A stretch of 64,000 nucleotides of DNA, taken from assembly GCF_002205795.1 (NCBI RefSeq), contig NZ_NIUY01000001.1:558001-622000 (forward strand), written 5' to 3'. The notes beneath the pieces were generated by a model that did no database searches, had not been told where the DNA came from, and worked only from the letters and a program-made list of their open reading frames with translations. Positions 1 through 64,000 of this stretch are shown here, piece by piece. The position numbers and the translations under genes are program-made. Positions within the stretch are counted from its first letter, which is position 1. The number at the start of each line of letters is the position of its first letter. Source of the DNA: Chryseobacterium sp. VAUSW3. GTDB taxonomy: Bacteria; Bacteroidota; Bacteroidia; Flavobacteriales; Weeksellaceae.

Positions 1-252
1 AGTAATGGTTTCTGAGCCCTTTAAATTTCTTTTATCCTCATCAAGATAAGCTGTAATTTCATAATCGGCCCTGTTCTGCCAATATCCCTGACCTGGCGCG
101 CCGGAAGCAGTGCGGTACACATTTGGTGTCGGCAGAATTGTGCCGAGTTGCTCAAACTTATTGCCGTGATTGCTGTTTGGATTGTTTTGAATATTCTGGG
201 CGAAAATTCCAAATGGAATAAAAAGTGATATAAAGACGGATTTGAACTTCAT
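1..252 (-). CDS. M1 family metallopeptidase, N-terminal fragment (cut by window edge)
   Basis: Only the first 84 codons are inside the window; the frame is open to base 1. The ATG is at 252. Residues 1-19 form a signal peptide ending FAQ, so the product is exported. The following stretch (NPNSNHGNKFEQLG, then PTPNVYRTASGAPGQGYW, ending GSETIT) resembles the N-terminal beta domain of flavobacterial M1 zinc aminopeptidases. The HExxH catalytic domain would lie outside the window, so activity cannot be judged. A TAATTTTG -7-like box lies at 283-290 on the same strand. The family call rests on my recollection of N-terminal sequences. Confidence 0.7.
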   Translation of the reverse strand, partial: MKFKSVFISLFIPFGIFAQNIQNNPNSNHGNKFEQLGTILPTPNVYRTASGAPGQGYWQNRADYEITAYLDEDKRNLKGSETIT

Positions 253-335
253 AGTTAGTTTGTGATATGATACAATAGTCATCAAAATTAAGAAATCGTT
301 ACAGAAAACAGACTATAATTGTAAACTTTTACAGA

Positions 336-914
336 TTAAAACGGAATTCTTTCTAAAGTCATTTTTAAAGACAGCGCAAAAACCCCTGAAGAGATAAACA
401 TAATCCAGTCTTTTCGGTTAACTTTAAAAAGGTTGAGCAAAACAAACTGTACGATTAAAATACCTGCTACCACAGCGATCTGACCTAGCTCCAATCCAAT
501 GTTGAAACCTAAAAGCGGTACAAAGATGTGCTGTTCATTGGCAATCATCATTCTTGCGGTGTTGGCAAATCCCATCCCGTGAATCAATCCAAAAAACAGG
601 GCAATATAGAAATTCATTTTCATGAGATTATTCTGCTTGTTGCGCATCAGAATGTTATCCAGAGCGGTGATGACAATGGTTAGTGGGATTAAAAATTCCA
701 CCCATTTCGCCGGCGCACGTACGATATCGAAGACACTTAAAGCCAAAGTAATTGAATGACCTATGGTAAATGCAGTGATAATCCAGAAAATGTTTTTCCA
801 GTCCTTTACCGCAAAAACTGCGACCAAAACCAATACAAAAAGCTGATGATCCAGCGCATCCAGTGAAATAATATGTTCCCAACCCAGATTCAGATAAAAT
901 AAAAAATCATTCAT
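336..914 (-). CDS. HupE/UreJ family membrane protein
   Basis: A polytopic membrane protein with about six hydrophobic helices. The motifs GWEHI, DALDHQ, TIGHSITLAL, FGLIHGMGFA and FNIGLELGQ, rich in His, Glu and Asp inside membrane segments, are those of the HupE/UreJ_2 family, whose relatives are implicated in nickel or other metal transport. Substrate here is unknown. I place the start at the ATG at 914, giving a 192-residue protein that begins just before the first helix; in-frame ATGs at 923 and 947 are alternatives. It is divergent from the DUF6702 gene and precedes the M1 peptidase on the same strand; I recall the three together in other flavobacteria. Confidence 0.75.
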   Translation of the reverse strand: MNDFLFYLNLGWEHIISLDALDHQLFVLVLVAVFAVKDWKNIFWIITAFTIGHSITLALSVFDIVRAPAKWVEFLIPLTIVITALDNILMRNKQNNLMKMNFYIALFFGLIHGMGFANTARMMIANEQHIFVPLLGFNIGLELGQIAVVAGILIVQFVLLNLFKVNRKDWIMFISSGVFALSLKMTLERIPF

Positions 915-969
915 ATACCGCATATTTTTAGCGGCACGATAATACAAAATTTATTTCTATTTTTGAACC

Positions 970-1470
970 ATGCAAAAGTTATTTTTCATCCTCCTTTTTT
1001 CGGTTTTCGGCCTCAGCTCAGCAAGCGAAATTCATCCTTATCACGTTGGATCTATGGAATTTAATTACAATTCCAAATCAGAAACGTTCGAGATCAGCGG
1101 AAAGTTTTTTTTGGATGACCTGGAAAATGCTTTGAAGGAAAAATACGGCAAAGCGGTACACTTTAATTCCGAACAGTATAAAGCTCAAATCAACAACTAT
1201 CTGATAAAGTACTGCGAAGAATACCTAAAACTCAAAGTAAATAACAAATTCCTAAAAATTAATTATTTAGGCTACGAAGAAGACAGCGAATCGGTGAATA
1301 TTTATCTGGAATCAGAGAAAGTGGCTCAGCCAAAAAAAGTAGAGACCGCGGTAAGTTTTCTCTATAATCTTTTCGATGATCAGCTGAATATCGTTCATAT
1401 TATTGTCAACGGAAACCGAAAAAGCCAAAGATTAAATTATCCCGACCGTTATCTTTACCAGAACTTCTAA
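970..1470 (+). CDS. DUF6702 family exported protein
   Basis: A 166-residue protein with an N-terminal signal peptide (cleavage probably after SSAS or nearby). The conserved start of the mature part, HPYHVGSMEFNYN followed by ISGKFFLDDLE, matches my memory of DUF6702, a family of unknown function common in Flavobacteriia. It is divergent from the HupE/UreJ gene and overlaps the end of acpH tail-to-tail by 4 bases. A TATTTTTG -7 box (958-965) ends only 4 nt before the ATG, so the mRNA may be leaderless. No catalytic motif is visible; a role linked to the neighbouring membrane protein is inference only. Confidence 0.7.
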   Translation: MQKLFFILLFSVFGLSSASEIHPYHVGSMEFNYNSKSETFEISGKFFLDDLENALKEKYGKAVHFNSEQYKAQINNYLIKYCEEYLKLKVNNKFLKINYLGYEEDSESVNIYLESEKVAQPKKVETAVSFLYNLFDDQLNIVHIIVNGNRKSQRLNYPDRYLYQNF

Positions 1471-2045
1471 GAACGGAATTCTGCATTAATTTTCTGTACT
1501 TCCGCCACGAGATCAGGAAAAAAATGATCAAAATGATACTGAAGTTGTGGTTTGTGGTTCAGAAAAACTTCAAAAACTGCCAGATTTTTATTCAGATACT
1601 TCGCTTTGTTAAGGACATTCCGGATCGAAAACTCAATCCCCCACTCTTCGCGGTAATTATAAAGCCAATTGTCTTTTTCCATGCTGTCGAGCATTCTCAG
1701 CAAATTTGGCGGCAATAATTCTTCATGATTTCTCAATACGCGGTACACTTTTTCTGAATGCGCTTTTAAAGCCTTATCAGGTATAGAGTTGGCGAGAAAA
1801 TAATCGAAACTTACATCCACAAAAGCACCGGCATACAATCTCACCAACGGACTGAATATTTTCTTCGCTTCATGAATTTCCGGATGCGCATCAGTAAACG
1901 TATCGATGGCGCGGTGTAAAGTGATGCCCTCTCCTATTTTTTCCGGAAACGAAAACCGGTCTTTGTTCCGGATGAAATCCTGCAGAAACTGCCCGACAAT
2001 CTGTTCATCGGTAAAAGTGAGGTAAGAATGGGCGAGGAAATTCAT
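1467..2045 (-). CDS. acpH: Acyl carrier protein phosphodiesterase (AcpH/DUF479 family)
   Basis: A 192-residue cytosolic protein of the AcpH family, which removes the 4'-phosphopantetheine arm from holo-ACP. The family signature is visible: MNFLAHSYL at the N-terminus, a conserved GQFLQDFI segment, then GITLHRAIDTFTDAHPE around residues 40-55, which carries the His/Asp residues of this HD-like metal enzyme. Length is normal for the family. It lies 8 bases downstream of radA on the same strand and may be cotranscribed with it. Family assignment is firm; enzymatic activity in this organism is inferred. Confidence 0.8.
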   Translation of the reverse strand: MNFLAHSYLTFTDEQIVGQFLQDFIRNKDRFSFPEKIGEGITLHRAIDTFTDAHPEIHEAKKIFSPLVRLYAGAFVDVSFDYFLANSIPDKALKAHSEKVYRVLRNHEELLPPNLLRMLDSMEKDNWLYNYREEWGIEFSIRNVLNKAKYLNKNLAVFEVFLNHKPQLQYHFDHFFPDLVAEVQKINAEFRS

Positions 2046-2053
2046 AAGTAAAT

Positions 2054-3400
2054 TTAAAACAAATATTCATGAAAATCCTCAATTTTACTTACTTCAACAA
2101 TCGTAATTCCGAACTTCTTTTTTGGAATTTTATTCAAATTCGAAACAAAAATCTTTTCATAGCCCAGTTTTTCAGCTTCCGAAATGCGCTGTTCGATCTG
2201 CGACACCGGACGGATTTCTCCGCTCAGTCCAATTTCTCCCGCAAAACAGAAATGTTCGGAAATCGCAATATCTTCGTTGGAGGAAAGTACCGAAGCTACC
2301 ACAGCCAAATCCAGCGCCGGATCATCGGTTTTGATGCCGCCGGTAATATTCAGGAAAACGTCTTTCGCGCCCAGCTGGAAGCCTGCACGCTTCTCTAAAA
2401 CCGCCAGAAGCATATTAAGCCTTTTCGAATCGAAACCCGTACAGCTTCGCTGCGGCGTTCCATACACCGCGGTACTTACCAGAGCCTGAATCTCGATGAG
2501 CATCGGGCGGTTTCCTTCTAAAGTTACCGCGACAGAATTTCCGGAAAGTTCTTCAAATTTTTTGGTGATGAGGATTTCTGAAGGATTTTTAATCTCTTTT
2601 AAACCCTGGGAAACCATTTCATAAATCCCAATTTCTGAGGTAGAACCGAAACGGTTTTTGTTCGCACGTAAGAGTCTGAACAAATGATTTCGGTCGCCAT
2701 CAAAATTCAGAACAACATCAACCATGTGTTCCAGGACTTTCGGGCCGGCTATTTGACCGTCTTTGGTGATATGTCCCACTAAAAACACCGGCGTGTTGCT
2801 TTCTTTAGCGTATTTAATGATTTCATTCGAACATTCCCGGATTTGGGAAACGGTACCGGGCGAACTTTCGATGAGCTGGCTTTGCAGCGTCTGTATGGAA
2901 TCGATGATCACAAAATCCGGCGTCAGTTTTTTAGCTTCGTGAAGAATCTTTTCCACTGAAGTTTCAGTAAAAAGATAACAATGCGGATTCTGAAGTTCTG
3001 TGAGCCGGTCTGCACGCATTTTAATTTGAGATGCGCTTTCTTCGCCGGAAACGTAAAGAATTTTCTTCTTCATCTTCAGCGCAAGCTGCAATAACAAAGT
3101 CGATTTCCCGATCCCCGGTTCCCCGCCGATTAAAGTAACCGAACCCAGAACAATTCCGCCGCCCAGAACACGGTTCAGTTCTTCGGAGGGTGTTTTAATC
3201 CGCGGCTCTTCGTTGGTTTCAACTTCGATGATATTGATGATATGCTGCTTGGAGCGGTCCGAAAAACTTTTAGCCGGAGTTTTCTCTACAATTTCTTCCA
3301 CCAAAGTATTCCATTCGCCACAGTTTTTACACTGCCCAAGCCATTGCGGGTATTGCGTCCCGCAGTTCTGACAGAAATATGCCGTTTTCACTTTTGCCAT
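2054..3400 (-). CDS. radA: DNA repair protein RadA (Sms)
   Basis: A 448-residue RadA, the RecA-like DnaB-type helicase that promotes branch migration in recombinational repair. Domains in order: C4 zinc finger (Cys10, Cys13, Cys24, Cys27); RecA-like ATPase with Walker A GGEPGIGKST near residue 93; the RadA-specific KNRFG motif followed by ST near residue 250; and a C-terminal Lon-protease-like domain without an obvious Ser-Lys dyad. The ATG at 3400 gives MAKVKTAYFC, the usual RadA start; an upstream in-frame TTG at 3427 is unlikely. recA is about 19 kb away. Confidence 0.95.
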   Translation of the reverse strand: MAKVKTAYFCQNCGTQYPQWLGQCKNCGEWNTLVEEIVEKTPAKSFSDRSKQHIINIIEVETNEEPRIKTPSEELNRVLGGGIVLGSVTLIGGEPGIGKSTLLLQLALKMKKKILYVSGEESASQIKMRADRLTELQNPHCYLFTETSVEKILHEAKKLTPDFVIIDSIQTLQSQLIESSPGTVSQIRECSNEIIKYAKESNTPVFLVGHITKDGQIAGPKVLEHMVDVVLNFDGDRNHLFRLLRANKNRFGSTSEIGIYEMVSQGLKEIKNPSEILITKKFEELSGNSVAVTLEGNRPMLIEIQALVSTAVYGTPQRSCTGFDSKRLNMLLAVLEKRAGFQLGAKDVFLNITGGIKTDDPALDLAVVASVLSSNEDIAISEHFCFAGEIGLSGEIRPVSQIEQRISEAEKLGYEKIFVSNLNKIPKKKFGITIVEVSKIEDFHEYLF

Positions 3401-3498
3401 GTTGCGAATTTCATGCTTTTTTTTCAATTACGCAGATTTTAGCAAAAAAATAACCGCTGAAAGGAGCGGCTACTTAATATAGGGATTTAACTTTCTTC

Positions 3499-4026
3499 TT
3501 AGTTGGCTACGATATTCACAGTAACTTTAATCGCATCACCTGTTTTTACACCCATGAAACCAGGTCTTTCCATTCCGAAATCCGATAATTTAAGATTTTC
3601 AGTTCCTGTAATATTATAAGATGCGCCGTTTTTTACAACATTTACTGGGAAGCTCACATCTTTTGTAACTCCTGCTATCGTAAGTTTACCGGCTAAATTC
3701 CCTTTACCTACGCTTAAAGAAGTCGCAGTAAAACTGATGTTCGGCGATTTATCGGCTTTCAGGGCATCGTAAGCTTTATTATCCATCATTTTACCTTTGG
3801 TACTTTTCAGGTTTTTTGCGGGCATACTGAATTTTACGTTGGTAATAGCGTTTCCGCTAACCGTACCGCTGAAGTTAGCTGAAGAGGCTGTCATCGTCCA
3901 GTCATGCATCGGAGAAGTTCCATCAACAGCGATTTTTGTAGATTTACCTGTGATGTTTTGTGCATTTACAAAACCAAAAAAAGTAACAGCGAACAGGAGC
4001 ATTACGGATTTAAGAGTGTTTTTCAT
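3499..4026 (-). CDS. YceI family periplasmic lipid-binding-type protein
   Basis: A 175-residue protein with a signal peptide (about residues 1-22, ending VNAQ) and a single YceI-like beta-barrel domain. Features typical of the family are GTSPMHDWTM near the N-terminus, DNKAYDALKADKSPNISF in the middle, and LTIAGVTKDVSFPV. Members bind isoprenoid or other amphiphilic ligands in the periplasm; the ligand here is unknown. It is divergent from pyrG. A TAACTTTA box at 4087-4094 (minus strand) could be its -7 element, but it differs from consensus at the last base. Confidence 0.85.
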   Translation of the reverse strand: MKNTLKSVMLLFAVTFFGFVNAQNITGKSTKIAVDGTSPMHDWTMTASSANFSGTVSGNAITNVKFSMPAKNLKSTKGKMMDNKAYDALKADKSPNISFTATSLSVGKGNLAGKLTIAGVTKDVSFPVNVVKNGASYNITGTENLKLSDFGMERPGFMGVKTGDAIKVTVNIVAN

Positions 4027-4219
4027 TTCTTTAATATTTAAGTTAATATTTAATTGTTTTCTGTTTCTTGGACCTATTTTCTAGTGTAAAGTTAAGCGCA
4101 TTTTTCCGTAATTAAAAATGACATTTCTCACCCCGATTAAGCTTTAACTATTTGAAGACCAACATATTGAAAATTTTTCAATTATCCACCTTAATTTACA
4201 TGACTTTCGACAGGATTAA

Positions 4220-4252
4220 TTTGTCCCATGTTGCAAATTCGCTTAACTTTGC
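4220..4252 (+). promoter_or_regulatory. pyrG promoter (TTTG-N20-TAACTTTGC)
   Basis: TTTG at 4220-4223 and TAACTTTG at 4244-4251, followed by C, are separated by exactly 20 nt, the arrangement expected of the primary Bacteroidota sigma factor. The box ends 15 nt before the chosen pyrG ATG, so the 5' UTR should be only about 10 nt. This also argues against the upstream ATG at 4228, which lies inside the promoter. Confidence 0.75.
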
Positions 4253-4266
4253 ACAAACCTAATCTA

Positions 4267-5874
4267 ATGAGTAAAAAGAACACGAAATACATCTTCGTTA
4301 CAGGAGGTGTTACTTCATCTTTGGGAAAAGGAATTGTTTCCGCTTCTTTGGGACTTCTGCTAAAATCCCGCGGTTACAATGTCACCATCCAGAAACTTGA
4401 CCCTTATATCAACATCGATCCCGGCACCTTAAACCCCTACGAACACGGCGAATGCTACGTAACGGAAGACGGCGCTGAAACCGACCTGGACCTCGGACAT
4501 TATGAAAGATTCCTGAATTCCGCCACCTCCCAAAACAATAACGTTACCACCGGTAAAATTTACCAAACCGTAATTGAGAAGGAAAGAAAAGGAGATTTCC
4601 TTGGAAAAACCGTGCAGGTCATCCCGCATATTACCAATGAAATTAAGCGCAGAATTAAAATTCTTGCAAAGCAGAACTATGATATCATTATCACCGAAAT
4701 TGGTGGAACGGTGGGAGATATAGAATCGCTTCCTTACATAGAGTCGGTTCGCCAGCTGAAATGGGAACTCGGCGAAAACAATTCTATGGTGATTCACCTT
4801 ACTTTGCTGCCTTACCTTGCAGCAAGTGGGGAACTGAAAACAAAACCATCTCAGCATTCTGTAAGACAGTTAATGGAAAGCGGAATTCAGGCAGATGTTT
4901 TAGTTTGCCGGACTGAGCACAAAATTCCTAAGGAACAGCGCGCCAAACTTGCCCAGTTCTGTAATGTGCCTTTGGCAAATGTTATTGAATGCCGGGATAT
5001 GGAGACGATTTACGAAGTTCCGCTTCATCTCCAAAAACAGGATTTTGACGATGTCGTCCTTAAGGAACTTGGCTTAAAATCAGACTCAGAAGCTGATTTA
5101 AAAGACTGGAAAAACTTCCTGAAAAGATACCAGAATCCTAAAAAATCTGTGGAAATCGCGCTTGTCGGCAAATATGTCTCACTTCAGGATTCCTATAAAT
5201 CCATTGCTGAAGCGTTTATTCACGCCGGTGCAGATTTGGAGACCGAAGTAAAAATCCGTTGGGTTTACAGTGGCGATCTTACGGAAGACAATATAAAAGA
5301 AACTTTATCCGGAATCGACGGTATGCTGATCGCTCCAGGTTTTGGCGACAGAGGAATCGAAGGAAAAATTTCAGCCGCAAGATATGCCCGCGAAAATAAT
5401 ATTCCGCTCTTGGGAATCTGTCTCGGAATGCAGATCATGACCATCGAATTCGCCAGAAATGTTCTGGGATACAAAAAAGCCAACTCTATGGAATTCGACA
5501 CTTCCACAGCAGATCCGGTGATCTCTTTGATGGAAGAGCAGAAAAATGTGGTAGATAAAGGCGGAACTATGAGATTGGGCGCGTGGAAATGCACTTTAAA
5601 ACCAAATTCCAAACTTTTGGAAATCTATGGCTCAAAAAATATTTCTGAAAGACATCGCCACCGCTACGAATTCAATTCAGAATACAAAGAAGAATTCGAA
5701 AAGAACGGCCTTCTCCCGACCGGACTGAACCCTGAAACCGGTTTGGTAGAAACCCTGGAACTTAAAAACCATCCGTTCTACATCGGTGTACAATATCACC
5801 CGGAATACAAAAGCACTGTAGCATCGCCTCATCCGCTTTTTAAAGCGTTGATAAAGGCAGCAACCAAAAAATAA
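4267..5874 (+). CDS. pyrG: CTP synthase
   Basis: A 535-residue CTP synthase, converting UTP to CTP with ATP and glutamine. The N-terminal amidoligase domain begins KYIFVTGGVTSSLGKG and contains DPYINIDPGT; the C-terminal class I glutamine amidotransferase has its Cys nucleophile in GICLGMQ at about residue 383 and the His-Glu pair in QYHPEYKS. Length is normal. The start at 4267 (MSKKNTKY) is preferred over the ATG at 4228 because the latter lies within the promoter. A terminator separates the gene from yidC. Confidence 0.97.
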   Translation: MSKKNTKYIFVTGGVTSSLGKGIVSASLGLLLKSRGYNVTIQKLDPYINIDPGTLNPYEHGECYVTEDGAETDLDLGHYERFLNSATSQNNNVTTGKIYQTVIEKERKGDFLGKTVQVIPHITNEIKRRIKILAKQNYDIIITEIGGTVGDIESLPYIESVRQLKWELGENNSMVIHLTLLPYLAASGELKTKPSQHSVRQLMESGIQADVLVCRTEHKIPKEQRAKLAQFCNVPLANVIECRDMETIYEVPLHLQKQDFDDVVLKELGLKSDSEADLKDWKNFLKRYQNPKKSVEIALVGKYVSLQDSYKSIAEAFIHAGADLETEVKIRWVYSGDLTEDNIKETLSGIDGMLIAPGFGDRGIEGKISAARYARENNIPLLGICLGMQIMTIEFARNVLGYKKANSMEFDTSTADPVISLMEEQKNVVDKGGTMRLGAWKCTLKPNSKLLEIYGSKNISERHRHRYEFNSEYKEEFEKNGLLPTGLNPETGLVETLELKNHPFYIGVQYHPEYKSTVASPHPLFKALIKAATKK

Positions 5875-5879
5875 AACCG

Positions 5880-5919
5880 AAGAGATAAAAGACAAAATGT
5901 TTTTTATCTCTTTGTTTTT
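5880..5919 (+). terminator. Terminator after pyrG
   Basis: An 11-bp A/T-rich inverted repeat, AAGAGATAAAA (5880-5890) and TTTTATCTCTT (5902-5912), with an 11-nt loop, followed by TGTTTTT. It starts 5 nt after the pyrG stop. It is weak in G/C but well placed. Confidence 0.6.
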
Positions 5920-5960
5920 AAATGAGTTGACAAAAAATTCTTCATTGCCAAAAAAATCAG

Positions 5961-5968
5961 TATTTTTG
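5961..5968 (+). promoter_or_regulatory. yidC promoter -7 box
   Basis: TATTTTTG matches TAnnTTTG and lies 69 nt before the yidC ATG, after the pyrG terminator. I see no convincing TTTG 18-21 nt upstream. Confidence 0.4.
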
Positions 5969-6037
5969 TCAGCCAAAATTAAAGGGGTAAGAACGGTTTA
6001 AATTCCAACCCGATAATCCAAACAATCAATTAAAAAG

Positions 6038-7852
6038 ATGCAACAAAATAACGGTTTAGATAAAAATCAACTGATTAGTTTCGCCCTGTTTTCCATGATC
6101 CTTATTGGAGCGATGTTTTACTTCCAAAACAAACAGGCTACCGAGCAACAGCTTTTAGATGCCGAAAACAAGGCAAAAACCACTCAAACCATGATTGCCA
6201 ACAGTACCAAACCCGCTGTTGTTACCAACTTAAACGACAGTGTGAAAGCCACCTCCATTCAGCAGGTGCAGTTGAAAAACAAGGAACTGAGCTTGGGAAT
6301 TTCTACTTTGGGCGGACAGATTTCTACCGTACAACTTAATGAATACAAAGCTTATAACCCACAAAGCGACATCAACGACAGGGATCTTTTAATATTCGAC
6401 AGGAACAACTCGTCTTACGGTTTTCAGTTCAAAGACAAAACAGGCAAAACCTTCAACACAAAAGACCTTATTTTTACACCGACACAAAGTGGCAACACGG
6501 TGACGATGCAGGCCAATGCAAACGGTGCGGTGATTCAGTTTATTTATACCCTGCTCGACAAATATACGGTGGATTTCAATGTGAAAACACAGGGATTACA
6601 TCAACTGGTTGCGGATCAGAAGGCAGATTTCGTTTGGGATTTCAATGCCCGCGGTTTAGAAAAAGGCCGTGCCCAGGAGCAAACCCATACCGAATTCAAT
6701 TATTCATTTAACAATTACAAGAGTTTTGATTATGACGGCAGAACCGAAATGGACGAGCCGGATGAAACCCTGAACTGGCTTGCCATAAAACAGCAGTTTT
6801 TCTCTGCTGTGATCGAACCGCAACACGGTTTCAAAAACTCTAAAGGTTCTCAGGAAATGGTGGAAGAAGGTGAGTTTCTGAAGAAATTTAACTTCAACGG
6901 GCAGGTTGATTTGGCCGGAAACGAATTAAATCAAAATTTCAAATGGTACTTTATGCCTTTGGATTTGCCTTTATTAAAATCCTACGACAAAAACTTCGAT
7001 GAATTGCTGCCTTTGGGCTGGTCATTTATCGGAAGCATGAACCGCTGGTTCTTCATCCCAATGTACAATCTTATCTCCAGCTGGGGATTGGCTGCAGGTT
7101 GGGTAATTTTCCTGATGACGATTATTGTGAAGATTATTCTTTCGCCGGTAATGTTCAAACAGCACAAACTCAGCGCAATGATGCGTGTTATCCGTCCGGA
7201 GATTGATGAAGTAAATGCAAAATTTAAGGATGCAGATCCTTTAAAAAAACAACAGGAAACAATGGCAGTTTACCGGAAAGCCGGGGTAAATCAGATGGCG
7301 GGATGTTTGCCGGCCTTGCTGCAGATCCCGATTTTCTATGCGCTCTTCCGTTTCTTCCCGAACATGATCGACCTCAGAGGCAAAAGCTTCTGGTTTGCCA
7401 AGGATTTAACGGCTTATGATGATGTAATTAAACTGCCCTTCCATATTCCGTTCTTAGGCGAGCATTTAAGTATTTTCGCAATTGCGTGTACGGTGGTAAT
7501 CTTGATTTATACGGTAATGACTTCCGGAAACATTCAGCAGCCACAGCAGGAAGGAATGCCGAATATGAAAGTGCTGATGTACATCTTCCCGATTACCTTC
7601 CTTTTCTTCCTGAACACTTCAGCATCCGGACTTTCATGGTATTATTTTGTATCGAATGCCATTAACATCTTAATTATTCTTGTCATTAAATACTGGATTC
7701 TGGATGAAAAGAAAATCCATGCACAGATACAGGCCAACAAGCAGAAGGAACCTAAAAAAGAAGGTAAGTTCCAGAAAAGAATGCGCGAAATGATGGAACA
7801 GGCGCAGGAACAGCAAAAAGCCCAACAGCAACAGGCCAAGAAAAAGAAATAA
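6038..7852 (+). CDS. yidC: Membrane protein insertase YidC
   Basis: A 604-residue YidC/Oxa1-type insertase, which integrates proteins into the inner membrane with or without SecYEG. Layout: TM1 at about residues 10-26, a large periplasmic beta domain (about 60-310), then the conserved five-helix core (about 355-560) containing PVMFKQHKLSAMMRVI, NQMAGCLPALLQIPIFYALFRF and the final helices. The C-terminal tail is strongly basic and Gln-rich (KEPKKEGKFQKRMRE and poly-Q/K), as expected for ribosome contact. It has its own putative -7 box and a terminator, so it is probably monocistronic. Confidence 0.96.
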   Translation: MQQNNGLDKNQLISFALFSMILIGAMFYFQNKQATEQQLLDAENKAKTTQTMIANSTKPAVVTNLNDSVKATSIQQVQLKNKELSLGISTLGGQISTVQLNEYKAYNPQSDINDRDLLIFDRNNSSYGFQFKDKTGKTFNTKDLIFTPTQSGNTVTMQANANGAVIQFIYTLLDKYTVDFNVKTQGLHQLVADQKADFVWDFNARGLEKGRAQEQTHTEFNYSFNNYKSFDYDGRTEMDEPDETLNWLAIKQQFFSAVIEPQHGFKNSKGSQEMVEEGEFLKKFNFNGQVDLAGNELNQNFKWYFMPLDLPLLKSYDKNFDELLPLGWSFIGSMNRWFFIPMYNLISSWGLAAGWVIFLMTIIVKIILSPVMFKQHKLSAMMRVIRPEIDEVNAKFKDADPLKKQQETMAVYRKAGVNQMAGCLPALLQIPIFYALFRFFPNMIDLRGKSFWFAKDLTAYDDVIKLPFHIPFLGEHLSIFAIACTVVILIYTVMTSGNIQQPQQEGMPNMKVLMYIFPITFLFFLNTSASGLSWYYFVSNAINILIILVIKYWILDEKKIHAQIQANKQKEPKKEGKFQKRMREMMEQAQEQQKAQQQQAKKKK

Positions 7853-7874
7853 GATTATCTTATTATACAAGACA

Positions 7875-7905
7875 AAAAAGCGGAATTGATTTTCCGCTTT
7901 TTTTT
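7875..7905 (+). terminator. Terminator after yidC
   Basis: Hairpin AAGCGGAA (7878-7885) / TTCCGCTT (7892-7899) with a 6-nt loop, extended by flanking A/T pairs and followed by a run of T to 7905. It lies about 25 nt after the yidC stop. Confidence 0.85.
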
Positions 7906-7965
7906 ATAGCCATATTTTAAGGTCATTCATCATTCATCCTCAAAAGCTTAAGGTTTTCTTTTACG

Positions 7966-8036
7966 TAAGTCCAATATAAGTCCAATATAACTCTAATAAA
8001 ACATTGGAGTCATAGTGGAGTTATAATGAACTTATA
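7966..8036 (+). repeat. Inverted pair of 11-bp tandem repeat arrays
   Basis: The left arm holds three contiguous 11-mers: TAAGTCCAATA (7966-7976), an identical copy (7977-7987) and TAACTCTAATA (7988-7998). After a 5-base spacer the right arm holds TTGGAGTCATA (8004-8014), GTGGAGTTATA (8015-8025) and ATGAACTTATA (8026-8036), each 9/11 identical to the reverse complement of the left unit. Exact pairings TATAAGT/ACTTATA and TATAACTC/GAGTTATA give a possible stem with a symmetric 4x4 internal loop. It lies between the convergent yidC and rnhB genes. Function unknown. Confidence 0.8.
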
Positions 8037-8109
8037 ATTGATTTAGGTGGTAGCTTAGTGTAGGCTGACTAAATGAATATACCGGCAGAATCAGCAAAAT
8101 GTTTTCGAC

Positions 8110-8721
8110 TTAGCCCGCGTAAGAATGCTCACCGCAAACCCTGTAATCCAGTCGGAATGATCTTCGGTGATGGATGGTGGGACCGTATTTGTTCAAAGCT
8201 TCCTGATGCTGCTTTGTAGCATAACCCATATTGGTAGCCCAGCCATATTCCGGAAACTCTTTGTGAAGCGCGATCATCAGCTTGTCTCTGTAATTTTTTG
8301 CCAGAATTGATGCGCATGCAATCGAGAGCAGTTTGGCATCTCCTTTTACAATACATTCGTGTGGAATAGACTGATAGGGATGAAATCTGTTTCCATCAAC
8401 CAGGATAAGTTCCGGGCGGGTTTTGAGTTGATCAAGCGCATGATGCATTGCCATGATACTTGCATTTAAGATATTGTGAACATCAATTACTTCCGGGGAA
8501 ACTTCGGCGATGGAATATTCCACCACCTGATCTTTGATGTAGGAATCCAACTCCATCCGTGTCCTGAAGGTTAGTTTTTTCGAATCATCAACCAAAGTAT
8601 GTGTGAAATTCTCGTCAATAATAACACTCGCAGCCACCACAGGACCGCACAGGCAGCCTCTGCCGACTTCATCACAGCCTGCTTCTATATAATGTTCTGA
8701 CCATTTTTTAAGCAAATCCAT
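8110..8721 (-). CDS. rnhB: Ribonuclease HII
   Basis: A 203-residue RNase HII, which cleaves the RNA strand of RNA-DNA hybrids and removes single ribonucleotides from DNA. The catalytic DEVGRG motif is at residues 17-22 (Asp17, Glu18), followed by GPVVAASVII, DDSKKLT near residue 43 and the third acidic residue in LILVDGNR near residue 112. The ATG at 8721 is the only good start, and length is typical. It is convergent with yidC and appears to stand alone. Confidence 0.95.
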   Translation of the reverse strand: MDLLKKWSEHYIEAGCDEVGRGCLCGPVVAASVIIDENFTHTLVDDSKKLTFRTRMELDSYIKDQVVEYSIAEVSPEVIDVHNILNASIMAMHHALDQLKTRPELILVDGNRFHPYQSIPHECIVKGDAKLLSIACASILAKNYRDKLMIALHKEFPEYGWATNMGYATKQHQEALNKYGPTIHHRRSFRLDYRVCGEHSYAG

Positions 8722-9167
8722 ATAAAACGAACAAAATTTATACTCAATAATCGTTTGTAAAATTACAATTATTACGTAAAAACTAACTAAATTTTTCGCC
8801 GTGGAGGGACAATTAAGGGATTCTACAGTTCGAAAATTTGCTTTTTAAACACATTTAACTCAAACCAGTTGAACTGTAAAAAACTTAAAAATTCTATAAG
8901 ATTAACGTAATTTAACTTAATTTTCATTGCATAGTTAATATAAAAAGATTGCCATAAACAATTATATTTTACTATTTTATTTAAATCTGCATGATATTTA
9001 TCATAAAAATGCTTCCAATTTTGATAAATTCACACATTTGTAATAATTGTTACATTAAATACAGCAACGCAAGATATTTATTAGATTATTAAGAATTAAT
9101 TAACAAAATGTTTGGTCATATTGTGAAAGTTTTGCACTTTTGTCTCAATGAAAAAATTTAATTTGAT
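8722..9167. other. 446-bp AT-rich intergenic region upstream of susC
   Basis: Very AT-rich sequence between the divergent rnhB and susC genes. I find no ORF with coding character. On the minus strand close to rnhB is a TAAATTTTG box that may drive that gene. At the right end is the susC promoter (9111-9142). The remaining 350 or so bases contain no repeat, tRNA or stable hairpin that I could see, so it may hold unrecognised operators for the SusC/SusD operon. Confidence 0.6.
9111..9142 (+). promoter_or_regulatory. Putative susCD promoter
   Basis: TTTG at 9111-9114 and CACTTTTG at 9135-9142 are 20 nt apart, the same spacing as at pyrG and tRNA-Gln; the -7 box has C instead of T at its first base. 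It ends 25 nt before the susC ATG. Confidence 0.5.
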
Positions 9168-12086
9168 ATGAAGAAACTAACAACAAGCGTTTTAGCTGTA
9201 GTTTTAACCTCCTCATTTGCTTTGGTAAATGCACAGGTTGATACCGCCAGAACGCAGGATATCGAAGGCGTTGTAGTAACGGCTTTAGGTATTAAAAGAG
9301 AGAAAAAATCTATTGGGTATGCAGCTCAGGAGGTTAAAGGTGAAACCATCTCTGACGCAGGGCAAAACAATGCCTTGAGTGCTTTATCAGGTAACGTAGC
9401 GGGGGTTACAGTTACCTCTCCTTCATCTATGGGTGGTTCTACCAGAATCACAATGAGAGGGGTAAGTTCAATCATCGGTGAAAACAGACCGCTTATTATT
9501 GTTGATGGCGTGCCATTAGACAACAGTAACATCAACGACACCAACACCCAAAGAGGTGCAGGAGGTAGAGATTATGGTGATACGACTTTTGATATTAACC
9601 CGGATGATATCGAATCTGTAACAGTATTGAAAGGTGGTCCGGCTGCTGCACTTTACGGTTCAAGAGCTTCCAATGGCGTAATTATTTACACCACTAAGCA
9701 GGCAAAAAGAGGTAAAACTTCTATTGAATTGAATACCGGTGTGTCTTTTGAGTCGATTTATATCCGTCCACAACTACAGAATTACTACGGTGGTGGTTTA
9801 GCTGATGAACTACCAACTGCTGTAATTAACGGCCAAACGTACAATATTGCAGACTATGGCATGGATGAATCGTGGGGGCCAAAATACGATCCTAACTTAA
9901 TGTATCTTCCTTGGAATGCATTTGATCCTGAGTTTGCAGGTGATTACTTAAAGACAATCCCTTGGGTTGCTCCTACTCATGATGTAGATTCATTCTTCGA
10001 TACTGGAATTACACTTACGAATAACATTGCAGTTTCAAAATCATTTGAAAAATCAAACTTAAGAGTTTCTTACACGAATACAGACATTTCTGGTATCGTA
10101 CCAACAAGTAGTATTAAGAAACACAATTTCGCAATTAACCTGAACAGTGAATTGAGCGAAAAACTTAAGTTGGAAACAGGGATGAACTTTGTTCAGACTC
10201 ACGGTTTCAACAGACCTGAACAGGGATATGGTGACAACTCCGTAGCTCAGAAATTCTACCAGTGGGGACAAAGACAATTGGATTTCTCTAAACTGAAAGA
10301 CTATAAATTAGCAAATGGGATGCAAAGAAGCTGGAACAGAACAGCTTGGGACGATCCAACTCCATTATACTCTGACAACCCTTACTGGACAATCTACGAA
10401 AACGTTTCTAATGACAGAAGAAACAGATTCTTTGGTAATGCCGGTTTAACTTATAACATCCTAGACAACTTATATGTTGTAGGTAAAGTGTACGCTGATA
10501 TTTATTCCCAGGATAATGATTCCCGAGTAGCAATTGGATCTCAGTCAACTTCAGGGTATGAAACTAATTCTAGAAACTTTTCAGAATTCAACTACGAAGC
10601 ACGTGTTCACTGGAATCCAAGAATCTCCGATGACTTCACATTGAATACTTTCGTTGGAGCGAACAGAAGAAATTCTAAATTAAGCAGACTTTTCGGACAG
10701 ACTGTAGGTGGTTTGATTATTCCTAATTTCTATAACTTAAGAAACAGTATCGAGACTCCGCTAGCTCAGAATGATGATTTCAACAGACGAGTGAACTCTG
10801 TATTCGGATCAGTTTCATTAGGATACAAAGAAACATTGTTCATTGAAGCTACAGGAAGAAATGACTGGTTCAGTACGACGTATGAAGATGGTTTCTATCC
10901 TTCTGTAACCGGTAGTTTCGTGTTCTCTAACGTTTTGAAAACAGACTGGTTATCATTCGGTAAGATTAGAGCTGGTTGGGCAACAGTAGCAAGTGATACT
11001 GCTCCATACCAACTTACCAACGTTATGAACCAGGCTATCAACTTCAACGGAGTACCACGATACACCCTGAGCACACAGAATAACAACCCTGAGTTGAAGC
11101 CAGAGATGAAAGAAACCAAAGAGATTGGTATTGAAGCTAACTTCTTCAAAAACCGATTTGGTTTAGATGTAACGTATTACGATGTTAAAATTACCGATGC
11201 AATTCTTCCTTTAACGATTGACCCTGCAACAGGATTTAGAACAAACCTGATCAACGCCGGTGAAATCAGCAACAAAGGTATCGAAGCAATGGTATTTGTA
11301 ACACCGGTTAAAACAGAGGATTTCTCATGGACTCTTAACTGGAACTTTGCCAAGAATGAAAATGAAATCGTAAAACTTTACGAGGGTGTAACTACTTACC
11401 AATTAACAAACGCACCTTTTAGAGCACGTTTACTGGCAGTAGAAGGTGAATCTTACGGAGCAATCTACGGTACAGATTTTGTCTACGATGCAAACGGAAA
11501 TAAAGTGATTGCTGCAAACGGCCGTTACGCTGCCACAGGAATCAAAAACTTAGGTTCTACCTTGCCTGATTATAACATGGGTCTTAGAAATACCATGAAA
11601 TATAAAAACCTAAGCTTATCATTCCTATTTGATATGCAGAAAGGCGGTAAATATTTCTCTACTTCACACATGTGGGGAATGTATTCCGGTATGATCGAAG
11701 AATCAGCATTCGGCGGAAACAGAGCGGCAGGTATTACTTTGGAAGGAGTACTTGCTAACGGAACCCCAAACACCAGAAACCTAACAGCACAGCAATACGG
11801 TGCAATGCACTATAATACTGTAGATGCTTTGAACGTTTTCGATGCAGACTACATCAAACTTAGAGATGTAACTCTTGGGTACGACTTACCGAAGTCAATT
11901 ATCGGAGGATTCCTAGAAGGAGTTAGAATTTCAGCATTTGGTAGAAACCTACTTGCCTGGAATTTAGATTGGAAAGGAATGGATCCTGAGAACACGTCTT
12001 ACGGTTCAGGAAACATCCAGGGACTAGAAGGTGGATCACTTCCTTCTACTAGACAATACGGATTTAACGTTAACTTCAAATTTTAA
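9168..12086 (+). CDS. SusC/RagA family TonB-linked outer membrane protein
   Basis: A 972-residue TonB-dependent outer-membrane importer that pairs with the SusD lipoprotein encoded 7 nt downstream. It has a signal peptide (about residues 1-22, ending VNAQ), a TonB-box-like segment (DIEGVVVTALGIKREKK), a plug with the SusC/RagA motifs ITMRGVSS, PLIIVDGVPLDN and VLKGGPAAALYGSRASNGVI, then a beta barrel ending in aromatic NVNFKF. The carboxypeptidase-regulatory-like N-terminal domain found in many SusC proteins is absent; the plug starts directly after the signal peptide. Arginine is written almost wholly as AGA, suggesting high expression. The substrate is not predictable: no glycoside hydrolase, peptidase or regulator is adjacent. 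Confidence 0.93.
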   Translation: MKKLTTSVLAVVLTSSFALVNAQVDTARTQDIEGVVVTALGIKREKKSIGYAAQEVKGETISDAGQNNALSALSGNVAGVTVTSPSSMGGSTRITMRGVSSIIGENRPLIIVDGVPLDNSNINDTNTQRGAGGRDYGDTTFDINPDDIESVTVLKGGPAAALYGSRASNGVIIYTTKQAKRGKTSIELNTGVSFESIYIRPQLQNYYGGGLADELPTAVINGQTYNIADYGMDESWGPKYDPNLMYLPWNAFDPEFAGDYLKTIPWVAPTHDVDSFFDTGITLTNNIAVSKSFEKSNLRVSYTNTDISGIVPTSSIKKHNFAINLNSELSEKLKLETGMNFVQTHGFNRPEQGYGDNSVAQKFYQWGQRQLDFSKLKDYKLANGMQRSWNRTAWDDPTPLYSDNPYWTIYENVSNDRRNRFFGNAGLTYNILDNLYVVGKVYADIYSQDNDSRVAIGSQSTSGYETNSRNFSEFNYEARVHWNPRISDDFTLNTFVGANRRNSKLSRLFGQTVGGLIIPNFYNLRNSIETPLAQNDDFNRRVNSVFGSVSLGYKETLFIEATGRNDWFSTTYEDGFYPSVTGSFVFSNVLKTDWLSFGKIRAGWATVASDTAPYQLTNVMNQAINFNGVPRYTLSTQNNNPELKPEMKETKEIGIEANFFKNRFGLDVTYYDVKITDAILPLTIDPATGFRTNLINAGEISNKGIEAMVFVTPVKTEDFSWTLNWNFAKNENEIVKLYEGVTTYQLTNAPFRARLLAVEGESYGAIYGTDFVYDANGNKVIAANGRYAATGIKNLGSTLPDYNMGLRNTMKYKNLSLSFLFDMQKGGKYFSTSHMWGMYSGMIEESAFGGNRAAGITLEGVLANGTPNTRNLTAQQYGAMHYNTVDALNVFDADYIKLRDVTLGYDLPKSIIGGFLEGVRISAFGRNLLAWNLDWKGMDPENTSYGSGNIQGLEGGSLPSTRQYGFNVNFKF

Positions 12087-12093
12087 TTAGACA

Positions 12094-13683
12094 ATGAAAA
12101 ATATAAAAAAAATTGCTTACGCTTTTGCCGCAGTTTTACTTACATCCACCGCAATTGTGAGTTGTACTCAGGATTTCGATGAGATTAATCAGAACCCGAA
12201 CTCGCCTGAGGCAGCTCTAAGTTATGGGGTTTGGAACGCAGCGAACAAGATTGTAACCGATGCTACAAGAAACTCATTCGAATCAGCCAGAGTTACCTTA
12301 CCATGGATGCAGTATTCTGCACAGGTTGCTTATACAGATGAAGACAGATATGCATACAGACTTACGAGCGGGGATGCAATATGGACTCAACTTTACACCG
12401 CAGCATCTAACTACAGAGAAATTATTAGAATGAACACCGACCCTGCTACTGCAGGACCTACAAGTGCTTACGGTTCTAATGCAAACCAAATTGCTGCTTC
12501 AAGAGTAATGTTATCTTATGTATTCTTAAATCTTGCAGATACATTCGGTGATATTCCTTACTACTCTTATGGAAACAATGACGCAGACTTTCAAGCTCTA
12601 AATGCAAATCAGTATTTAAAACCTAAGTTTGCATCTCAGGCGAAGGTTTATGCTGACATCATGAAAGAATTGAAAGAAGCTGCTGCAATGGTTGAAGTTG
12701 ACCAGCCAGTTTTCATCCAAGGTGATATTCTTTTCGGTGGAGATGCTAGTAAACTGAAAAAGTTTGCCAACTCCCTAAGATTAAGAGTTGCTACACGTGT
12801 AAAAGGTGTGGTTCCTGGAGCTGAAGCTCATTTAGCCGAAGCTATTGCTGCGGGTGTAATGACTTCTAATGCTGATAATGTTGGGGTAACTTATGAGAAT
12901 AACCTCGTAAACCCATCACCAATGTACAACGATTTCAGAACTCGTTCTGACTTCTCAGTATCTAAGACTTTCATTGATTTACTAAAAGGTACTAATGGTA
13001 ACTTTGGTCTGGATCCAAGATTGTTTAAATATGCAGCACCTATGGGTACGCTTAAGGCTACAATCCTTGATGGTTCTTATACTGAATCTACCGATCCTGC
13101 AGATTATGTAGGTCAACCATATGGTTTAGATCAGTCTATGTCCACAGCACAAGCAGGTCAGTCTAACTTCTTCAGCAAACATGTTTACAAAAGAAACTAT
13201 ACTGAGATTTTAATGGAATATTCTGAAGTAGAGTTCTTATTAAGTGAGGCTAACGGTTGGAGCCAGTCTAACTATGAAAAAGGAGTTAAGGCTTCTATGA
13301 CTAAATGGGGTGTAAGCGCTGCTGCTGCAGATGCTTTTGTAGCAACTTTACCTCCAGCAAACATGAAAAATGTTTTAACTCAGAAATATGTAGCATTATT
13401 CATGCAGCCTTATGAAGCTTGGGCTGATTACAGAAGAACAGGATATCCTGACACAAGCGTTCTTTTACTTCCGGGCGAAACTTATGCCCTGAATGTACCA
13501 GATCCGGTAAGTGGAGCTACAACTTATGTATTCGAACCGCTAATCGCTGGTCTTACAGATTTACCAACAAGATTATTCTATCCAACGGTAATTCAAACTT
13601 TGAATCCTGAAAATTATGCCGCTGCTGCAGCTGCTATTGGAGGAGACAAAATGAATACAAAACTTATCTGGGATAAAAACTAA
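12094..13683 (+). CDS. SusD/RagB family surface lipoprotein
   Basis: A 529-residue SusD-like (SusD-like_2 type) substrate-binding lipoprotein that caps the SusC barrel. The lipobox ends at Cys24 (AIVSC) and is followed by acidic residues (TQDFDEINQNPN) of the kind that direct lipoproteins to the cell surface in Bacteroidota. The helical TPR-like part is visible in ASRVMLSYVFLNLADTFGDIPY (split by DNA 12500-12565) and in the conserved C-terminal QKYVALFMQPYEAWADYRRTG. It is cotranscribed with susC and followed by a strong terminator. Ligand unknown. Confidence 0.92.
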   Translation: MKNIKKIAYAFAAVLLTSTAIVSCTQDFDEINQNPNSPEAALSYGVWNAANKIVTDATRNSFESARVTLPWMQYSAQVAYTDEDRYAYRLTSGDAIWTQLYTAASNYREIIRMNTDPATAGPTSAYGSNANQIAASRVMLSYVFLNLADTFGDIPYYSYGNNDADFQALNANQYLKPKFASQAKVYADIMKELKEAAAMVEVDQPVFIQGDILFGGDASKLKKFANSLRLRVATRVKGVVPGAEAHLAEAIAAGVMTSNADNVGVTYENNLVNPSPMYNDFRTRSDFSVSKTFIDLLKGTNGNFGLDPRLFKYAAPMGTLKATILDGSYTESTDPADYVGQPYGLDQSMSTAQAGQSNFFSKHVYKRNYTEILMEYSEVEFLLSEANGWSQSNYEKGVKASMTKWGVSAAAADAFVATLPPANMKNVLTQKYVALFMQPYEAWADYRRTGYPDTSVLLLPGETYALNVPDPVSGATTYVFEPLIAGLTDLPTRLFYPTVIQTLNPENYAAAAAAIGGDKMNTKLIWDKN

Positions 13684-13704
13684 TTCAACTTAGTTATAAT
13701 TCTT

Positions 13705-13732
13705 AAACCACTCTTCGGAGTGGTTTTTTTAT
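13705..13732 (+). terminator. Terminator after susD
   Basis: Perfect 9-bp stem AAACCACTC (13705-13713) / GAGTGGTTT (13718-13726) closed by a TTCG tetraloop and followed by a T run. Confidence 0.92.
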
Positions 13733-13737
13733 TTACG

Positions 13738-13745
13738 TATATTTG
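13738..13745 (+). promoter_or_regulatory. argS promoter -7 box
   Basis: TATATTTG matches TAnnTTTG, sits just after the susD terminator and ends 17 nt before the argS ATG. No clear -33 TTTG at the expected distance; that position is occupied by the terminator loop. Confidence 0.55.
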
Positions 13746-13762
13746 TAACTCAAAATTTGACG

Positions 13763-15541
13763 ATGAATACGAAAGAAATTATTGAAGATAAAATTGCCGA
13801 AGTGATCAAGTCCGTTTTTCAGATTGATGATGTGAATCATCCGAATTCCATCAAGCTTGAAGTGCAGCAAAACAAATCGGAGTTTGAAGGCGACTTTACA
13901 ATCGTGACCTTCCCTCTCGTGAAGGTTTTAAAGAAAAGTCCGGATCTCATCGCAATGGAACTGGGTGATGCTCTTTCCACGCAATCCGATCTTGTGGAAA
14001 GCTACAATGTGGTCAAAGGTTTCCTAAATCTTACCATTAAGAAAAGTTTCTTTTTAGAGAATTTTAAATCTACCAAAGAAAACTTCGATCAAGTAGCTCC
14101 AAAGAACGAAACCGTCATGGTGGAATATTCTTCTCCCAATACCAACAAACCACTTCACTTAGGCCACATCCGAAACAATTTATTAGGATATTCTGTCGCA
14201 CAAATCCTTAAAGAAGACGGTTACGATGTGATCAAAACCCAAATCATTAATGATCGGGGAATCCATATCTGCAAGTCAATGCTGGCCTGGGAAAAATTCG
14301 GCAATGGAGAAACTCCCGAATCTACAACTACAAAAGGTGATAAATTTGTCGGGAATTACTATGTAGAATTCGACAAAAATTACAAAAAAGAAATCGCAGC
14401 ACTTGTAGCACAGGGTTATGATGAAGATGCAGCAAAGAAACAGGCACCGATTATTCTGGAAGCTCAGAAAATGCTTTTAGACTGGGAAAAAGGCAACGAA
14501 GAAGTAAGAAATCTCTGGAGCGAAATGAATACCTGGGTTTACGAAGGTTTTGGGCAGACCTATAAAAGACTGGGCGTCGATTTTGACCAGGTTCAATACG
14601 AGAGCAACACGTATCTGTTAGGTAAAGACCTCATACAGGAAGGTTTGCTGAAAGGTGTTCTGTACCGAAAAGATGATGGCTCCATTTGGTGTGATTTAAC
14701 CGACGAAGGTTTAGATCATAAACTATTGCTACGATCCGACGGAACTTCGGTTTATATGACCCAGGATTTGGGTACGGCAGTTCAGCGTTTCAAAGAAAAT
14801 AATATCCAGAAACTTATCTATACCGTAGGAAACGAGCAGGATTATCATTTCGATGTGCTGTTCAAAATCCTGAAGAAATTGGGCTATAGCTGGGCAGAAA
14901 ACCTTTACCACCTTTCTTACGGAATGGTAGAACTTCCGGAAGGCAAAATGAAGTCCCGCGAAGGAACCGTAGTTGATGCCGATGACCTGATGCAGGAAAT
15001 GGTGGATACAGCCAAAGAAAAAGCAGAAGAACTGGGGAAACTCGAAAATCTTACAGAAGACGAGAAAGAAAAATCTTACGAAACCGTTGGTTTAGGCGCA
15101 CTGAAATACTTCATGCTGAAAGTGGATCCGAAGAAAAAAATGCTGTTCAATCCAAAGGAAAGCATTGATTTCAACGGTAATACCGGGCCTTTCATTCAGT
15201 ATACCTACGCGAGAATCCAGTCGTTGCTCGCTAAAGCAGAATATCAGGAGCAAAATATTTCAGATTATGAAATCAACGATTCTGAGAAGGATTTGATGAT
15301 GAACATCTTTAACTTCAAAGAGGTAGTTTCTAAAGCTGCGGAAACACTCTCGCCGGCTTTGGTTGCCAATTATATTTATGAACTGGTAAAATCATACAAC
15401 TCTTTTTATCAGAACAACCCGATTCTTAAGCAGGATGATGCCGTTGCAAAACAGTTCCGCCTGGAACTCTCAGCCTTAACCGGAAAAACCATTAAAAAAG
15501 GCCTGGGACTTCTGGGAATAGGAACAGTCGACAGAATGTAA
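13763..15541 (+). CDS. argS: Arginyl-tRNA synthetase
   Basis: A 592-residue class I aminoacyl-tRNA synthetase charging tRNA-Arg. Visible in order: N-terminal Add-1 domain; HIGH-type motif HLGHIRNN after SSPNTNKP at about residue 130; KMSKS-like GKMKSREGTVVDADDL at about 395-410; C-terminal helical anticodon-binding (DALR) domain ending GIGTVDRM. The ATG at 13763 is preferred to the in-frame TTG at 13757. Its stop codon overlaps the start of the menE-like gene by one base, implying cotranscription. Confidence 0.97.
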   Translation: MNTKEIIEDKIAEVIKSVFQIDDVNHPNSIKLEVQQNKSEFEGDFTIVTFPLVKVLKKSPDLIAMELGDALSTQSDLVESYNVVKGFLNLTIKKSFFLENFKSTKENFDQVAPKNETVMVEYSSPNTNKPLHLGHIRNNLLGYSVAQILKEDGYDVIKTQIINDRGIHICKSMLAWEKFGNGETPESTTTKGDKFVGNYYVEFDKNYKKEIAALVAQGYDEDAAKKQAPIILEAQKMLLDWEKGNEEVRNLWSEMNTWVYEGFGQTYKRLGVDFDQVQYESNTYLLGKDLIQEGLLKGVLYRKDDGSIWCDLTDEGLDHKLLLRSDGTSVYMTQDLGTAVQRFKENNIQKLIYTVGNEQDYHFDVLFKILKKLGYSWAENLYHLSYGMVELPEGKMKSREGTVVDADDLMQEMVDTAKEKAEELGKLENLTEDEKEKSYETVGLGALKYFMLKVDPKKKMLFNPKESIDFNGNTGPFIQYTYARIQSLLAKAEYQEQNISDYEINDSEKDLMMNIFNFKEVVSKAAETLSPALVANYIYELVKSYNSFYQNNPILKQDDAVAKQFRLELSALTGKTIKKGLGLLGIGTVDRM

Positions 15542-16584
15542 TGATCATCGATTTTACTGAAAATATAAATCCCGAATCACTTTCTCCCCAAACCGAATTT
15601 GAGGAAAAAGTGATTTCCTTTTTAAAGGAATGGCAGTCGGATTCAACCAAAGTTCCGGTTCAGACTTCCGGTTCTACAGGAATTCCCAAGGTTTTTGAGA
15701 TTGAAAAAAGCAAAATGCTGAATTCCGCAAGAATGACCTGTAACTTCCTGAACCTTAAAGAAGGAGACACCGCCCTACTCTGCCTGCCGGTAGAATATAT
15801 TTCAGGAAAAATGATGGTCGTACGCGCACTCGAAAGAAAACTGAGATTAATTGTTGCCACTCCAACAGCAAAACCTGTACAAAATCTTGAGGTAAATACC
15901 GACTTCTGCGCAATGTCACCTTTGCAGGTTGAAAACTCTTTACACAAAATACATTTCATTAAAAACCTTATCGTTGGCGGCGCACAGGTTTCTCAGAGTT
16001 TAAAAAATAAAATCTCCCAAAGTCTGAAAGACAAAAATACCGAAACTACGGTTTACGAAACTTACGGCATGAGCGAAACGCTTTCCCACATTGCTTTAAA
16101 ACAGATTTACCCAGTTTCTGAAGAATATTTTTCGGTTTTCAAAGGAATCGAAATTGCTTTGGACGAACGCAGATGTTTAAAGATTTCAGCACCGGAAATT
16201 CATCCGGAAATTCTGCAGACCAATGATCTGGTCGAACTAAAAGACGAAAGGCACTTTAAATTTCTGGGACGGATTGATAATGTCATCAATTCCGGCGGGC
16301 TGAAGATTCATCCGGAAGAACTTGAAAGCCTGCTGCACAGATATATCCCCAGAGAAGCGGCTTTTTTAGGAGTAAATGATGAAAAACTGGGACAGAAATT
16401 GGTTTTGGTCATCGAAGGTGAGCAAACTAAAGATCTTACATCGCAACTCGTTGAAGCGCTGAAAGAAGCCAAAAAAACATTTTCTAAAAACCATCTTCCG
16501 AAAACCATTCATTTTATTCCGGTATTTCCGAGAATTCCAAACGGTAAGCTGAACCGCAAAGAATTGCTACATTTGCTGCAGTAA
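15541..16584 (+). CDS. menE: AMP-binding acyl-CoA ligase, MenE-like (o-succinylbenzoate-CoA ligase)
   Basis: A 347-residue adenylate-forming enzyme. Motifs in order: P-loop-like TSGSTGIPK near residue 42, YGMSETLSH near 175, GRIDNVINSGGLKIHPEELE near 241, and the C-terminal catalytic lysine context NGKLNRKEL. It is much shorter than typical acyl-CoA synthetases (about 500 residues) but matches the compact MenE of Bacteroidota, which activates o-succinylbenzoate for menaquinone synthesis. Other men genes are not in the window, so the exact substrate is inferred. It overlaps argS by 1 base and is 10 nt from arfB. Confidence 0.75.
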   Translation: MIIDFTENINPESLSPQTEFEEKVISFLKEWQSDSTKVPVQTSGSTGIPKVFEIEKSKMLNSARMTCNFLNLKEGDTALLCLPVEYISGKMMVVRALERKLRLIVATPTAKPVQNLEVNTDFCAMSPLQVENSLHKIHFIKNLIVGGAQVSQSLKNKISQSLKDKNTETTVYETYGMSETLSHIALKQIYPVSEEYFSVFKGIEIALDERRCLKISAPEIHPEILQTNDLVELKDERHFKFLGRIDNVINSGGLKIHPEELESLLHRYIPREAAFLGVNDEKLGQKLVLVIEGEQTKDLTSQLVEALKEAKKTFSKNHLPKTIHFIPVFPRIPNGKLNRKELLHLLQ

Positions 16585-16594
16585 TTTCTCCCTC

Positions 16595-17008
16595 ATGAAA
16601 AACTTCACAAAGGAACTCACCTATAAAACCTCCCGCAGCAGCGGCGCAGGCGGACAGAACGTGAATAAAGTGGAGACCGCGGTTACGGTGATGTGGAAGC
16701 CCTCAGAAACCGCGCATTTTTCTGCTGAAGAAATTGAACTTATTTCGCAAAAGCTGAAGAACAGAATAAATCTGGAAGGCATCTTACAACTCACGGTATC
16801 CGACAGCAGAACGCAGCTTCAAAACAAAAAAATTGCCACTGAAAAGGTTATAGAGCTTGTAAATAAAGCACTTATAAAACCGAAATCCGTAAACCTACCA
16901 AGCCTTAAAAACGACAGGTCGAAAAGAGAATTCAGACAAAGAAACAACTTTCAGAAAAAAAGGAAAACTGCAAATTCCGGTTTTAGGCAAAACGTTAATT
17001 TATGCTAA
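16595..17008 (+). CDS. arfB: Alternative ribosome-rescue factor ArfB / peptidyl-tRNA hydrolase
   Basis: A 137-residue release-factor-like hydrolase that frees stalled ribosomes. The catalytic GGQ lies in SSGAGGQNVNKVETAV at about residues 16-31, and the C-terminal tail is Lys/Arg/Asn-rich (KRKTANSGFRQNVNL), as required to occupy the empty mRNA channel. No release-factor domains 1 or 4 are present. It is the last gene of the argS-menE-arfB run. A short AT hairpin at the stop codon has no T run, so no terminator is claimed. Confidence 0.88.
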   Translation: MKNFTKELTYKTSRSSGAGGQNVNKVETAVTVMWKPSETAHFSAEEIELISQKLKNRINLEGILQLTVSDSRTQLQNKKIATEKVIELVNKALIKPKSVNLPSLKNDRSKREFRQRNNFQKKRKTANSGFRQNVNLC

Positions 17009-17011
17009 ACA

Positions 17012-17043
17012 GTTGTTTAGTAAATACTTATTTCTTAAATTTG
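17012..17043 (+). promoter_or_regulatory. Promoter of the leader upstream of the Rnk/Gre-like gene
   Basis: GTTG at 17012-17015 and TAAATTTG at 17036-17043 are 20 nt apart. Transcription from here would start near 17050, leaving about 270 nt of leader before the next long gene at 17318, in contrast to the roughly 10-nt leaders elsewhere in the window. Confidence 0.55.
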
Positions 17044-17064
17044 TAAAAATCAATTTATAAATAC

Positions 17065-17175
17065 ATGGTCACATCATTCTTTTTATCCGAAACCGGAATA
17101 TCCAGACTTTTGCTGTCCTTGCTTTATTTGCATACTGATTCGTTCTTGAAAAGTTCCAAAGATTTCATCAATTAA
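17065..17175 (+). CDS. Possible 36-codon leader ORF
   Basis: An ATG 21 nt after the -7 box opens a 36-residue frame (starts MVTSFFLSETG, contains RLLLSLLYL, ends SSKDFIN) that stops at 17173-17175. The spacing to the promoter resembles that of real genes nearby, and the stop codon directly abuts a 7-bp hairpin. I recognise no family. It could be a regulatory leader peptide (Leu-rich: 7 Leu of 36) or chance. Confidence 0.3.
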   Translation: MVTSFFLSETGISRLLLSLLYLHTDSFLKSSKDFIN

Positions 17176-17176
17176 T

Positions 17177-17300
17177 CCCTGTCAGATCCAAGACAGGGCA
17201 TCTCAGCATTTTTACTATTAATTTTTGATGTGTTTTCACAGGCAGAATATCTCCTGATATTTTCGGCCTGCATTGGATTGTATTAAACACATCATCCAAT
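17177..17300 (+). promoter_or_regulatory. Structured mRNA leader, candidate cis-regulatory RNA
   Basis: Hairpin H1: CCCTGTC (17177-17183) / GACAGGG (17192-17198). Then a nested fold: outer helix TGATGTGTTT (17226-17235) / AAACACATCA (17285-17294), enclosing CAGGC (17239-17243) / GCCTG (17266-17270) and AATATC (17246-17251) / GATATT (17256-17261) with a TCCT loop. A further helix, ATTGGAT (17272-17278) / ATCCAAT (17294-17300), would trap one strand of the outer helix in its loop, giving either a pseudoknot or a switch. TGTG-TTTT-CACA (17229-17240) is another competing hairpin. The region ends 17 nt before the start codon of the next gene. Confidence 0.5.
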
Positions 17301-17317
17301 TCAAAAAAAATAAAAAA

Positions 17318-17698
17318 ATGACACAGAACATTATCTTAACAACAGGAATTTACGATGCGATTAAAGATCACCTCAGAAGAAAAAAAGTAACCCCAAATGA
17401 AGAAGTAAGACTTACCTCGGAACTTAGAAATGCCGTGCAGGTAAGAAGAAGAGAACTTCCGGAAGATGTAGTAACGGTAGACCGAAAAGTAACGGTAAAA
17501 GACCATACTTTAAACAAAGAAGAAGAATATATCTTTGTAGGAGTTGCACAGGCAAGACCGAAAAAAAACAAACACTCTATCCTTTCCGACATGGCTCTGG
17601 CGACAATGGGATATAAAGTGGGTGATATTGTAGAGTATCCTTTTAAAGACGGCGAAAGAAGAATTGAAATTCTGAAAGTTGAAAACTGGGAAGGCTAA
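17318..17698 (+). CDS. GreA/GreB C-terminal-domain protein (Rnk-like)
   Basis: A 126-residue protein with the FKBP-like C-terminal domain of Gre factors (LSDMALATMGYKVGDIVEYPFKDGERRIEILKVE as read from 17580 to 17690) and a short basic N-terminal part instead of the long antiparallel coiled coil that enters the RNA polymerase channel. By analogy with Rnk it may bind RNA polymerase or act as a regulator without cleavage-stimulating activity; this is inference. The ATG at 17318 follows an A-rich stretch and gives MTQNIILTTG; an in-frame TTG at 17273 lies inside the structured leader and is unlikely. A strong terminator follows. Confidence 0.7.
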   Translation: MTQNIILTTGIYDAIKDHLRRKKVTPNEEVRLTSELRNAVQVRRRELPEDVVTVDRKVTVKDHTLNKEEEYIFVGVAQARPKKNKHSILSDMALATMGYKVGDIVEYPFKDGERRIEILKVENWEG

Positions 17699-17731
17699 TT
17701 TACAATCCCAAACCTTTACCATGATTTACAT

Positions 17732-17766
17732 AAAAGTACAGCCTTTGCCCGCTGTACTTTTTTCTT
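17732..17766 (+). terminator. Terminator after the Rnk-like gene
   Basis: Perfect 11-bp stem AAAAGTACAGC (17732-17742) / GCTGTACTTTT (17751-17761) with an 8-nt loop and a following T run. Confidence 0.92.
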
Positions 17767-17831
17767 TTCAAACAAAGGCGGTTGAATAAGTTTAAAAAAG
17801 CTATTTCAAATTAAGTTCAGTGCTAAAATAT

Positions 17832-17839
17832 TATCTTTG
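17832..17839 (+). promoter_or_regulatory. -7 box of the deoxyhypusine-synthase-like gene
   Basis: TATCTTTG followed by C fits TAnnTTTG and ends 17 nt before the ATG at 17857. I see no good -33 TTTG at 18-21 nt upstream. Confidence 0.5.
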
Positions 17840-17856
17840 CAAAAACAATTAAAGAA

Positions 17857-18831
17857 ATGAATAAACCGATTACAGAATTTTTAGAAAAATATTATCTGCA
17901 TTTTAATGCAGCCGCTCTGGTTGATGCTTCCAAAGGCTATGTAGCCCATTTAAAAGACGGCGGAAAAATGATGATTACTTTGGCTGGTGCAATGTCAACC
18001 GCAGAGCTGGGGAAAATTTTGGCCGAGATGATCCGTCAGGATAAAGTTGATATTATTTCGTGTACCGGTGCTAACCTGGAAGAGGATGTAATGAATCTTG
18101 TTGCGCACTCTCACTACAAAAGAGTTCCTAACTACAGAGATTTAACGCCAGAACAGGAAAGAGAACTGCTTGATCAGCATTTTAACCGGGTAACCGATAC
18201 CTGTATTCCTGAAGAAGAAGCGTTCCGCCGTTTGCAGAAGCATTTGGAAGACGTTTGGCATGCCGCTGAAGAAAAAGGCGAACGTTATTTCCCTCACGAA
18301 TTCCTTTATCAGGTAGTAAATTCCGGAGTTCTGGAGCAATATTATGAAATTGATCCTAAAGATTCATGGATTGTAGCTGCAGCAGAAAAAAACCTGCCGA
18401 TTGTTTGTCCGGGCTGGGAAGACTCCACCACCGGAAATATCTTTACTTCAAACGTAATTAAAGGAAAACTGAATGTTCATACCGTAAAATCGGGTATTGA
18501 ATACATGATTTATCTGACCGAATGGTACCGTGCAAATTCAGGTGGAAAAGGCGTTGGCTTTTTCCAGATCGGTGGAGGAATCGCAGGAGATTTCCCAATC
18601 TGTGTTGTTCCAATGATGTACCAGGATCTGGAGTGGGAAGATGTGCCTTTCTGGGCATACTTCTGCCAGATTTCCGATTCTACAACGTCTTACGGTTCTT
18701 ATTCAGGAGCAGTGCCGAACGAAAAAATTACCTGGGGTAAACTCGATATCGATACACCGAAATATATCGTTGAAAGTGATGCTACCATTTGTGCACCACT
18801 CATGTTCACTTATATTTTAGAGAATTCTTAA
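17857..18831 (+). CDS. Deoxyhypusine synthase family protein
   Basis: A 324-residue NAD-dependent DHS-fold protein. The archaeal/eukaryotic enzymes transfer the aminobutyl group of spermidine to eIF5A; bacteria lack eIF5A, and bacterial relatives have been linked to polyamine (homospermidine) synthesis. Motifs seen: ITLAGAMSTAELGKI, DIISCTGANLEED, CPGWEDSTTGN, GGKGVGFFQIGGG and ITWGKLD, the last placing a lysine at the site of the DHS catalytic Lys (WGK). Because the lysine is kept, an active enzyme is likely. It stands alone between its own -7 box and a strong terminator; no eIF5A-like or other polyamine gene is adjacent. Confidence 0.85.
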   Translation: MNKPITEFLEKYYLHFNAAALVDASKGYVAHLKDGGKMMITLAGAMSTAELGKILAEMIRQDKVDIISCTGANLEEDVMNLVAHSHYKRVPNYRDLTPEQERELLDQHFNRVTDTCIPEEEAFRRLQKHLEDVWHAAEEKGERYFPHEFLYQVVNSGVLEQYYEIDPKDSWIVAAAEKNLPIVCPGWEDSTTGNIFTSNVIKGKLNVHTVKSGIEYMIYLTEWYRANSGGKGVGFFQIGGGIAGDFPICVVPMMYQDLEWEDVPFWAYFCQISDSTTSYGSYSGAVPNEKITWGKLDIDTPKYIVESDATICAPLMFTYILENS

Positions 18832-18850
18832 AATCCAAAAACAGATTAAT

Positions 18851-18884
18851 AAAACTCCTGCAAAAAATTGCAGGAGTTTTTTTT
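18851..18884 (+). terminator. Terminator after the deoxyhypusine-synthase-like gene
   Basis: Perfect 13-bp stem AAAACTCCTGCAA (18851-18863) / TTGCAGGAGTTTT (18868-18880), AAAA loop, then TTTT. Confidence 0.95.
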
Positions 18885-18953
18885 CGCAGTAATTATCATT
18901 AAAAACAATAAATTTTTCTGGTGAAAAACTATAGATTTTCAGAGATTTGCAGC

Positions 18954-20189
18954 ATGCATCCAAAGTACTTAAAAATCGAAGATTTCACTTACGATTTACC
19001 GGCAGAAAAAATTGCTTACAACCCAGTAAATCCCCGCGATCAATCAAAATTACTAATTTATAAGGACGAAAGAATATCCGAAGATATCTACCAGAATATC
19101 AGTGAATATCTTCCCGAAAACGCTGTTTTGGTCTTTAACGATACCAAGGTTGTAAAATCCAGACTCTTTTTTAAGAACGAAAACGGAGCAAACATAGAAA
19201 TTTTCTGTCTGGAACCCTACGGCGAAGCCATCGACTATGAACAGCATTTTCTGGAACAGAATTCCGTGACATGGATTTGTTTTATCGGCAAAGTTTCCAA
19301 ATGGAAAGAAAAAGAGCTGTCGAAATCTGTTGATCTGGAAGGACATAAGGTAAAGCTGTCCGCTGAAATTGCCGGCAAATTAGATGATGCTTACCTAGTG
19401 AAATTTTCGTGGTCACCGGGCGAAATTCCTTTCAGGAAAATTATGGATGCAGCCGGAGTTACGCCTTTGCCTCCCTATATCAAAAGAGTTGCAGAAAAAA
19501 CAGACGAAGATGCTTACCAAACGGTTTACTCCGAAAACGAAGGCTCCGTAGCCGCGCCCACAGCCGGTCTGCACTTTACGGAACGCGTGCTGAATGATTT
19601 TGCGGAGAAAGGTATTTCATCGCTGTTCACTACTTTGCATGTTGGTGCAGGTACTTTTAAGCCTGTGAAATCTGAAAAGATGGAAGATCACATCATGCAT
19701 GCGGAATACCTCAACATTACCACAGATTTTCTTGAAGATTTAAAAAGCAAAATCGGGCGCCCCATCATCACCGTCGGCACCACTTCTACCCGTACGTTGG
19801 AAAGTATCTACTGGATGGGCAACAAAATTCTTCAAAACCCAGAAATCACCTACGAAGACCTGAAAATCACCCAATGGCTTCCCTACGAAACCGAAGTTTT
19901 GGCAACCGCTGAAGAGGCCATCAATGCACTTTTAAACTGGATTAAAAGCACCGGGCAAAATCATTTATCAATCGAAACCGAAATTATCATCGCGCCGGGT
20001 TATTCCTTCAAAATCGTAAACGGGCTGATAACGAATTTTCATCAGCCGCAATCTACGCTGCTTTTGTTGGTTTCTGCCTTAATTGGAAATAACTGGAAAA
20101 AAATTTACACCCATGCTTTAGAAAACAACTACCGCTTTCTAAGCTACGGTGACGGAAGTTTGCTTTTGCCAAGAAATAAATACTCTTAA
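18954..20189 (+). CDS. queA: S-adenosylmethionine:tRNA ribosyltransferase-isomerase (QueA)
   Basis: A 411-residue QueA, which transfers the ribosyl group of SAM to 7-aminomethyl-7-deazaguanine in tRNA to form epoxyqueuosine. Visible motifs: FTYDLPAEKIAYNPVNPRDQSKLL at the start, NDTKVVKSRL, GSVAAPTAGLHFTE, TLHVGAGTF and the C-terminal TNFHQPQSTLLLLVSALIG. It is longer than the roughly 350-residue proteobacterial enzyme because of a middle insertion, which I believe is usual in Bacteroidota. The ATG at 18954 is chosen; an in-frame GTG at 18921 would add 11 residues without family support. Confidence 0.92.
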   Translation: MHPKYLKIEDFTYDLPAEKIAYNPVNPRDQSKLLIYKDERISEDIYQNISEYLPENAVLVFNDTKVVKSRLFFKNENGANIEIFCLEPYGEAIDYEQHFLEQNSVTWICFIGKVSKWKEKELSKSVDLEGHKVKLSAEIAGKLDDAYLVKFSWSPGEIPFRKIMDAAGVTPLPPYIKRVAEKTDEDAYQTVYSENEGSVAAPTAGLHFTERVLNDFAEKGISSLFTTLHVGAGTFKPVKSEKMEDHIMHAEYLNITTDFLEDLKSKIGRPIITVGTTSTRTLESIYWMGNKILQNPEITYEDLKITQWLPYETEVLATAEEAINALLNWIKSTGQNHLSIETEIIIAPGYSFKIVNGLITNFHQPQSTLLLLVSALIGNNWKKIYTHALENNYRFLSYGDGSLLLPRNKYS

Positions 20190-20201
20190 TAAAGTTTGAT
20201 C

Positions 20202-20507
20202 ATGGACCAGCAGTTTAAAAAACAGGTTTTTGAAATCATTAAATTGATACCAAAAGGCAGAGTTACCAGCTATGGTGCCATTGCAAAAGCGGTTGGTTAC
20301 CCGAACCACGCTAGACACGTGGGGAATGCACTGCGGAAATACGAGGAAGATTTCCCGGCTCACAGGGTCTGCAATTCTTCCGGACACATCACTGCGAGCT
20401 GCCTGCATTTATTCACCGAAAGACTGGCACGTGAAGGCGTGAAAGTTCAGGGAAATAAAATTACAGACTTTAAAAAAGTCTTCTGGAGTCCATTGCACGA
20501 ACTTTAA
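20202..20507 (+). CDS. MGMT-family alkyltransferase-like protein (no active-site Cys)
   Basis: A 101-residue protein with only the DNA-binding domain of O6-alkylguanine-DNA alkyltransferase: GRVTSYGAIAKAVGYPNHARHVGNAL (the helix-turn-helix with its arginine finger, DNA 20252-20330) and then PAHRVCNSSG where the transferase has PCHRV. The nucleophilic Cys is therefore replaced by Ala, as expected for alkyltransferase-like (ATL) proteins, which bind O6-alkylguanine and hand it to nucleotide excision repair. It begins at the ATG at 20202, 12 nt after queA, and is probably cotranscribed. Confidence 0.82.
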   Translation: MDQQFKKQVFEIIKLIPKGRVTSYGAIAKAVGYPNHARHVGNALRKYEEDFPAHRVCNSSGHITASCLHLFTERLAREGVKVQGNKITDFKKVFWSPLHEL

Positions 20508-20545
20508 CAAAAAGCTGGTATTGCACAAATTTGGTCCCTACAGGC

Positions 20546-20608
20546 GTTTGCGGAATCGTTTCTGATATTTGCGGAACCATTTCTAACGCTTGCGCAACCA
20601 TTTTCTGT
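20546..20608. repeat. Three tandem 21-bp imperfect repeats
   Basis: Contiguous 21-mers at 20546-20566, 20567-20587 and 20588-20608 share the pattern nnTTGCGnAAnCnTTTCTnnn with a few substitutions each. They lie between the convergent ATL and htpG genes and upstream of the htpG terminator. No enclosing ORF. Function unknown. Confidence 0.75.
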
Positions 20609-20624
20609 ACCGATGACTCATAAA

Positions 20625-20654
20625 AATCCCGCTTCAAATAAATGAAACGGGATT
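20625..20654 (-). terminator. htpG terminator
   Basis: On the minus strand AATCCCGTTTCA and TGAAGCGGGATT pair over 12 positions (one G-U) around a 6-nt loop, followed by TTTTT. The single wobble pairs only in the minus-strand RNA, which assigns it to htpG. Confidence 0.88.
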
Positions 20655-20685
20655 GCTATTATTAATTATTTAAACTCTTCACGAA

Positions 20686-22581
20686 TTATTTCCCAAGTTG
20701 CTGATAGCTTCGTTGAATGAATTCGGTAAGCTCCTTACCTTTCAGAAGATTCTGCGACAGTTTCGCCAAATCTAAGGCTTGCTTAATTTGTGAAGTCTTC
20801 TCTTCGGCACTTTCTGTGGAAAGAATTTTGCCAGCAAGGTCGCTGTTGGTATTCACTACCAGATTATACATTTCGGGGAAGTTGCCCATCCCGAACATTC
20901 CGCCACCGCCTGTTGCCTGCATGTCTTTCATTCTTCGGATAAACTCAGGCTGCGTGATGATGAACGGCGCGTCGGTACTCTCCAGATCCTCGAGCTGCAC
21001 GGTGAATTTGGTATCAGCAATACCTTCTTCCACGCTTTTCTTCAAGGTTTCCTTTTCGGTATCATTCAATTTGGAGATCGCAGGCTCATCTTTTTTAATA
21101 AGATTGTTGATGTGATCTGCATCTACCCTTGCAAACTGAATTTTCTCTTTCGAAGCTTCAAGTTTCTGAATCAAATGCGGCACGATGGGCGAATCGAGCA
21201 ATAAAACTTCGTAGCCTTTATCCTGCGCTGCCTGAATATAACTGTGCTGATCATGTTCATTGCTTGCATAAAGAATCACCAGATTACCGTCTTTGTCAGT
21301 CTGGTTCGCTTTAATTTTCTCTTCAAGTTCATTCCAAAGGAAGTATTTTCCATCAACGTTCGGATAAAGCGCAAATTTGTCGGATTTATCATAGAATTTC
21401 TCTTCAGAGATCATTCCGTATTCAATTACGATTTTAATGTCATTCCACTTTTTCTCGTAATCTTCCCGGTTTTCATTCATCAGCGCCGCCATTTTATCGG
21501 CCACTTTTTTGGTGATGTAAGAAGAAATTTTCTTCACCGCACCGTCGGCCTGAAGATATGAACGCGACACGTTCAGCGGAATATCCGGAGAATCGATCAC
21601 GCCTCTCAGCAACATTAGGAAGTCCGGAACAATTCCCTTCACCTCATCGGTAACAAAAACCTGATTCTGGTACAACTGAATTTTATCTTTTTCGATGTTC
21701 AGGTTGTTACCCAGTTTCGGAAAGAAGAGCACACCCGTTAAATTGAACGGATAATCAACATTCAAATGAATGTGGAACAAAGGATCTTCAAACTGCATTG
21801 GGTAAAGTTCTCTGTAGAAATTCAGGTAATCCTCATCTTTTAAATCAGCCGGAGCTTTCGTCCACGCGGGAGTTGGATTGTTGATGATGTTATCAACTTC
21901 TTTCGTTTCCGGTTTGGCATCTTCCGCTGCGTCTTCCGGTAAAGGCAAAGTTTCTGTTCTTGTTCCGAACTTAATCGGCACAGGCATGAATTTATTGTAC
22001 TTTAACAACAGTTCACGGATTCTCGATTCTTCCAGAAACTCTGTAGAATCTTCAGCGATATGAAGGATAATCTCAGTTCCTCTGTCGGTTTTATCTGTAG
22101 TTTCTTCCAAAGTAAACTCCGGGCTGCCGTCGCAGATCCAGCGTACTGCAGATTCGCCTTCCTTGTAAGATTTTGTTAAAATCTCCACTTTCTCTGCAAC
22201 CATGAATGCGGAGTAAAATCCGAGCCCAAAATGGCCGATAATACCTGCATCTTTAGCACTGTCTTTATATTTTTCGAGGAATTCTTCAGCTCCGGAAAAG
22301 GCTACCTGGTTGATGTATTTCTCAACCTCCTCGCCTGTCATCCCAAGTCCCTGATCGATGATGTGAAGTTTTTTGTTTTCTTTTTCGACTTTAACCTCAA
22401 TCTGTGGATTTCCGTAAGCCACATTTGCTTCGCCCACATTGGTAAGATGTTTTAATTTCAAAGTGGCGTCTGTTGCATTAGAAATCAGTTCGCGAAGGAA
22501 GATTTCGTGGTCGCTGTAGAGAAATTTTTTAATGAGCGGGAAAATATTTTCCACTGAGACATTGATATTTCCTTTAGTCAT
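20686..22581 (-). CDS. htpG: Molecular chaperone HtpG (Hsp90)
   Basis: A 631-residue bacterial Hsp90. The GHKL ATPase domain has the conserved FLRELISNATDA at about residues 26-37, DQGLGMTGEEV and HFGLGFYSAF; the middle domain contains NVSRSYLQAD near residue 344; the C-terminal dimerisation domain follows. The ATG at 22581 gives MTKGNINVSVE. It is monocistronic between its terminator and a possible promoter bearing a TGACA direct repeat. The sequence GGGGMFGMGNFPEMYN near the C-terminus is a Gly/Met-rich insertion I recall from Bacteroidota HtpG. Confidence 0.96.
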   Translation of the reverse strand: MTKGNINVSVENIFPLIKKFLYSDHEIFLRELISNATDATLKLKHLTNVGEANVAYGNPQIEVKVEKENKKLHIIDQGLGMTGEEVEKYINQVAFSGAEEFLEKYKDSAKDAGIIGHFGLGFYSAFMVAEKVEILTKSYKEGESAVRWICDGSPEFTLEETTDKTDRGTEIILHIAEDSTEFLEESRIRELLLKYNKFMPVPIKFGTRTETLPLPEDAAEDAKPETKEVDNIINNPTPAWTKAPADLKDEDYLNFYRELYPMQFEDPLFHIHLNVDYPFNLTGVLFFPKLGNNLNIEKDKIQLYQNQVFVTDEVKGIVPDFLMLLRGVIDSPDIPLNVSRSYLQADGAVKKISSYITKKVADKMAALMNENREDYEKKWNDIKIVIEYGMISEEKFYDKSDKFALYPNVDGKYFLWNELEEKIKANQTDKDGNLVILYASNEHDQHSYIQAAQDKGYEVLLLDSPIVPHLIQKLEASKEKIQFARVDADHINNLIKKDEPAISKLNDTEKETLKKSVEEGIADTKFTVQLEDLESTDAPFIITQPEFIRRMKDMQATGGGGMFGMGNFPEMYNLVVNTNSDLAGKILSTESAEEKTSQIKQALDLAKLSQNLLKGKELTEFIQRSYQQLGK

Positions 22582-22615
22582 AATTTTGAGATTTAATTTG
22601 AACAGATTTTTTCAA

Positions 22616-22651
22616 AAAAAGTACCATCGCGGGGAAAGTGTCAAAATGTCA
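22616..22651 (-). promoter_or_regulatory. Putative htpG promoter with TGACA direct repeat
   Basis: On the minus strand TGACA-TTT-TGACA (22651-22639) lies upstream of htpG; the second copy overlaps a TTTG that could be the -33 element, and 18 nt later TACTTTTTTTG could hold the -7 region. The repeat is a candidate operator for heat-shock control. I could not compare it with other chaperone promoters of the genome. Confidence 0.35.
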
Positions 22652-22673
22652 TTTTCTTTCAGATTGCAACAAA

Positions 22674-22698
22674 AAAAGACAGCATATCGCTGTCTTTT
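22674..22698 (-). terminator. recA terminator
   Basis: Perfect 10-bp stem AAAAGACAGC (22674-22683) / GCTGTCTTTT (22689-22698) with a 5-nt loop; on the minus strand it is followed by a run of T. Its position 24 nt after the recA stop assigns it to recA. Confidence 0.92.
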
Positions 22699-22721
22699 GT
22701 AATAATAATTTTCCTTTCGGA

Positions 22722-23723
22722 TTATTTTTCGCGTAAATTATCTTTAATTTTTGCTTCCAGTTCTTCTGCAAGTTCCGGATTGTCTTTCAACATATCGCGC
22801 ACCGCATCGCGGCCTTGTCCGAGTTTGGTTTCTTCGTAGCTGAACCATGATCCGCTTTTCTTCACAACTCCGGTTTCTACCGCCATATCCAGAATTTCGC
22901 CTACTTTCGATACGCCTTCACCGTACATAATGTCGAATTCAGCCATTTTAAACGGAGGAGCTACTTTATTTTTTACGATTTTCACTTTTACACGGCTTCC
23001 TACAGCTTCGTCACCGGTTTTTATTGGTGCACTTGCCTTTCTTATATCAATTCTTACGGAAGCGTAAAATTTCAGTGCATTCCCACCGGTTGTAGTCTCA
23101 GGATTTCCGAACATTACGCCGATCTTTTCTCTTAACTGGTTAATGAAAATCACGGTACATTTTGTTTTAGAAATGGTTGCAGTTAATTTTCTTAAAGCCT
23201 GAGACATCAGTCTTGCATGAAGCCCCATTTTGGAATCTCCCATTTCGCCTTCAATCTCCGCTTTTGGAGTTAAAGCCGCAACAGAGTCGATCACCACGAT
23301 ATCAATCGCACCAGAACGGATCAGGTTATCGGCAATTTCCAAAGCCTGCTCACCATTATCCGGCTGTGAAATAATTAAGTCATCAAGATTAATTCCTAAT
23401 TTGGAAGCATAATGCCTGTCGAATGCGTGCTCAGCATCAATAAATGCTGCAATTCCGCCCATCTTTTGAGCTTCTGCAATAGCGTGCAGGGTTAAAGTTG
23501 TTTTTCCCGAAGATTCCGGACCGTAGATTTCAATCACTCTTCCTTTAGGGTATCCGCCAACTCCTAAAGCGAGGTCAAGCCCGAGAGATCCGGAAGGAAT
23601 CACTTCAATGGAAGTATCTACAGAATCATCTCCCAAAGTCATTACGGTGCCTTTTCCGTAGGTTTTATCTAGTTTGTCAAGCACCAGCGCCAGTGCTTTT
23701 TTCTTATCGTCAGTACTGCTCAT
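22722..23723 (-). CDS. recA: Recombinase RecA
   Basis: A 333-residue RecA, the strand-exchange ATPase. Walker [10 protein letters not shown] is near residue 70, [10 protein letters not shown] and DNGEQALEI follow, Walker B is [11 protein letters not shown], and the L2 loop region carries [16 protein letters not shown]. The acidic C-terminal tail is short. The ATG at 23723 is typical ([11 protein letters not shown]). A TACTTTTG -7-like box lies on the minus strand at 23742-23749 without a good -33 element. I see no palindrome that would serve as a LexA box. Confidence 0.97.
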
Positions 23724-23822
23724 TTGTAAAAATTATTTGTTCAAAAGTACGGAAATAAAATTTTATAAAAGACACTGAAAAAATGAAATGTTAATTTTTT
23801 TTTAAATTATTTTTAAAAAAGT

Positions 23823-23854
23823 TTTGTTCGATAAGAAAATATTTTTTAGATTTG
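23823..23854 (+). promoter_or_regulatory. tRNA-Gln promoter (TTTG-N20-TAGATTTGC)
   Basis: TTTG at 23823-23826 and TAGATTTG at 23847-23854 followed by C, with 20-nt spacing, end 18 nt before the mature tRNA 5' end. Confidence 0.75.
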
Positions 23855-23872
23855 CACCACCAAAATAAAGAC

Positions 23873-23943
23873 AGACCCATGGTGTAACGGTAGCACTTCG
23901 GTTTTTGGTACCGCCTGTCGGGGTTCGAATCCCTGTGGGTCTA
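23873..23943 (+). tRNA. tRNA-Gln (anticodon TTG)
   Basis: Acceptor stem AGACCCA (23873-23879) / TGGGTCT (23936-23942) with discriminator A at 23943. The anticodon loop TTTTGGT is closed by CGGT/ACCG, placing TTG at positions 34-36. The T arm has GTTCGAAT in a 5-bp stem with one G-U. CCA is not encoded. The outermost anticodon-stem pair is T-C, a mismatch. It has its own promoter and terminator. Confidence 0.93.
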
Positions 23944-23957
23944 CAAATTTCGGTATA

Positions 23958-23984
23958 ACGCTCTGATTTTCAGGGCGTTTTTTC
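23958..23984 (+). terminator. tRNA-Gln terminator
   Basis: 9-bp stem ACGCTCTGA (23958-23966) / TCAGGGCGT (23970-23978), one G-U, 3-nt loop, followed by TTTTTT. Confidence 0.88.
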
Positions 23985-24036
23985 ATGCAGTAAGCTAAAA
24001 AAACTCAGAATCAAAATCCCGAGTTTTTTATTTGAG

Positions 24037-24918
24037 TTAATTTGATTTTTTCGCTTTAATCATCGCTTCAAGCATATCCCACATTTCCTGTGGAATTTCT
24101 TCGAGCATATTGAATTCGCCGGCTCCCTGAAGCCACTCGCCACCATCGATTGTTACCACTTCCCCATTCATGTAGGCAGAATAATCTGAAACGAGATACG
24201 CCGCAAGATTGGCCAGTTCCTGATGTTCGCCAACTCTTCTCAGTGGGACTTTTTTACGCATATCGAATTTTTCCTGCAAATCTCCTGGCAGCAACCTGTC
24301 CCACGCGCCTTTTGTCGGGAATGGTCCCGGTGCAATGGCATTGAAACGGATGCCATATTTTGCCCATTCTACCGCAAGGCTTCTCGTCATGGCTAAAACC
24401 CCAGCCTTTGCACATGCAGATGGCACAACATACGCAGAGCCAGTCCAGGAATAGGTCGTTACAATATTCAGTACAGTTCCGGGAAACTTATTTTCGATCC
24501 AGTATTTTCCGATGGAAAGCGTACAGTTTTTTGTCCCTTTTAAAACAATATCAAGAATGGAGTCGAATGCAGAATGCGTGAGTCTTTCCGTGGGAGAAAT
24601 AAAATTTCCTGCAGCGTTGTTGAGAAGAATATCAATCTGCCCAAATTCTTTTATCGCAGCGTCTTTCATGGCTTCCACATCGTCCCAGTTTCTCACATCA
24701 CATGCAACACAAAGCACTTTTCCTCCGGTTTGTTCTTCAAGTTCGGTGGCGGTTGTCTGCAGTTTTTCCAGATTTCTGGAAGTGATGACCACTTTGGCGC
24801 CCAGTTCGAGAAAATACTTGGTCATGGCTTTTCCCAATCCGCTTCCTCCGCCGGTTACAATGGCAACTTTATCTTTCAGCGCTCCTTCCTTGAGCATGGG
24901 TTGTGTATAAAGATTCAT
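24037..24918 (-). CDS. SDR family oxidoreductase, 2,4-dienoyl-CoA reductase-like
   Basis: A 293-residue short-chain dehydrogenase with NAD(P) motif TGGGSGLG near residue 23 and NNAAGNFISPTERL near 100. The usual YxxxK is replaced by SxxxK (SACAKAG), and the AAGNFISP segment is kept; both are hallmarks of the 2,4-dienoyl-CoA reductase (DECR) type, which reduces 2,4-dienoyl-CoA during beta-oxidation of unsaturated fatty acids. DGGEWLQGAG near the C-terminus completes the Rossmann fold. No other beta-oxidation gene is adjacent, so the substrate remains inferred. Confidence 0.82.
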   Translation of the reverse strand: MNLYTQPMLKEGALKDKVAIVTGGGSGLGKAMTKYFLELGAKVVITSRNLEKLQTTATELEEQTGGKVLCVACDVRNWDDVEAMKDAAIKEFGQIDILLNNAAGNFISPTERLTHSAFDSILDIVLKGTKNCTLSIGKYWIENKFPGTVLNIVTTYSWTGSAYVVPSACAKAGVLAMTRSLAVEWAKYGIRFNAIAPGPFPTKGAWDRLLPGDLQEKFDMRKKVPLRRVGEHQELANLAAYLVSDYSAYMNGEVVTIDGGEWLQGAGEFNMLEEIPQEMWDMLEAMIKAKKSN

Positions 24919-25012
24919 ATTCTTGGTTTTTTGTAAATTTATGGAAAATTATCTGTGGATATAAAGTTTCGTTATGCAGAAAATAATGGATTGTTGCGCG
25001 AAACCAGCATAA

Positions 25013-25033
25013 AAATATCACCGGTATTTTTTT
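25013..25033 (-). terminator. Possible pyrC terminator
   Basis: AAAAATA and TATTTTT flank a 7-nt loop; on the minus strand the hairpin lies about 55 nt after the pyrC stop. The stem is only A/T, so this is weak. Confidence 0.3.
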
Positions 25034-25088
25034 AATATAAAATATATTTTCAGAGAACCAATCATCCGGTTTAGTAGCATGAAAATTA

Positions 25089-26426
25089 TTAATCCCGATC
25101 AAAAAGTAACCTTTCACCAAATTTCTCTTCAGAAACTTTTCCGTTTTCGAAAACAAGATGCCCGTTTACGAACGTATGGGTGACTTTGGAATGAAATTCT
25201 GTCCCTTCCAGTGGACTCCAACCACATTTGTAAAGAATGTTTTCCTTGGAAACTGTGAAATTTTCTTTTAAATCAACCAGAACCAAATCCGCTTTATAAC
25301 CTTCACGGATAAACCCGCGCTTTTCAATCTGAAACAGTATTGCAGGATTATGACACATCTTTTCTACAATTTTCTCGAGAGAAATCTTACCGTTTCTGAA
25401 ATTTTCAAGCATAATAACCAAAGAATGCTGAACGAGCGGTCCGCCTGAAGGTGCTTTGGTGTAAACATGCTGTTTTTCTTCCCAGGTATGTGGCGCGTGA
25501 TCTGTAGCAATAACATCAATTCTGTCGTCCAACAAGGCTTCCCACAAGCCATCCTTATCTTTTTGAGTCTTTACGGCCGGATTCCATTTTATCAGTGTTC
25601 CTTTTGTTTCGTAATCAGCATCGGTAAAAGTGAGGTGATGCACACATACTTCGCTGGTAATCTTTTTATCCTTCAGAGGAATGTCATTTCGAAATAGAGC
25701 GGTCTCTTTTGCCGTAGAAACATGAAAAATGTGAAGTCGCGCTCCGGTTTTCTCAGCCAGTTCCACCGCTTTTGAAGAGGAGATATAACAGGCTTCCTCA
25801 CTGCGAATCAAGTGATGGAACTTCATTGGAATATGGTCTCCATATTCTGTTTTATATTTCTCAGTGTTGGTTCTGATGGTTGCTTCGTCTTCACAATGAA
25901 CAGCGATGAGCATTTTCGTTTTACTGAAGATTTCTTTCAGAGTTTCAGGATTATCAACAAGCATATTTCCGGTAGAAGAGCCGAGAAACAGTTTGATCCC
26001 AGCCACATTCCGCGGATTTGTTTTCAGAATTTCTTCCAGATTATCATTGGTTCCGCCCATCATGAAGGAATAATTCGCAAATGATTTTTCGGCGGCAATC
26101 CTGTATTTTTCTTCCAGAAGTTCCTGGGTTACGGCATTGGGCACCGTATTGGGTTGCTCCATGAAACTGGTAACTCCACCTGCAACCGCGGCGCGGGATT
26201 CACTTCCGATATCACCCTTCCAAGTTAAACCCGGTTCGCGGAAATGTACCTGATCATCGATAACACCAGGTAAAAGATATTTTCCTTCGGCATCAATAAC
26301 CCGATCTACATTTTCTGCAGAAATATTATTTCCAATTTTTGAAATGAAATCGTTTTCTATGAGCAAATCGCCCTTAAATACTTGATTCTCGTTGACTATT
26401 TCAGCGTTTTTTATGAGCGTTCTCAT
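25089..26426 (-). CDS. pyrC: Dihydroorotase
   Basis: A 445-residue amidohydrolase cyclising carbamoyl-aspartate to dihydroorotate in pyrimidine synthesis. The first metal motif is DDQVHFREPG near residue 58, further ligands are in IAVHCEDE (near 175) and LHIFHVST (near 232), and the last Asp is in VIATDHAPHTWEEK (near 308). The class is the long, single-function dihydroorotase with HFREPG. The start ATG at 26426 gives MRTLIKNAEIVNEN. It is separated from the flippase by a divergent intergenic region. Pyrimidine genes pyrG and dut are also in the window but not linked to it. Confidence 0.92.
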   Translation of the reverse strand: MRTLIKNAEIVNENQVFKGDLLIENDFISKIGNNISAENVDRVIDAEGKYLLPGVIDDQVHFREPGLTWKGDIGSESRAAVAGGVTSFMEQPNTVPNAVTQELLEEKYRIAAEKSFANYSFMMGGTNDNLEEILKTNPRNVAGIKLFLGSSTGNMLVDNPETLKEIFSKTKMLIAVHCEDEATIRTNTEKYKTEYGDHIPMKFHHLIRSEEACYISSSKAVELAEKTGARLHIFHVSTAKETALFRNDIPLKDKKITSEVCVHHLTFTDADYETKGTLIKWNPAVKTQKDKDGLWEALLDDRIDVIATDHAPHTWEEKQHVYTKAPSGGPLVQHSLVIMLENFRNGKISLEKIVEKMCHNPAILFQIEKRGFIREGYKADLVLVDLKENFTVSKENILYKCGWSPLEGTEFHSKVTHTFVNGHLVFENGKVSEEKFGERLLFDRD

Positions 26427-26521
26427 TTATTTTTTTCAGTTTTATTTCACTGTAAATTTAGCGATTTCATTCCGAAAAAGTATCCGGATTTCAAAACAGA
26501 TAAGTTTTACGGTGAGATTTT

Positions 26522-26549
26522 TTTGATTTTAATTAAAACGATACATTTG
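26522..26549 (+). promoter_or_regulatory. Flippase-operon promoter
   Basis: TACATTTG followed by C (26542-26549) matches the -7 box and ends 16 nt before the TTG start codon. TTTG at 26522-26525 is only 16 nt upstream, shorter than the usual 20. Confidence 0.5.
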
Positions 26550-26565
26550 CAGAAATATCTGAATT

Positions 26566-28023
26566 TTGTACAAAAAACTGCTGGGACAAACTGCGCTTTA
26601 TGGACTTACTACGGTAATCATCCGCCTGTTCCCGTTTATCATAAATCCTTATATTACCAATGCTTTTGGGCCTGAAGCTTACGCGCCGTTCGCAGATTTC
26701 TATTCTGTTGCCGGTGTTATCGCTGTTCTGTTGACGCACGGCATGGAAACAACTTTCTTCCGTTTTGCGATTGATGAAAAGGATGATAAGAAGCTGATTT
26801 CTACTGCATTTTTCAGTGTAGCAGCCGCCACGTTGTTGTTTTTAATATTTTCTCTGAGTTTCAATAGAGAACTTGCTGTCGCTTTCAAAACACCGACTCA
26901 GGTCGATTTACTGACGATTTTAGTCGTTATACTCTCGCTTGATGCTTTCTCTGCAATGCCTTTCGTGATGCTCAGAAAAAATGAAAGACCGGTAAAATAT
27001 GCCACAATAAAAATCGCAAACGGTATTATCAACTTTTTGCTCGTTATCTTCTTTCTTCAGGTTTTACCACGTGTTCCGCAAGGAGTCCTGGGCTTGAAAT
27101 ACAATCCGGAATTCGGAATAGGCTATGTTTTTGTTGCCAATCTTGTTGCCAGTGGTGCTACTTTCCTTCTTCTGTTTAAAGATATTTTCATCGCAAAACT
27201 TAAATATTTTTCGTGGGAACTCTGGCGTAGGATGATTAAATATTCGTGGCCCATCATGATTGCGGGTTTAGCCGGAATCATTAACGAAACCATGGACCGG
27301 CAGTTCCTGAAATTTCTGCTCCCTGAAGAAATCGGGCGTCACCAGTTGGGTGTTTATGGCGCGGTTGCCAAGATCGTAACCTTTGTGGTGCTTTTCAGGC
27401 AGGCCTATGTATTAGGAATCGAACCGTTTTTTTTCAGCCATTCTAAAAGTGAAAATGCCGGAAAAACGTATGCAAAACTAATGGATGTTTTTATAGCAGT
27501 AAACTGTATGATCATTCTTTTCTTGTGCGTAAACCTGGATTGGATTTCTAAATTCTATCTCAGGAATCCAGAATATTACGAGGGAATACAGATTCTCCCG
27601 ATTTTGTTTTTTGCAAGTCTGTTTTTAGGAATTTACCTCAACCTTTCAGTTTGGTATAAACTTTCCGACAGAACAATTATTGGCAGCTACATCTCGTTTA
27701 TCGGTGCTGCGGTTACCATTGCGATTAATTTTTATTTCATTCCGAAATACGGTTACTGGGCATCTGCCTGGGCAACAATTGCATCGTATTTCGTCATGAT
27801 GATCGTCTCTTATGTATGGGGGCAGAAAAAACACCCAATTCCGTATAACCTTTACAGCAATATTATTGTTATTACTGTAACCATCATTGTTTCTCTGGTA
27901 TATTATCAAAATTTCAAACATAATATTTGGCTGGGCAATCTAATCTTTTTAGTTTTAGCCATCATTTTAATTAAAACCCAAAAATTAATTCCGCAAAACC
28001 TGCTGAATAAAATTAAAAGATAA
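26566..28023 (+). CDS. Oligosaccharide flippase-like membrane protein (MATE/Wzx superfamily), TTG start
   Basis: A 485-residue protein with about 12-14 hydrophobic helices and no signal peptide, of the polysaccharide-transport (Wzx/MurJ-like) superfamily that flips lipid-linked glycans across the inner membrane. The N-terminus [13 protein letters not shown] and the segment [10 protein letters not shown] fit flavobacterial members. No ATG precedes the conserved N-terminus; the TTG at 26566, 16 nt after a -7 box, is the only reasonable start. dut follows after 7 nt and the nucleotidyltransferase after that, suggesting an operon. Which glycan is moved is unknown; the polysaccharide cluster is 27 kb away. 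Confidence 0.8.
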
Positions 28024-28030
28024 AGATTTC

Positions 28031-28462
28031 ATGAAAATTAAAATCATTAACCGCTCAAAACACGCTTTACCGAAATACCAAACTGCACTTTCTGCAGGAA
28101 TGGATCTCTACGCAAACCTGGATGAGCCTGTAACAATGAAGCCGCTGGAACGAAAATTGATAGCAACGGGTCTGCTGATGGAACTTCCACAGGGTTATGA
28201 AGCGCAGGTACGCCCAAGAAGCGGACTGGCTATAAAAAACGGAATAACTGTTCTGAATACTCCGGGTACAATCGATGCGGATTATCGCGGAGAAATAGGG
28301 GTAATTTTAGTAAATTTATCCGCAGAATCATTTACAGTGAACGACGGCGACAGGATTGCACAAATGGTAATTGCAAAACACGAAACCGCAATTTGGGATG
28401 AAGTTGACGAACTCAGCGAGACAGATCGTGGCGAAGGCGGTTTCGGAAGTACTTCTAAATAA
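28031..28462 (+). CDS. dut: dUTP diphosphatase
   Basis: A 143-residue trimeric dUTPase converting dUTP to dUMP. All five motifs are present: [27 protein letters not shown] (with the catalytic Asp), GDRIAQMVI, and the C-terminal glycine-rich arm [10 protein letters not shown] that closes over the active site. Length is typical. It lies 7 nt after the flippase gene. Confidence 0.97.
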
Positions 28463-28527
28463 ATTTCTATTCTAAAAATAAAAAATGCTGTTGCAAACAT
28501 TAAACAGCTTAAAAAAATAAACAAATT

Positions 28528-29547
28528 ATGAAAATAATCGTTCCTATGGCGGGAAGAGGTTCCCGGTTAAGACCACACACATTAACGGTTCCCAAACCTT
28601 TAATTCCGATTGCCGGAAAACCAATCGTACAGAGACTCGTAGAAGATATTGCGAAAGTTGCAGGAGAAAAAATTGATGAGATTGCCTTTATTATCGGTGA
28701 TTTCGGACCTGAAGTTGAAGAGTCTTTAATTCAGATTGCAGAAAGACTTGGAGCTAAGGGAAGTGTTTATACTCAGGACGAACCTCTCGGAACCGCACAC
28801 GCGATTAAATGCGCAGAAGCATCAATGCAGGGCGATGTAGTAGTGGCTTTTGCCGATACCCTTTTTAAGGCAGATTTTGTACTCGACAAAAACTCTGATG
28901 GGGTGATCTGGGTAAAAAAAGTGGAGGATCCTTCCGCATTTGGTGTCGTAAAACTCGACGATTACGGTTTTATTACCGATTTTGTAGAAAAACCTAAAAC
29001 CTTTGTTTCTGATCTTGCCATTATCGGAATTTATTATTTCAATTCTGCAGAAAAACTCATGGATGAGATTAATTATATCATGAGCAACGACATTAAACAG
29101 GGCGGAGAATACCAACTGACTACCGCACTGGAAAATCTTCGCCAGAAAGGAGCCAGATTCTCCCTCGGCAAAGTGGATGATTGGATGGATTGCGGAAACA
29201 AAAACGCAACAGTAGAAACAAACGGCAAGGTTTTGAACTACGAAAAGGAGAACGTAGCAAACTATCCTGCATCTGCAAAGATTTCCAATTGCCTTATCAT
29301 TCCACCATGTTTTATTGGTGAAAATGTAGAAATTTCCAACTCCAAGATTGGCCCTTGTGTATCTCTGGGAAACAATACCAAAATCATCAATTCAAACATT
29401 GATAATTCCCTTATTCAGGAAAATACATTAATTGATCATGGAAATTTAAGTAATTCTATGATCGGTAATTCTGCGCAGTATTTCGGGGTTGCCCGCGAAA
29501 TTTCTTTGGGAGATTATTCGGTTCTGGATTTTCTTTCGAAAAGCTGA
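28528..29547 (+). CDS. Sugar-phosphate nucleotidyltransferase
   Basis: A 339-residue NTP-transferase with the N-terminal signature IIVPMAGRGSRLRPHT and the PKPLIPIAGKPIV lysine motif, the metal-binding region VVAFADTLF, and a C-terminal left-handed beta-helix-like part (repeated hydrophobic steps such as ISNCLIIPPCFIGENVEIS from about residue 252). It resembles glucose-1-phosphate thymidylyl/uridylyltransferases, but the beta-helix extension makes it unlike a canonical RmlA, so the sugar and nucleotide are not assigned. Confidence 0.85.
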   Translation: MKIIVPMAGRGSRLRPHTLTVPKPLIPIAGKPIVQRLVEDIAKVAGEKIDEIAFIIGDFGPEVEESLIQIAERLGAKGSVYTQDEPLGTAHAIKCAEASMQGDVVVAFADTLFKADFVLDKNSDGVIWVKKVEDPSAFGVVKLDDYGFITDFVEKPKTFVSDLAIIGIYYFNSAEKLMDEINYIMSNDIKQGGEYQLTTALENLRQKGARFSLGKVDDWMDCGNKNATVETNGKVLNYEKENVANYPASAKISNCLIIPPCFIGENVEISNSKIGPCVSLGNNTKIINSNIDNSLIQENTLIDHGNLSNSMIGNSAQYFGVAREISLGDYSVLDFLSKS

Positions 29548-29569
29548 TAACTTTATAAATAAACTTTTA

Positions 29570-29602
29570 CCAAACCACACAAAAACAATTTGTGTGGTTT
29601 GG
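29570..29602. other. Perfect 14-bp hairpin
   Basis: CCAAACCACACAAA (29570-29583) and TTTGTGTGGTTTGG (29589-29602) form a perfect 14-bp stem with a 5-nt loop between the nucleotidyltransferase and the DUF4292 gene. No T run follows on the plus strand, so it may be an atypical terminator or a processing site. A second hairpin, ACTTTTTT/AAAAAAGT, lies just beyond (29618-29640). Confidence 0.6.
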
Positions 29603-29649
29603 CGTTAATATTGCAAACTTTTTTCGCAAACAAAAAAGTAAAAATTCTT

Positions 29650-30444
29650 ATGAAAAAATATATTATCATACTCATTGCCTCGATTTCAGTGTTATCCTGT
29701 AAAACACAAACTGCTGCAAATGTGCCGGTAAGCACCAATGCTCCAATTACTGAAACAGCAGCTTTTTTTAAAGAAATAAATAAAAAACCCAACTTTCAAC
29801 AGGTTAAGATTAACTCCAAAGTAAATGTTGAGACCGGAAATTTTATTCCTACATTAGATGCAACCATTTATATCGAAAACGGACAGAAAGTATGGATGAA
29901 CATGATTGCGGTTTTTTTAAATGTAGGCCGCGGAATTGCTACACCAGACGGAATTAAAGGTTACGAAAAATGGAACAAAACCTATATTGAATCCGATTTT
30001 TCTTACCTTAATAATTTACTGAATGTCAACTTTATCGATTTCAGTTCGCTACAGAATCTTCTTACTGGCAGAACTTTTATTCCCGTGAATGAAAAGGATT
30101 TTGTTTTGACGAAAAACGCTCAGGGTTATCAATTAACTTCAATAAATAATTTGACATTTGAAAACGATGGAAAAATATCAGAATACGCAGTAGCAATAGA
30201 TTATGGCAACGACATGAACCTTTCAAAAGTATTTCTGAAAAATGTAAATTCGCCAGATAACCTTGAAGTTTCTTATGCAAACTGGGCGAACTTTGAAAGT
30301 ATACAATTGCCAACAAATGTTAAAATAATAATAAAAGGTACAAAAACAAGCCAAATTTTATTGGAAAATACGAAATTTGACAGTTCGAAGATGGATACTC
30401 CGTATTCCGTTCCCAATAATTATACGAAAACTGAGATCAGATGA
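29650..30444 (+). CDS. DUF4292 lipoprotein
   Basis: A 264-residue predicted lipoprotein with the lipobox ending at Cys17 (SVLSC). The body (FFKEINKKPNFQQVKINSKVNVE, DNA 29767-29830, and PTLDATIYIENGQKVWMN) matches DUF4292, a flavobacterial family that looks like an outer-membrane lipoprotein carrier or acceptor fold; its role is unknown. The ATG at 29650 is chosen because it gives a proper signal sequence; longer in-frame options start inside the upstream hairpin. It overlaps the EnvC-like gene by 4 bases, so the two are translationally coupled and probably act together at the envelope. Confidence 0.8.
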   Translation: MKKYIIILIASISVLSCKTQTAANVPVSTNAPITETAAFFKEINKKPNFQQVKINSKVNVETGNFIPTLDATIYIENGQKVWMNMIAVFLNVGRGIATPDGIKGYEKWNKTYIESDFSYLNNLLNVNFIDFSSLQNLLTGRTFIPVNEKDFVLTKNAQGYQLTSINNLTFENDGKISEYAVAIDYGNDMNLSKVFLKNVNSPDNLEVSYANWANFESIQLPTNVKIIIKGTKTSQILLENTKFDSSKMDTPYSVPNNYTKTEIR

Positions 30445-32024
30445 TTAAGAAATTAAGCTTTTTAATAGGACTTTTTTTGTTCGGAATTTTATTCTCGCAA
30501 AAGAAAGAACAACTTCAAAAGCAAAATGCAGAACTTAAAAAACAGATTGCCTCCATCAATGCGAACTTAGCAAAAACCCAACAGCAATCGAAACTTTCTG
30601 TCGCTTATCTTAATGATGTTCAGAAAAAAATTCAGCTCCGCGAAAAAGTTTACACCAACACCCAAAAGGAAAAAAGACTCATCGAAGATGATATCTATCT
30701 CCGCCAGTTGGAGATTAACCGACAAAACAGGGAACTGGCTGTCTTAAGGAAAAATTATGCTGAAGTCCTCGTAAAAGCTTATAAAAACAAAGGCGTACAG
30801 AACAAAGTAACCTTTATTCTCTCCTCTAAAAACCTCGGTGAAGCCCTGCGCAGAGTTCAGTATCTGAAAGATTATTCTGATTATCAGGATAAAAAAGCCG
30901 CTGAAATCTCCAAAGCCGCACAGGTACTGCTCCAGAATATCGCATTAAAGCAGAAGTCGGTTAAAGACAAAGAAACCTTATTATCGAATCAGCAAAAAGA
31001 TCTGCTCACCATTGCTGCAGAAAAGAAACAGAAAGAAAATCTGCTTCAGGAATTCAAGAAAAATGAAGCTCAACTGACGGCAGAATTGAAGCAGAAACAA
31101 ACCGAATCTAAAAAACTCGAAGGGCAAATCCGCTCTATCATTGCTGAAGAGATCAGAATAGCAAAAGCAAAAGAAGAACAAAGAAAAAAGGAAGAGGCAG
31201 AGAAAATACGTCTCGCAAAAATCGCCGCAGAACGTGAAAAAGCCAGAATTGAAGCTGAAAACAAAGCCCGTTTGGAAGCTTTAGCCTTAGAAAAAAAGAA
31301 GGCTGATGAAGAGGCAAAACGACTTAAAGATATTGCAGATAAAAAAGCAGCCGAGGAAGCCGAAAGGTCAAAAATTGCGGCTGCAGCCGATGCGAAAAAA
31401 ACTGAAGATGCCCGAAGAGCAGCGGATGCAGAAAAAGCAGAAGCCCGAAGAGCCGCCGCGGCCAAAGATGCTGCTATCGCTGCTGCAAATGCAAAAGCTG
31501 CTGCAGAAAAAGCAGCCGACGCCAGAAAAGCCGAAGCCTCCCTCAGCAAAAAAAATGAAGATCAGAAAAAAGCTGCGGAAAATAAAGCTCTTACCAATTA
31601 CGGTGTATCAAGTGCTGTAGGAAATAACTTTGCAGCCAACCGCGGCAAAATGGGAATGCCGGCTTACGGAACGATTACCCACCGATTTGGACGCCAACCG
31701 CACCCGGTTTTCAAAAATATTATTGAAGAAAATAACGGAATTAAGATTGCCGTTACAAAAGGAACTGTTGCCAAATGTGTAGCACCAGGAACCGTTTCCC
31801 GAGTGGTAGCTTCCGGCGACGGCTCTAAAATGGTTTTCGTGAAACACGGTGAATATTTTACTATTTATGCAAACCTCTCGAATACCATGGTTTCCGCTAA
31901 CCAACAGGTCTCAGCAGGCACCTCGATTGGGACTGTGGGTGCAGACTTCGATGGAACCTATACGCTGGATTTCCAGATCTGGAACGGCACAAATCCAGTG
32001 GATCCGATGGGTTGGGTAAATTGA
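30441..32024 (+). CDS. EnvC-like peptidoglycan hydrolase activator (degenerate M23/LytM domain)
   Basis: A 527-residue exported protein: signal peptide (1-19), long coiled coil (about 20-245), a Lys/Ala/Glu-rich helical segment (about 245-385) and a C-terminal LytM fold (about 405-525). The LytM zinc ligands are gone: HxGID reads NNGIK and HxH reads LDF. This is the pattern of EnvC, which activates N-acetylmuramyl amidases at the division site instead of cutting peptidoglycan itself. Calling it a peptidase would therefore be misleading. It overlaps DUF4292 by 4 bases and is followed by tatA with its own promoter. Confidence 0.85.
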   Translation: MIKKLSFLIGLFLFGILFSQKKEQLQKQNAELKKQIASINANLAKTQQQSKLSVAYLNDVQKKIQLREKVYTNTQKEKRLIEDDIYLRQLEINRQNRELAVLRKNYAEVLVKAYKNKGVQNKVTFILSSKNLGEALRRVQYLKDYSDYQDKKAAEISKAAQVLLQNIALKQKSVKDKETLLSNQQKDLLTIAAEKKQKENLLQEFKKNEAQLTAELKQKQTESKKLEGQIRSIIAEEIRIAKAKEEQRKKEEAEKIRLAKIAAEREKARIEAENKARLEALALEKKKADEEAKRLKDIADKKAAEEAERSKIAAAADAKKTEDARRAADAEKAEARRAAAAKDAAIAAANAKAAAEKAADARKAEASLSKKNEDQKKAAENKALTNYGVSSAVGNNFAANRGKMGMPAYGTITHRFGRQPHPVFKNIIEENNGIKIAVTKGTVAKCVAPGTVSRVVASGDGSKMVFVKHGEYFTIYANLSNTMVSANQQVSAGTSIGTVGADFDGTYTLDFQIWNGTNPVDPMGWVN

Positions 32025-32043
32025 AAAATATATTTTAACTTTG
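32012..32043 (+). promoter_or_regulatory. tatA promoter
   Basis: TTG at 32012-32014 and TAACTTTG at 32036-32043 with 21-nt spacing; the -33 element lies in the last codons of the EnvC-like gene and the box ends 14 nt before the tatA ATG. Confidence 0.6.
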
Positions 32044-32057
32044 TACAAAATTAAAAC

Positions 32058-32261
32058 ATGACTGCACTTACCATATTAGCACTTTCGTGGCAACACTTAC
32101 TCATCGTTGCTGTAATAGTACTCATTCTTTTCGGAGGCAAAAAAATCCCGGAAATGATGAGAGGTTTAGGTTCTGGTATCAAAGAATTTAAAGATGCTGT
32201 GAAAGAAGAAGACAAGAAAACTCCGGAAGACTCAAAAAATAATTCTAATCCTGCGAACTAA
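32058..32261 (+). CDS. tatA: Sec-independent translocase TatA
   Basis: A 67-residue TatA/E: one N-terminal membrane helix (about residues 11-25), the FGGKKIPEMMRGLG hinge and amphipathic helix, then an acidic and Lys-rich tail. TatA oligomers form the pore of the twin-arginine pathway for folded proteins. tatC is not in the window. The DUF4254 gene follows after 8 nt. Confidence 0.95.
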   Translation: MTALTILALSWQHLLIVAVIVLILFGGKKIPEMMRGLGSGIKEFKDAVKEEDKKTPEDSKNNSNPAN

Positions 32262-32269
32262 TTTCAGCT

Positions 32270-32896
32270 ATGAGCTTTTCCGAAAGTGCCTGGGAAATCT
32301 TTAATCAGTCGATTAATGATTATCACTTAAAAGATGATGTAGATACGCCGATTAATAATTCCTTCCAAAAAAACACTTTGGAATGGCTTTTGTATGCAAA
32401 GAACTGGATCGATACCGTTCAATGGCATTTGGAAGATATAATTCGTGACGAAAATATAACACCAGCTGAAGCCTTAAAAATTAAAAGAAGAATAGACTCT
32501 TCGAATCAGCAAAGAACTGATTTGGTAGAGTTTATCGATAGTTGGTTTCTACAGAAATATGAAAATATCACGCCGGATTACAACGCGAAAATCAACACCG
32601 AGACCCCCGCATGGGCAGTGGATCGCCTCTCGATACTTGCACTGAAAATCTACCATATGTCACTTGAAGCCAACAGAGATTCTGCAAGTGAAGAACACAG
32701 ATTCAACTGTACCAATAAACTCAATGTATTATTGGAGCAGAAAAAGGATCTGTCTGAAGCAATAGACCAATTGCTTTTTGATATAGAGAACGGTAAGATT
32801 AAGATGAAAGTTTACAAACAGATGAAAATGTATAATGATGAAAATCTTAATCCGGTCCTGTATCAAAACGTGAAAAATGACCAGACTAAAAGTTAG
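32270..32896 (+). CDS. DUF4254 protein
   Basis: A 208-residue, mostly alpha-helical, soluble protein without signal peptide. The blocks NTLEWLLYAKNWIDTVQWHLED and RRIDSSNQQRTDLVEFID (DNA 32376-32545) match DUF4254, a Bacteroidota family of unknown function. No catalytic motif is evident. Its last 20 bases overlap the next gene, so the two are tightly coupled. Confidence 0.78.
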   Translation: MSFSESAWEIFNQSINDYHLKDDVDTPINNSFQKNTLEWLLYAKNWIDTVQWHLEDIIRDENITPAEALKIKRRIDSSNQQRTDLVEFIDSWFLQKYENITPDYNAKINTETPAWAVDRLSILALKIYHMSLEANRDSASEEHRFNCTNKLNVLLEQKKDLSEAIDQLLFDIENGKIKMKVYKQMKMYNDENLNPVLYQNVKNDQTKS

Positions 32897-33344
32897 TTAC
32901 ATTTTACTTTTCTTTTTTATTTTTTCCTGTTCTACTGAGAAAATAAATCTCTCGCCCATAGGCGAAAATTCTGTTTCTTTAAATGGATCAACTGGTTCGT
33001 ATTCATTAGGTGAGACAAAAAATCTTATTGTTTACTCCTCAGAAATTACCAGTTTGATAAGCTCGTTTCCAAAATTCAGGAATGATGCTGTAAACAGTGA
33101 AGTTCTTATCCTGAAATCTCATTTAAAGGATTATATCGGCGCAATGACTTCGTACAATCTGGTAGGTATGGAAGATTCAAAAATAAAATTCGAAAGATCT
33201 TATAAAAAGCTGCAAAAACTCAGAAAATTTCTTAACCGTGATGAAGACGAAGTGCTGAACAGATATCTGGTAAGAATCAAAACAAACATGAGCTTCCTGA
33301 ACAGTACCATTCCTCAGGATTCAGTATCTACCTTTAAAAACTAA
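32877..33344 (+). CDS. Hypothetical lipoprotein
   Basis: A 155-residue protein with a lipoprotein signal: hydrophobic stretch and lipobox ending at Cys18 (FIFSC). The mature part is small, helical toward the C-terminus (KLQKLRKFLNRDEDEVLNRYL) and matches no family I recognise. The start overlaps the DUF4254 gene by 20 bases, and ribA begins 5 nt after its stop, so it is part of the tatA-DUF4254-lipoprotein-ribA transcript. Function unknown. Confidence 0.7.
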   Translation: MTRLKVSYILLFFFIFSCSTEKINLSPIGENSVSLNGSTGSYSLGETKNLIVYSSEITSLISSFPKFRNDAVNSEVLILKSHLKDYIGAMTSYNLVGMEDSKIKFERSYKKLQKLRKFLNRDEDEVLNRYLVRIKTNMSFLNSTIPQDSVSTFKN

Positions 33345-33349
33345 TTTGC

Positions 33350-33949
33350 ATGTTAAAAATTCAAGCAGAAGCCCAGGTTCCCACAGATTATGGGAATTTC
33401 AGGATGATTGCCTTTTCTGAGGATGAAAGCAACTGGATGCCCCACATGGCTATCATTGCCGAAAATACAGATTTCTCGCAGCCAGTAAATGTCCGTTTTC
33501 ATTCCGAATGTATTACCGGGGAGGTATTTCATTCCAAAAAATGTGAATGCGGCCAGCAACTCGACGGAGCGATGAAATTCATCCACGAGAATGGCGGAAT
33601 TATAATTTATTTACGCCAGGAAGGCAGAAACATAGGCATCATTAATAAACTAAAAGCTTACTCGCTGCAGGAACGGGGTTTCGACACCGTGGAAGCAAAT
33701 CTTAAACTGGGCCTTCCGGCAGACGACAGAGATTTCAACGAGGCCATCGAAATTCTAAATATTTTAGGAGTAAAAGAAATAAATCTTCTTACCAACAATC
33801 CCGCTAAAATTAAAATTGTTGAAGACAGCAATATACATCTGAACAAAAGGATTCCTTTACAGATTACCTCCACATCAGACAGTGAAGGTTACCTGAAAGT
33901 AAAAAAAGATTACTTCGGACATCTGTTGGAAGACGAAAATGAATCATAA
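33350..33949 (+). CDS. ribA: GTP cyclohydrolase II
   Basis: A 199-residue stand-alone GTP cyclohydrolase II, the first step of riboflavin synthesis. The zinc-binding cysteines are in HSECITGEVFHSKKCECGQQ (DNA 33499-33560), and the catalytic region LRQEGRNIGIINKLKAYSLQ follows. There is no fused RibB (DHBP synthase) domain, so RibB must be elsewhere. The gene closes the operon that starts at tatA and is followed by a bidirectional terminator. Confidence 0.95.
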   Translation: MLKIQAEAQVPTDYGNFRMIAFSEDESNWMPHMAIIAENTDFSQPVNVRFHSECITGEVFHSKKCECGQQLDGAMKFIHENGGIIIYLRQEGRNIGIINKLKAYSLQERGFDTVEANLKLGLPADDRDFNEAIEILNILGVKEINLLTNNPAKIKIVEDSNIHLNKRIPLQITSTSDSEGYLKVKKDYFGHLLEDENES

Positions 33950-33954
33950 AAATA

Positions 33955-33988
33955 AAACGCTTTGAAAAATCAAAGCGTTTATTTTTTT
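33955..33988. terminator. Bidirectional terminator between ribA and deoD
   Basis: 11-bp stem AAACGCTTTGA (33955-33965) / TCAAAGCGTTT (33970-33980) with an AAAA loop, T-rich on the plus side and A-rich before it, so it can serve both convergent genes. Confidence 0.88.
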
Positions 33989-34003
33989 AACCTGTTTAAG
34001 TTT

Positions 34004-34711
34004 TTATAAATGTAAAGCTGTCTCCAGAGCCAACTCAATCATTGGAGTTAAGGCCTGTTCTCTCTGATCTGCCGAAATTTGTTCCTGTGTCGGAATAATA
34101 TCCGATACCGTGAGAAGCGTAGCCGCATTTTTTCCTAAATGTTTGGCATTTGCAAAAAGCGCGAAAGCTTCCATTTCTACTGCTGTACAATTGTACTTCT
34201 CTGCAATTGCAGGAGTTCCGGGCGTTGCCCTGTAGAAAATATCGCTGGTATGGATGTTTGTGGACTTTAGCGCTTGAGATAATTTTGCTGCGGTCTCATT
34301 AATTACGCCAAATACATTCCCCTGATTTTCAATAATTTCATCTTCAATTCCCCATGCAAATTTTGCGTAAGTCGATTCGCTGGCTGCATTTTCAACATTC
34401 AACACATCAAATAAATTCAGCTCGGAGGTGTATCCTCCGCAGGTTCCGATTCTTATGATGGTATCCACGTCATATTCCGTATAAAGTTCGTAAGAATAAA
34501 TCCCGATACTGGGCGCGCCCATTCCGCTTGCACCTACCGAGATTTCTTTACCTTTATACAAACCGGTAAAATAATAAATATTGCGGGTTTTGCTTACCAG
34601 TCTTACCTCATTCAGAAAATTGTCGGCAATATATTTTGCACGAAGTGGGTCTCCGGGTTGCAAAACTGTTTTTGCGATTTCTCCTTTTTTTGCAGCGATA
34701 TGAACACTCAT
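34004..34711 (-). CDS. deoD: Purine nucleoside phosphorylase DeoD-type
   Basis: A 235-residue hexameric-type purine nucleoside phosphorylase, splitting purine (deoxy)nucleosides to base and ribose-1-phosphate. Motifs: VLQPGDPLRAKYIA, GMGAPSIGIYSYEL with the phosphate-site residues, IRIGTCGGY, AVEMEAFALFA, and VSDII with the catalytic Asp. Length is normal. Apparently monocistronic. Confidence 0.95.
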   Translation of the reverse strand: MSVHIAAKKGEIAKTVLQPGDPLRAKYIADNFLNEVRLVSKTRNIYYFTGLYKGKEISVGASGMGAPSIGIYSYELYTEYDVDTIIRIGTCGGYTSELNLFDVLNVENAASESTYAKFAWGIEDEIIENQGNVFGVINETAAKLSQALKSTNIHTSDIFYRATPGTPAIAEKYNCTAVEMEAFALFANAKHLGKNAATLLTVSDIIPTQEQISADQREQALTPMIELALETALHL

Positions 34712-34823
34712 AATTTTAATTTTAAAATGAAGTTTAAAAGTAAGAAATAATGTTTGATTTAAAAATTATGTTCATCAAAAATTTCCCTGAAACTCCATAA
34801 AACAGACAAAAATCATACAATTA

Positions 34824-34850
34824 AAACCCGCTGATTTTTGCAGCGGGTTT
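34824..34850 (-). terminator. Terminator of the lipoprotein gene at 34886
   Basis: 10-bp perfect stem AAACCCGCTG (34824-34833) / CAGCGGGTTT (34841-34850), 7-nt loop; TTTTAATT follows on the minus strand. Confidence 0.8.
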
Positions 34851-34885
34851 CATTTATAGGTAAAAATTTGAATGATATCTAAATA

Positions 34886-35389
34886 TTAGTCGCGGTCCGG
34901 AATGTTGTAAAATTTAATTACACTGTTGTAATCACTGTAATTCACGCCCGCATTTTTACCCTGTGAAGCGGGAACCAAAACAATTCTGAATCGCTGGTTA
35001 TTAAGATACTGTGTAGCTTCTGCAGCTGTAAAGGTAGCCTGGTCGAAGTTTGCTTCGGTATAAATTTCAATATTTGCCGTATCGAACAGGAAATTATAAT
35101 CTAATTCTCTGCCGTTAGATAAATATTCGGTTTTAGGTAAAAGCTGCCAAACTGCAGTTCCAGAAGATCCTGAATTAATGTTTCTGTAAACCAACACTAC
35201 ATCTGTACTTGCAATGTTGATTCCCTGAGAAATCGTATAACTGTTTCCACTGTTGAAGGTTCCTGTAATATCTCTCATCATTGGATAAGTATCATTATCA
35301 TCAACCAGCACTTCATCATTTCTATCCGTACAGCTCACTGCCAGAAAGCCAAAAATCGCCATAAGCAGTATTGTAAAGTAATTTTTCAT
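34886..35389 (-). CDS. Hypothetical lipoprotein
   Basis: A 167-residue predicted lipoprotein with the lipobox ending at Cys20 (LAVSC) followed by an acidic stretch (TDRNDEVLVDD) that may direct it to the cell surface. The rest is rich in beta-type sequence (ITGTFNSGNSYTISQG, STDVVLVYRNINSGSSG) and looks like a small secreted beta domain seen in other flavobacteria; no named family. The ATG at 35389 gives a proper signal peptide, whereas a longer frame to 35437 does not. Divergent from the GH3 gene. Confidence 0.75.
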   Translation of the reverse strand: MKNYFTILLMAIFGFLAVSCTDRNDEVLVDDNDTYPMMRDITGTFNSGNSYTISQGINIASTDVVLVYRNINSGSSGTAVWQLLPKTEYLSNGRELDYNFLFDTANIEIYTEANFDQATFTAAEATQYLNNQRFRIVLVPASQGKNAGVNYSDYNSVIKFYNIPDRD

Positions 35390-35466
35390 TTTTATATAAT
35401 TAAAGGTTTGTAAGCTACATCTCAATATGCATGCCAATAAATTAGAAATTTAAACTTTAAAAATTG

Positions 35467-35474
35467 TATTTTTG
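35467..35474 (+). promoter_or_regulatory. GH3-operon -7 box
   Basis: TATTTTTG fits TAnnTTTG and ends 22 nt before the GH3 ATG; no clear -33 element. Confidence 0.45.
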
Positions 35475-35496
35475 TTTATCATCTTAAATCTGATTA

Positions 35497-37227
35497 ATGA
35501 AAACTGCAAAACATACATTCCTTAGTATTCTTTTTTTATTCACTTCCATCCATTTATTTGCCCAGTACCAACCAAAAAATCTCACCACGGCGGATTTAAA
35601 AAAGGCAGAAGAATGGGTAAATACAACCTATAATTCACTTTCTCAGGATCAAAAACTCGGGCAGTTATTCATTGTTGCACTGTATACCAATAAAGGCGAA
35701 AACTATATCAGCAACGTAAGAAACATTGTGGAGCAGGAACAGATTGGCGGATTAATCCTGATGCAGGACGATGCAGCCAGAGAAATAAATTTAGTAAATG
35801 AGTTCCAGTCGAAATCCAAAGTTCCGCTTATGATCGGGATGGATGCAGAATGGGGACTCTTCCAGCGGATTGCTGCAGCCCATAAATTTCCTTGGGCAAT
35901 GACTTTAGGAGCCATTCAGGATAAAAATCTGATCACCCAAATGGCAGCCAAAATTGCAGAAGATTCCAAAAGAATGGGTGTTAACTGGGATTTCGCGCCG
36001 GTGGTTGATGTAAATACAAATCCGGACAATCCTATTATCGGAAACCGAAGCTTCGGATCCGAAGTTCAGAATGTCGTGAATTCTGCATTAGCATACTCCA
36101 ACGGTTTGCAGGATAACAGAATTTTAGCCGCCATAAAACATTTTCCGGGCCACGGTGATACCAGCACAGATTCTCACCTGGATCTGCCCGTGGTAGCTCA
36201 TCATATCGACCGCCTGAACGCGGTGGAACTGGCGCCCTTCAAAACGCTTATGGATAAAGGAATTGGCGGGGTAATGGTCGCCCATCTCTATGTTCCTGCT
36301 TTGGAAAAGGAAAAGGGAATTCCAGCTTCAATTTCCAAAAATATCATAACCGGCCTTCTGAAAGAAAAATTTGGGTATAAAGGACTGATCATTACTGATG
36401 CGCTCAATATGGGTGCCGTTGCAAAACGCTATAAACCCGGCGAATTGGATGCACTTGCATTTAAAGCCGGAAACGACATTATGCTGTTTTCAGAAGGGGT
36501 AAAGGAAGGCAAAAGACTCATTCAGCTTGCGATTGACAAAAAGGAAATCACCCAGAACCGTATTGAAGAAAGCGTGAAGAAAATCCTGCTGACAAAATAT
36601 TTTCTGGGACTCGATAAGTACGAACCCAGAAACCCGGAAAACATTAACTACCATTTGAACAATGAATCTCATACAAAACTGGTTCAAAATCTTTACACCA
36701 ACGCTTTAACGCTGCTAAAAGACAATAAAAAACTTCTTCCCTTAAATTGCAGTGAAGTTTACTATTATGTTCCCCTTGAAGAAGCTCCCTATCAAACTTT
36801 TGCGGATCAGCTAAATTTAAAAACTACTGTAATCGTAAAGAAAAGTTCAGAGATAGCTTCAATTCCGAAACATTCAAAAGTGATTATCGGCTTCCACAAA
36901 GACAATTCTACCGCTTATAAACCGTATAAAATTTCGGACGAAAGCAAAAAAATCCTTGGGGAATTAAGCAAAAACCATCAGGTAATTCTCAATGTTTTCG
37001 GATCGGCTTATGCTTTAAAAGATATTGATATTTCAAATGTATCCACTGTTTTGGTATCCTACGAAAATAATGATGACTCTATGACTGCCACGGCAAAAGC
37101 GCTCTCAGGAAAAAGTAAAATTACAGGACGTTTACCCGTATCAGTAAACGAAATTTTAAAAGCCGGAATGGGAACAGACCTTCATATGACTGCAGAAAAC
37201 AAAACATCAAAAAAAGCAACAAAATAA
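35497..37227 (+). CDS. Glycoside hydrolase family 3, beta-N-acetylglucosaminidase-like
   Basis: A 576-residue exported GH3 enzyme: signal peptide (1-22, ending LFAQ), a TIM-barrel catalytic domain and a C-terminal GH3_C-like domain (about 390-560). KHFPGHGDT near residue 213 is the His-Asp general-acid motif specific to NagZ-type GH3 enzymes, and the nucleophile Asp lies in ITDALNMGA near residue 301. It probably removes N-acetylglucosamine from peptidoglycan fragments; other beta-glycosides cannot be excluded. bshA follows after 37 nt. Confidence 0.88.
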   Translation: MKTAKHTFLSILFLFTSIHLFAQYQPKNLTTADLKKAEEWVNTTYNSLSQDQKLGQLFIVALYTNKGENYISNVRNIVEQEQIGGLILMQDDAAREINLVNEFQSKSKVPLMIGMDAEWGLFQRIAAAHKFPWAMTLGAIQDKNLITQMAAKIAEDSKRMGVNWDFAPVVDVNTNPDNPIIGNRSFGSEVQNVVNSALAYSNGLQDNRILAAIKHFPGHGDTSTDSHLDLPVVAHHIDRLNAVELAPFKTLMDKGIGGVMVAHLYVPALEKEKGIPASISKNIITGLLKEKFGYKGLIITDALNMGAVAKRYKPGELDALAFKAGNDIMLFSEGVKEGKRLIQLAIDKKEITQNRIEESVKKILLTKYFLGLDKYEPRNPENINYHLNNESHTKLVQNLYTNALTLLKDNKKLLPLNCSEVYYYVPLEEAPYQTFADQLNLKTTVIVKKSSEIASIPKHSKVIIGFHKDNSTAYKPYKISDESKKILGELSKNHQVILNVFGSAYALKDIDISNVSTVLVSYENNDDSMTATAKALSGKSKITGRLPVSVNEILKAGMGTDLHMTAENKTSKKATK

Positions 37228-37264
37228 AAGTAATTGAGTAATTCAATTTAAAAACAAAACACCT

Positions 37265-38413
37265 ATGAAAATCGGAATTCTCTGTTACCCAACCTACGGC
37301 GGAAGCGGCATTGTTGCTACAGAACTGGGCATGTCGCTCGCAAACAAAGGCTATGAAGTACACTTCATAAGTTCAAACCTTCCGGCTCGGCTGGATATTA
37401 CCAACCCCAATATTTTTTTCCATAAAGTAAACGTTCAAACTTATCCGCTCTTTCAGTACCAGCCGTACGACATTGCGCTATCATCGATGATTTACCGCGT
37501 AGTAAATCTTTATAAACTCGATCTTTTGCATGCACATTACGCCATTCCGTATGCTTATGCGGCCTTTACCGCAAAACAAATGCTTAAAGAAGAAGGCAAA
37601 GATATTCCTTTGGTTACCACACTTCACGGTACAGACATCACGTTGGTGGGTCAGCATCCAAGCTACAAACACGCAGTAGAATTCTCTATAAATCAATCAG
37701 ATACCATCACATCGGTTTCTGAAAGTTTAAAAAAAGACACACTGCAGATTTTTAACATCAAGAAAGAAATTAAAGTCATCACCAATTTTATCGATAACAC
37801 AGAATTTGATGAATTTAATGCGTGCAGCAGAAAGCAGTTTGCCACAGATGATGAAAAAATCCTGATTCACGTTTCTAACCTTCGGCCTGTAAAAAGGATT
37901 ATTGATGTTTTAGAAATCTTTAAAGATGTTGAAAAACACGTTAAATCAAAACTTATCATTATTGGCGAAGGCCCTGATATGGAAAAAGTAAACGAATTTC
38001 TGGAGAAAAACCCGAATCTTATCAATAAAATAAGGCTTTTAGGAAAGGTAAACGATCTTTACAGGATCCTGCAGCTGTCCGATGTATTTTTACTGCCATC
38101 CGAACAGGAAAGTTTCGGACTTGCTGCCCTGGAAGCAATGGCAGCGCAAACGCCCGTTATCAGCTCGAATGCAGGCGGAATTCCGGAAGTAAATATTCAG
38201 GGCGAAACAGGTTATTTGGCAGAAATAGGCAATGTGAAAGCCATGAGCAACTACGCCATCAAACTGTTGAGCAACGATGAGCTGCTTCTGGAAATGAAAA
38301 GTAATGCAAAAAAACAGGCCATTAGATTTGATCTAAAGAACATCCTTCCGCTTTATGAACAGATGTACGATGAAACACTAAAGAATTTTAAAAGTGATAT
38401 GCCAATTAAATAG
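37265..38413 (+). CDS. bshA: N-acetyl-alpha-D-glucosaminyl L-malate synthase BshA
   Basis: A 382-residue GT4 glycosyltransferase joining GlcNAc from UDP-GlcNAc to L-malate, the first step of bacillithiol synthesis. The N-terminus CYPTYGGSGIVATELG and the motif TLHGTDITLVGQHPSY are characteristic of BshA; the donor-site motif PSEQESFGLAALEAMA is in the C-terminal Rossmann domain. bshB1 is in the same window at 45.8-46.5 kb; bshC is not in view. The gene is flanked by GH3 and DUF2851 genes on the same strand. Confidence 0.93.
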   Translation: MKIGILCYPTYGGSGIVATELGMSLANKGYEVHFISSNLPARLDITNPNIFFHKVNVQTYPLFQYQPYDIALSSMIYRVVNLYKLDLLHAHYAIPYAYAAFTAKQMLKEEGKDIPLVTTLHGTDITLVGQHPSYKHAVEFSINQSDTITSVSESLKKDTLQIFNIKKEIKVITNFIDNTEFDEFNACSRKQFATDDEKILIHVSNLRPVKRIIDVLEIFKDVEKHVKSKLIIIGEGPDMEKVNEFLEKNPNLINKIRLLGKVNDLYRILQLSDVFLLPSEQESFGLAALEAMAAQTPVISSNAGGIPEVNIQGETGYLAEIGNVKAMSNYAIKLLSNDELLLEMKSNAKKQAIRFDLKNILPLYEQMYDETLKNFKSDMPIK

Positions 38414-38438
38414 CTAAATCATGTAAAAACCAACCGGG

Positions 38439-39710
38439 ATGAACGAAAAGCTCCTTCAATATCTTTGGAATTTCAAGATTTTCAAAAGTTTTGATTTTAA
38501 AGATGTGGAAGGACATCCTTTGGAAATCCTCGATTTCGGAAAATGGAATTTTGACTCCGGACCCGATTTCCTTTTGGGAAAAATAAGATTCAGAGATTTA
38601 CTCTTAGCCGGAAATATTGAACTTCATGTAAAATCTTCCGATTACATTTTTCATCAGCATTCCGGAAATCCCGAGTTCGAAAATTTAATTTTACATGCCG
38701 TTTTTTATCACGATGTGGAGGTTGAGGAACTTCAGAACAGGAACATTCCCACGCTGGAATTAAAAAATTATATCGACGAAACAGTACTCTGGAAATACGA
38801 ATCCTTACTCAAACAAAATCAGTTTATCGCCTGCGAAAATTTATTTTCACCCACTTTTATACCTTTTAATTTTACCGAAGAAATCCTCATTAAAAAACTC
38901 GATGAAAAATCGATCGTCATTGAAGAAGCACTACGGCTGAACAAAAATAACTATGAAGCTGTACTTTTTCACCAACTTGCTTATGCGTTCGGTTTAAAAA
39001 TAAATGCTGAAAACTTTAAACAGCTTGCCGAAAGCCTCGACTTTTCTGTGGTGAATAAAATCCGCCAAAATCAAACCCAGCTCGAAGCTTTGTTTTTCGG
39101 AGTCTGCGGCTGGCTCGCAAAACCGGAAGATGAACAGATGAAAATTTGGAAAAGAGAATTTGATTTTCTTACCGTTAAATATCAACTCCCAACACTGAAA
39201 ATTACTCCGAAATTCTCCAAACTTCGGCCGCCCAACTTCCCCACCGTGAGGCTCTCACAACTTGCATCGCTTTATTATTTGAACCAAAATCTGTTTTCGA
39301 AGCTTGTTCTGGTAAAAAACATTAATGATATTAAAAGCATTTTCAACAGTGTAAAAGCAAGTGAATATTGGGACAACCGTTTTAATTTCGGTAAAATTTC
39401 TCCTATTGTAGGCGAAAAATTTCTGACGGAAGAATTTATGAATCTTATTCTGATCAATACTGTTTTACCTTTTAAATATACTTATCACAAAAATGCCGAT
39501 GAGCATATCAGTGATGAAATTCTGGATTTTTACCGCACAATGAATCCCGAAAAAAACACCACCACCGAAAATTGGAAATCACTGAATGTAAAAATGAACA
39601 ATGCGCTGGAAAGCCAGGCCTTTATTTATCATTACAAAAATTTCTGTGAAAAAAAGAATTGCTTAAACTGCAGCATAGGATATCAGCTTCTCGGCGTCAA
39701 AAACCCGTGA
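38439..39710 (+). CDS. DUF2851 family protein
   Basis: A 423-residue soluble protein of DUF2851, frequent in Bacteroidota and without known function. The conserved N-terminal part contains LDFGKWNFDSGPDFLLGKIRF and GNIELHVKSSDY, then HSGNPEFENLILHAVFYHDVE (DNA 38656-38720); the C-terminus has a CEKKNCLNC cluster that could bind metal. The nuclease-like spacing of acidic residues in the N-terminal block is suggestive only. It lies 25 nt after bshA, probably in the same transcript. Confidence 0.82.
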   Translation: MNEKLLQYLWNFKIFKSFDFKDVEGHPLEILDFGKWNFDSGPDFLLGKIRFRDLLLAGNIELHVKSSDYIFHQHSGNPEFENLILHAVFYHDVEVEELQNRNIPTLELKNYIDETVLWKYESLLKQNQFIACENLFSPTFIPFNFTEEILIKKLDEKSIVIEEALRLNKNNYEAVLFHQLAYAFGLKINAENFKQLAESLDFSVVNKIRQNQTQLEALFFGVCGWLAKPEDEQMKIWKREFDFLTVKYQLPTLKITPKFSKLRPPNFPTVRLSQLASLYYLNQNLFSKLVLVKNINDIKSIFNSVKASEYWDNRFNFGKISPIVGEKFLTEEFMNLILINTVLPFKYTYHKNADEHISDEILDFYRTMNPEKNTTTENWKSLNVKMNNALESQAFIYHYKNFCEKKNCLNCSIGYQLLGVKNP

Positions 39711-39761
39711 ATCTCTGATATAATTCATTGTAAATTCATATGCTTTTGCCGTAAATAGTGC

Positions 39762-39769
39762 TAAATTTG
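39762..39769 (+). promoter_or_regulatory. -7 box of the YidE-type transporter gene
   Basis: TAAATTTG fits TAnnTTTG and ends 16 nt before the ATG at 39786. No -33 TTTG at the usual distance. Confidence 0.5.
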
Positions 39770-39785
39770 AATAAAAATCAGCAAA

Positions 39786-41474
39786 ATGTTCGATTGGTTA
39801 AAAGCACTTCTTCTTCCTGCCGAAAATCCTACGGTTACACAATCCATCGTTGTAATTATGTTGGCGGTGGGATCCGGAATTTTCTTCGGAAGGTTAAAAA
39901 TGGGCAAAATTACTTTTGGTGTTTCGGCCGTAATGTTTACAGGATTACTTTTGGGCCATTTCGGTTACCGAATTGACGAAGGAATCCTGAATTTCATCCG
40001 CGATTTCGGTTTGATTCTTTTTGTTTACGGAATCGGTTTGCAGGTAGGGCCTTCATTTTTTTCTTCGTTCAGGAATGAAGGTTTGAAGTTCAATATACTC
40101 GCAGTCTCCACGGTCCTTTTCGGTGGGCTGATTACGGTTGTTCTCTTTAAAACTACAGGCCTTAAGATGGAAGATTTGGTAGGAATTATGAGTGGTTCGG
40201 TAACCAATACGCCTGGTCTTGGAGCCGCGAAAAACACCATTGAAGAAATAAAAAACTCTTTCCCCGACCGGGTTTTCAACGATCCTACCATCGGATATGC
40301 GATTACTTATCCGCTGGGAGTTTTCGGAATTATCGGGACCATCATTGTATCCAAATTTTTGCTCAAGATTGATCCTGAAATCGAAATGCGGAAATTCCGG
40401 ATGTCGAAAATCAACAGCGAGCTGCCTTTAATCCACAAAAAAATGCGGGTTACCAATTCTCTATATTTTGGGAAAACCCTGCATGACACGATTAAAAGTT
40501 TTGGACGCAATATTGTAATTTCGCGGCTTAAACACAGCGGTAGTGAAGTGGTACAGTCGCCAACATTAGACGTGCATTTAAGAGAACGGGATGTGCTGAT
40601 GGTGGTAGGTTTAGAAAAAGATGTGGACGATTTTGTTGCAATGTTGGGAAGACCCTCCAGTGATTTATTTATTGAATCTGATTCTGAAATTCATAATAAA
40701 AATATTTTCGTTACCAAACCTTCAGTCATTCATAAAAAACTTTCAGAACTCGATCTTTACAACACGTATGATCTGAAGGTTACCCGTGTTTTCCGCGCGG
40801 GGCGGGAAATTCTTCCACGACCTTCTCTGGAACTCTTTTATGGTGATAAGTTGAGAGTCATTGGGTCTAAAGAAGCCATTGAAGAAGTAGAAAAGATCAT
40901 AGGAAATTCAGAAAAAAAACTTCTGGAACCCGATTTCCTTTCCCTCTTCGGAGGTTTGCTTTTGGGAGTAATCCTTGGATCAATTCCTATTGTAATCCCA
41001 AGTCTTCCGGTTCCCATAAAACTGGGTTTTGCTGCCGGGCCGCTTATTGTAGCGCTTTTAATTTCAAGATACGGAGGGATTTCTTTCATCCATTCCTACA
41101 TCAATAACGGTGCAATTTATTTTATGAAGGATCTGGGAATCTGTCTGTTTTTTGCAGCGGTGGGAATCCATGCCGGCGACGGTTTCTACGATAATTTTGT
41201 GAAATATAATGGCTGGAGTTGGCTGTTGTTCGGTTCAGCAATTACCTTTATTCCTTTAATCACAATGGTAATTGTGGGAAGATTTTTTATGAAAATTAAT
41301 TTCCTACAGCTTGCCGGAATTATGAGCGGAAGCTATACCGATCCTGCCGCATTGTCATTCAGCACGAATTATTTGGATTCTGATGTTCCTATTCAAAGTT
41401 ATGCGCAGGTTTATCCGCTGGTGACGATTTTCAGGATTTTCGTGGCGAGTCTTTTAATTTTGATATTCAGTTAA
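39786..41474 (+). CDS. AspT/YidE/YbjL family antiporter with two RCK_C domains
   Basis: A 562-residue membrane protein built of two homologous membrane halves around a cytosolic pair of TrkA-C (RCK_C) domains at about residues 215-285 and 290-375. Each membrane half carries a matching motif: GIMSGSVTNTPGLGAA in the first and GIMSGSYTDPAALSF in the second, as in AspT/YidE antiporters that exchange small anionic substrates. Substrate unknown. The gene has its own -7 box and ends in a bidirectional terminator. Confidence 0.88.
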   Translation: MFDWLKALLLPAENPTVTQSIVVIMLAVGSGIFFGRLKMGKITFGVSAVMFTGLLLGHFGYRIDEGILNFIRDFGLILFVYGIGLQVGPSFFSSFRNEGLKFNILAVSTVLFGGLITVVLFKTTGLKMEDLVGIMSGSVTNTPGLGAAKNTIEEIKNSFPDRVFNDPTIGYAITYPLGVFGIIGTIIVSKFLLKIDPEIEMRKFRMSKINSELPLIHKKMRVTNSLYFGKTLHDTIKSFGRNIVISRLKHSGSEVVQSPTLDVHLRERDVLMVVGLEKDVDDFVAMLGRPSSDLFIESDSEIHNKNIFVTKPSVIHKKLSELDLYNTYDLKVTRVFRAGREILPRPSLELFYGDKLRVIGSKEAIEEVEKIIGNSEKKLLEPDFLSLFGGLLLGVILGSIPIVIPSLPVPIKLGFAAGPLIVALLISRYGGISFIHSYINNGAIYFMKDLGICLFFAAVGIHAGDGFYDNFVKYNGWSWLLFGSAITFIPLITMVIVGRFFMKINFLQLAGIMSGSYTDPAALSFSTNYLDSDVPIQSYAQVYPLVTIFRIFVASLLILIFS

Positions 41475-41475
41475 T

Positions 41476-41507
41476 AAAAAAGAGCAACTTAACAGTTGCT
41501 CTTTTTT
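41476..41507. terminator. Bidirectional terminator between the transporter and yajC
   Basis: 14-bp perfect stem AAAAAAGAGCAACT (41476-41489) / AGTTGCTCTTTTTT (41494-41507) with a TAAC loop. It serves both convergent transcripts. Confidence 0.95.
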
Positions 41508-41521
41508 ATTGATTAAGAAAA

Positions 41522-41851
41522 TTATTTCTTGTCATCGGGTGTGGAATCCGGGAAACGCTGCTGCGTAAATTCTCTTGAAATTGCTGCTTTCTCGAATTTT
41601 AATTTTCCTGAAAGGGTTTCAATTACCACGCCATCATCCTGAATCTGTGCAATTCTGCCGTGCATTCCTGAAGTGGTTACTACTCTGCTTCCAACTTTCA
41701 GGGTTTCTTGGAAATTCTTTTCCTGTTTGGCCTTTTTCATTTGTGGACGAATCATCAGAAAATAAAATCCAACGAACATTAAGCCCATCATAATCATTGT
41801 AGGCATCATCGAACCTTCAGGTGAAGCCGCCTGTAAAAATATTGCTATCAT
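41522..41851 (-). CDS. yajC: Preprotein translocase subunit YajC
   Basis: A 109-residue YajC, the small SecDF-associated membrane protein: one helix near residues 18-35 followed by IRPQMKKAKQEKNF and a basic cytosolic domain (VGSRVVTTSGMHGRI). Third gene of the nusB-DUF1573-yajC operon, 19 nt after DUF1573. Confidence 0.93.
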   Translation of the reverse strand: MIAIFLQAASPEGSMMPTMIMMGLMFVGFYFLMIRPQMKKAKQEKNFQETLKVGSRVVTTSGMHGRIAQIQDDGVVIETLSGKLKFEKAAISREFTQQRFPDSTPDDKK

Positions 41852-41870
41852 ATAAATTTAAATTAAATAA

Positions 41871-42356
41871 TTAGGGCTGAATATCTGCCGTAAAACTCAG
41901 TACGATAGGCGCTTTTTCTACATTGGCATATACTTCTGCCTGTTTGCTTACCAGTCCGTCGAAACTTGCAGAATCAAATTTCAAAGTAATTTTACCTTTT
42001 TGTCCCGGAAGAATCGGTTCTTTTGTATAATCAGGAACGGTACAGCCGCAAGCGGGTTTAACTTCAGAAATTACCAGTGGATTTGTTCCGGTGTTGGTTA
42101 CTTCATATACATGCTCTACTTTATCACCTTTTTTAATTTTACCGAAAGAAAAATTAGATTCTGATAAGGCTACAGTAGTGGCTGGTCCTGCCGCTGCTGC
42201 TACAGCTACTGCTTCAGGCGCTGATGCTGATGCCTCAGGTGCAGCCGTTGCTTCTACATTTTCTTCAACTATAAGTTGATCGGCGGTTTGGTCTTTTTTG
42301 CAGCTTACTAATGTCATTGCCGCTACCAGGGGTAATAATTTTACTAAATTCTTCAT
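41871..42356 (-). CDS. DUF1573 lipoprotein
   Basis: A 161-residue lipoprotein, lipobox ending at Cys19 (TLVSC), with an Ala/Pro-rich linker (about residues 30-60) and one DUF1573 beta domain carrying the family CGCTVPDY motif, then LPGQKGKITLKFDS. DUF1573 domains are immunoglobulin-like and found at the envelope of Bacteroidota. Function unknown. It lies between nusB and yajC with gaps of 10 and 19 nt. Confidence 0.88.
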   Translation of the reverse strand: MKNLVKLLPLVAAMTLVSCKKDQTADQLIVEENVEATAAPEASASAPEAVAVAAAAGPATTVALSESNFSFGKIKKGDKVEHVYEVTNTGTNPLVISEVKPACGCTVPDYTKEPILPGQKGKITLKFDSASFDGLVSKQAEVYANVEKAPIVLSFTADIQP

Positions 42357-42366
42357 AAATATTTTA

Positions 42367-43272
42367 TTAATTTCTATTAAAATCTTTGGTGTATTTATCT
42401 AAAATTCCATTAATGAAAATGTTGGAACGGTCCGTGGAAAAAACTTTTGAAATCTCGATATATTCATTAATAATCACCCTGCCCGGCGTTAACGGGAAAT
42501 AATCGAGTTCGCAGATTGCAGTTACCAGAATAATTTTATCGATAAGCGAGATTCTTTCGATATCCCAGTTTTCGAGTCGGCCTTCCAGTTTATTCTCTGT
42601 TTCTTCCCAATGATTAAGGGTTTGCTTTAAAAGTTTGCGGGCAAATTCGCGGTCATCTTCATCTTTAATCATTTTGATTAAGGTGTGGCTCGGCTCATTT
42701 TCCTTAAAAAACCCGATGGTTTTCTGAATCATTGAATTTGAAATGTGAAAATCATCAGCCCAACTCAGTTCCAATCCCTCTACATGGTCATGAAAATCTT
42801 CATTCTCTGCAATATATCTTAAAAATAACTTGCCGATGAATTTCTGGTCTTCTTCAAAAGAATATCCTTCTTCTTTCATAAAATCCTGGTAACGTTTTCC
42901 GGAAGTCATTCGCTGGAAGGTTTTTACCAAAAGTTCATCGTGCAGTTCCCATTTCAGTTCCTGATGTTTCGAAGTGAAAGAAAGCCTTTCGGTGTTTTCT
43001 TCCAACATATTTAGCACCCTATTGTTGATGAATTTCTGATTGGGATTAAGGTTGTCTTCAGTCTTTATATACTTGTTTTTACCAATCTCAATCTGCTTTT
43101 CGGCGAGTGCTTTCAAGGCTACCAAAAAATTGAGCTGATAAATATAAAGATGATAGATTTTTTCGATCTGCGAAAACATGTTTTTCTCTAAAACATCTGC
43201 CTTCACAGGGTTTTGGTAATAAGAATATACCGCTTCTACGACTTTTTCACGAATTTGTCTTCTTCCTAACAT
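42367..43272 (-). CDS. nusB: Transcription antitermination factor NusB
   Basis: A 301-residue NusB: MLGRRQIREKVVEAVYSYYQN at the N-terminus is the conserved start, and the typical C-terminal NusB half follows (SLIDKIILVTAICELDYFPLTPGRVIINEYIEISK, DNA 42430-42540). It is twice the length of proteobacterial NusB because of a helical insertion after the first helices; this long form is normal in Bacteroidota. It starts the nusB-DUF1573-yajC operon. Confidence 0.9.
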   Translation of the reverse strand: MLGRRQIREKVVEAVYSYYQNPVKADVLEKNMFSQIEKIYHLYIYQLNFLVALKALAEKQIEIGKNKYIKTEDNLNPNQKFINNRVLNMLEENTERLSFTSKHQELKWELHDELLVKTFQRMTSGKRYQDFMKEEGYSFEEDQKFIGKLFLRYIAENEDFHDHVEGLELSWADDFHISNSMIQKTIGFFKENEPSHTLIKMIKDEDDREFARKLLKQTLNHWEETENKLEGRLENWDIERISLIDKIILVTAICELDYFPLTPGRVIINEYIEISKVFSTDRSNIFINGILDKYTKDFNRN

Positions 43273-43294
43273 TTCAAAGAGCTTTTTATGCGTG

Positions 43295-43302
43295 CAAAGA
43301 TA
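43295..43302 (-). promoter_or_regulatory. nusB promoter -7 box
   Basis: TATCTTTG followed by C on the minus strand ends 22 nt before the nusB ATG. No good -33 element is seen. Confidence 0.45.
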
Positions 43303-43378
43303 ACATTTTTTTGCAAACTCCTGTTTCTGTTTGTGTTTTCGGTTTCAATAAAAAACCTTCAATCCGTTTTCAATTTCT

Positions 43379-43386
43379 TACTTTTG
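43379..43386 (+). promoter_or_regulatory. ABC exporter -7 box
   Basis: TACTTTTG followed by C on the plus strand, 47 nt before the ATG at 43434; divergent from the nusB promoter. It shows that the longer frame opening at 43311 starts upstream of the transcript. Confidence 0.5.
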
Positions 43387-43433
43387 CATCAGGAAAATTT
43401 TCCGGCAGAACCCTCATTGCCAAAACCCAATCT

Positions 43434-45095
43434 ATGAACGCACTGAAAACCCTGAATCCATATTTCTGGAAACACCGCATCCTGCTGTTTTGGGGATTCC
43501 TGTTTATTATCGCCAGTAATTTCTTCAGCATTTATAAAGTACAGTTTGTCGGGAAATCTGTAGACCAGATTGCGCAGACTACCAACCTTGGATTTAACCG
43601 CCAGGTTTTGATTTATGTTGGAATTATCGTGGTATCATCTATACTTACAGGATTCTTCACTTTTATGATGAGGCAAACCATTATTGTAGCTTCAAGAAAA
43701 ATTGAATATGAACTTAAAAATAAAATTTACAACCATTACCAGGAACTTTCTTTAACGGATTTCAAAAAAACCACAACGGGCGACCTAATGAACAGGCTGA
43801 GTGAAGACGTTGTGGCGGTAAGAATGTATCTCGGACCCGGAGTGATGTACATCGTGAACCTCCTGATCCTCCTCATCATTACCAGCATCTACATGCTGAA
43901 AACAGATGTTTCCATGACGGTTTGGTCGCTGATTCCGCTACCGATTCTATCCTACGTAATTTATAAAGTAAGTTCCATCATCAACAAAAAATCGAAAATA
44001 ATGCAGAAAAGCCAGTCTGCAATTTCAACTTTTGTTCAGGATAGTTTTTCCGGAATACGCGTAGTGAAATTCTTTGCGCGGGAAAAGTATATTGAAAAAA
44101 ATTACGGCATAAAAGTTAAAGATTATCAGGACAAAGCTCTGGATCTGGCAAAAACGGAAGCTTATTTCTTTACGATTATTCTTTTCGTGATCGGTTTGCT
44201 GAATGTAGTCATTCTTTTGATTGGCGGACAAAAGTACATGAACAACGAGCTTTCTGTAGGTAAAATCGCAGATTTTTTTATGTATATCAATATTCTTATC
44301 TGGCCTTTTTCTATGGTAGGCTGGGTAACTTCTGTAAATCAGCGGGCAGATGCATCGATGGCGAGGATTAATGAGTTTCTCGACATGAAAAGCGACATCA
44401 TCAATACCAACCATGATAATTATCCCATTAAAGGCGATATTGAATTCAGAAATGTTTCTTACGTTTATCCGAATACGGGAATTAAAGCTTTAGACAATCT
44501 AAGTTTTACCATCGAAGCCGGAAAATCACTTGCCATTATGGGAAAAACCGGCAGCGGTAAATCTACCGTCGCCCTTTTGCTTTGCCGATTGATAGATCCT
44601 ACAGAAGGTGAAATATTAATTGACGGAAAAAACCTGAAAGAGCACAATCTCGAAAATTACCGCAGATATATCGGCTATATTCCTCAGGAAAGCTTCCTGT
44701 TTTCGGATACTATCGAACACAATATTGGTTTCGCAATCGATAATCCTACTTTAAAAAAGGTTGAAGAATATGCGAAAAAGGCTGATGTTCACAAAAATAT
44801 TGTAGAATTTAAAGACCAGTACAAAACCATGGTAGGCGAGCGCGGCGTGATGCTTTCTGGCGGTCAAAAACAGCGGATCTGTATTGCAAGGGCTTTAATT
44901 AAAGAACCTAAAATCCTGATTTTCGATGATTCACTATCGGCGTTGGATACCGAAACCGAAGAAAATATCCTTCAGAATATTGAAAACGAAATCCAAAAAA
45001 GCAGTTCGATCATTATTACCCACCGCGAAAGCAGTGCAAAACGCGCAGATAAAATCCTGAATCTCACCAAAGTAGAAAACTCCGCTTCGGCATAA
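43434..45095 (+). CDS. ABC exporter, fused permease and ATPase (MsbA-like)
   Basis: A 553-residue type IV ABC half-transporter: six membrane helices (about residues 15-300) and a C-terminal ATPase with Walker A GKTGSGKST (near 370), signature LSGGQKQR (near 476) and Walker B ILIFDDSLSALD (near 500). The residue after the Walker B Asp is Asp, not the catalytic Glu, and is followed by SLSALD; this DDSLSALD form is known from the degenerate half of heterodimeric exporters. Whether it works as a homodimer here is not known. Substrate unknown (lipid or drug). The ATG at 43434 is preferred over 43311. Confidence 0.88.
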   Translation: MNALKTLNPYFWKHRILLFWGFLFIIASNFFSIYKVQFVGKSVDQIAQTTNLGFNRQVLIYVGIIVVSSILTGFFTFMMRQTIIVASRKIEYELKNKIYNHYQELSLTDFKKTTTGDLMNRLSEDVVAVRMYLGPGVMYIVNLLILLIITSIYMLKTDVSMTVWSLIPLPILSYVIYKVSSIINKKSKIMQKSQSAISTFVQDSFSGIRVVKFFAREKYIEKNYGIKVKDYQDKALDLAKTEAYFFTIILFVIGLLNVVILLIGGQKYMNNELSVGKIADFFMYINILIWPFSMVGWVTSVNQRADASMARINEFLDMKSDIINTNHDNYPIKGDIEFRNVSYVYPNTGIKALDNLSFTIEAGKSLAIMGKTGSGKSTVALLLCRLIDPTEGEILIDGKNLKEHNLENYRRYIGYIPQESFLFSDTIEHNIGFAIDNPTLKKVEEYAKKADVHKNIVEFKDQYKTMVGERGVMLSGGQKQRICIARALIKEPKILIFDDSLSALDTETEENILQNIENEIQKSSSIIITHRESSAKRADKILNLTKVENSASA

Positions 45096-45149
45096 AATGC
45101 GGATTTGTCACCAATAAGTCATTTTCGTTAACAAAAAACAAATAATTAT

Positions 45150-45179
45150 TTTGCAATTAAAAGAAATCTTTTATATTTG
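45150..45179 (+). promoter_or_regulatory. DUF3276 gene promoter
   Basis: TTTG at 45150-45153 and TATATTTG at 45172-45179 with 18-nt spacing; the box ends 29 nt before the ATG. Confidence 0.6.
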
Positions 45180-45208
45180 TTACACAAGATTTCAAAAAAT
45201 AGCTACAA

Positions 45209-45544
45209 ATGAGTGATTACAAGGAACGCCACGAAAATGAAATTTTCACAAAGGTGTTGAAAGCTGGCAGAAGAACATATTTCTTTGATGTGCGCGAGAC
45301 TAAAGCGGGAGATTATTATCTTACGATTACCGAAAGCAAGAAAAATTTTGGTGAAAACGGAGAAGCTACCTTCGAAAAACATAAAATCTATCTTTACAAA
45401 GAAGATTTCAAGAGTTTTGAAGACATGTTTAAGGAATCTACAGATTTTATCATCAGCCAAAAAGGTGAAGACGTAATTTCGGAAAGACATGACAAGGATT
45501 TTAAAAGTAGGTCATTTACAATAGAATCGGACGACGAGGTTTAA
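45209..45544 (+). CDS. DUF3276 PUR-alpha-like nucleic-acid-binding protein
   Basis: A 111-residue protein with one PUR repeat: the pattern IFTKVLKAGRRTYFFDVRETKAGDYYLTITESKK (DNA 45241-45345) and then a beta strand pair ending IYLYKEDFKSFEDM. Bacterial PUR proteins bind single-stranded DNA or RNA and occur mainly in Bacteroidota and spirochaetes. A single repeat suggests it works as a dimer. Monocistronic, with its own promoter and terminator. Confidence 0.85.
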   Translation: MSDYKERHENEIFTKVLKAGRRTYFFDVRETKAGDYYLTITESKKNFGENGEATFEKHKIYLYKEDFKSFEDMFKESTDFIISQKGEDVISERHDKDFKSRSFTIESDDEV

Positions 45545-45552
45545 TAAATACA

Positions 45553-45579
45553 GGTATTCAATTATGGATGCCTTTTTTT
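45553..45579 (+). terminator. Terminator after DUF3276
   Basis: 7-bp stem GGTATTC (45553-45559) / GGATGCC (45566-45572) with two G-U pairs, then seven T. Confidence 0.75.
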
Positions 45580-45650
45580 ATTTATTTTGTTTGGCATTAG
45601 TTTTACCGCTGAAATTCTGGTAATCACCAAATCCTTTTGGATAGGAAATA

Positions 45651-45680
45651 AAAAAAACGCACTGAAAATCAATGCGTTTT
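45651..45680 (-). terminator. tRNA-His terminator
   Basis: On the minus strand AAAACGCATTGA / TCAGTGCGTTTT pair over 12 positions (one G-U), followed by a long T run. Confidence 0.85.
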
Positions 45681-45686
45681 AAAGTG

Positions 45687-45761
45687 GGTGAATGATGGGT
45701 CTCGAACCCACGACCTCCGGAACCACAATCCGGCGCTCTAACCAACTGAGCTACAATCACC
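45687..45761 (-). tRNA. tRNA-His (anticodon GTG)
   Basis: The minus strand gives an extra G at position -1 (45761) opposite discriminator C (45687), the identity pair of bacterial tRNA-His. The anticodon loop TTGTGGT is closed by CCGGA/TCCGG, placing GTG at 34-36. The D arm GCTC/GAGC and T arm GTGGG-TTCGAGA-CCCAT are complete. One acceptor-stem position is T-T. A full CCA is not encoded. Confidence 0.95.
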
Positions 45762-45772
45762 GTTTGAGGTTG

Positions 45773-45802
45773 CAAATATAAAGCTTTTCGAGAAATTACA
45801 AA
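45773..45802 (-). promoter_or_regulatory. tRNA-His promoter overlapping the end of bshB1
   Basis: On the minus strand TTTG (45802-45799) and TATATTTG (45780-45773) are 18 nt apart. The -33 element lies in the last codons of bshB1, so the tRNA has its own promoter inside that gene's 3' end. Confidence 0.65.
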
Positions 45803-46515
45803 ATTATTCCGTCAAAATTTTTGAAAGCAAGTAACTTTTCTGTCGTAAAACCTTCCGCGAACTCAACGCCAGAGAGTCTTCCCAGGTCCTGTGCTCTGTA
45901 GGTGAGGCTTTCCAGAAAGTCTTTTGTAGCTATCGGCGTCATCGGTTCACTAGAATTTGGATCATAAAACTGGGTTTTATAAGCCAGACACGCTTCGATT
46001 TTCTTTTCCATAAAATTTGAAATATCAATTACAAAATCCGGCGTAATATGTTTCCACTGAATATAATGGAATACCTGTTTCGGGCGCCATTGCTTTTGAG
46101 TCTCTCCATCAAGTTCAGTTTCGATCTTCACTAAACCAGAAAGAAAACACGCATCAGAAACCAGTTTCGCAGCTTTTGCATGGTCCGGATGCCGATCGTC
46201 TACCGCATTGGCAAGCACGATTTCGGGTTGGTATTTACGGATCATTTTCACGATCTGTACTTGATATTCTTCTGAATTGAGGATAAAACCATCCTTCATT
46301 TTTAGATTTTCACGGGCAGAAATACCCAAAATTTCCGAGGCCGAAGCGGCTTCCTGTGCTCTTGTTACATTCGTGCCGCGGGTCCCCAGTTCGCCTTGGG
46401 TTAAATCAACAATAGCTACCTTTTTTCCTTCCGAAATCAGTTTTGCCAAAGTTCCGCCACAACCCAGTTCTACATCGTCTGGATGGGCGCCTATTGCAAG
46501 AATATCTACTTTCAT
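45796..46515 (-). CDS. bshB1: Bacillithiol biosynthesis deacetylase BshB1
   Basis: A 239-residue PIG-L-type zinc deacetylase removing acetyl from GlcNAc-malate, the second bacillithiol step. AHPDDVELGCGG at residues 9-20 carries the metal-binding HPDD, and RHPDHAKA near residue 109 carries the HPDH motif. The start LAIGAHPDD and the region QGELGTRGT fit the BshB1 branch rather than mycothiol enzymes. It partners with bshA at 37.3 kb. It lies 14 nt after the hypothetical gene on the same strand. Confidence 0.93.
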   Translation of the reverse strand: MKVDILAIGAHPDDVELGCGGTLAKLISEGKKVAIVDLTQGELGTRGTNVTRAQEAASASEILGISARENLKMKDGFILNSEEYQVQIVKMIRKYQPEIVLANAVDDRHPDHAKAAKLVSDACFLSGLVKIETELDGETQKQWRPKQVFHYIQWKHITPDFVIDISNFMEKKIEACLAYKTQFYDPNSSEPMTPIATKDFLESLTYRAQDLGRLSGVEFAEGFTTEKLLAFKNFDGIIL

Positions 46516-46529
46516 TTTGATTATTTTTT

Positions 46530-47222
46530 TTAATATTTCAGAACTGCCTCCTGATATTGATAAATCGTTGTAAGAAACTGCGCGTAAGACTGCTCGAGTC
46601 TCGTAATATCACCCGACTTCAAATTAATGCCCGCAGTTCCATAAGGATTTGAATTTACTGAAAAAACAGAAAACTGAAAAAACTGCACCGGCTGATTTTC
46701 CTGTGCGCCAAGCTTAACCGAAGAGCCTAAAAGCTTTCTGGTAGAAACGGTGTAAATTTCACCAGGAGTGAGCTGAATCTTTGTGTAAGTTCTCGGCTCA
46801 AAACTGAGCTTATCGTTATTTATGGCGATGGTCTGCTTTTTATACGGCGACGCGATGAGATAAATGATATTGTCTTCTCTTGGAAACTGTTCGGGCGACA
46901 CATAATAAAGATTAAGCCTGTAATGGGCCGAGTCAAATTTCTGTATTCCCCCTTCGACAGACTCGAAAGGTAGATAAGAAAATGCGTTGGCACCAATTTC
47001 CTTGGCTTTTTTATAAACCATCCCGAATACTTTCACATCATCATCAGAAAAGCCCTGTACTTCGATTTCCCCAAGATATTCGGCGTTCAACGTTTCGGGG
47101 TTTACTTTATAGAGAAATTTATCCGCGTTGGAATGCGTCTTCTCCACTTTGTTGAGGATTACATTTTGAGCCATGAAAAAATGACCCACCAAAATCATAT
47201 ATAAAACGAATGTTTTTCTCAT
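46530..47222 (-). CDS. Hypothetical exported protein
   Basis: A 230-residue protein with a signal peptide (1-18, ending FMAQ) and no recognised domain. It contains LNAEYLGEIEVQGFSDDDVKVFGMVYKKAKEIGANAFSYLP (DNA 46970-47095), an alpha/beta pattern reminiscent of small periplasmic proteins, and then a mostly beta half with TPGEIYTVSTRKLLG. Its ATG overlaps the rfbD stop (ATGA), and bshB1 follows after 14 nt, so it belongs to the thioesterase-rfbD-hypothetical-bshB1 operon. Function unknown. Confidence 0.7.
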   Translation of the reverse strand: MRKTFVLYMILVGHFFMAQNVILNKVEKTHSNADKFLYKVNPETLNAEYLGEIEVQGFSDDDVKVFGMVYKKAKEIGANAFSYLPFESVEGGIQKFDSAHYRLNLYYVSPEQFPREDNIIYLIASPYKKQTIAINNDKLSFEPRTYTKIQLTPGEIYTVSTRKLLGSSVKLGAQENQPVQFFQFSVFSVNSNPYGTAGINLKSGDITRLEQSYAQFLTTIYQYQEAVLKY

Positions 47223-48082
47223 TTCTGTAAAGTTTCAATACAATCTTGCAGGGAATTCTCCCAATGGTTCAACTGAATGTTATAGATGTTTTCAATTTTA
47301 TCCAAAGACATTGTGCTTCGTTTCGGGCGTTTCGCCGGTGTGGGAAAATCTTCTGTTGTAATGGCATTAAGTTTAATGTTGGAACCTGAAAATTCTGCAA
47401 TCTTCTGGGCGAATTCAAACCACGTTGTTTCAGGATAATTCGAAAAATGGAAAATCCCGTAGGTTTTCGGTTCGGCTTCGATGATTTTCATGATGGCTTC
47501 TGCCAAATCATTAGCATTGGTTGGCTGGCCAAACTGGTCGGCAACGATTCCTAATTCGTCTTTCTGAGAAAAAAGATTCAACATCGTTTTCACAAAATTT
47601 TTGTTGAATTCTGAATACAGCCACGAGGTGCGGATTACAATTGTTTTAGGGTTAAGGTCCGTCGCCAGTTCTTCTCCTTTCAGTTTTGATGCACCGTAAA
47701 CTCCCTGTGGATTGGTAAAACTGTCTTCAGAATAAGAGATATTGGTTTCGCCATCGAAAACATAATCCGTAGAAACATGAATCAAGACACAATTACATTC
47801 TTCACAGGCCTCTGCAAGATTTGCTACGCCTTCAGCATTTACAGCAAAGGCTTTTTCCGGTTCATTCTCTGCCAAATCTACTGCGGTATATGCCGATGCA
47901 TTAATGCAGAAATGAGGTTTAAAATCGTAAAAAACATCAGAAACACTGTCCCGGTCGGTAATATTGAGGGTTTGAGAATCTGTAAAGTTAAATTCGTATT
48001 GGTTTTCGAAATCGGGAGCAATTTTCCGGATACAGTTTCCCAATTGTCCGTTTCCTCCAACGATCAGTATTCTTTTTGTCAT
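47219..48082 (-). CDS. rfbD: dTDP-4-dehydrorhamnose reductase
   Basis: A 287-residue RmlD/RfbD, reducing dTDP-4-dehydrorhamnose to dTDP-L-rhamnose. NAD(P)-binding VGGNGQLGN near residue 8, NASAYTAVDLAENEP near 62, VSTDYVFDG near 103, catalytic YGASKLKGE near 129, and GIFHFSN near 222 match the family. rfbA, rfbB and rfbC are not adjacent. It overlaps its neighbours by 4 bases on both sides. Confidence 0.9.
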   Translation of the reverse strand: MTKRILIVGGNGQLGNCIRKIAPDFENQYEFNFTDSQTLNITDRDSVSDVFYDFKPHFCINASAYTAVDLAENEPEKAFAVNAEGVANLAEACEECNCVLIHVSTDYVFDGETNISYSEDSFTNPQGVYGASKLKGEELATDLNPKTIVIRTSWLYSEFNKNFVKTMLNLFSQKDELGIVADQFGQPTNANDLAEAIMKIIEAEPKTYGIFHFSNYPETTWFEFAQKIAEFSGSNIKLNAITTEDFPTPAKRPKRSTMSLDKIENIYNIQLNHWENSLQDCIETLQK

Positions 48083-48567
48083 TTTGCTGCGGATTTATTG
48101 AGTTTTCTAAAATAGGACACTCTGCTCTGGAAATCTTTCTCTTCTAAATTTACCAAAAATTTACGGAAGAGGTCCTTTGTTTCTTCCGGCTGCGATTCGG
48201 AGCGGCGGGTTTTCATATTGAAATAAATTACCGTAAGCCACAACACGCTGTGAATGGTGTTCCCGTCTTCGCTTTTCATCAGGATTTCAACTTTCGAAAG
48301 GCGGTCTCCCAGTTCGATTGTTTTACTGGAAATCTGCACTTTGGCGTTGTAACGAACTTCTTTAAGGTAGGCAATCTCGTTCTGCACCGTAATCCATGTG
48401 CAGCCTGTTTGCCGGGTATAGCCTTCGTAGGTAAATCCGTAACCGCTTTCAACATGATCTTCTCTGGCGTTGAGCATGTATTCGAGGTATTTTACATTAT
48501 TGAGGTGACCAATCGGATCGCAGTCACTGAAGCGGACTTTCTCTACCGATGAAATTTCTTTTTCCAT
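48079..48567 (-). CDS. Acyl-CoA thioesterase (4-hydroxybenzoyl-CoA thioesterase-like hotdog)
   Basis: A 162-residue hotdog-fold protein. The active-site segment VRFSDCDPIGHLNNVKYLEYM with Asp-x-x-Gly-His-x-Asn near residues 14-24 is typical of the YbgC/4HBT type thioesterases that hydrolyse short- or aromatic acyl-CoA. Substrate unknown. It starts the small operon leading to bshB1 and overlaps rfbD by 4 bases. Confidence 0.85.
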   Translation of the reverse strand: MEKEISSVEKVRFSDCDPIGHLNNVKYLEYMLNAREDHVESGYGFTYEGYTRQTGCTWITVQNEIAYLKEVRYNAKVQISSKTIELGDRLSKVEILMKSEDGNTIHSVLWLTVIYFNMKTRRSESQPEETKDLFRKFLVNLEEKDFQSRVSYFRKLNKSAAK

Positions 48568-48582
48568 TTTACAAAATTAAAA

Positions 48583-48610
48583 AAACCATCCTGAATTCTC
48601 GGGATGGTTT
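48583..48610 (-). terminator. Terminator after the ompH genes
   Basis: 12-bp stem (48583-48594 with 48599-48610, one G-U) and a 4-nt loop; the minus-strand RNA continues with TTTTTTT. It ends the bamA-ompH-ompH transcript just before the thioesterase gene. Confidence 0.9.
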
Positions 48611-48629
48611 AGGTTTTAGAAAGGTTTTA

Positions 48630-49124
48630 TTAAAGACCTAATTCTTTTTTCACTAACGGAGTTGCATCCGGACCACCTTTGTAGATTAAAGCTGTAGAAT
48701 CGATGATGAAATCGAAACCGTTCGCTTTTGCTACCTTAGCTACTGCATTGTTCAGTTTGTCGATGATTGGTTTTACCGCAGCATCTCTTCTCTGAGCTAA
48801 ATCGTTTTGTGCAGTTTGTTGAAGCTGCTGAAGGTTTTGTTGTTTTTTCTGTAATTCTCCTTCTTTAGCAGTTCTCTGAGCTTCGGTCAATTTTGCACCA
48901 TCAGCTTGGTATTGTTGTACTTCTTTTTGAAAAGCTTCTGCCTGTTTCTGCAGTTCATCACCTTTAGTTTTGCTGAAAGTATCTAAATCTGTGGTCATTT
49001 TCTTAGTTTCTGGCATTGCTGCTAATACAGCTTCGTAATCCATAGATGCAACTTTCTGAGCGTTAACTGCTCCTGCTGTTACCAACATCATTACTGCTGC
49101 AAATAATACACTTAATTTTTTCAT
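48630..49124 (-). CDS. OmpH/Skp family periplasmic chaperone
   Basis: A 164-residue Skp-like protein: signal peptide (about 1-22, ending VNAQ), short N-terminal beta strand (KVASMDYEAVLAAMPE), a long Gln/Lys-rich coiled coil (about 40-120) and a C-terminal beta strand region (GFDFIIDSTALIYKGG). Skp holds unfolded outer-membrane proteins for BamA. It is the second of two ompH genes after bamA. Confidence 0.92.
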   Translation of the reverse strand: MKKLSVLFAAVMMLVTAGAVNAQKVASMDYEAVLAAMPETKKMTTDLDTFSKTKGDELQKQAEAFQKEVQQYQADGAKLTEAQRTAKEGELQKKQQNLQQLQQTAQNDLAQRRDAAVKPIIDKLNNAVAKVAKANGFDFIIDSTALIYKGGPDATPLVKKELGL

Positions 49125-49157
49125 AATTGGGGTTGAATAATTTATTGTTGTTTAAAT

Positions 49158-49799
49158 TTATTTTTTTCTTCGCGACTGCGTGTTTGAATTGGAATCGGTT
49201 TTATCCTGCATCAGTCTTAATTTTTCCTGTTTGGCATCTTCTTCAGAGATTCCTCTCCTATTTGGGGTTGAAGTATTTTTATTTCCTGAATTTTTCAGTA
49301 ACAAATCTAATACTTTATCTGTATAATCGTACCGCTTTTCGAGGAAAATTACACTGATGTTATTGCTTTTATCAAGAACTATGCCCAAACTGTTTTTCTC
49401 TGATACAGTACGGATTGCGTTCCATATCTGATCCTGAAAAGGTTTTGTGAGATTTGATCTTGCATTGTTAATTTCGCCCAGCGTACCGAAACGGTTATTG
49501 ATCATGCTTTTAATCTTCTTATCAAGATCATCAACTTCTTTTTGGCGCTGTTTCAGCTGCTCACCTACCAAAAGTACCCGTTCGTTCTCCAGCAGTAATT
49601 TCTTTTTATCAAAATCAGACTGAAGGTTCTGTATTTCAGTCTGCCAGCTTGCGATCTGCTCATTCAGCCTGTCCTGTGCTTCTTTGTACTGAGGCATTTT
49701 GCTGAGGATATAGTCGGTATCAACAACTCCAATTTTCTGGGCATTTAAAGCACCTGAAAAAATGAAGAGCAGAAACGAAATTAATTTGATGTGTTTCAT
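49158..49799 (-). CDS. OmpH/Skp family periplasmic chaperone
   Basis: A 213-residue Skp-like protein with signal peptide (about 1-20, ending LNAQ), KIGVVDTDYILSKMPQY, a coiled coil with LLENERVLLVGEQLKQRQKEVDDL, and a longer C-terminal tail than its neighbour (about 45 extra residues, basic, ending SRRKK). The ATG at 49799 is chosen over 49847 because it gives a proper signal peptide. It lies 11 nt after bamA and before the second ompH. Confidence 0.9.
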   Translation of the reverse strand: MKHIKLISFLLFIFSGALNAQKIGVVDTDYILSKMPQYKEAQDRLNEQIASWQTEIQNLQSDFDKKKLLLENERVLLVGEQLKQRQKEVDDLDKKIKSMINNRFGTLGEINNARSNLTKPFQDQIWNAIRTVSEKNSLGIVLDKSNNISVIFLEKRYDYTDKVLDLLLKNSGNKNTSTPNRRGISEEDAKQEKLRLMQDKTDSNSNTQSRRKK

Positions 49800-49810
49800 T
49801 TTAATTGTCT

Positions 49811-52348
49811 TTATAATGATTGGTTCATCAGGAAGTGTGTTTTCCATCCTGCTGGTTCTGTACCTATTAGGGTCTTATCGAAGCCATAAGCAAAATCAAA
49901 TCCGATAAGTCCAAATGCTCCCATATATACTCTTACTCCAACTCCGGCAGAACGTTTCAGCTGGAAAGGGTTATAAGTTCCGAACGAGTTCCAGGCATTA
50001 CCACCTTCAAGGAAACTCAGCGCATAAATTTTTGCGGTTTGATTCATTGAAATCGGATATCTGAGTTCGAGCGCAAATCTGTTGTAAACTGTTGCTCCTC
50101 CGTAAGGGGTTACATCTTCTAATGTTCCGCCTGTAGAAGAGGCATTTTCATAACCACGTAAGGGCACAAGTTCGCGGCCATCATACCTTCCTCCGAACAA
50201 ACCAGTTCCCCCAACATAGAATCTTTCGAATGGCGGCGCACCCAGTTCTTTGTTATAACCATTCAGGAAGCCCATTTCTGCAGTGCTTCTAAGAACGAGT
50301 TTTCCGACTACGGTATTATAAACATCGGCTTTCATTTTTACTTTATAGAATTCGAGCCATTTGTATTTTTCTACATTACTCATGGTCGCATAATTCTTAT
50401 CGCTGAAGAGCGAGTAAGGCGGCGTAAACTTAACCGATGCCTCCAGGTTGGAGCCCTGAGTTGGGAAAATCGGATCTAATCCTGCAGACATTCTGCTTAA
50501 GCCAACATTAAAACTGAAGTTTTTGGCAGAACCATTATACTCAGTTTCGTTACCAAACTGGAACGGATAATTGCTGAAATCGTAGCTCTGGTATTGGATT
50601 CCGGTATAAAGTGAGAAATAATCATCCGGCCATCTCAGGAGTCTGTTTAATCCAGCACTTGCAGAGAAAATATTGAGTTTCTGGGTTTCTCCAAACTGAT
50701 CAGAATATCTTACCAAAGACTGGTTTACACTTACAGAAAGTGCCGTAGGTCTGGTTCCGAACAGCCATGGCTCTGTGAAAGAAATTCCGTAATTCTGGAA
50801 GTACTGCCCGGCCTGTGCCTGGATCGAAAGCGTTTGCCCGTCACCCTGTGGAACCGGTTTGAAATCTTTAAATTTCAGGAAATTTCTCAAAGAGAAGTTA
50901 TTGAACGTAAGTCCTAAAGTCCCGATGAACGAGCCACCACCGTAACCGGCCTGCAGCTGAACCTGAGACGAACCTTTTTCAACAAGCGTCCAGTGAATAT
51001 CTACGGTATTATCCTGTTGATTCGGAACAATGTTTTGCCCAACCTGCTGAGGATCGAAAAACTGCATCCCCGCTAAATCGAAATAAGTTCTTTTAATATC
51101 GCTTTTTGCAAATAAACTTCCCGGTTTTGTTCTTAGTGAACGCAGAATTACGTGGTCATGAGTCGTGGTATTGCCACTCCAGGTTACGCGGTTCCAGGTT
51201 GCTTTTTCACCTTCGTTGATCCGGATTTCCAGATTAATGGAGTCGCCTGCCACCGATTTCTCGATGGGCGTAACGTTAGAGAAAAGGTAACCGTTGTTCA
51301 TATAAATCGACTTGATGTCGGAATCATCTTCTTTTCCGCCATCTTCGCCCACTTTTTTGTTGAAACCCACAGCGTCGTAGATGTCGCCGGTTTTATATCC
51401 CAGAACCTTCTGTAGATAATCGGTTGAAAATGCGGTATTCCCAAGGAAATTGATATCGCCGATGTAATATTTTTTCCCTTCGTTCAGTTTTACGTTGATT
51501 TCGAAATCGTTTTTAGGATTTCTCCATACTGAATCTGAGACAATTTTTGCATCGCGGAAACCAAGGGAACGGTAATAATTAATAAGGTTTTCTTTATCAG
51601 CTTCGTATTTTTCTTCGATGAATTTTGAAGGTTTTAAAATCCCCTGAATACCGAATCTTTTCTGCTTGGTGTCTTTGAAACCTTTTTTACGCAGCTTATT
51701 GTCGGATACATTTTCGTTTCCTTCAAATTCGATGTGGCTTATTTTCACTTTTTTACCGCGTTCAACATTAATCGTCCAGTCCACCAATTCGGGATCCTGT
51801 GCGTTTACCTTGTCTTCGATGGTTACTCGGGCGTCTGCATAGCCTTTTTTAATATATTCCTGAGGAATATTTGTTTTAAGGGTCGAAACTAAATTCTGGG
51901 TGATTTTGGTTCCGGGTTTCAGGTTATTGTCTTTTGCGAGTTTTTCACTTTTCGATTTACCGATTCCTTTTCCTGTAAATTTCACTTCTCCCAAATCCTT
52001 AAGATCCTGAAGGTTGAAACGGAGGACAATCTGATCACCGTCAATACTTTGAATATAGACCTCAACTTCTGAGAAAGATTGGGTTTCCCAAAGTTTTTTG
52101 ATGGCATTACTGATTTTCTGCCCAGGAATTTCCACGCTTTCATTCTTATTAAGACCGGTAAATCTTAAAATCTGTGCGGGGGTATATTTTTTTACGCCAT
52201 CTACCACAATGTCTTTTAGGATGTAGGTTCCTGTTTCGTTCTGTGCATACACCGGGTTATTGTCCTGCGGCGTCTGCTCGGGAGTTATCTGACCATAGAA
52301 ATGTGCCGAAGCCACAAACATGATGATGGGTAAGAATTTAAACTTCAT
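49811..52348 (-). CDS. bamA: Outer membrane protein assembly factor BamA
   Basis: An 845-residue BamA: signal peptide (1-20, ending FYGQ), five predicted POTRA domains (about 45-450; GVKKYTPAQILRFTGL marks the first) and a C-terminal Omp85 beta barrel with the conserved FYVGGTGLFGGRYDGRELVP-type loop region (DNA 50155-50215) and GAFGLIGFDFAYGFD near the end. It inserts beta-barrel proteins such as the SusC in this window. Neighbours uppS and ompH are the usual flavobacterial order. Confidence 0.95.
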   Translation of the reverse strand: MKFKFLPIIMFVASAHFYGQITPEQTPQDNNPVYAQNETGTYILKDIVVDGVKKYTPAQILRFTGLNKNESVEIPGQKISNAIKKLWETQSFSEVEVYIQSIDGDQIVLRFNLQDLKDLGEVKFTGKGIGKSKSEKLAKDNNLKPGTKITQNLVSTLKTNIPQEYIKKGYADARVTIEDKVNAQDPELVDWTINVERGKKVKISHIEFEGNENVSDNKLRKKGFKDTKQKRFGIQGILKPSKFIEEKYEADKENLINYYRSLGFRDAKIVSDSVWRNPKNDFEINVKLNEGKKYYIGDINFLGNTAFSTDYLQKVLGYKTGDIYDAVGFNKKVGEDGGKEDDSDIKSIYMNNGYLFSNVTPIEKSVAGDSINLEIRINEGEKATWNRVTWSGNTTTHDHVILRSLRTKPGSLFAKSDIKRTYFDLAGMQFFDPQQVGQNIVPNQQDNTVDIHWTLVEKGSSQVQLQAGYGGGSFIGTLGLTFNNFSLRNFLKFKDFKPVPQGDGQTLSIQAQAGQYFQNYGISFTEPWLFGTRPTALSVSVNQSLVRYSDQFGETQKLNIFSASAGLNRLLRWPDDYFSLYTGIQYQSYDFSNYPFQFGNETEYNGSAKNFSFNVGLSRMSAGLDPIFPTQGSNLEASVKFTPPYSLFSDKNYATMSNVEKYKWLEFYKVKMKADVYNTVVGKLVLRSTAEMGFLNGYNKELGAPPFERFYVGGTGLFGGRYDGRELVPLRGYENASSTGGTLEDVTPYGGATVYNRFALELRYPISMNQTAKIYALSFLEGGNAWNSFGTYNPFQLKRSAGVGVRVYMGAFGLIGFDFAYGFDKTLIGTEPAGWKTHFLMNQSL

Positions 52349-52371
52349 TTTTTATCTTGCTAACTTTTCTT

Positions 52372-53124
52372 TTATATATTTTCGTTGAGCTGTTCGCTTG
52401 TTTTTCCGAATCTTCTCTCTTTGTTCTGGTAATTGTAAATGCATTTAAAGAAATCTTCTTTCCCGAAATCCGGCCACAGAATATCCAGAAACTGCAGTTC
52501 GGCATAGGCAATCTGCCAAAGCAAAAAATTACTTATCCGTACCTCGCCACTAGTTCTGATTAATAAATCAACAGGGGGGAAATCTTTGGTATATAAATGA
52601 TCTTCAAATACTTTTTCGTTGATTTCTTCTTCTGTAAGTTCACCACTTTTTACCTTGCTGCTGATTTTTTTAACAGCACTTAAAATCTCATGCTGCGAAC
52701 CGTAACTTAAAGCCAGAATTAAATTTCCTTTTGTATTGTTTTTTGTAATATCAACCAAATGCTGCATGTGTTCGCGTACCTCTGCGGGCAGTTTTTCAGT
52801 ATCGCCAATAATATGCATCCGTAGTCCTTTACTGAAAATTTCTTCGGCTTCTAAAATAATTGTTTCAGAAATCAAACTCATCAGGGTATCGACCTCATCC
52901 TCCGGACGGTTCCAGTTTTCTGATGAAAAAGTATAAAGGGTAAGGTAAGGAATATGAATTTCGTTGCAGGCGTTTACTGCTTCCCGCACGGCTTTAATGG
53001 CATGTTTATGACCAAAAGTTCTCTTTTCTCCACGGGATTTTGCCCATCTCCCATTGCCATCCATAATAATGGCGACATGCTGGGGAAGCTGATCCTGATT
53101 TATTTTATCTTTAAACGACTGCAT
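52372..53124 (-). CDS. uppS: Undecaprenyl diphosphate synthase
   Basis: A 250-residue cis-prenyltransferase making the C55 carrier used for peptidoglycan and polysaccharide. IIMDGNGRWAKSRG near residue 18 holds the catalytic Asp; LYTFSSENWNRP near 66 and the C-terminal DLLIRTSGEVRISNFLLWQIAYAE (DNA 52498-52570) complete the family motifs. The ATG at 53124 is chosen; an upstream in-frame TTG at 53160 would run into DUF6089. Confidence 0.95.
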   Translation of the reverse strand: MQSFKDKINQDQLPQHVAIIMDGNGRWAKSRGEKRTFGHKHAIKAVREAVNACNEIHIPYLTLYTFSSENWNRPEDEVDTLMSLISETIILEAEEIFSKGLRMHIIGDTEKLPAEVREHMQHLVDITKNNTKGNLILALSYGSQHEILSAVKKISSKVKSGELTEEEINEKVFEDHLYTKDFPPVDLLIRTSGEVRISNFLLWQIAYAELQFLDILWPDFGKEDFFKCIYNYQNKERRFGKTSEQLNENI

Positions 53125-53128
53125 TATT

Positions 53129-54046
53129 TTACTCTCCACAATAACAAGGGGGTCTGCCAAACGAATAGGTAAGTCCTACAGATATGGTATTTACCCAGTC
53201 TTTTGAATTGATATTTCCAATTTCACGGTTCTTCAGAAATTCTGCCGCTCTTTCTTCGGCTATCTGAAGATAAGGACTTTCTTGCAACAGGGATTTTGTA
53301 GATCCTGGCGCCAGAATATCTTTATTATAGGTAACCCTGAGGTCTTTATCATCAACCACACTATAATCGATTGAATCTGAGAACGTTGGCCTGAACATGA
53401 ACTCTCCGAAAAGCGCCCAGTTATAATTAAACTTATATTTCAGTCCTACGCCGAACGGGATTGCCATGGTGAGGCTATTACCGGATTGATAGGTAGGATT
53501 AGTTTCGAAATCTGTACTGCTGGTAGGTGCTATTGCATTTCCGCCTGCATCACGTCTGAAATCATTTACAAGAGAAACCCTGGTAGAATTCGCTAACATC
53601 CCCCCGATTCCGCCGAAGATGTAAGGACTCGCAAGGCTTTTCTGCTCGTCGTTTACCGGGAAAAAATTATATTCAAAGATTAAATCAGCTTCCATAATGG
53701 AGTTGGTGCCCCACAGATTTCTGTTTCTTCGATACTGCTCTTTTGCCACGGCATCTATAAATTGAATATGGCTGTACCCAATGTTTAATCTTACCGTTTG
53801 GTAAGGGTTAAAATTCATGCGGTACAATATTCCGCCATAGAAAGGAATCCCATAATCACCAATATCGCTAAGTACAGGTTTCTGCAGTATATAATTGGTT
53901 TTACCAATATCTCCAACCAAGTTACTCATACCTAACTGCACCCCTATTTCGTGTCGTTGCCCTTTATAGAACCCCGACATTAATATAATCGCAAAAAAGG
54001 AATAAATCAGTTTGTTGTGCATGAATAGCCGGTCATCAATTTTCAT
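53129..54046 (-). CDS. DUF6089 outer-membrane-type protein
   Basis: A 305-residue exported protein with an N-terminal signal sequence and a beta-barrel-like body (GVQLGMSNLVGDIG, YLQIAEERAAEFLKNREIG, ending VGLTYSFGRPPCYCGE). It matches DUF6089, found just upstream of uppS-bamA in many flavobacteria, and may be a small outer-membrane barrel. Two starts are possible: ATG 54046, 11 nt after a TATATTTGC box, and ATG 54022. I keep 54046. Four nt separate it from uppS. Confidence 0.78.
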   Translation of the reverse strand: MKIDDRLFMHNKLIYSFFAIILMSGFYKGQRHEIGVQLGMSNLVGDIGKTNYILQKPVLSDIGDYGIPFYGGILYRMNFNPYQTVRLNIGYSHIQFIDAVAKEQYRRNRNLWGTNSIMEADLIFEYNFFPVNDEQKSLASPYIFGGIGGMLANSTRVSLVNDFRRDAGGNAIAPTSSTDFETNPTYQSGNSLTMAIPFGVGLKYKFNYNWALFGEFMFRPTFSDSIDYSVVDDKDLRVTYNKDILAPGSTKSLLQESPYLQIAEERAAEFLKNREIGNINSKDWVNTISVGLTYSFGRPPCYCGE

Positions 54047-54057
54047 AAATAATTTTG

Positions 54058-54065
54058 CAAATATA
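54058..54065 (-). promoter_or_regulatory. Promoter of the DUF6089-uppS-bamA-ompH operon (-7 box)
   Basis: TATATTTG followed by C on the minus strand, 11 nt before the ATG at 54046. No TTTG at the usual upstream spacing. Confidence 0.55.
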
Positions 54066-54202
54066 AAACAATTTTACATTAAGGAAATTCTTAATTTTTA
54101 GTTAAATAACCTCAAAAAAGCATAATTTATAGGAGTAAAACGACAATTAAAAGGTTTTATGATTTCTTTACCTTAATTCTCACTACTGCAGAGATTGAGG
54201 GG

Positions 54203-56692
54203 CTAACTTCTACCGAACAGTTTTCTCATTTGATTTCTTACTTTAATGAGCGTAGGTTCCTGATAGTTTTTGTCTTCATCGAAGTAACCATAACCATAAC
54301 CGTAGCCATATCCGTAACCATATCCATAACCCTGCTGGTGCTGGTAATCATTATAAACCAATCCTAAATTCTGCACTTCCTGATTCTGGTATTTCTCGGT
54401 GATCATCTTAAGCATATACTTTTCGGTATACTCGTGCCGCACAACATAAATGCTGGCGTCAGCGTATTTCATCAGTTCAAAAGGGTCTGCAACCAAGCCA
54501 ACTGGCGGCGAATCGATGACGATATAATCATAAATTTCTTTCAGATCCTGAATGAATTCTACATTCCGTTCACTCATCAGTAACTCCGACGGATTCGGCG
54601 GAATAGGTCCTGAAGTTGCCACATGAAGGTTGGGTATTTTTGTTTGGTTGATGATTTTATCCATTTCTACCTCACCGGTAAGATAGTTTGAGATGCCGTA
54701 TTTGTTATCGATTTTAAAATCACCGAAAATCTTTGGCTTTCTTAAATCCATCCCCAATAGAATGGTTTTCTTCCCGCTTAAACCTAAAACAGAGGCAATG
54801 TTGATTGAAATATAGGTTTTGCCCTCGCCACCTACCGAAGAAGTAAGCAAAATAACCTTTGATTTATTGTCTTCCTTGTGCAAAAACCTAAGGTTCGCCC
54901 TTATTCCCCGGAAAGCTTCAGATATTGATGAACGCGGCTGCTCCAGCACCGTAAGATTATTATCGTGGGTATTTTTACCGATAACTCCCAGAAGCGGAAT
55001 TCGGGTTGCCTGGAGCAATTCCTTAATGTTTCTTACTCTGTTATCCAGCGCTTCAGAAATGCCAATAATCAGTAAAGGCAACAGAAGCAGGCCTCCAATG
55101 ATGGAATATTTTGTTCTTTGCACGTCGGGAGCAATGGGACCCTGCCCAAGATTTTTTGCAGGATCGATTACGGTGATGTCCGATTTATTGGTAGCAACCC
55201 TAATCTGTGTTTCGTTCTGTTTAGCAAGCAAAGTGTTATAGGTGGCTTCGATCATGTTATAACCGCGCTCTGCATCAAGATATTTTCTTTCTTTTTCGGG
55301 ATAAGCTACTAAGTCCACACTTTCGTCCGCTATTTGGCGGTCGATTTTAGCAATCTCGTTAAGATAAGTATTGTAATAATTTCTAATCGAACCGGTTGAA
55401 TTTCCTCTTGCCTCATTAATCAATCTGTTGATTTCCCGCATAGGCTCAGAATTCGGTGTATAAATGAGCGCAAGTTCGCGTCTTTTCAAATATAAAGCCT
55501 TTAATTCTGAAACCGTTGCGCTAAAAACTCCATCTTCAATTCCGGCGGCATTCATGTTGATCATACGGTCCAGATTCTGCGATGCAAGCGTATTCCGAAT
55601 ATTATTTAAGGAATTAATTCGTGTGAGCAATTCGGCTTTTTTACTTTCTAGATCTTTAATCCGTTCAAGTGCTTTCTCATCGCGGTCTTTGATATCATAT
55701 AAACCTTCGCTTACCTTCATATGATTCAGCACCTGCGCACTGGAATCTAACTTTTTACGTATTTTCGAGAGATTATCAAAAAGGTAACTTTCGGTATTTT
55801 TATCTACCGTATTTCTGTCAATCAGTCTTTTTCTCTGAAGTTCATCCACCGACGTATTCAGGAAATTTACGGTTCCGTTCAGATTGTATCCGCTTTTGGA
55901 AATAATCATAATGGTATTGATCTCCTTATCGAAATCAACTCCAATGGTCGAAACCAAATCATTAACGGTCTGGTTGACTGTTGAAAGTGTAAGCAGAATA
56001 TTTTCAAGCTTAATAGGTGTTGGCTGCGGATTTTTAACAAGTTTGAATTTCAGATTGGGTGAAACATACCATTCATTTACAGCAATTATTTTGTTTGCCG
56101 GCCTTGGGTATGGTGATACGGTGTTGAAACTTTCCGTAACATACGAATAAAGCGAAGTGGATTCGCCTTCTTCGGGTAAAATTACCTCATATCGGTCGCC
56201 ACCTTTCGGTATCAGCGTTATGGTATAATTCACCTGCTGGTTATGGTTTTTATCAACTTCCAGAAAAACCGGCGAATCATATTTATCAAGATAAGTCTGC
56301 TTTATTAATCCTTTGGTGGAATAATTAATGAAAAGATCGAGTTGCTTTACCAGATATTCGTTGTGGGAACGGGAAAGAAGCATCTTTTTAAGATAAATCC
56401 CATCCTGGTTTCCGTTTTGTCCCCAAATAAAGTTAATCGACTGATTAGGAGTAAAATAACTGGCGGTATTATTTGAAATACTGAGTGACAGATTTGAAGC
56501 ATAAATGCGCTGTGCGTAATATTTGCTGTACACCCAAGAAATGGCGTAACCCAAGGCTGCCATCAGTGCAAACCAATACCAGTTTCTTATTAATCTTCGG
56601 ATAAAATGCTCTACATCGAAAAAGGCGAAAGAGCCAACTTTTTCGGTTTGTGAAGATGTAGATTTACCTGTGTTTTCTTTGCCGGGAATCAT
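54203..56692 (-). CDS. wzc: Polysaccharide biosynthesis tyrosine autokinase (Wzc-like)
   Basis: An 829-residue inner-membrane BY-kinase controlling polysaccharide polymerisation and export. N-terminal Wzz-type domain with TM near residues 37-55, a long periplasmic helical part, second TM near 540, then the kinase: Walker A VGGEGKTYIS near 617, Walker A' GMDLRKPK near 639, Walker B YIVIDSPPVG near 722. The tyrosine cluster takes the form of eight Gly-Tyr repeats near residue 795, followed by 25 more residues. It overlaps wza by 1 base. Confidence 0.93.
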   Translation of the reverse strand: MIPGKENTGKSTSSQTEKVGSFAFFDVEHFIRRLIRNWYWFALMAALGYAISWVYSKYYAQRIYASNLSLSISNNTASYFTPNQSINFIWGQNGNQDGIYLKKMLLSRSHNEYLVKQLDLFINYSTKGLIKQTYLDKYDSPVFLEVDKNHNQQVNYTITLIPKGGDRYEVILPEEGESTSLYSYVTESFNTVSPYPRPANKIIAVNEWYVSPNLKFKLVKNPQPTPIKLENILLTLSTVNQTVNDLVSTIGVDFDKEINTIMIISKSGYNLNGTVNFLNTSVDELQRKRLIDRNTVDKNTESYLFDNLSKIRKKLDSSAQVLNHMKVSEGLYDIKDRDEKALERIKDLESKKAELLTRINSLNNIRNTLASQNLDRMINMNAAGIEDGVFSATVSELKALYLKRRELALIYTPNSEPMREINRLINEARGNSTGSIRNYYNTYLNEIAKIDRQIADESVDLVAYPEKERKYLDAERGYNMIEATYNTLLAKQNETQIRVATNKSDITVIDPAKNLGQGPIAPDVQRTKYSIIGGLLLLPLLIIGISEALDNRVRNIKELLQATRIPLLGVIGKNTHDNNLTVLEQPRSSISEAFRGIRANLRFLHKEDNKSKVILLTSSVGGEGKTYISINIASVLGLSGKKTILLGMDLRKPKIFGDFKIDNKYGISNYLTGEVEMDKIINQTKIPNLHVATSGPIPPNPSELLMSERNVEFIQDLKEIYDYIVIDSPPVGLVADPFELMKYADASIYVVRHEYTEKYMLKMITEKYQNQEVQNLGLVYNDYQHQQGYGYGYGYGYGYGYGYFDEDKNYQEPTLIKVRNQMRKLFGRS
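54284..54331 (-). repeat. Eight Gly-Tyr codon pairs in the Wzc tyrosine tail
   Basis: Sixteen codons encode (Gly-Tyr)x8. Gly codons GGT, GGA and GGC and Tyr codons TAT and TAC are mixed, so the repeat is kept at protein level rather than being a fresh hexamer expansion. This is the expected autophosphorylation cluster. Confidence 0.9.
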
Positions 56693-57552
56693 TAGAGTCG
56701 TGTTAAGATTAAGTAAATCGACAATGCTGTAGTTAGCACCGAAACTCCGGTAGTTAGCGTCTGAATAGGATCTTTACCTAAACCGTTAAGATTTTTGGAT
56801 CGGGTGGTGAGGAAGATTTCGTCGCCGTTTTGTACCCAGTAATATGGAGAATTCATTACATCTTCTCGGGTAAGATCTATTCTTGCGATTTTGATTCCTT
56901 CGGGTAGCTTTCTGTGGATCTTAATATTGGTGCGGTCTACAGTTCTGTTGAGCCCACCATTGATTGAAAGTGCTTCGGTTATGGTTAAGGTATTTTTATG
57001 TACTTTTTTTTCACCGCTGATTTCGATAGTTTCTACATCGCCTAAAATATAGTAGGTGATCCCATCGGTATTTAGTCGGACTTCTGATTTGCCGTCAACA
57101 AAATTTTCGTTTACGCGGTTCTGTATTTCCTGGGTGATGTCTTCTATCGTTCGGCCTTCCGCTTTTACAAAACCAATTCCCATAATATTGATGTCTCCTT
57201 TAGAATCTACTTTTAAACCGTTAAAGTAAAAATTTGAGTTTCCGCCCTGGCCTATACCTGCTCCCATGCCAATGGGTGAAGATCCTGAAACTGCATTTGT
57301 AGCCGCTGGTGGAGGGGCATTTAATGTTGAATAAAACTGTGCAGCATCACCTTTTGGGGTGGTAACAATGTTAAGGTTCAGCATATCATTTTTGGTGACG
57401 CGGTAGACCGGAATATTATAGGGAACCAAACCTTCTTCGTTGATGACCAGGCTTTCGTTTGGCTGCATATAGCGCACATCTTTGGTCGAGATGCAGGATG
57501 AGAGCAAAAAGGTAAAAAGTAGAAAAAGACCGGCTTTATGGGGTTTCATCAT
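56692..57552 (-). CDS. wza: Polysaccharide export lipoprotein (Wza-like)
   Basis: A 286-residue Wza-type protein with lipobox ending at Cys20 (LLSSC), a Poly_export domain (NIPVYRVTKNDMLNLNIVT near residue 45, then a Gly-rich insertion with SGSSPIGMGAGIGQGG) and a SLBB-like part (ILGDVETIEISGEKKV, ITEALSINGGLN). The C-terminus has a hydrophobic helix (TTGVSVLTTALSIYLIL), which could span the outer membrane as in Wza. The ATG at 57552 is chosen over the TTG at 57558. Confidence 0.9.
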   Translation of the reverse strand: MMKPHKAGLFLLFTFLLSSCISTKDVRYMQPNESLVINEEGLVPYNIPVYRVTKNDMLNLNIVTTPKGDAAQFYSTLNAPPPAATNAVSGSSPIGMGAGIGQGGNSNFYFNGLKVDSKGDINIMGIGFVKAEGRTIEDITQEIQNRVNENFVDGKSEVRLNTDGITYYILGDVETIEISGEKKVHKNTLTITEALSINGGLNRTVDRTNIKIHRKLPEGIKIARIDLTREDVMNSPYYWVQNGDEIFLTTRSKNLNGLGKDPIQTLTTGVSVLTTALSIYLILTRL

Positions 57553-57585
57553 TTTCAAATGTAGTTTTTACAAAAATAACAATAT

Positions 57586-58701
57586 TTATACAGGTTTTCT
57601 TAATAATAAGATAAGTTTCGGAAGATATGCGCCTATAAAGCCTAAGATTACAATAATAAGCAGCAATACATTCACATTAATATGGCGGTAGAAATAGGCC
57701 ACGCTCACAATAAAAAGATAATACATCAGGATATAAGCGGTAGATCTTCTGTGAGTTAATCCCAATTTCAGCAACGAATGGTGTATATGGTTTTTATCTG
57801 CTACCAATGGCGATTTCCCATTGCATATTCTTATCATAAAAACATTTAAGGTATCAATAATTGGGAGAATAAGGATCGCCATAGCGATGGCCGGGGCCGA
57901 CTGAAGATAATATCTTGGAATTTCCGGAAGCTTTTTGTCAATAAAAATATCAATAAAACAAATGGCGGTAAATGCCAGGAGAAAACCCAAAATCATTGAG
58001 CCGGTATCTCCCATGAAAATCTTATTGTTTCTGTAATTTGAAAGATTGAAGTATAAAAACCCGATTACAGAACCGATAATAACCCCCGAAAGCACAACCA
58101 AAGGATAATTGTATTCGCCAAGCCGGTAATAACTGATACCGAACATTGCGCTGCAAAGAATTGAATAACCACCAGCCAGCCCATCTATTCCATCTATTAA
58201 ATTGAAGGCATTTATCAGGACAATAAAAGTGAAAATACTCATTGCGACGCTGAAAAAATAATTCAGTTCATAGATTCCGAAAAGTCCGAAAAAGCTTCTG
58301 ATCCGAACATCAGAACCTATCACCATTAGCGAGGTCACAACAATCTGCGCGAAGAGTTTTTTGTAAGCCCGCATCACCACAATATCGTCCATCACTCCGA
58401 TATAGAGCAAGATAACCAACGAAGCAAACAGGAATTTGTACAATTCGAACAACTCAAAAGCGAAAATCGATGCACACACCGCAAGCGAGTAAAACATTGA
58501 GATCCCGCCAAGATTTGGGATTTTTCTCAGATGCGAACTTCGTGCACCCGGCTCATCCATTAAATTTTTCCGTCTCGAAATCTTTACCACCGTGGGAATG
58601 GTATAAAAAGTAAGGAGAAATGAACAAAGCATTCCCAATCCTAATTTTACATAGAATTGCGGTATTCCGAACTGAGCGAGTAAATCTTTAATTATATCCA
58701 T
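57586..58701 (-). CDS. WecA/MraY family phosphosugar transferase
   Basis: A 371-residue polyprenyl-phosphate N-acetylhexosamine-1-phosphate transferase with about 10-11 helices. Motifs: DEPGARSSHLRKIPNLGGIS near residue 47, VMDDIVVMRAYKK near 105 (Mg-binding DD), NAFNLIDGIDGLAGG near 163, FMGDTGSMILGF near 228, and ADKNHIHHSLLKLG near 300. It attaches the first sugar phosphate to undecaprenyl phosphate. The donor (UDP-GlcNAc or other) is not determinable. It is the initiating transferase of this cluster. Confidence 0.9.
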   Translation of the reverse strand: MDIIKDLLAQFGIPQFYVKLGLGMLCSFLLTFYTIPTVVKISRRKNLMDEPGARSSHLRKIPNLGGISMFYSLAVCASIFAFELFELYKFLFASLVILLYIGVMDDIVVMRAYKKLFAQIVVTSLMVIGSDVRIRSFFGLFGIYELNYFFSVAMSIFTFIVLINAFNLIDGIDGLAGGYSILCSAMFGISYYRLGEYNYPLVVLSGVIIGSVIGFLYFNLSNYRNNKIFMGDTGSMILGFLLAFTAICFIDIFIDKKLPEIPRYYLQSAPAIAMAILILPIIDTLNVFMIRICNGKSPLVADKNHIHHSLLKLGLTHRRSTAYILMYYLFIVSVAYFYRHINVNVLLLIIVILGFIGAYLPKLILLLRKPV

Positions 58702-58707
58702 GCGTTA

Positions 58708-59838
58708 TTACCAAAGTGCGTTTTGATATCTTTCGGTTGTAAATCCGCCGCGATGCGCATTGCCGCTGCCAAAATAAAAAAACATCGCTACAAAATACAT
58801 CATAAATCCCAAATAAAGCATCTGCCTCTCTCTCCCTTTCACCGCGTACACTAAGTTACTCAGGCAAAACATCGTAACAAAAAACATATACGCACCCGGA
58901 AGCCGTACGGCAAAGATTTCATTAGACCTGAAGAAATAAAACAGCGCCATCCCAAACACTGCAAGATTCCGCATGTATTCGTACCACCAAACCTCCTCGC
59001 AACCTTTCTTATCGTACCTAATTAAAATTGCAATAAAAATAATCTTTACCAGGTCATTCAATCCTGTTTCTACCTCAGTGCCGTAATAGCGGTCGTCCAT
59101 ATAACCGGTGTAAGCTCCTGAAATATCCTGTGGCGCAATAGAGCCGAAGAAATCGCTTCCCAAACGATACAGTTCAAAGGGTGAAGACAGCAGCGCAATA
59201 ACCAAAACCCAGAAAATACGGGTACTGTTCATCGGGATTTTTACAATCCAGTACGCGGGCAAAAACACAATGGCCGTTTTATGAAAACCCAGAGCAATGT
59301 AAATACAAAGCAGAAACATAAATAAATTACGCTCCTTAATGAACTTAAAAGAAGCAACGCACACCGCAATTCCCAAGCCCTGGCGCATCTGCCCAGAATC
59401 CTCAAAGAACATAATCGGCATGAAATAAAAAAGCATTGCGATCGTAGGAAATGCCACATTTTTGTAAATAGCCGTAAATTTCAGCGAAACTGCAATTACC
59501 GCCATAATTAAAGTGACGATGTAAAACGGAAGACCAAAATCGAAAACAAGTTTGTTGATAAGTACAAAAATCCATTCGATTTCTTCGGAATTTGGCCGGA
59601 AAAGCGCTTTATCCAACACATCTCCATAGGTTGTGTAGATTGCAAAGCCAGAAAAAAGCATTTTGTACACCGGGTAATCGGCGCCTACATTGATCCGGAA
59701 ACCTATCGCAATAATGATAAGAATTGCAGTAACCAACACAAAAATGCTCTGTTTTTTCTCTAACCTGAATATTTCCCAGTAACTCGCAAAAGCAAGAAAA
59801 AGGAAAATCAGGATAAAAACAGGATGGAGTATGGGCAT
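58708..59838 (-). CDS. EpsG family membrane protein, probable polysaccharide polymerase
   Basis: A 376-residue protein with about 10 hydrophobic helices, belonging to the EpsG family of Wzy-like polymerases. Conserved features include GFRINVGADYPVYKMLF near residue 46 and FMPIMFFEDSGQMRQGLGIAV near 138, with the RQG motif. It most likely polymerises repeat units on the periplasmic face. It sits 6 nt upstream of the WecA-like gene and 14 nt after GT2. Confidence 0.82.
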   Translation of the reverse strand: MPILHPVFILIFLFLAFASYWEIFRLEKKQSIFVLVTAILIIIAIGFRINVGADYPVYKMLFSGFAIYTTYGDVLDKALFRPNSEEIEWIFVLINKLVFDFGLPFYIVTLIMAVIAVSLKFTAIYKNVAFPTIAMLFYFMPIMFFEDSGQMRQGLGIAVCVASFKFIKERNLFMFLLCIYIALGFHKTAIVFLPAYWIVKIPMNSTRIFWVLVIALLSSPFELYRLGSDFFGSIAPQDISGAYTGYMDDRYYGTEVETGLNDLVKIIFIAILIRYDKKGCEEVWWYEYMRNLAVFGMALFYFFRSNEIFAVRLPGAYMFFVTMFCLSNLVYAVKGRERQMLYLGFMMYFVAMFFYFGSGNAHRGGFTTERYQNALW

Positions 59839-59852
59839 AAAGGACTTGTGTT

Positions 59853-60842
59853 TTATACCAATTTCTGCAGCAGTTTCTCCTGCCCCATGAAATACAGCAA
59901 ATAATAAATTTTTTTCTTCAGAGGCAAATATAGCAGATAATTTCTTCCAAACCGCTGATACGAAAAGATTTCGAAGGTTGAAATGTTATTTTTTCGAATG
60001 AAAATCTTCAATTCCTGAGACATTTTCCGATAAGTTTCTCCATCTTTAACAAAAGCAAGATAAGCGAGATAAGTATAAATCCCTTCAAGAATTTTAAAGT
60101 TCTTTAGCTCCTTTTCATGCTGAGAATACCGCGAATTTGCAAAAGCTGCAGCCACATCGTCAACCGCCCGAAGAATGTCAAGCCCTTTTTCAGTATGGGT
60201 TTTGGTAATAGAATCTTCGCGCTCAAGATATTGATAATGATAATTCTGTGTTTGCGCGATCACCTTACAATGGAGTAAAAGTTGCGGAATGAGCTGAATA
60301 TCTTCGAAATGTATATTCTTCTTAAATCTTTTATCAGCAAATAATTCTTTCCGAAAGATTTTATTGCAGGCAAAATAAGATAGGTCTGCAAACACTGAAA
60401 AATGATTTTCCAGCACCATCATTTCGGGCATATTTGGAATTTGGGTAAGTTTCTGTTTTACAGTTCCGGCTTCATCTACTTTCTGCAGATTACAGATCAC
60501 CATTTCGGCGCTGTGTTTTTTTGCAAGATGATACATTTCATCGAACATCTTTGCCGAAACCTCATCATCACTGTCAACAAAACCGATAAACTCCCCTTGC
60601 GCACGATCTAGACCAAAATTTCGGGCATCGCTTAATCCGCCGTTTTCTTTAATGAAAGATTTAATTTTTGAAGGAAATTTTTCTTTAAACTCATCAATAA
60701 TCTGTTGTGAACCATCCTTACTTCCATCATTAATTACTAAAATTTCAATTTCCTGTAAAGTCTGATTAACCAAAGAATTCAAACATTTTCTAAGGTATCT
60801 TTCAACGTTATAAACAGGAACAATGACTGAAACTTTAATCAT
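59853..60842 (-). CDS. Glycosyltransferase family 2
   Basis: A 329-residue GT-A fold glycosyltransferase: SVIVPVYNVERYLRKCLNSL, VINDGSKDGS near residue 37, ENGGLSDARNFGLDRAQGEFIGFVDSDDEV near 66-95 with the DxD metal site. The C-terminal half is helical and similar to bacterial GT2 enzymes adding hexoses to lipid-linked glycans. Acceptor and sugar unknown. It lies between the GT-C-like gene and EpsG. Confidence 0.9.
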   Translation of the reverse strand: MIKVSVIVPVYNVERYLRKCLNSLVNQTLQEIEILVINDGSKDGSQQIIDEFKEKFPSKIKSFIKENGGLSDARNFGLDRAQGEFIGFVDSDDEVSAKMFDEMYHLAKKHSAEMVICNLQKVDEAGTVKQKLTQIPNMPEMMVLENHFSVFADLSYFACNKIFRKELFADKRFKKNIHFEDIQLIPQLLLHCKVIAQTQNYHYQYLEREDSITKTHTEKGLDILRAVDDVAAAFANSRYSQHEKELKNFKILEGIYTYLAYLAFVKDGETYRKMSQELKIFIRKNNISTFEIFSYQRFGRNYLLYLPLKKKIYYLLYFMGQEKLLQKLV

Positions 60843-60851
60843 ACAACTCTT

Positions 60852-62384
60852 CTATTTTCTCAGATGATACAGGTGATAATCCTGACCAATAGGCCTGATG
60901 CTGTAAATCCAGCGCAAAATTGCCGGGGCGTTCCGGTGAATTTCTGCAATTGGATAACTTTTTACAAACTGATAATGAGAGTCAAAATAAATATGGTCTG
61001 AAGCCGTCATTTTATAATAACTTTTTTCTTCGCCAGGTTTATAAATGATGGTCACAATAAAATCGGGACGAAACTCTTTAACTGAATTCATCCACCAGTG
61101 ATTTTCGTCCTTCTGTATCTGAGCGGTAATTTTTTTATTGACCAAACCTACCTCATCGTACGTATAGAGATCGGTATAAAACGGAATTTTTCCGGCAGGT
61201 TCCAGAAGAATTGATTGGTCGATACTTGGGTTTTCGGTTTGAATATCCCTTGCAATCTGCATTCTCTGGGTGTCTTCCATATAGCCAATGGCCCAGGACT
61301 GCAGGATCTGGAAGCCATAAAGACCAAGACAGCATATAAAAACCGCAGGTACTAAAAACTTTCGCCTCACCGGAACATATAAAAGCACATAATATAACAC
61401 GATGATAAACAGAAAAACCCTTGGCAACCAATAATACCAGTCGAAGTACGCGCGCATAAAAGCAAAAACCGTTATTTTCAGTAATGCAAACGCAAGCATC
61501 GCAAGCAAAATAACTTTAATGGAAAACTGGGTTTGGGTTTTATCCTTAATAATCTGTTTTACAGCGTAAGCAAGTGCAGCCAGAAAACCCATAAAGATTA
61601 AAAACGTAAACAGAGAATATTTTTTAATCAGTCCGCCGTAATACGCCCATTGGTAAAGCAAAAATTCTAAACTGTTATGTTGGGTTAAATTTTTATAGGC
61701 AATTTTTTTAGCACTAATGGTGTGATTAACAAACTCTCCGAAATAAATAACGTTGAAAGAAACCACACTCACAACACCAATAATACCACCTAAAATAAAA
61801 ACCAGGTTAAGCTTTTTTCTAATGATTACATCTGCTACGAAGAAAACCCCGAGAAAGATCACCGTATCAATTCTTGTCCAGAGCAGCAACACCGGAAAAA
61901 TAAGATATGCCCAGTTTTTTCCTTTCCGAATTCCAAAATAAATAAGTCCGCTGTAGAGAAAAAACAGGATTCCGTATTCCATACCCAGACACGAAGCCGT
62001 GAGTGCCGGCGGAACAATATTTAGAAGAATTACGAATAGCCCACGGTTTATAACATCCTTACGGAACAGCACTTTCCCAAGCCAAAAAGAACCGATCCCA
62101 AAAAGAATACAGTTGAAAATGAGTAGCGGATAGATAAAATAATCGCCGAAATTCAACTGAAAAAAAGCAGACACCAAAACATAAAGATGCGTGGTGGACG
62201 CCGAAAGCCTTTCTTCTCCGTTAAATCCTACAACTCCGTAATTTAGCAGGTTTTTTGCGACCCGCCAGGTAATAAACGAATCCTCCTGAATGTGCTTTGT
62301 AAAAAATACAGGTATTTTGATGAGCACCGTGAGCAGCACCAGCAAAAAAGGATTGGAGAAAATACGGGGTAAAGATTTACTCAT
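60852..62384 (-). CDS. Multispanning membrane protein, likely GT-C-type glycosyltransferase
   Basis: A 510-residue protein with about 10-12 helices, then a roughly 130-residue soluble C-terminal domain. After the first helix comes KHIQEDSFITWRVAKNLLNYG; an acidic pair followed by an aromatic/Arg segment after TM1 is the layout of GT-C enzymes (ArnT, PMT type), which use polyprenyl-phosphate sugars. I recognise no finer family. The ATG at 62384, overlapping the FkbM stop by 8 bases, is chosen over 62420. Confidence 0.6.
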   Translation of the reverse strand: MSKSLPRIFSNPFLLVLLTVLIKIPVFFTKHIQEDSFITWRVAKNLLNYGVVGFNGEERLSASTTHLYVLVSAFFQLNFGDYFIYPLLIFNCILFGIGSFWLGKVLFRKDVINRGLFVILLNIVPPALTASCLGMEYGILFFLYSGLIYFGIRKGKNWAYLIFPVLLLWTRIDTVIFLGVFFVADVIIRKKLNLVFILGGIIGVVSVVSFNVIYFGEFVNHTISAKKIAYKNLTQHNSLEFLLYQWAYYGGLIKKYSLFTFLIFMGFLAALAYAVKQIIKDKTQTQFSIKVILLAMLAFALLKITVFAFMRAYFDWYYWLPRVFLFIIVLYYVLLYVPVRRKFLVPAVFICCLGLYGFQILQSWAIGYMEDTQRMQIARDIQTENPSIDQSILLEPAGKIPFYTDLYTYDEVGLVNKKITAQIQKDENHWWMNSVKEFRPDFIVTIIYKPGEEKSYYKMTASDHIYFDSHYQFVKSYPIAEIHRNAPAILRWIYSIRPIGQDYHLYHLRK

Positions 62385-63228
62385 AATCGTAATTAAGGTG
62401 ATAACGGTTGTAGCGCGCATACATTTGGGTAATGTACGGGTTGTGTTTTTCCTCGATAAACCAAAAAATATGTAGCCGCTTATATCCCTGGGATTTCAGA
62501 AACTCCACAAGTTTAGGAGATTTTTCAGCCCAAAGTTCGATGACAAAAAGTGGTTTATGGGTTTTTACAAACTCTTGCATACCTTCTATAACCTGTTCTT
62601 CGTAACCCTCAACATCCACTTTTACAATACAGAAGTCGCTGATATCAAAATCTTTATAAAGATCATCAAACCGAAGAATCTGCACGGCATCTTTTCGGTC
62701 GCCGTTTTTTTCGCTTACTGAAGCTTCGCCAAGTTCAAGACGGTTAAAATAAATTGTGCGGTTCTCGGCTTTATTACCCAATCCCGCATTGAAAATGTGC
62801 ACATTACCGTTTGTAGTATTCACTTTCAAATTATTTTCCAGGGCCTGAAAATTGGTTTTCAAAGGCTCGAAAGAAATCACCTGCCATCCCTGTTTTGCCA
62901 TTAGTGTACTGAACCGGCCAATATGTGCGCCTACATCAATGAAAGTTCCTTTTTCACCATTCAGGAATTCCGTAAGAAATTGGGTAAGATCGGGTTCATA
63001 GCTTTCGAGTGTGGCCCAAAAATCAATCGTGTCGGGGCGCGTTTCTAAAGTTACATTCTGGTACTTGAACTGAGCTTTCGGAAATTTGATGAAAACAGGA
63101 AGATTCAGATTCTTGGAAATATAATGATTATAAAAAGCCGCCAGAAAAAGTCTGCGGCTTCTGCGGTCGCCCACAAACTGGTTTTTGATGCTTTTTACCG
63201 TTTTTTTTAAGTGTTCTCTTCTAGTCAT
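62377..63228 (-). CDS. FkbM family methyltransferase
   Basis: A 283-residue SAM-dependent methyltransferase of the FkbM family. FIDVGAHIGRFSTLMAKQ near residue 112 is the SAM-binding motif I, and FCIVKVDVEGYEEQVIEGM near 197 is the family's hallmark VDVEG segment. In polysaccharide clusters such enzymes O-methylate sugars. It overlaps the GT-C-like gene by 8 bases, so the two are cotranscribed. Confidence 0.88.
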   Translation of the reverse strand: MTRREHLKKTVKSIKNQFVGDRRSRRLFLAAFYNHYISKNLNLPVFIKFPKAQFKYQNVTLETRPDTIDFWATLESYEPDLTQFLTEFLNGEKGTFIDVGAHIGRFSTLMAKQGWQVISFEPLKTNFQALENNLKVNTTNGNVHIFNAGLGNKAENRTIYFNRLELGEASVSEKNGDRKDAVQILRFDDLYKDFDISDFCIVKVDVEGYEEQVIEGMQEFVKTHKPLFVIELWAEKSPKLVEFLKSQGYKRLHIFWFIEEKHNPYITQMYARYNRYHLNYDYE

Positions 63229-63273
63229 ATAATTTTTGTTACCTGAATCGCATTTTTAGAATTTCAAAAAACA

Positions 63274-64000
63274 TCAGTTTTTCAGGAAACGGCTGTTTAA
63301 TTGTCCGCGTTTTGCCTCCTCGTATTCCAGTCGCGAACAGGGAATAAGATTTTCGGGCTTCTCATCATCACCAAAATACCATAAGCCGGAAAAACTGTCG
63401 CGCTGAAAAGCATACTGATCATCATCAATCATTACCCAAAACGTTTCGTATTGCCTTTCTTTCGGGTGCGAATGCTGAATATTGATCCCTTCAATCAAAT
63501 GCCAGATCATCTGTGCTAAAAGCTGATGATTTATAAAAGTTTCGGATTGGGCGTTGAAGTTGAAAATTCCTACCGATTTCAGATTTTCGCTTAACCCGAT
63601 TTCTTTCATATAAGCACAAATCTCGCGTCTGTTCAATCCGTTCACCTGAGGATTTACCGAGAACCCATCGCTCATACTTTCCACCGCATCGCAGTTTACG
63701 GTTACCAAATCGGCGCGGCGGAAAAAAGGTTCGGTTTTTTCGGTTGAATTCATCATTTCAGCGAGGCGAACCACATCAAACTCAACTTCTTTCATCAGCT
63801 TTACCGAATCGGTTTCGTTAAGATGCTTCTGATAACCGAGATGATGATAATTTTTAATGGTGAAATTTTTTGAACTCAAAATTCTGGAAAGAAAATTCTT
63901 CTCCGTGATTTCTTCGCCTTCATTTGAGAGCGAGATAATATTCGAAATCTGAGTATAATTAAGGTTTTTCTGATGAAAATTAAGGGCAGAAAAAAGGGAA
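63274..64000 (-). CDS. Arginase/formimidoylglutamase family protein, C-terminal part (cut by window edge)
   Basis: The frame is open to base 64000, so the N-terminus lies outside. The visible 241 residues fit the C-terminal half of a flavobacterial ureohydrolase: LVTVNCDAVESM near the metal site, NPQVNGLNRREICAYMKEIG, HQLLAQMIWHLIEGI and WYFGDDEKPENLIPC. The Mn site normally reads DxDxxD or DxDxxE; here it reads N-C-D-A-V-E, so the first ligand Asp is Asn. Activity is therefore uncertain. A TTG at 63879 is not a real start. No hut or arginine genes are adjacent in view. Confidence 0.7.
   Translation of the reverse strand, partial: SLFSALNFHQKNLNYTQISNIISLSNEGEEITEKNFLSRILSSKNFTIKNYHHLGYQKHLNETDSVKLMKEVEFDVVRLAEMMNSTEKTEPFFRRADLVTVNCDAVESMSDGFSVNPQVNGLNRREICAYMKEIGLSENLKSVGIFNFNAQSETFINHQLLAQMIWHLIEGINIQHSHPKERQYETFWVMIDDDQYAFQRDSFSGLWYFGDDEKPENLIPCSRLEYEEAKRGQLNSRFLKN

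Follow-up and report, generated by a model that had tools for sequence, protein, structure and literature searches.

The question raised by this locus is how a gene of the GreA/Rnk kind, preceded by about 270 nt that had been read as a structured leader, is controlled. The window analysed here is the whole 64,000-nucleotide stretch of Chryseobacterium sp. VAUSW3 DNA, from a genome of 2.63 Mb whose close matches carry the names Kaistella and Chryseobacterium, and the promoter element, upstream ORF (uORF), helices, gene and terminator-like stem-loop described below all lie on its forward (+) strand. The gene (17318-17698) encodes 126 amino acids with a GreA/GreB C-terminal domain (Pfam GreA_GreB, E 6.3e-17), and the top match of its product among solved structures is Rnk (3bmb, E 1.1e-9). 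Under NCBIfam cut-offs the protein reaches neither the greA model TIGR01462 (57.1 of 139 bits) nor the Rnk model NF004396 (48.6 of 109 bits), and from family membership this GreA/Rnk-like protein would be expected to act on RNA polymerase. A terminator-like stem-loop lies 3' of the gene at 17732-17761 (consensus scan: one found, 0.7 expected in shuffles).

The original prediction had placed a promoter at the head of the ~270 nt and treated everything between it and the gene as an untranslated leader. The promoter part stands, as a predicted -7-type element, TAAATTTG, is found by sequence match at 17036-17043, the flavobacterial -7 consensus being TAnnTTTG. The untranslated leader does not, since an ORF of 36 amino acids plus stop (17065-17175, MVTSFFLSETGISRLLLSLLYLHTDSFLKSSKDFIN) lies inside it, beginning 21 nt past the -7-like element, so that the "270-nt leader" breaks down into a small first cistron and a spacer which, across 114 distinct leaders, measures 120-298 nt (median 148) before the gene. 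A transcript from this promoter would be expected to start near 17048-17050. In 76 of the 114 a TAnnTT[TC]G lies no further than 70 nt ahead of the uORF start, with near variants recognised by eye in many others, and because the uORF sits shortly behind the predicted promoter, the short 5' end belongs to it and not to the GreA-like gene. The uORF peptide ends ...YLHTDSFLKSSKDFIN in the window and, across leaders, in the conserved Y-L-H-x-D-x-F-L-K-x-S-K-[ED]-F-I, with a variable N-terminal half.

A search for the leader in 100 related genomes returned, besides the window, 14 loci (L002-L015) sharing more than the promoter or A-rich ends. The segment common to these loci is centred on ~17119-17189 and, read in frame, is the end of ORF 17065-17175. 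Within the genus, 30 of 36 genomes proved to hold an orthologue of the GreA/Rnk-like gene (E <= 2.5e-37), and further orthologue loci were taken from genome contigs (the best 80 of 105 named loci) and from samples of the family, order and phylum. The uORF lies upstream of the GreA/Rnk-like gene at 142 of 143 loci, a set containing some genomes twice via two collections; because it counts L141, which is the L050 gene again, along with several G loci matching named contigs, the 114 distinct leaders are the better count. One of the loci carrying the unit, L115, comes from a strain named F. johnsoniae CI04. Loci L142-L150, L152 and L158 were excluded from the analysis as sites already in the set, and the uORF pattern was broadened after the first passes, which had missed L060 and L176 (both spotted by eye), the wide form being the one used for the 114. 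The single locus of the 143 without the uORF, L040 (G034), is also missing P1, the hairpin described below; the upstream half of its leader has been replaced, and the P2 and S2-3' sequences are still recognisable. Only one orthologue was found outside the order (L185, not counted among the 143), with no uORF in the 330 nt inspected.

Within 296 genomes of the order, strong matches to a uORF profile (E <= 3.5e-12) were obtained in 30, and the same 30 genomes carry the GreA/Rnk-like gene (E <= 1e-25); there was no strong match in any of the other 266, and two weaker profile matches among the 296 fall within other genes. In the genomes sampled, the uORF is found only together with the GreA/Rnk-like gene. 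Likewise, the uORF was absent from the viral contigs searched and from the plasmids searched (the latter with one 36-aa peptide as query), and uORF peptides had no match in Pfam (two peptides) or NCBIfam (13 peptides).

The reading frame itself bears the marks of selection. In 105 of the 114 leaders an ATG is positioned 34-35 codons ahead of the conserved Phe, the script picking the ATG nearest 35. For 100 distinct 19-codon cores from the C-terminal end (53 distinct peptides), pN/pS was 0.21 in frame, compared with 0.98 and 1.26 for the two remaining forward frames and with 0.74, 0.35 and 1.17 for the three reverse ones, while differences per comparison fell at 49% of third, 22% of first and 16% of second codon positions. 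One Asp, one Phe, one Leu and one Lys are invariant in the core despite codon variation. Judged by this pattern of substitution, selection acts on the C-terminal part of the uORF at the protein level. Core codon 16 (Glu/Asp; 17161-17163 in the window) has G or C as its third base in 110 of the 114 leaders (GAG 56, GAC 54, GAT 3, GAA 1, the window being among the three with GAT), unlike the downstream genes at the same loci, which use GAA and GAG 994:221 and GAT and GAC 700:196. A scan for a base-pairing partner of the third base of this codon (G/C) found none.

Just beyond the uORF lies hairpin P1 (17177-17198), in which CCCTGTC (17177-17183) pairs with GACAGGG (17192-17198) around a loop at 17184-17191. 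This helix, which had been foreseen as H1, covaries among relatives, with a permutation z of 7.1 for its arms (0 of 20000 permutations as high, 38 leaders) and double changes in three of seven pairs in a MAFFT alignment of 21 leaders. Taking the Asp-Phe-Ile codons (17161-17169) as the reference point, the distance from the Phe-Ile codons to the start of P1 is 7 nt in 110 of the 114 leaders and 6 nt in four, in a count that ignores an additional closing pair of this hairpin and for which P1 was placed by hand in L052 and L181. This distance is kept whatever the position of the stop codon, which follows the Ile codon by 0, 3, 12, 15 or 21 nt in 16, 77, 1, 1 and 19 leaders, respectively; the 19 with the latest stop all fall in the group including Flavobacterium, and their stop codon is at the P1 loop.

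The loop of P1 is itself one strand of a second helix, S2, supported by permutation test and alignment, in which GATCCAA (17185-17191) pairs with TTGGATT (17273-17279), the latter strand lying ~39-60 nt ahead of the GreA/Rnk-like gene across leaders. A pseudoknot had been entertained in the original prediction and a conserved one does exist, with different pairing from that first drawn: the partner of TTGGATT is the P1 loop. Loop and partner change together from leader to leader, for example GATCCAA/TTGGATC, GGTTCAA/TTGAACC, GATTCAG/CTGAATC, GACTTAG/CTAAGTC, CAACTCT/AGAGTTG, ACCCAA/TTGGGT, AATCGG/CCGATT and TCGTTCGC/GCGGGCGA, and S2 can form five or more contiguous pairs in 112 of the 114 leaders and six or more in 108. 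The only two with fewer than five are L110 and L044, where the partner is displaced by an insertion; in the latter ~150 nt separate the pseudoknot module from the gene, and a module pairing, GGTCCGC/GCGGGTC, is kept.

Using 38 leaders less than 72% identical, we scored each loop against its own downstream window and those of the others, and obtained a mean of 15.2 for own and 9.3 for others' windows (z 9.2, a value reached in 0 of 20000 permutations). The z values of the control windows were 0.04, 0.9 and 2.2, the last of which was reached by 273 of 20000 permutations and is the site of a second possible partner in many Chryseobacterium leaders. When loops were swapped among all 114 leaders, the mean pairing score fell from 16.5 to 12.2. 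Of 49 leaders listed for alignment, 21 were used in alignment A3 and eight in A4. For P1 and S2 in the 21-leader MAFFT alignment, 96.5% of cells are standard pairs and eight of 14 pairs show double changes, with a covariation score of 0.347, compared with 0.202 for shuffles and no more than 0.11 when slid, and a number of further pair types equalled by 15 of 500 shuffles. In the eight-leader set 98.8% of the cells of P1, S2 and P2 taken together are paired; four of the five covariation measures were matched by 4 of 500 shuffles and the fifth was not above them (183 of 500), the shuffles in both sets being of a kind that does not remove relatedness. The first loop is mostly 1-2 nt, with 0 or 1 nt between the helices. 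This geometry is that of an H-type pseudoknot, and by these comparisons the fold formed by P1 and S2 is conserved and supported by compensatory changes.

Two other pairings of the P1 loop were considered. Many Chryseobacterium leaders (for example L076, L095 and L107) contain the second possible partner, AGGATCCA/TGGATTCT, ~10 nt upstream of S2-3', which is possibly a lineage-specific alternative register. Pairing of the loop with the end of the uORF was rejected (permutation z 1.0).

The 3' part of the leader is enclosed by P2, the outer 10-bp helix, whose strands TGATGTGTTT (17226-17235) and AAACACATCA (17285-17294) were correctly paired from the outset and covary, the permutation test giving z 9.0 (0 of 20000 as high; control -0.06; 38 leaders) with windows that were set by position and chosen after the result of a looser search. 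That whole-region search of the 114 leaders separated P2 weakly (own 17.1, swapped 16.0, sd 2.8). Because MAFFT failed to align P2 across genera, the helix was judged by permutation and on the one eight-leader group. Inside P2 lies P3, a variable hairpin (17239-17270) with CAGGC (17239-17243) and GCCTG (17266-17270) and with AATATC/GATATT, both pairs already noted; the P3 region reached a permutation z of 4.6 in 35 leaders, L044 being omitted from this test and from the ribosome-mask folding described below. Since S2-3' sits inside P2, all four elements (P1, S2, P2 and P3) can coexist. A competing helix, ATTGGAT/ATCCAAT, is present at 17272-17278 and 17294-17300 as had been reported and is not conserved (z -1.1). 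Helix conservation with compensatory changes in relatives, which the original prediction had proposed to look for, is found for P1, P2 and the S2 pseudoknot. Positions 17044-17320 have a modest folding advantage over shuffles (z -2.28, equalled by 3 of 200), too small for folding alone to settle anything.

Put together, these features give a well-supported prediction of a compact transcription unit consisting of a promoter, the 36-aa uORF, a pseudoknotted RNA (17177-17294; P1/S2/P2/P3) and the GreA/Rnk-like gene. The cis-regulatory RNA proposed before this gene is borne out as a structured cis element with conserved helices; the conserved uORF had been missed. The genes flanking the promoter-uORF-pseudoknot-gene unit vary from genus to genus, with the unit itself staying intact, and because the neighbours vary, the unit is self-contained. 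In the window the unit is adjoined upstream by the gene for an RF-1-domain protein (16595-17008), which we take to be ArfB-like, and a deoxyhypusine-synthase-family gene (17857-18831) lies downstream; neither is its neighbour in all genera examined.

The best explanation of this arrangement, and in our judgement a probable one, is a ribosome-sensing leader peptide which, together with the pseudoknot, would control the GreA/Rnk-type gene. The ribosome is the likely sensor because the conserved small ORF fills the first half of the leader, and a sensor of the nascent peptide fits because the C-terminus is selected, the P1 distance is fixed, the pseudoknot is conserved and the linkage to one gene is strict. 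The nascent uORF peptide would slow or arrest the ribosome near Phe-Ile, where the pseudoknot would abut the mRNA entry channel or the ribosome would take in the 5' strand of P1; if the P site holds Phe and the A site Ile, a 7-nt gap sets P1 at the mRNA entrance. The open or closed state of P1/S2 could then set the fold down to ~24 nt before the gene, that fold could set translation of the GreA/Rnk-like gene or stability of the transcript, and output of the gene would track the state of translation. Arrest exactly at the stop codon cannot apply to all leaders, because the stop lies 12-21 nt past Ile in 21 of the 114 leaders, and the uORF has no single-amino-acid run to suggest classical attenuation. 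In the window P2 stops 23 nt short of the ATG and does not reach the core of an initiation site, and when 37 leaders were folded (nested structures without pseudoknots) a ribosome mask left accessibility of the gene start unchanged, with a mean P(unpaired) of 0.48 free and 0.49 masked. The ~150-nt insertion in L044 and the presence of the gene without a uORF at L040 also count against the explanation.

More tentatively, the element could be a two-part ribosome brake, in which a nascent arrest peptide, YLHxDxFLKxSKEFI, and a pseudoknot 7 nt ahead would act jointly at Phe-Ile and report the translation state to a factor of the RNA-polymerase secondary-channel type. If this were true, it would connect translation stress directly to transcription elongation in bacteria without Shine-Dalgarno sequences.

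Of the competing explanations, the one that survives best, itself unlikely, is that the pseudoknot is its own sensor, of a metabolite, an ion or, by autoregulation, the GreA-like protein, with uORF translation having a modulating role. A compact pseudoknot with conserved helices is what many riboswitches possess, and the E. coli greA gene is, according to the part of PMC6829880 drawn on here, autoregulated through its leader. However, our alignments show no unpaired core of strong conservation beyond the helices, the P1 loop and S2 sequences change freely, the leader has no Rfam match, and this reading does not account for the constant spacing between P1 and the uORF codons. The next, which we also doubt, regards the uORF product as a functional small protein expressed together with the GreA-like protein, the pseudoknot being a separate cis element. 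Selection at the protein level and strict co-occurrence with the gene would both be expected of a small partner protein, but conservation is confined to the C-terminus with the N-terminal half left variable, a free protein needs no fixed distance between P1 and its Phe-Ile codons, and some Flavobacterium leaders read on into P1, adding residues.

It is far less probable that the leader serves as the source of a GraL-like small RNA acting in trans. GraL does come from the E. coli greA leader (PMC6829880, in part), so leader-borne control of a GreA-type gene is common to both; in contrast, GraL is described there as a leader RNA working with a terminator structure, and the window leader has an ORF in its place, half of the leader being coding. 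A small RNA processed from this leader, as had been suggested, finds no support in a consensus scan, which detected no terminator-like site there to release one. Least probable of all is that the pseudoknot stimulates frameshifting or readthrough to yield a longer uORF product, for although 7 nt is a usual gap for such stimulators and the in-frame reading of 21 of the 114 leaders already extends 12-21 nt further, the shifted frames (-1 and +1) stop at scattered points with no conserved alternative frame (38 leaders), no slippery heptamer was seen, and the frame relation between uORF and gene is random (41, 39 and 34 of the 114).

The preferred reading, a ribosome-sensing leader peptide coupled to a pseudoknot, has relatives among known systems. 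Leader peptides that act by ribosome stalling include tnaC, ermC and speFL, and we know of no arrest peptide that the uORF peptide resembles; regulatory uORFs are, to our knowledge, known mostly from proteobacteria and firmicutes. Stalling uORFs of the toiL-topAI type, as presented in the sections of PMC12121999 covered here, share with the window a short ORF just past the promoter, a conserved C-terminus, RNA structure and a presumed target gene. Unlike in those systems, P1 is here fixed at 7 nt from Phe-Ile and not from the stop, the pseudoknot is conserved, nested folding predicts no hiding of the gene's start site, and the phylum is without Shine-Dalgarno sequences (PMC6847099). Structured RNAs known in flavobacteria include Rfam families such as 6S and Flavo-1; the window contains two tRNAs as its only Rfam hits, with nothing at gathering cut-offs near the gene there or in 20 relatives. 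A check against Rfam including the 6S families had been proposed and returned no match in either, and 6S or another Rfam RNA was rejected, as leader matches were far below the gathering cut-off.

In Flavobacterium psychrophilum, structured 5' regions have been described and leader-peptide attenuation proposed (PMC9723704, in part). The elements named in those sections (pheA, hisG, ftsY, acsA, alaS, rimP and amino-acid operons), from a survey total of 64, differ from that in the window in that none is at a GreA-like gene. Three uORF peptide strings did not occur in the open-access literature searched, and no open-access paper concerning the locus was among the matches listed. Together, the uORF and pseudoknot look like a ribosome-worked switch so far undescribed in the open-access literature searched. 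The element occurs in two families of Flavobacteriales-type bacteria and is bound to a single gene family; in it a peptide and a pseudoknot, both conserved, are held at fixed spacing. With a GreA/Rnk-type target, it may connect translation with RNA polymerase. Shine-Dalgarno sequences are missing from mRNAs of the phylum according to PMC6847099, a paper in which the terms leader peptide, uORF, upstream ORF, small ORF and stall do not occur.

A further arrangement was observed in Flavobacterium frigoritolerans (L116:1-1034), where a second copy of the leader, from the uORF end onwards, is clipped by the edge of the locus. In this copy, the leader and ~23 codons of the GreA-like gene are fused in frame to another gene, whose product has a signal-peptide-like stretch, a natural fusion of the control region to a different partner.
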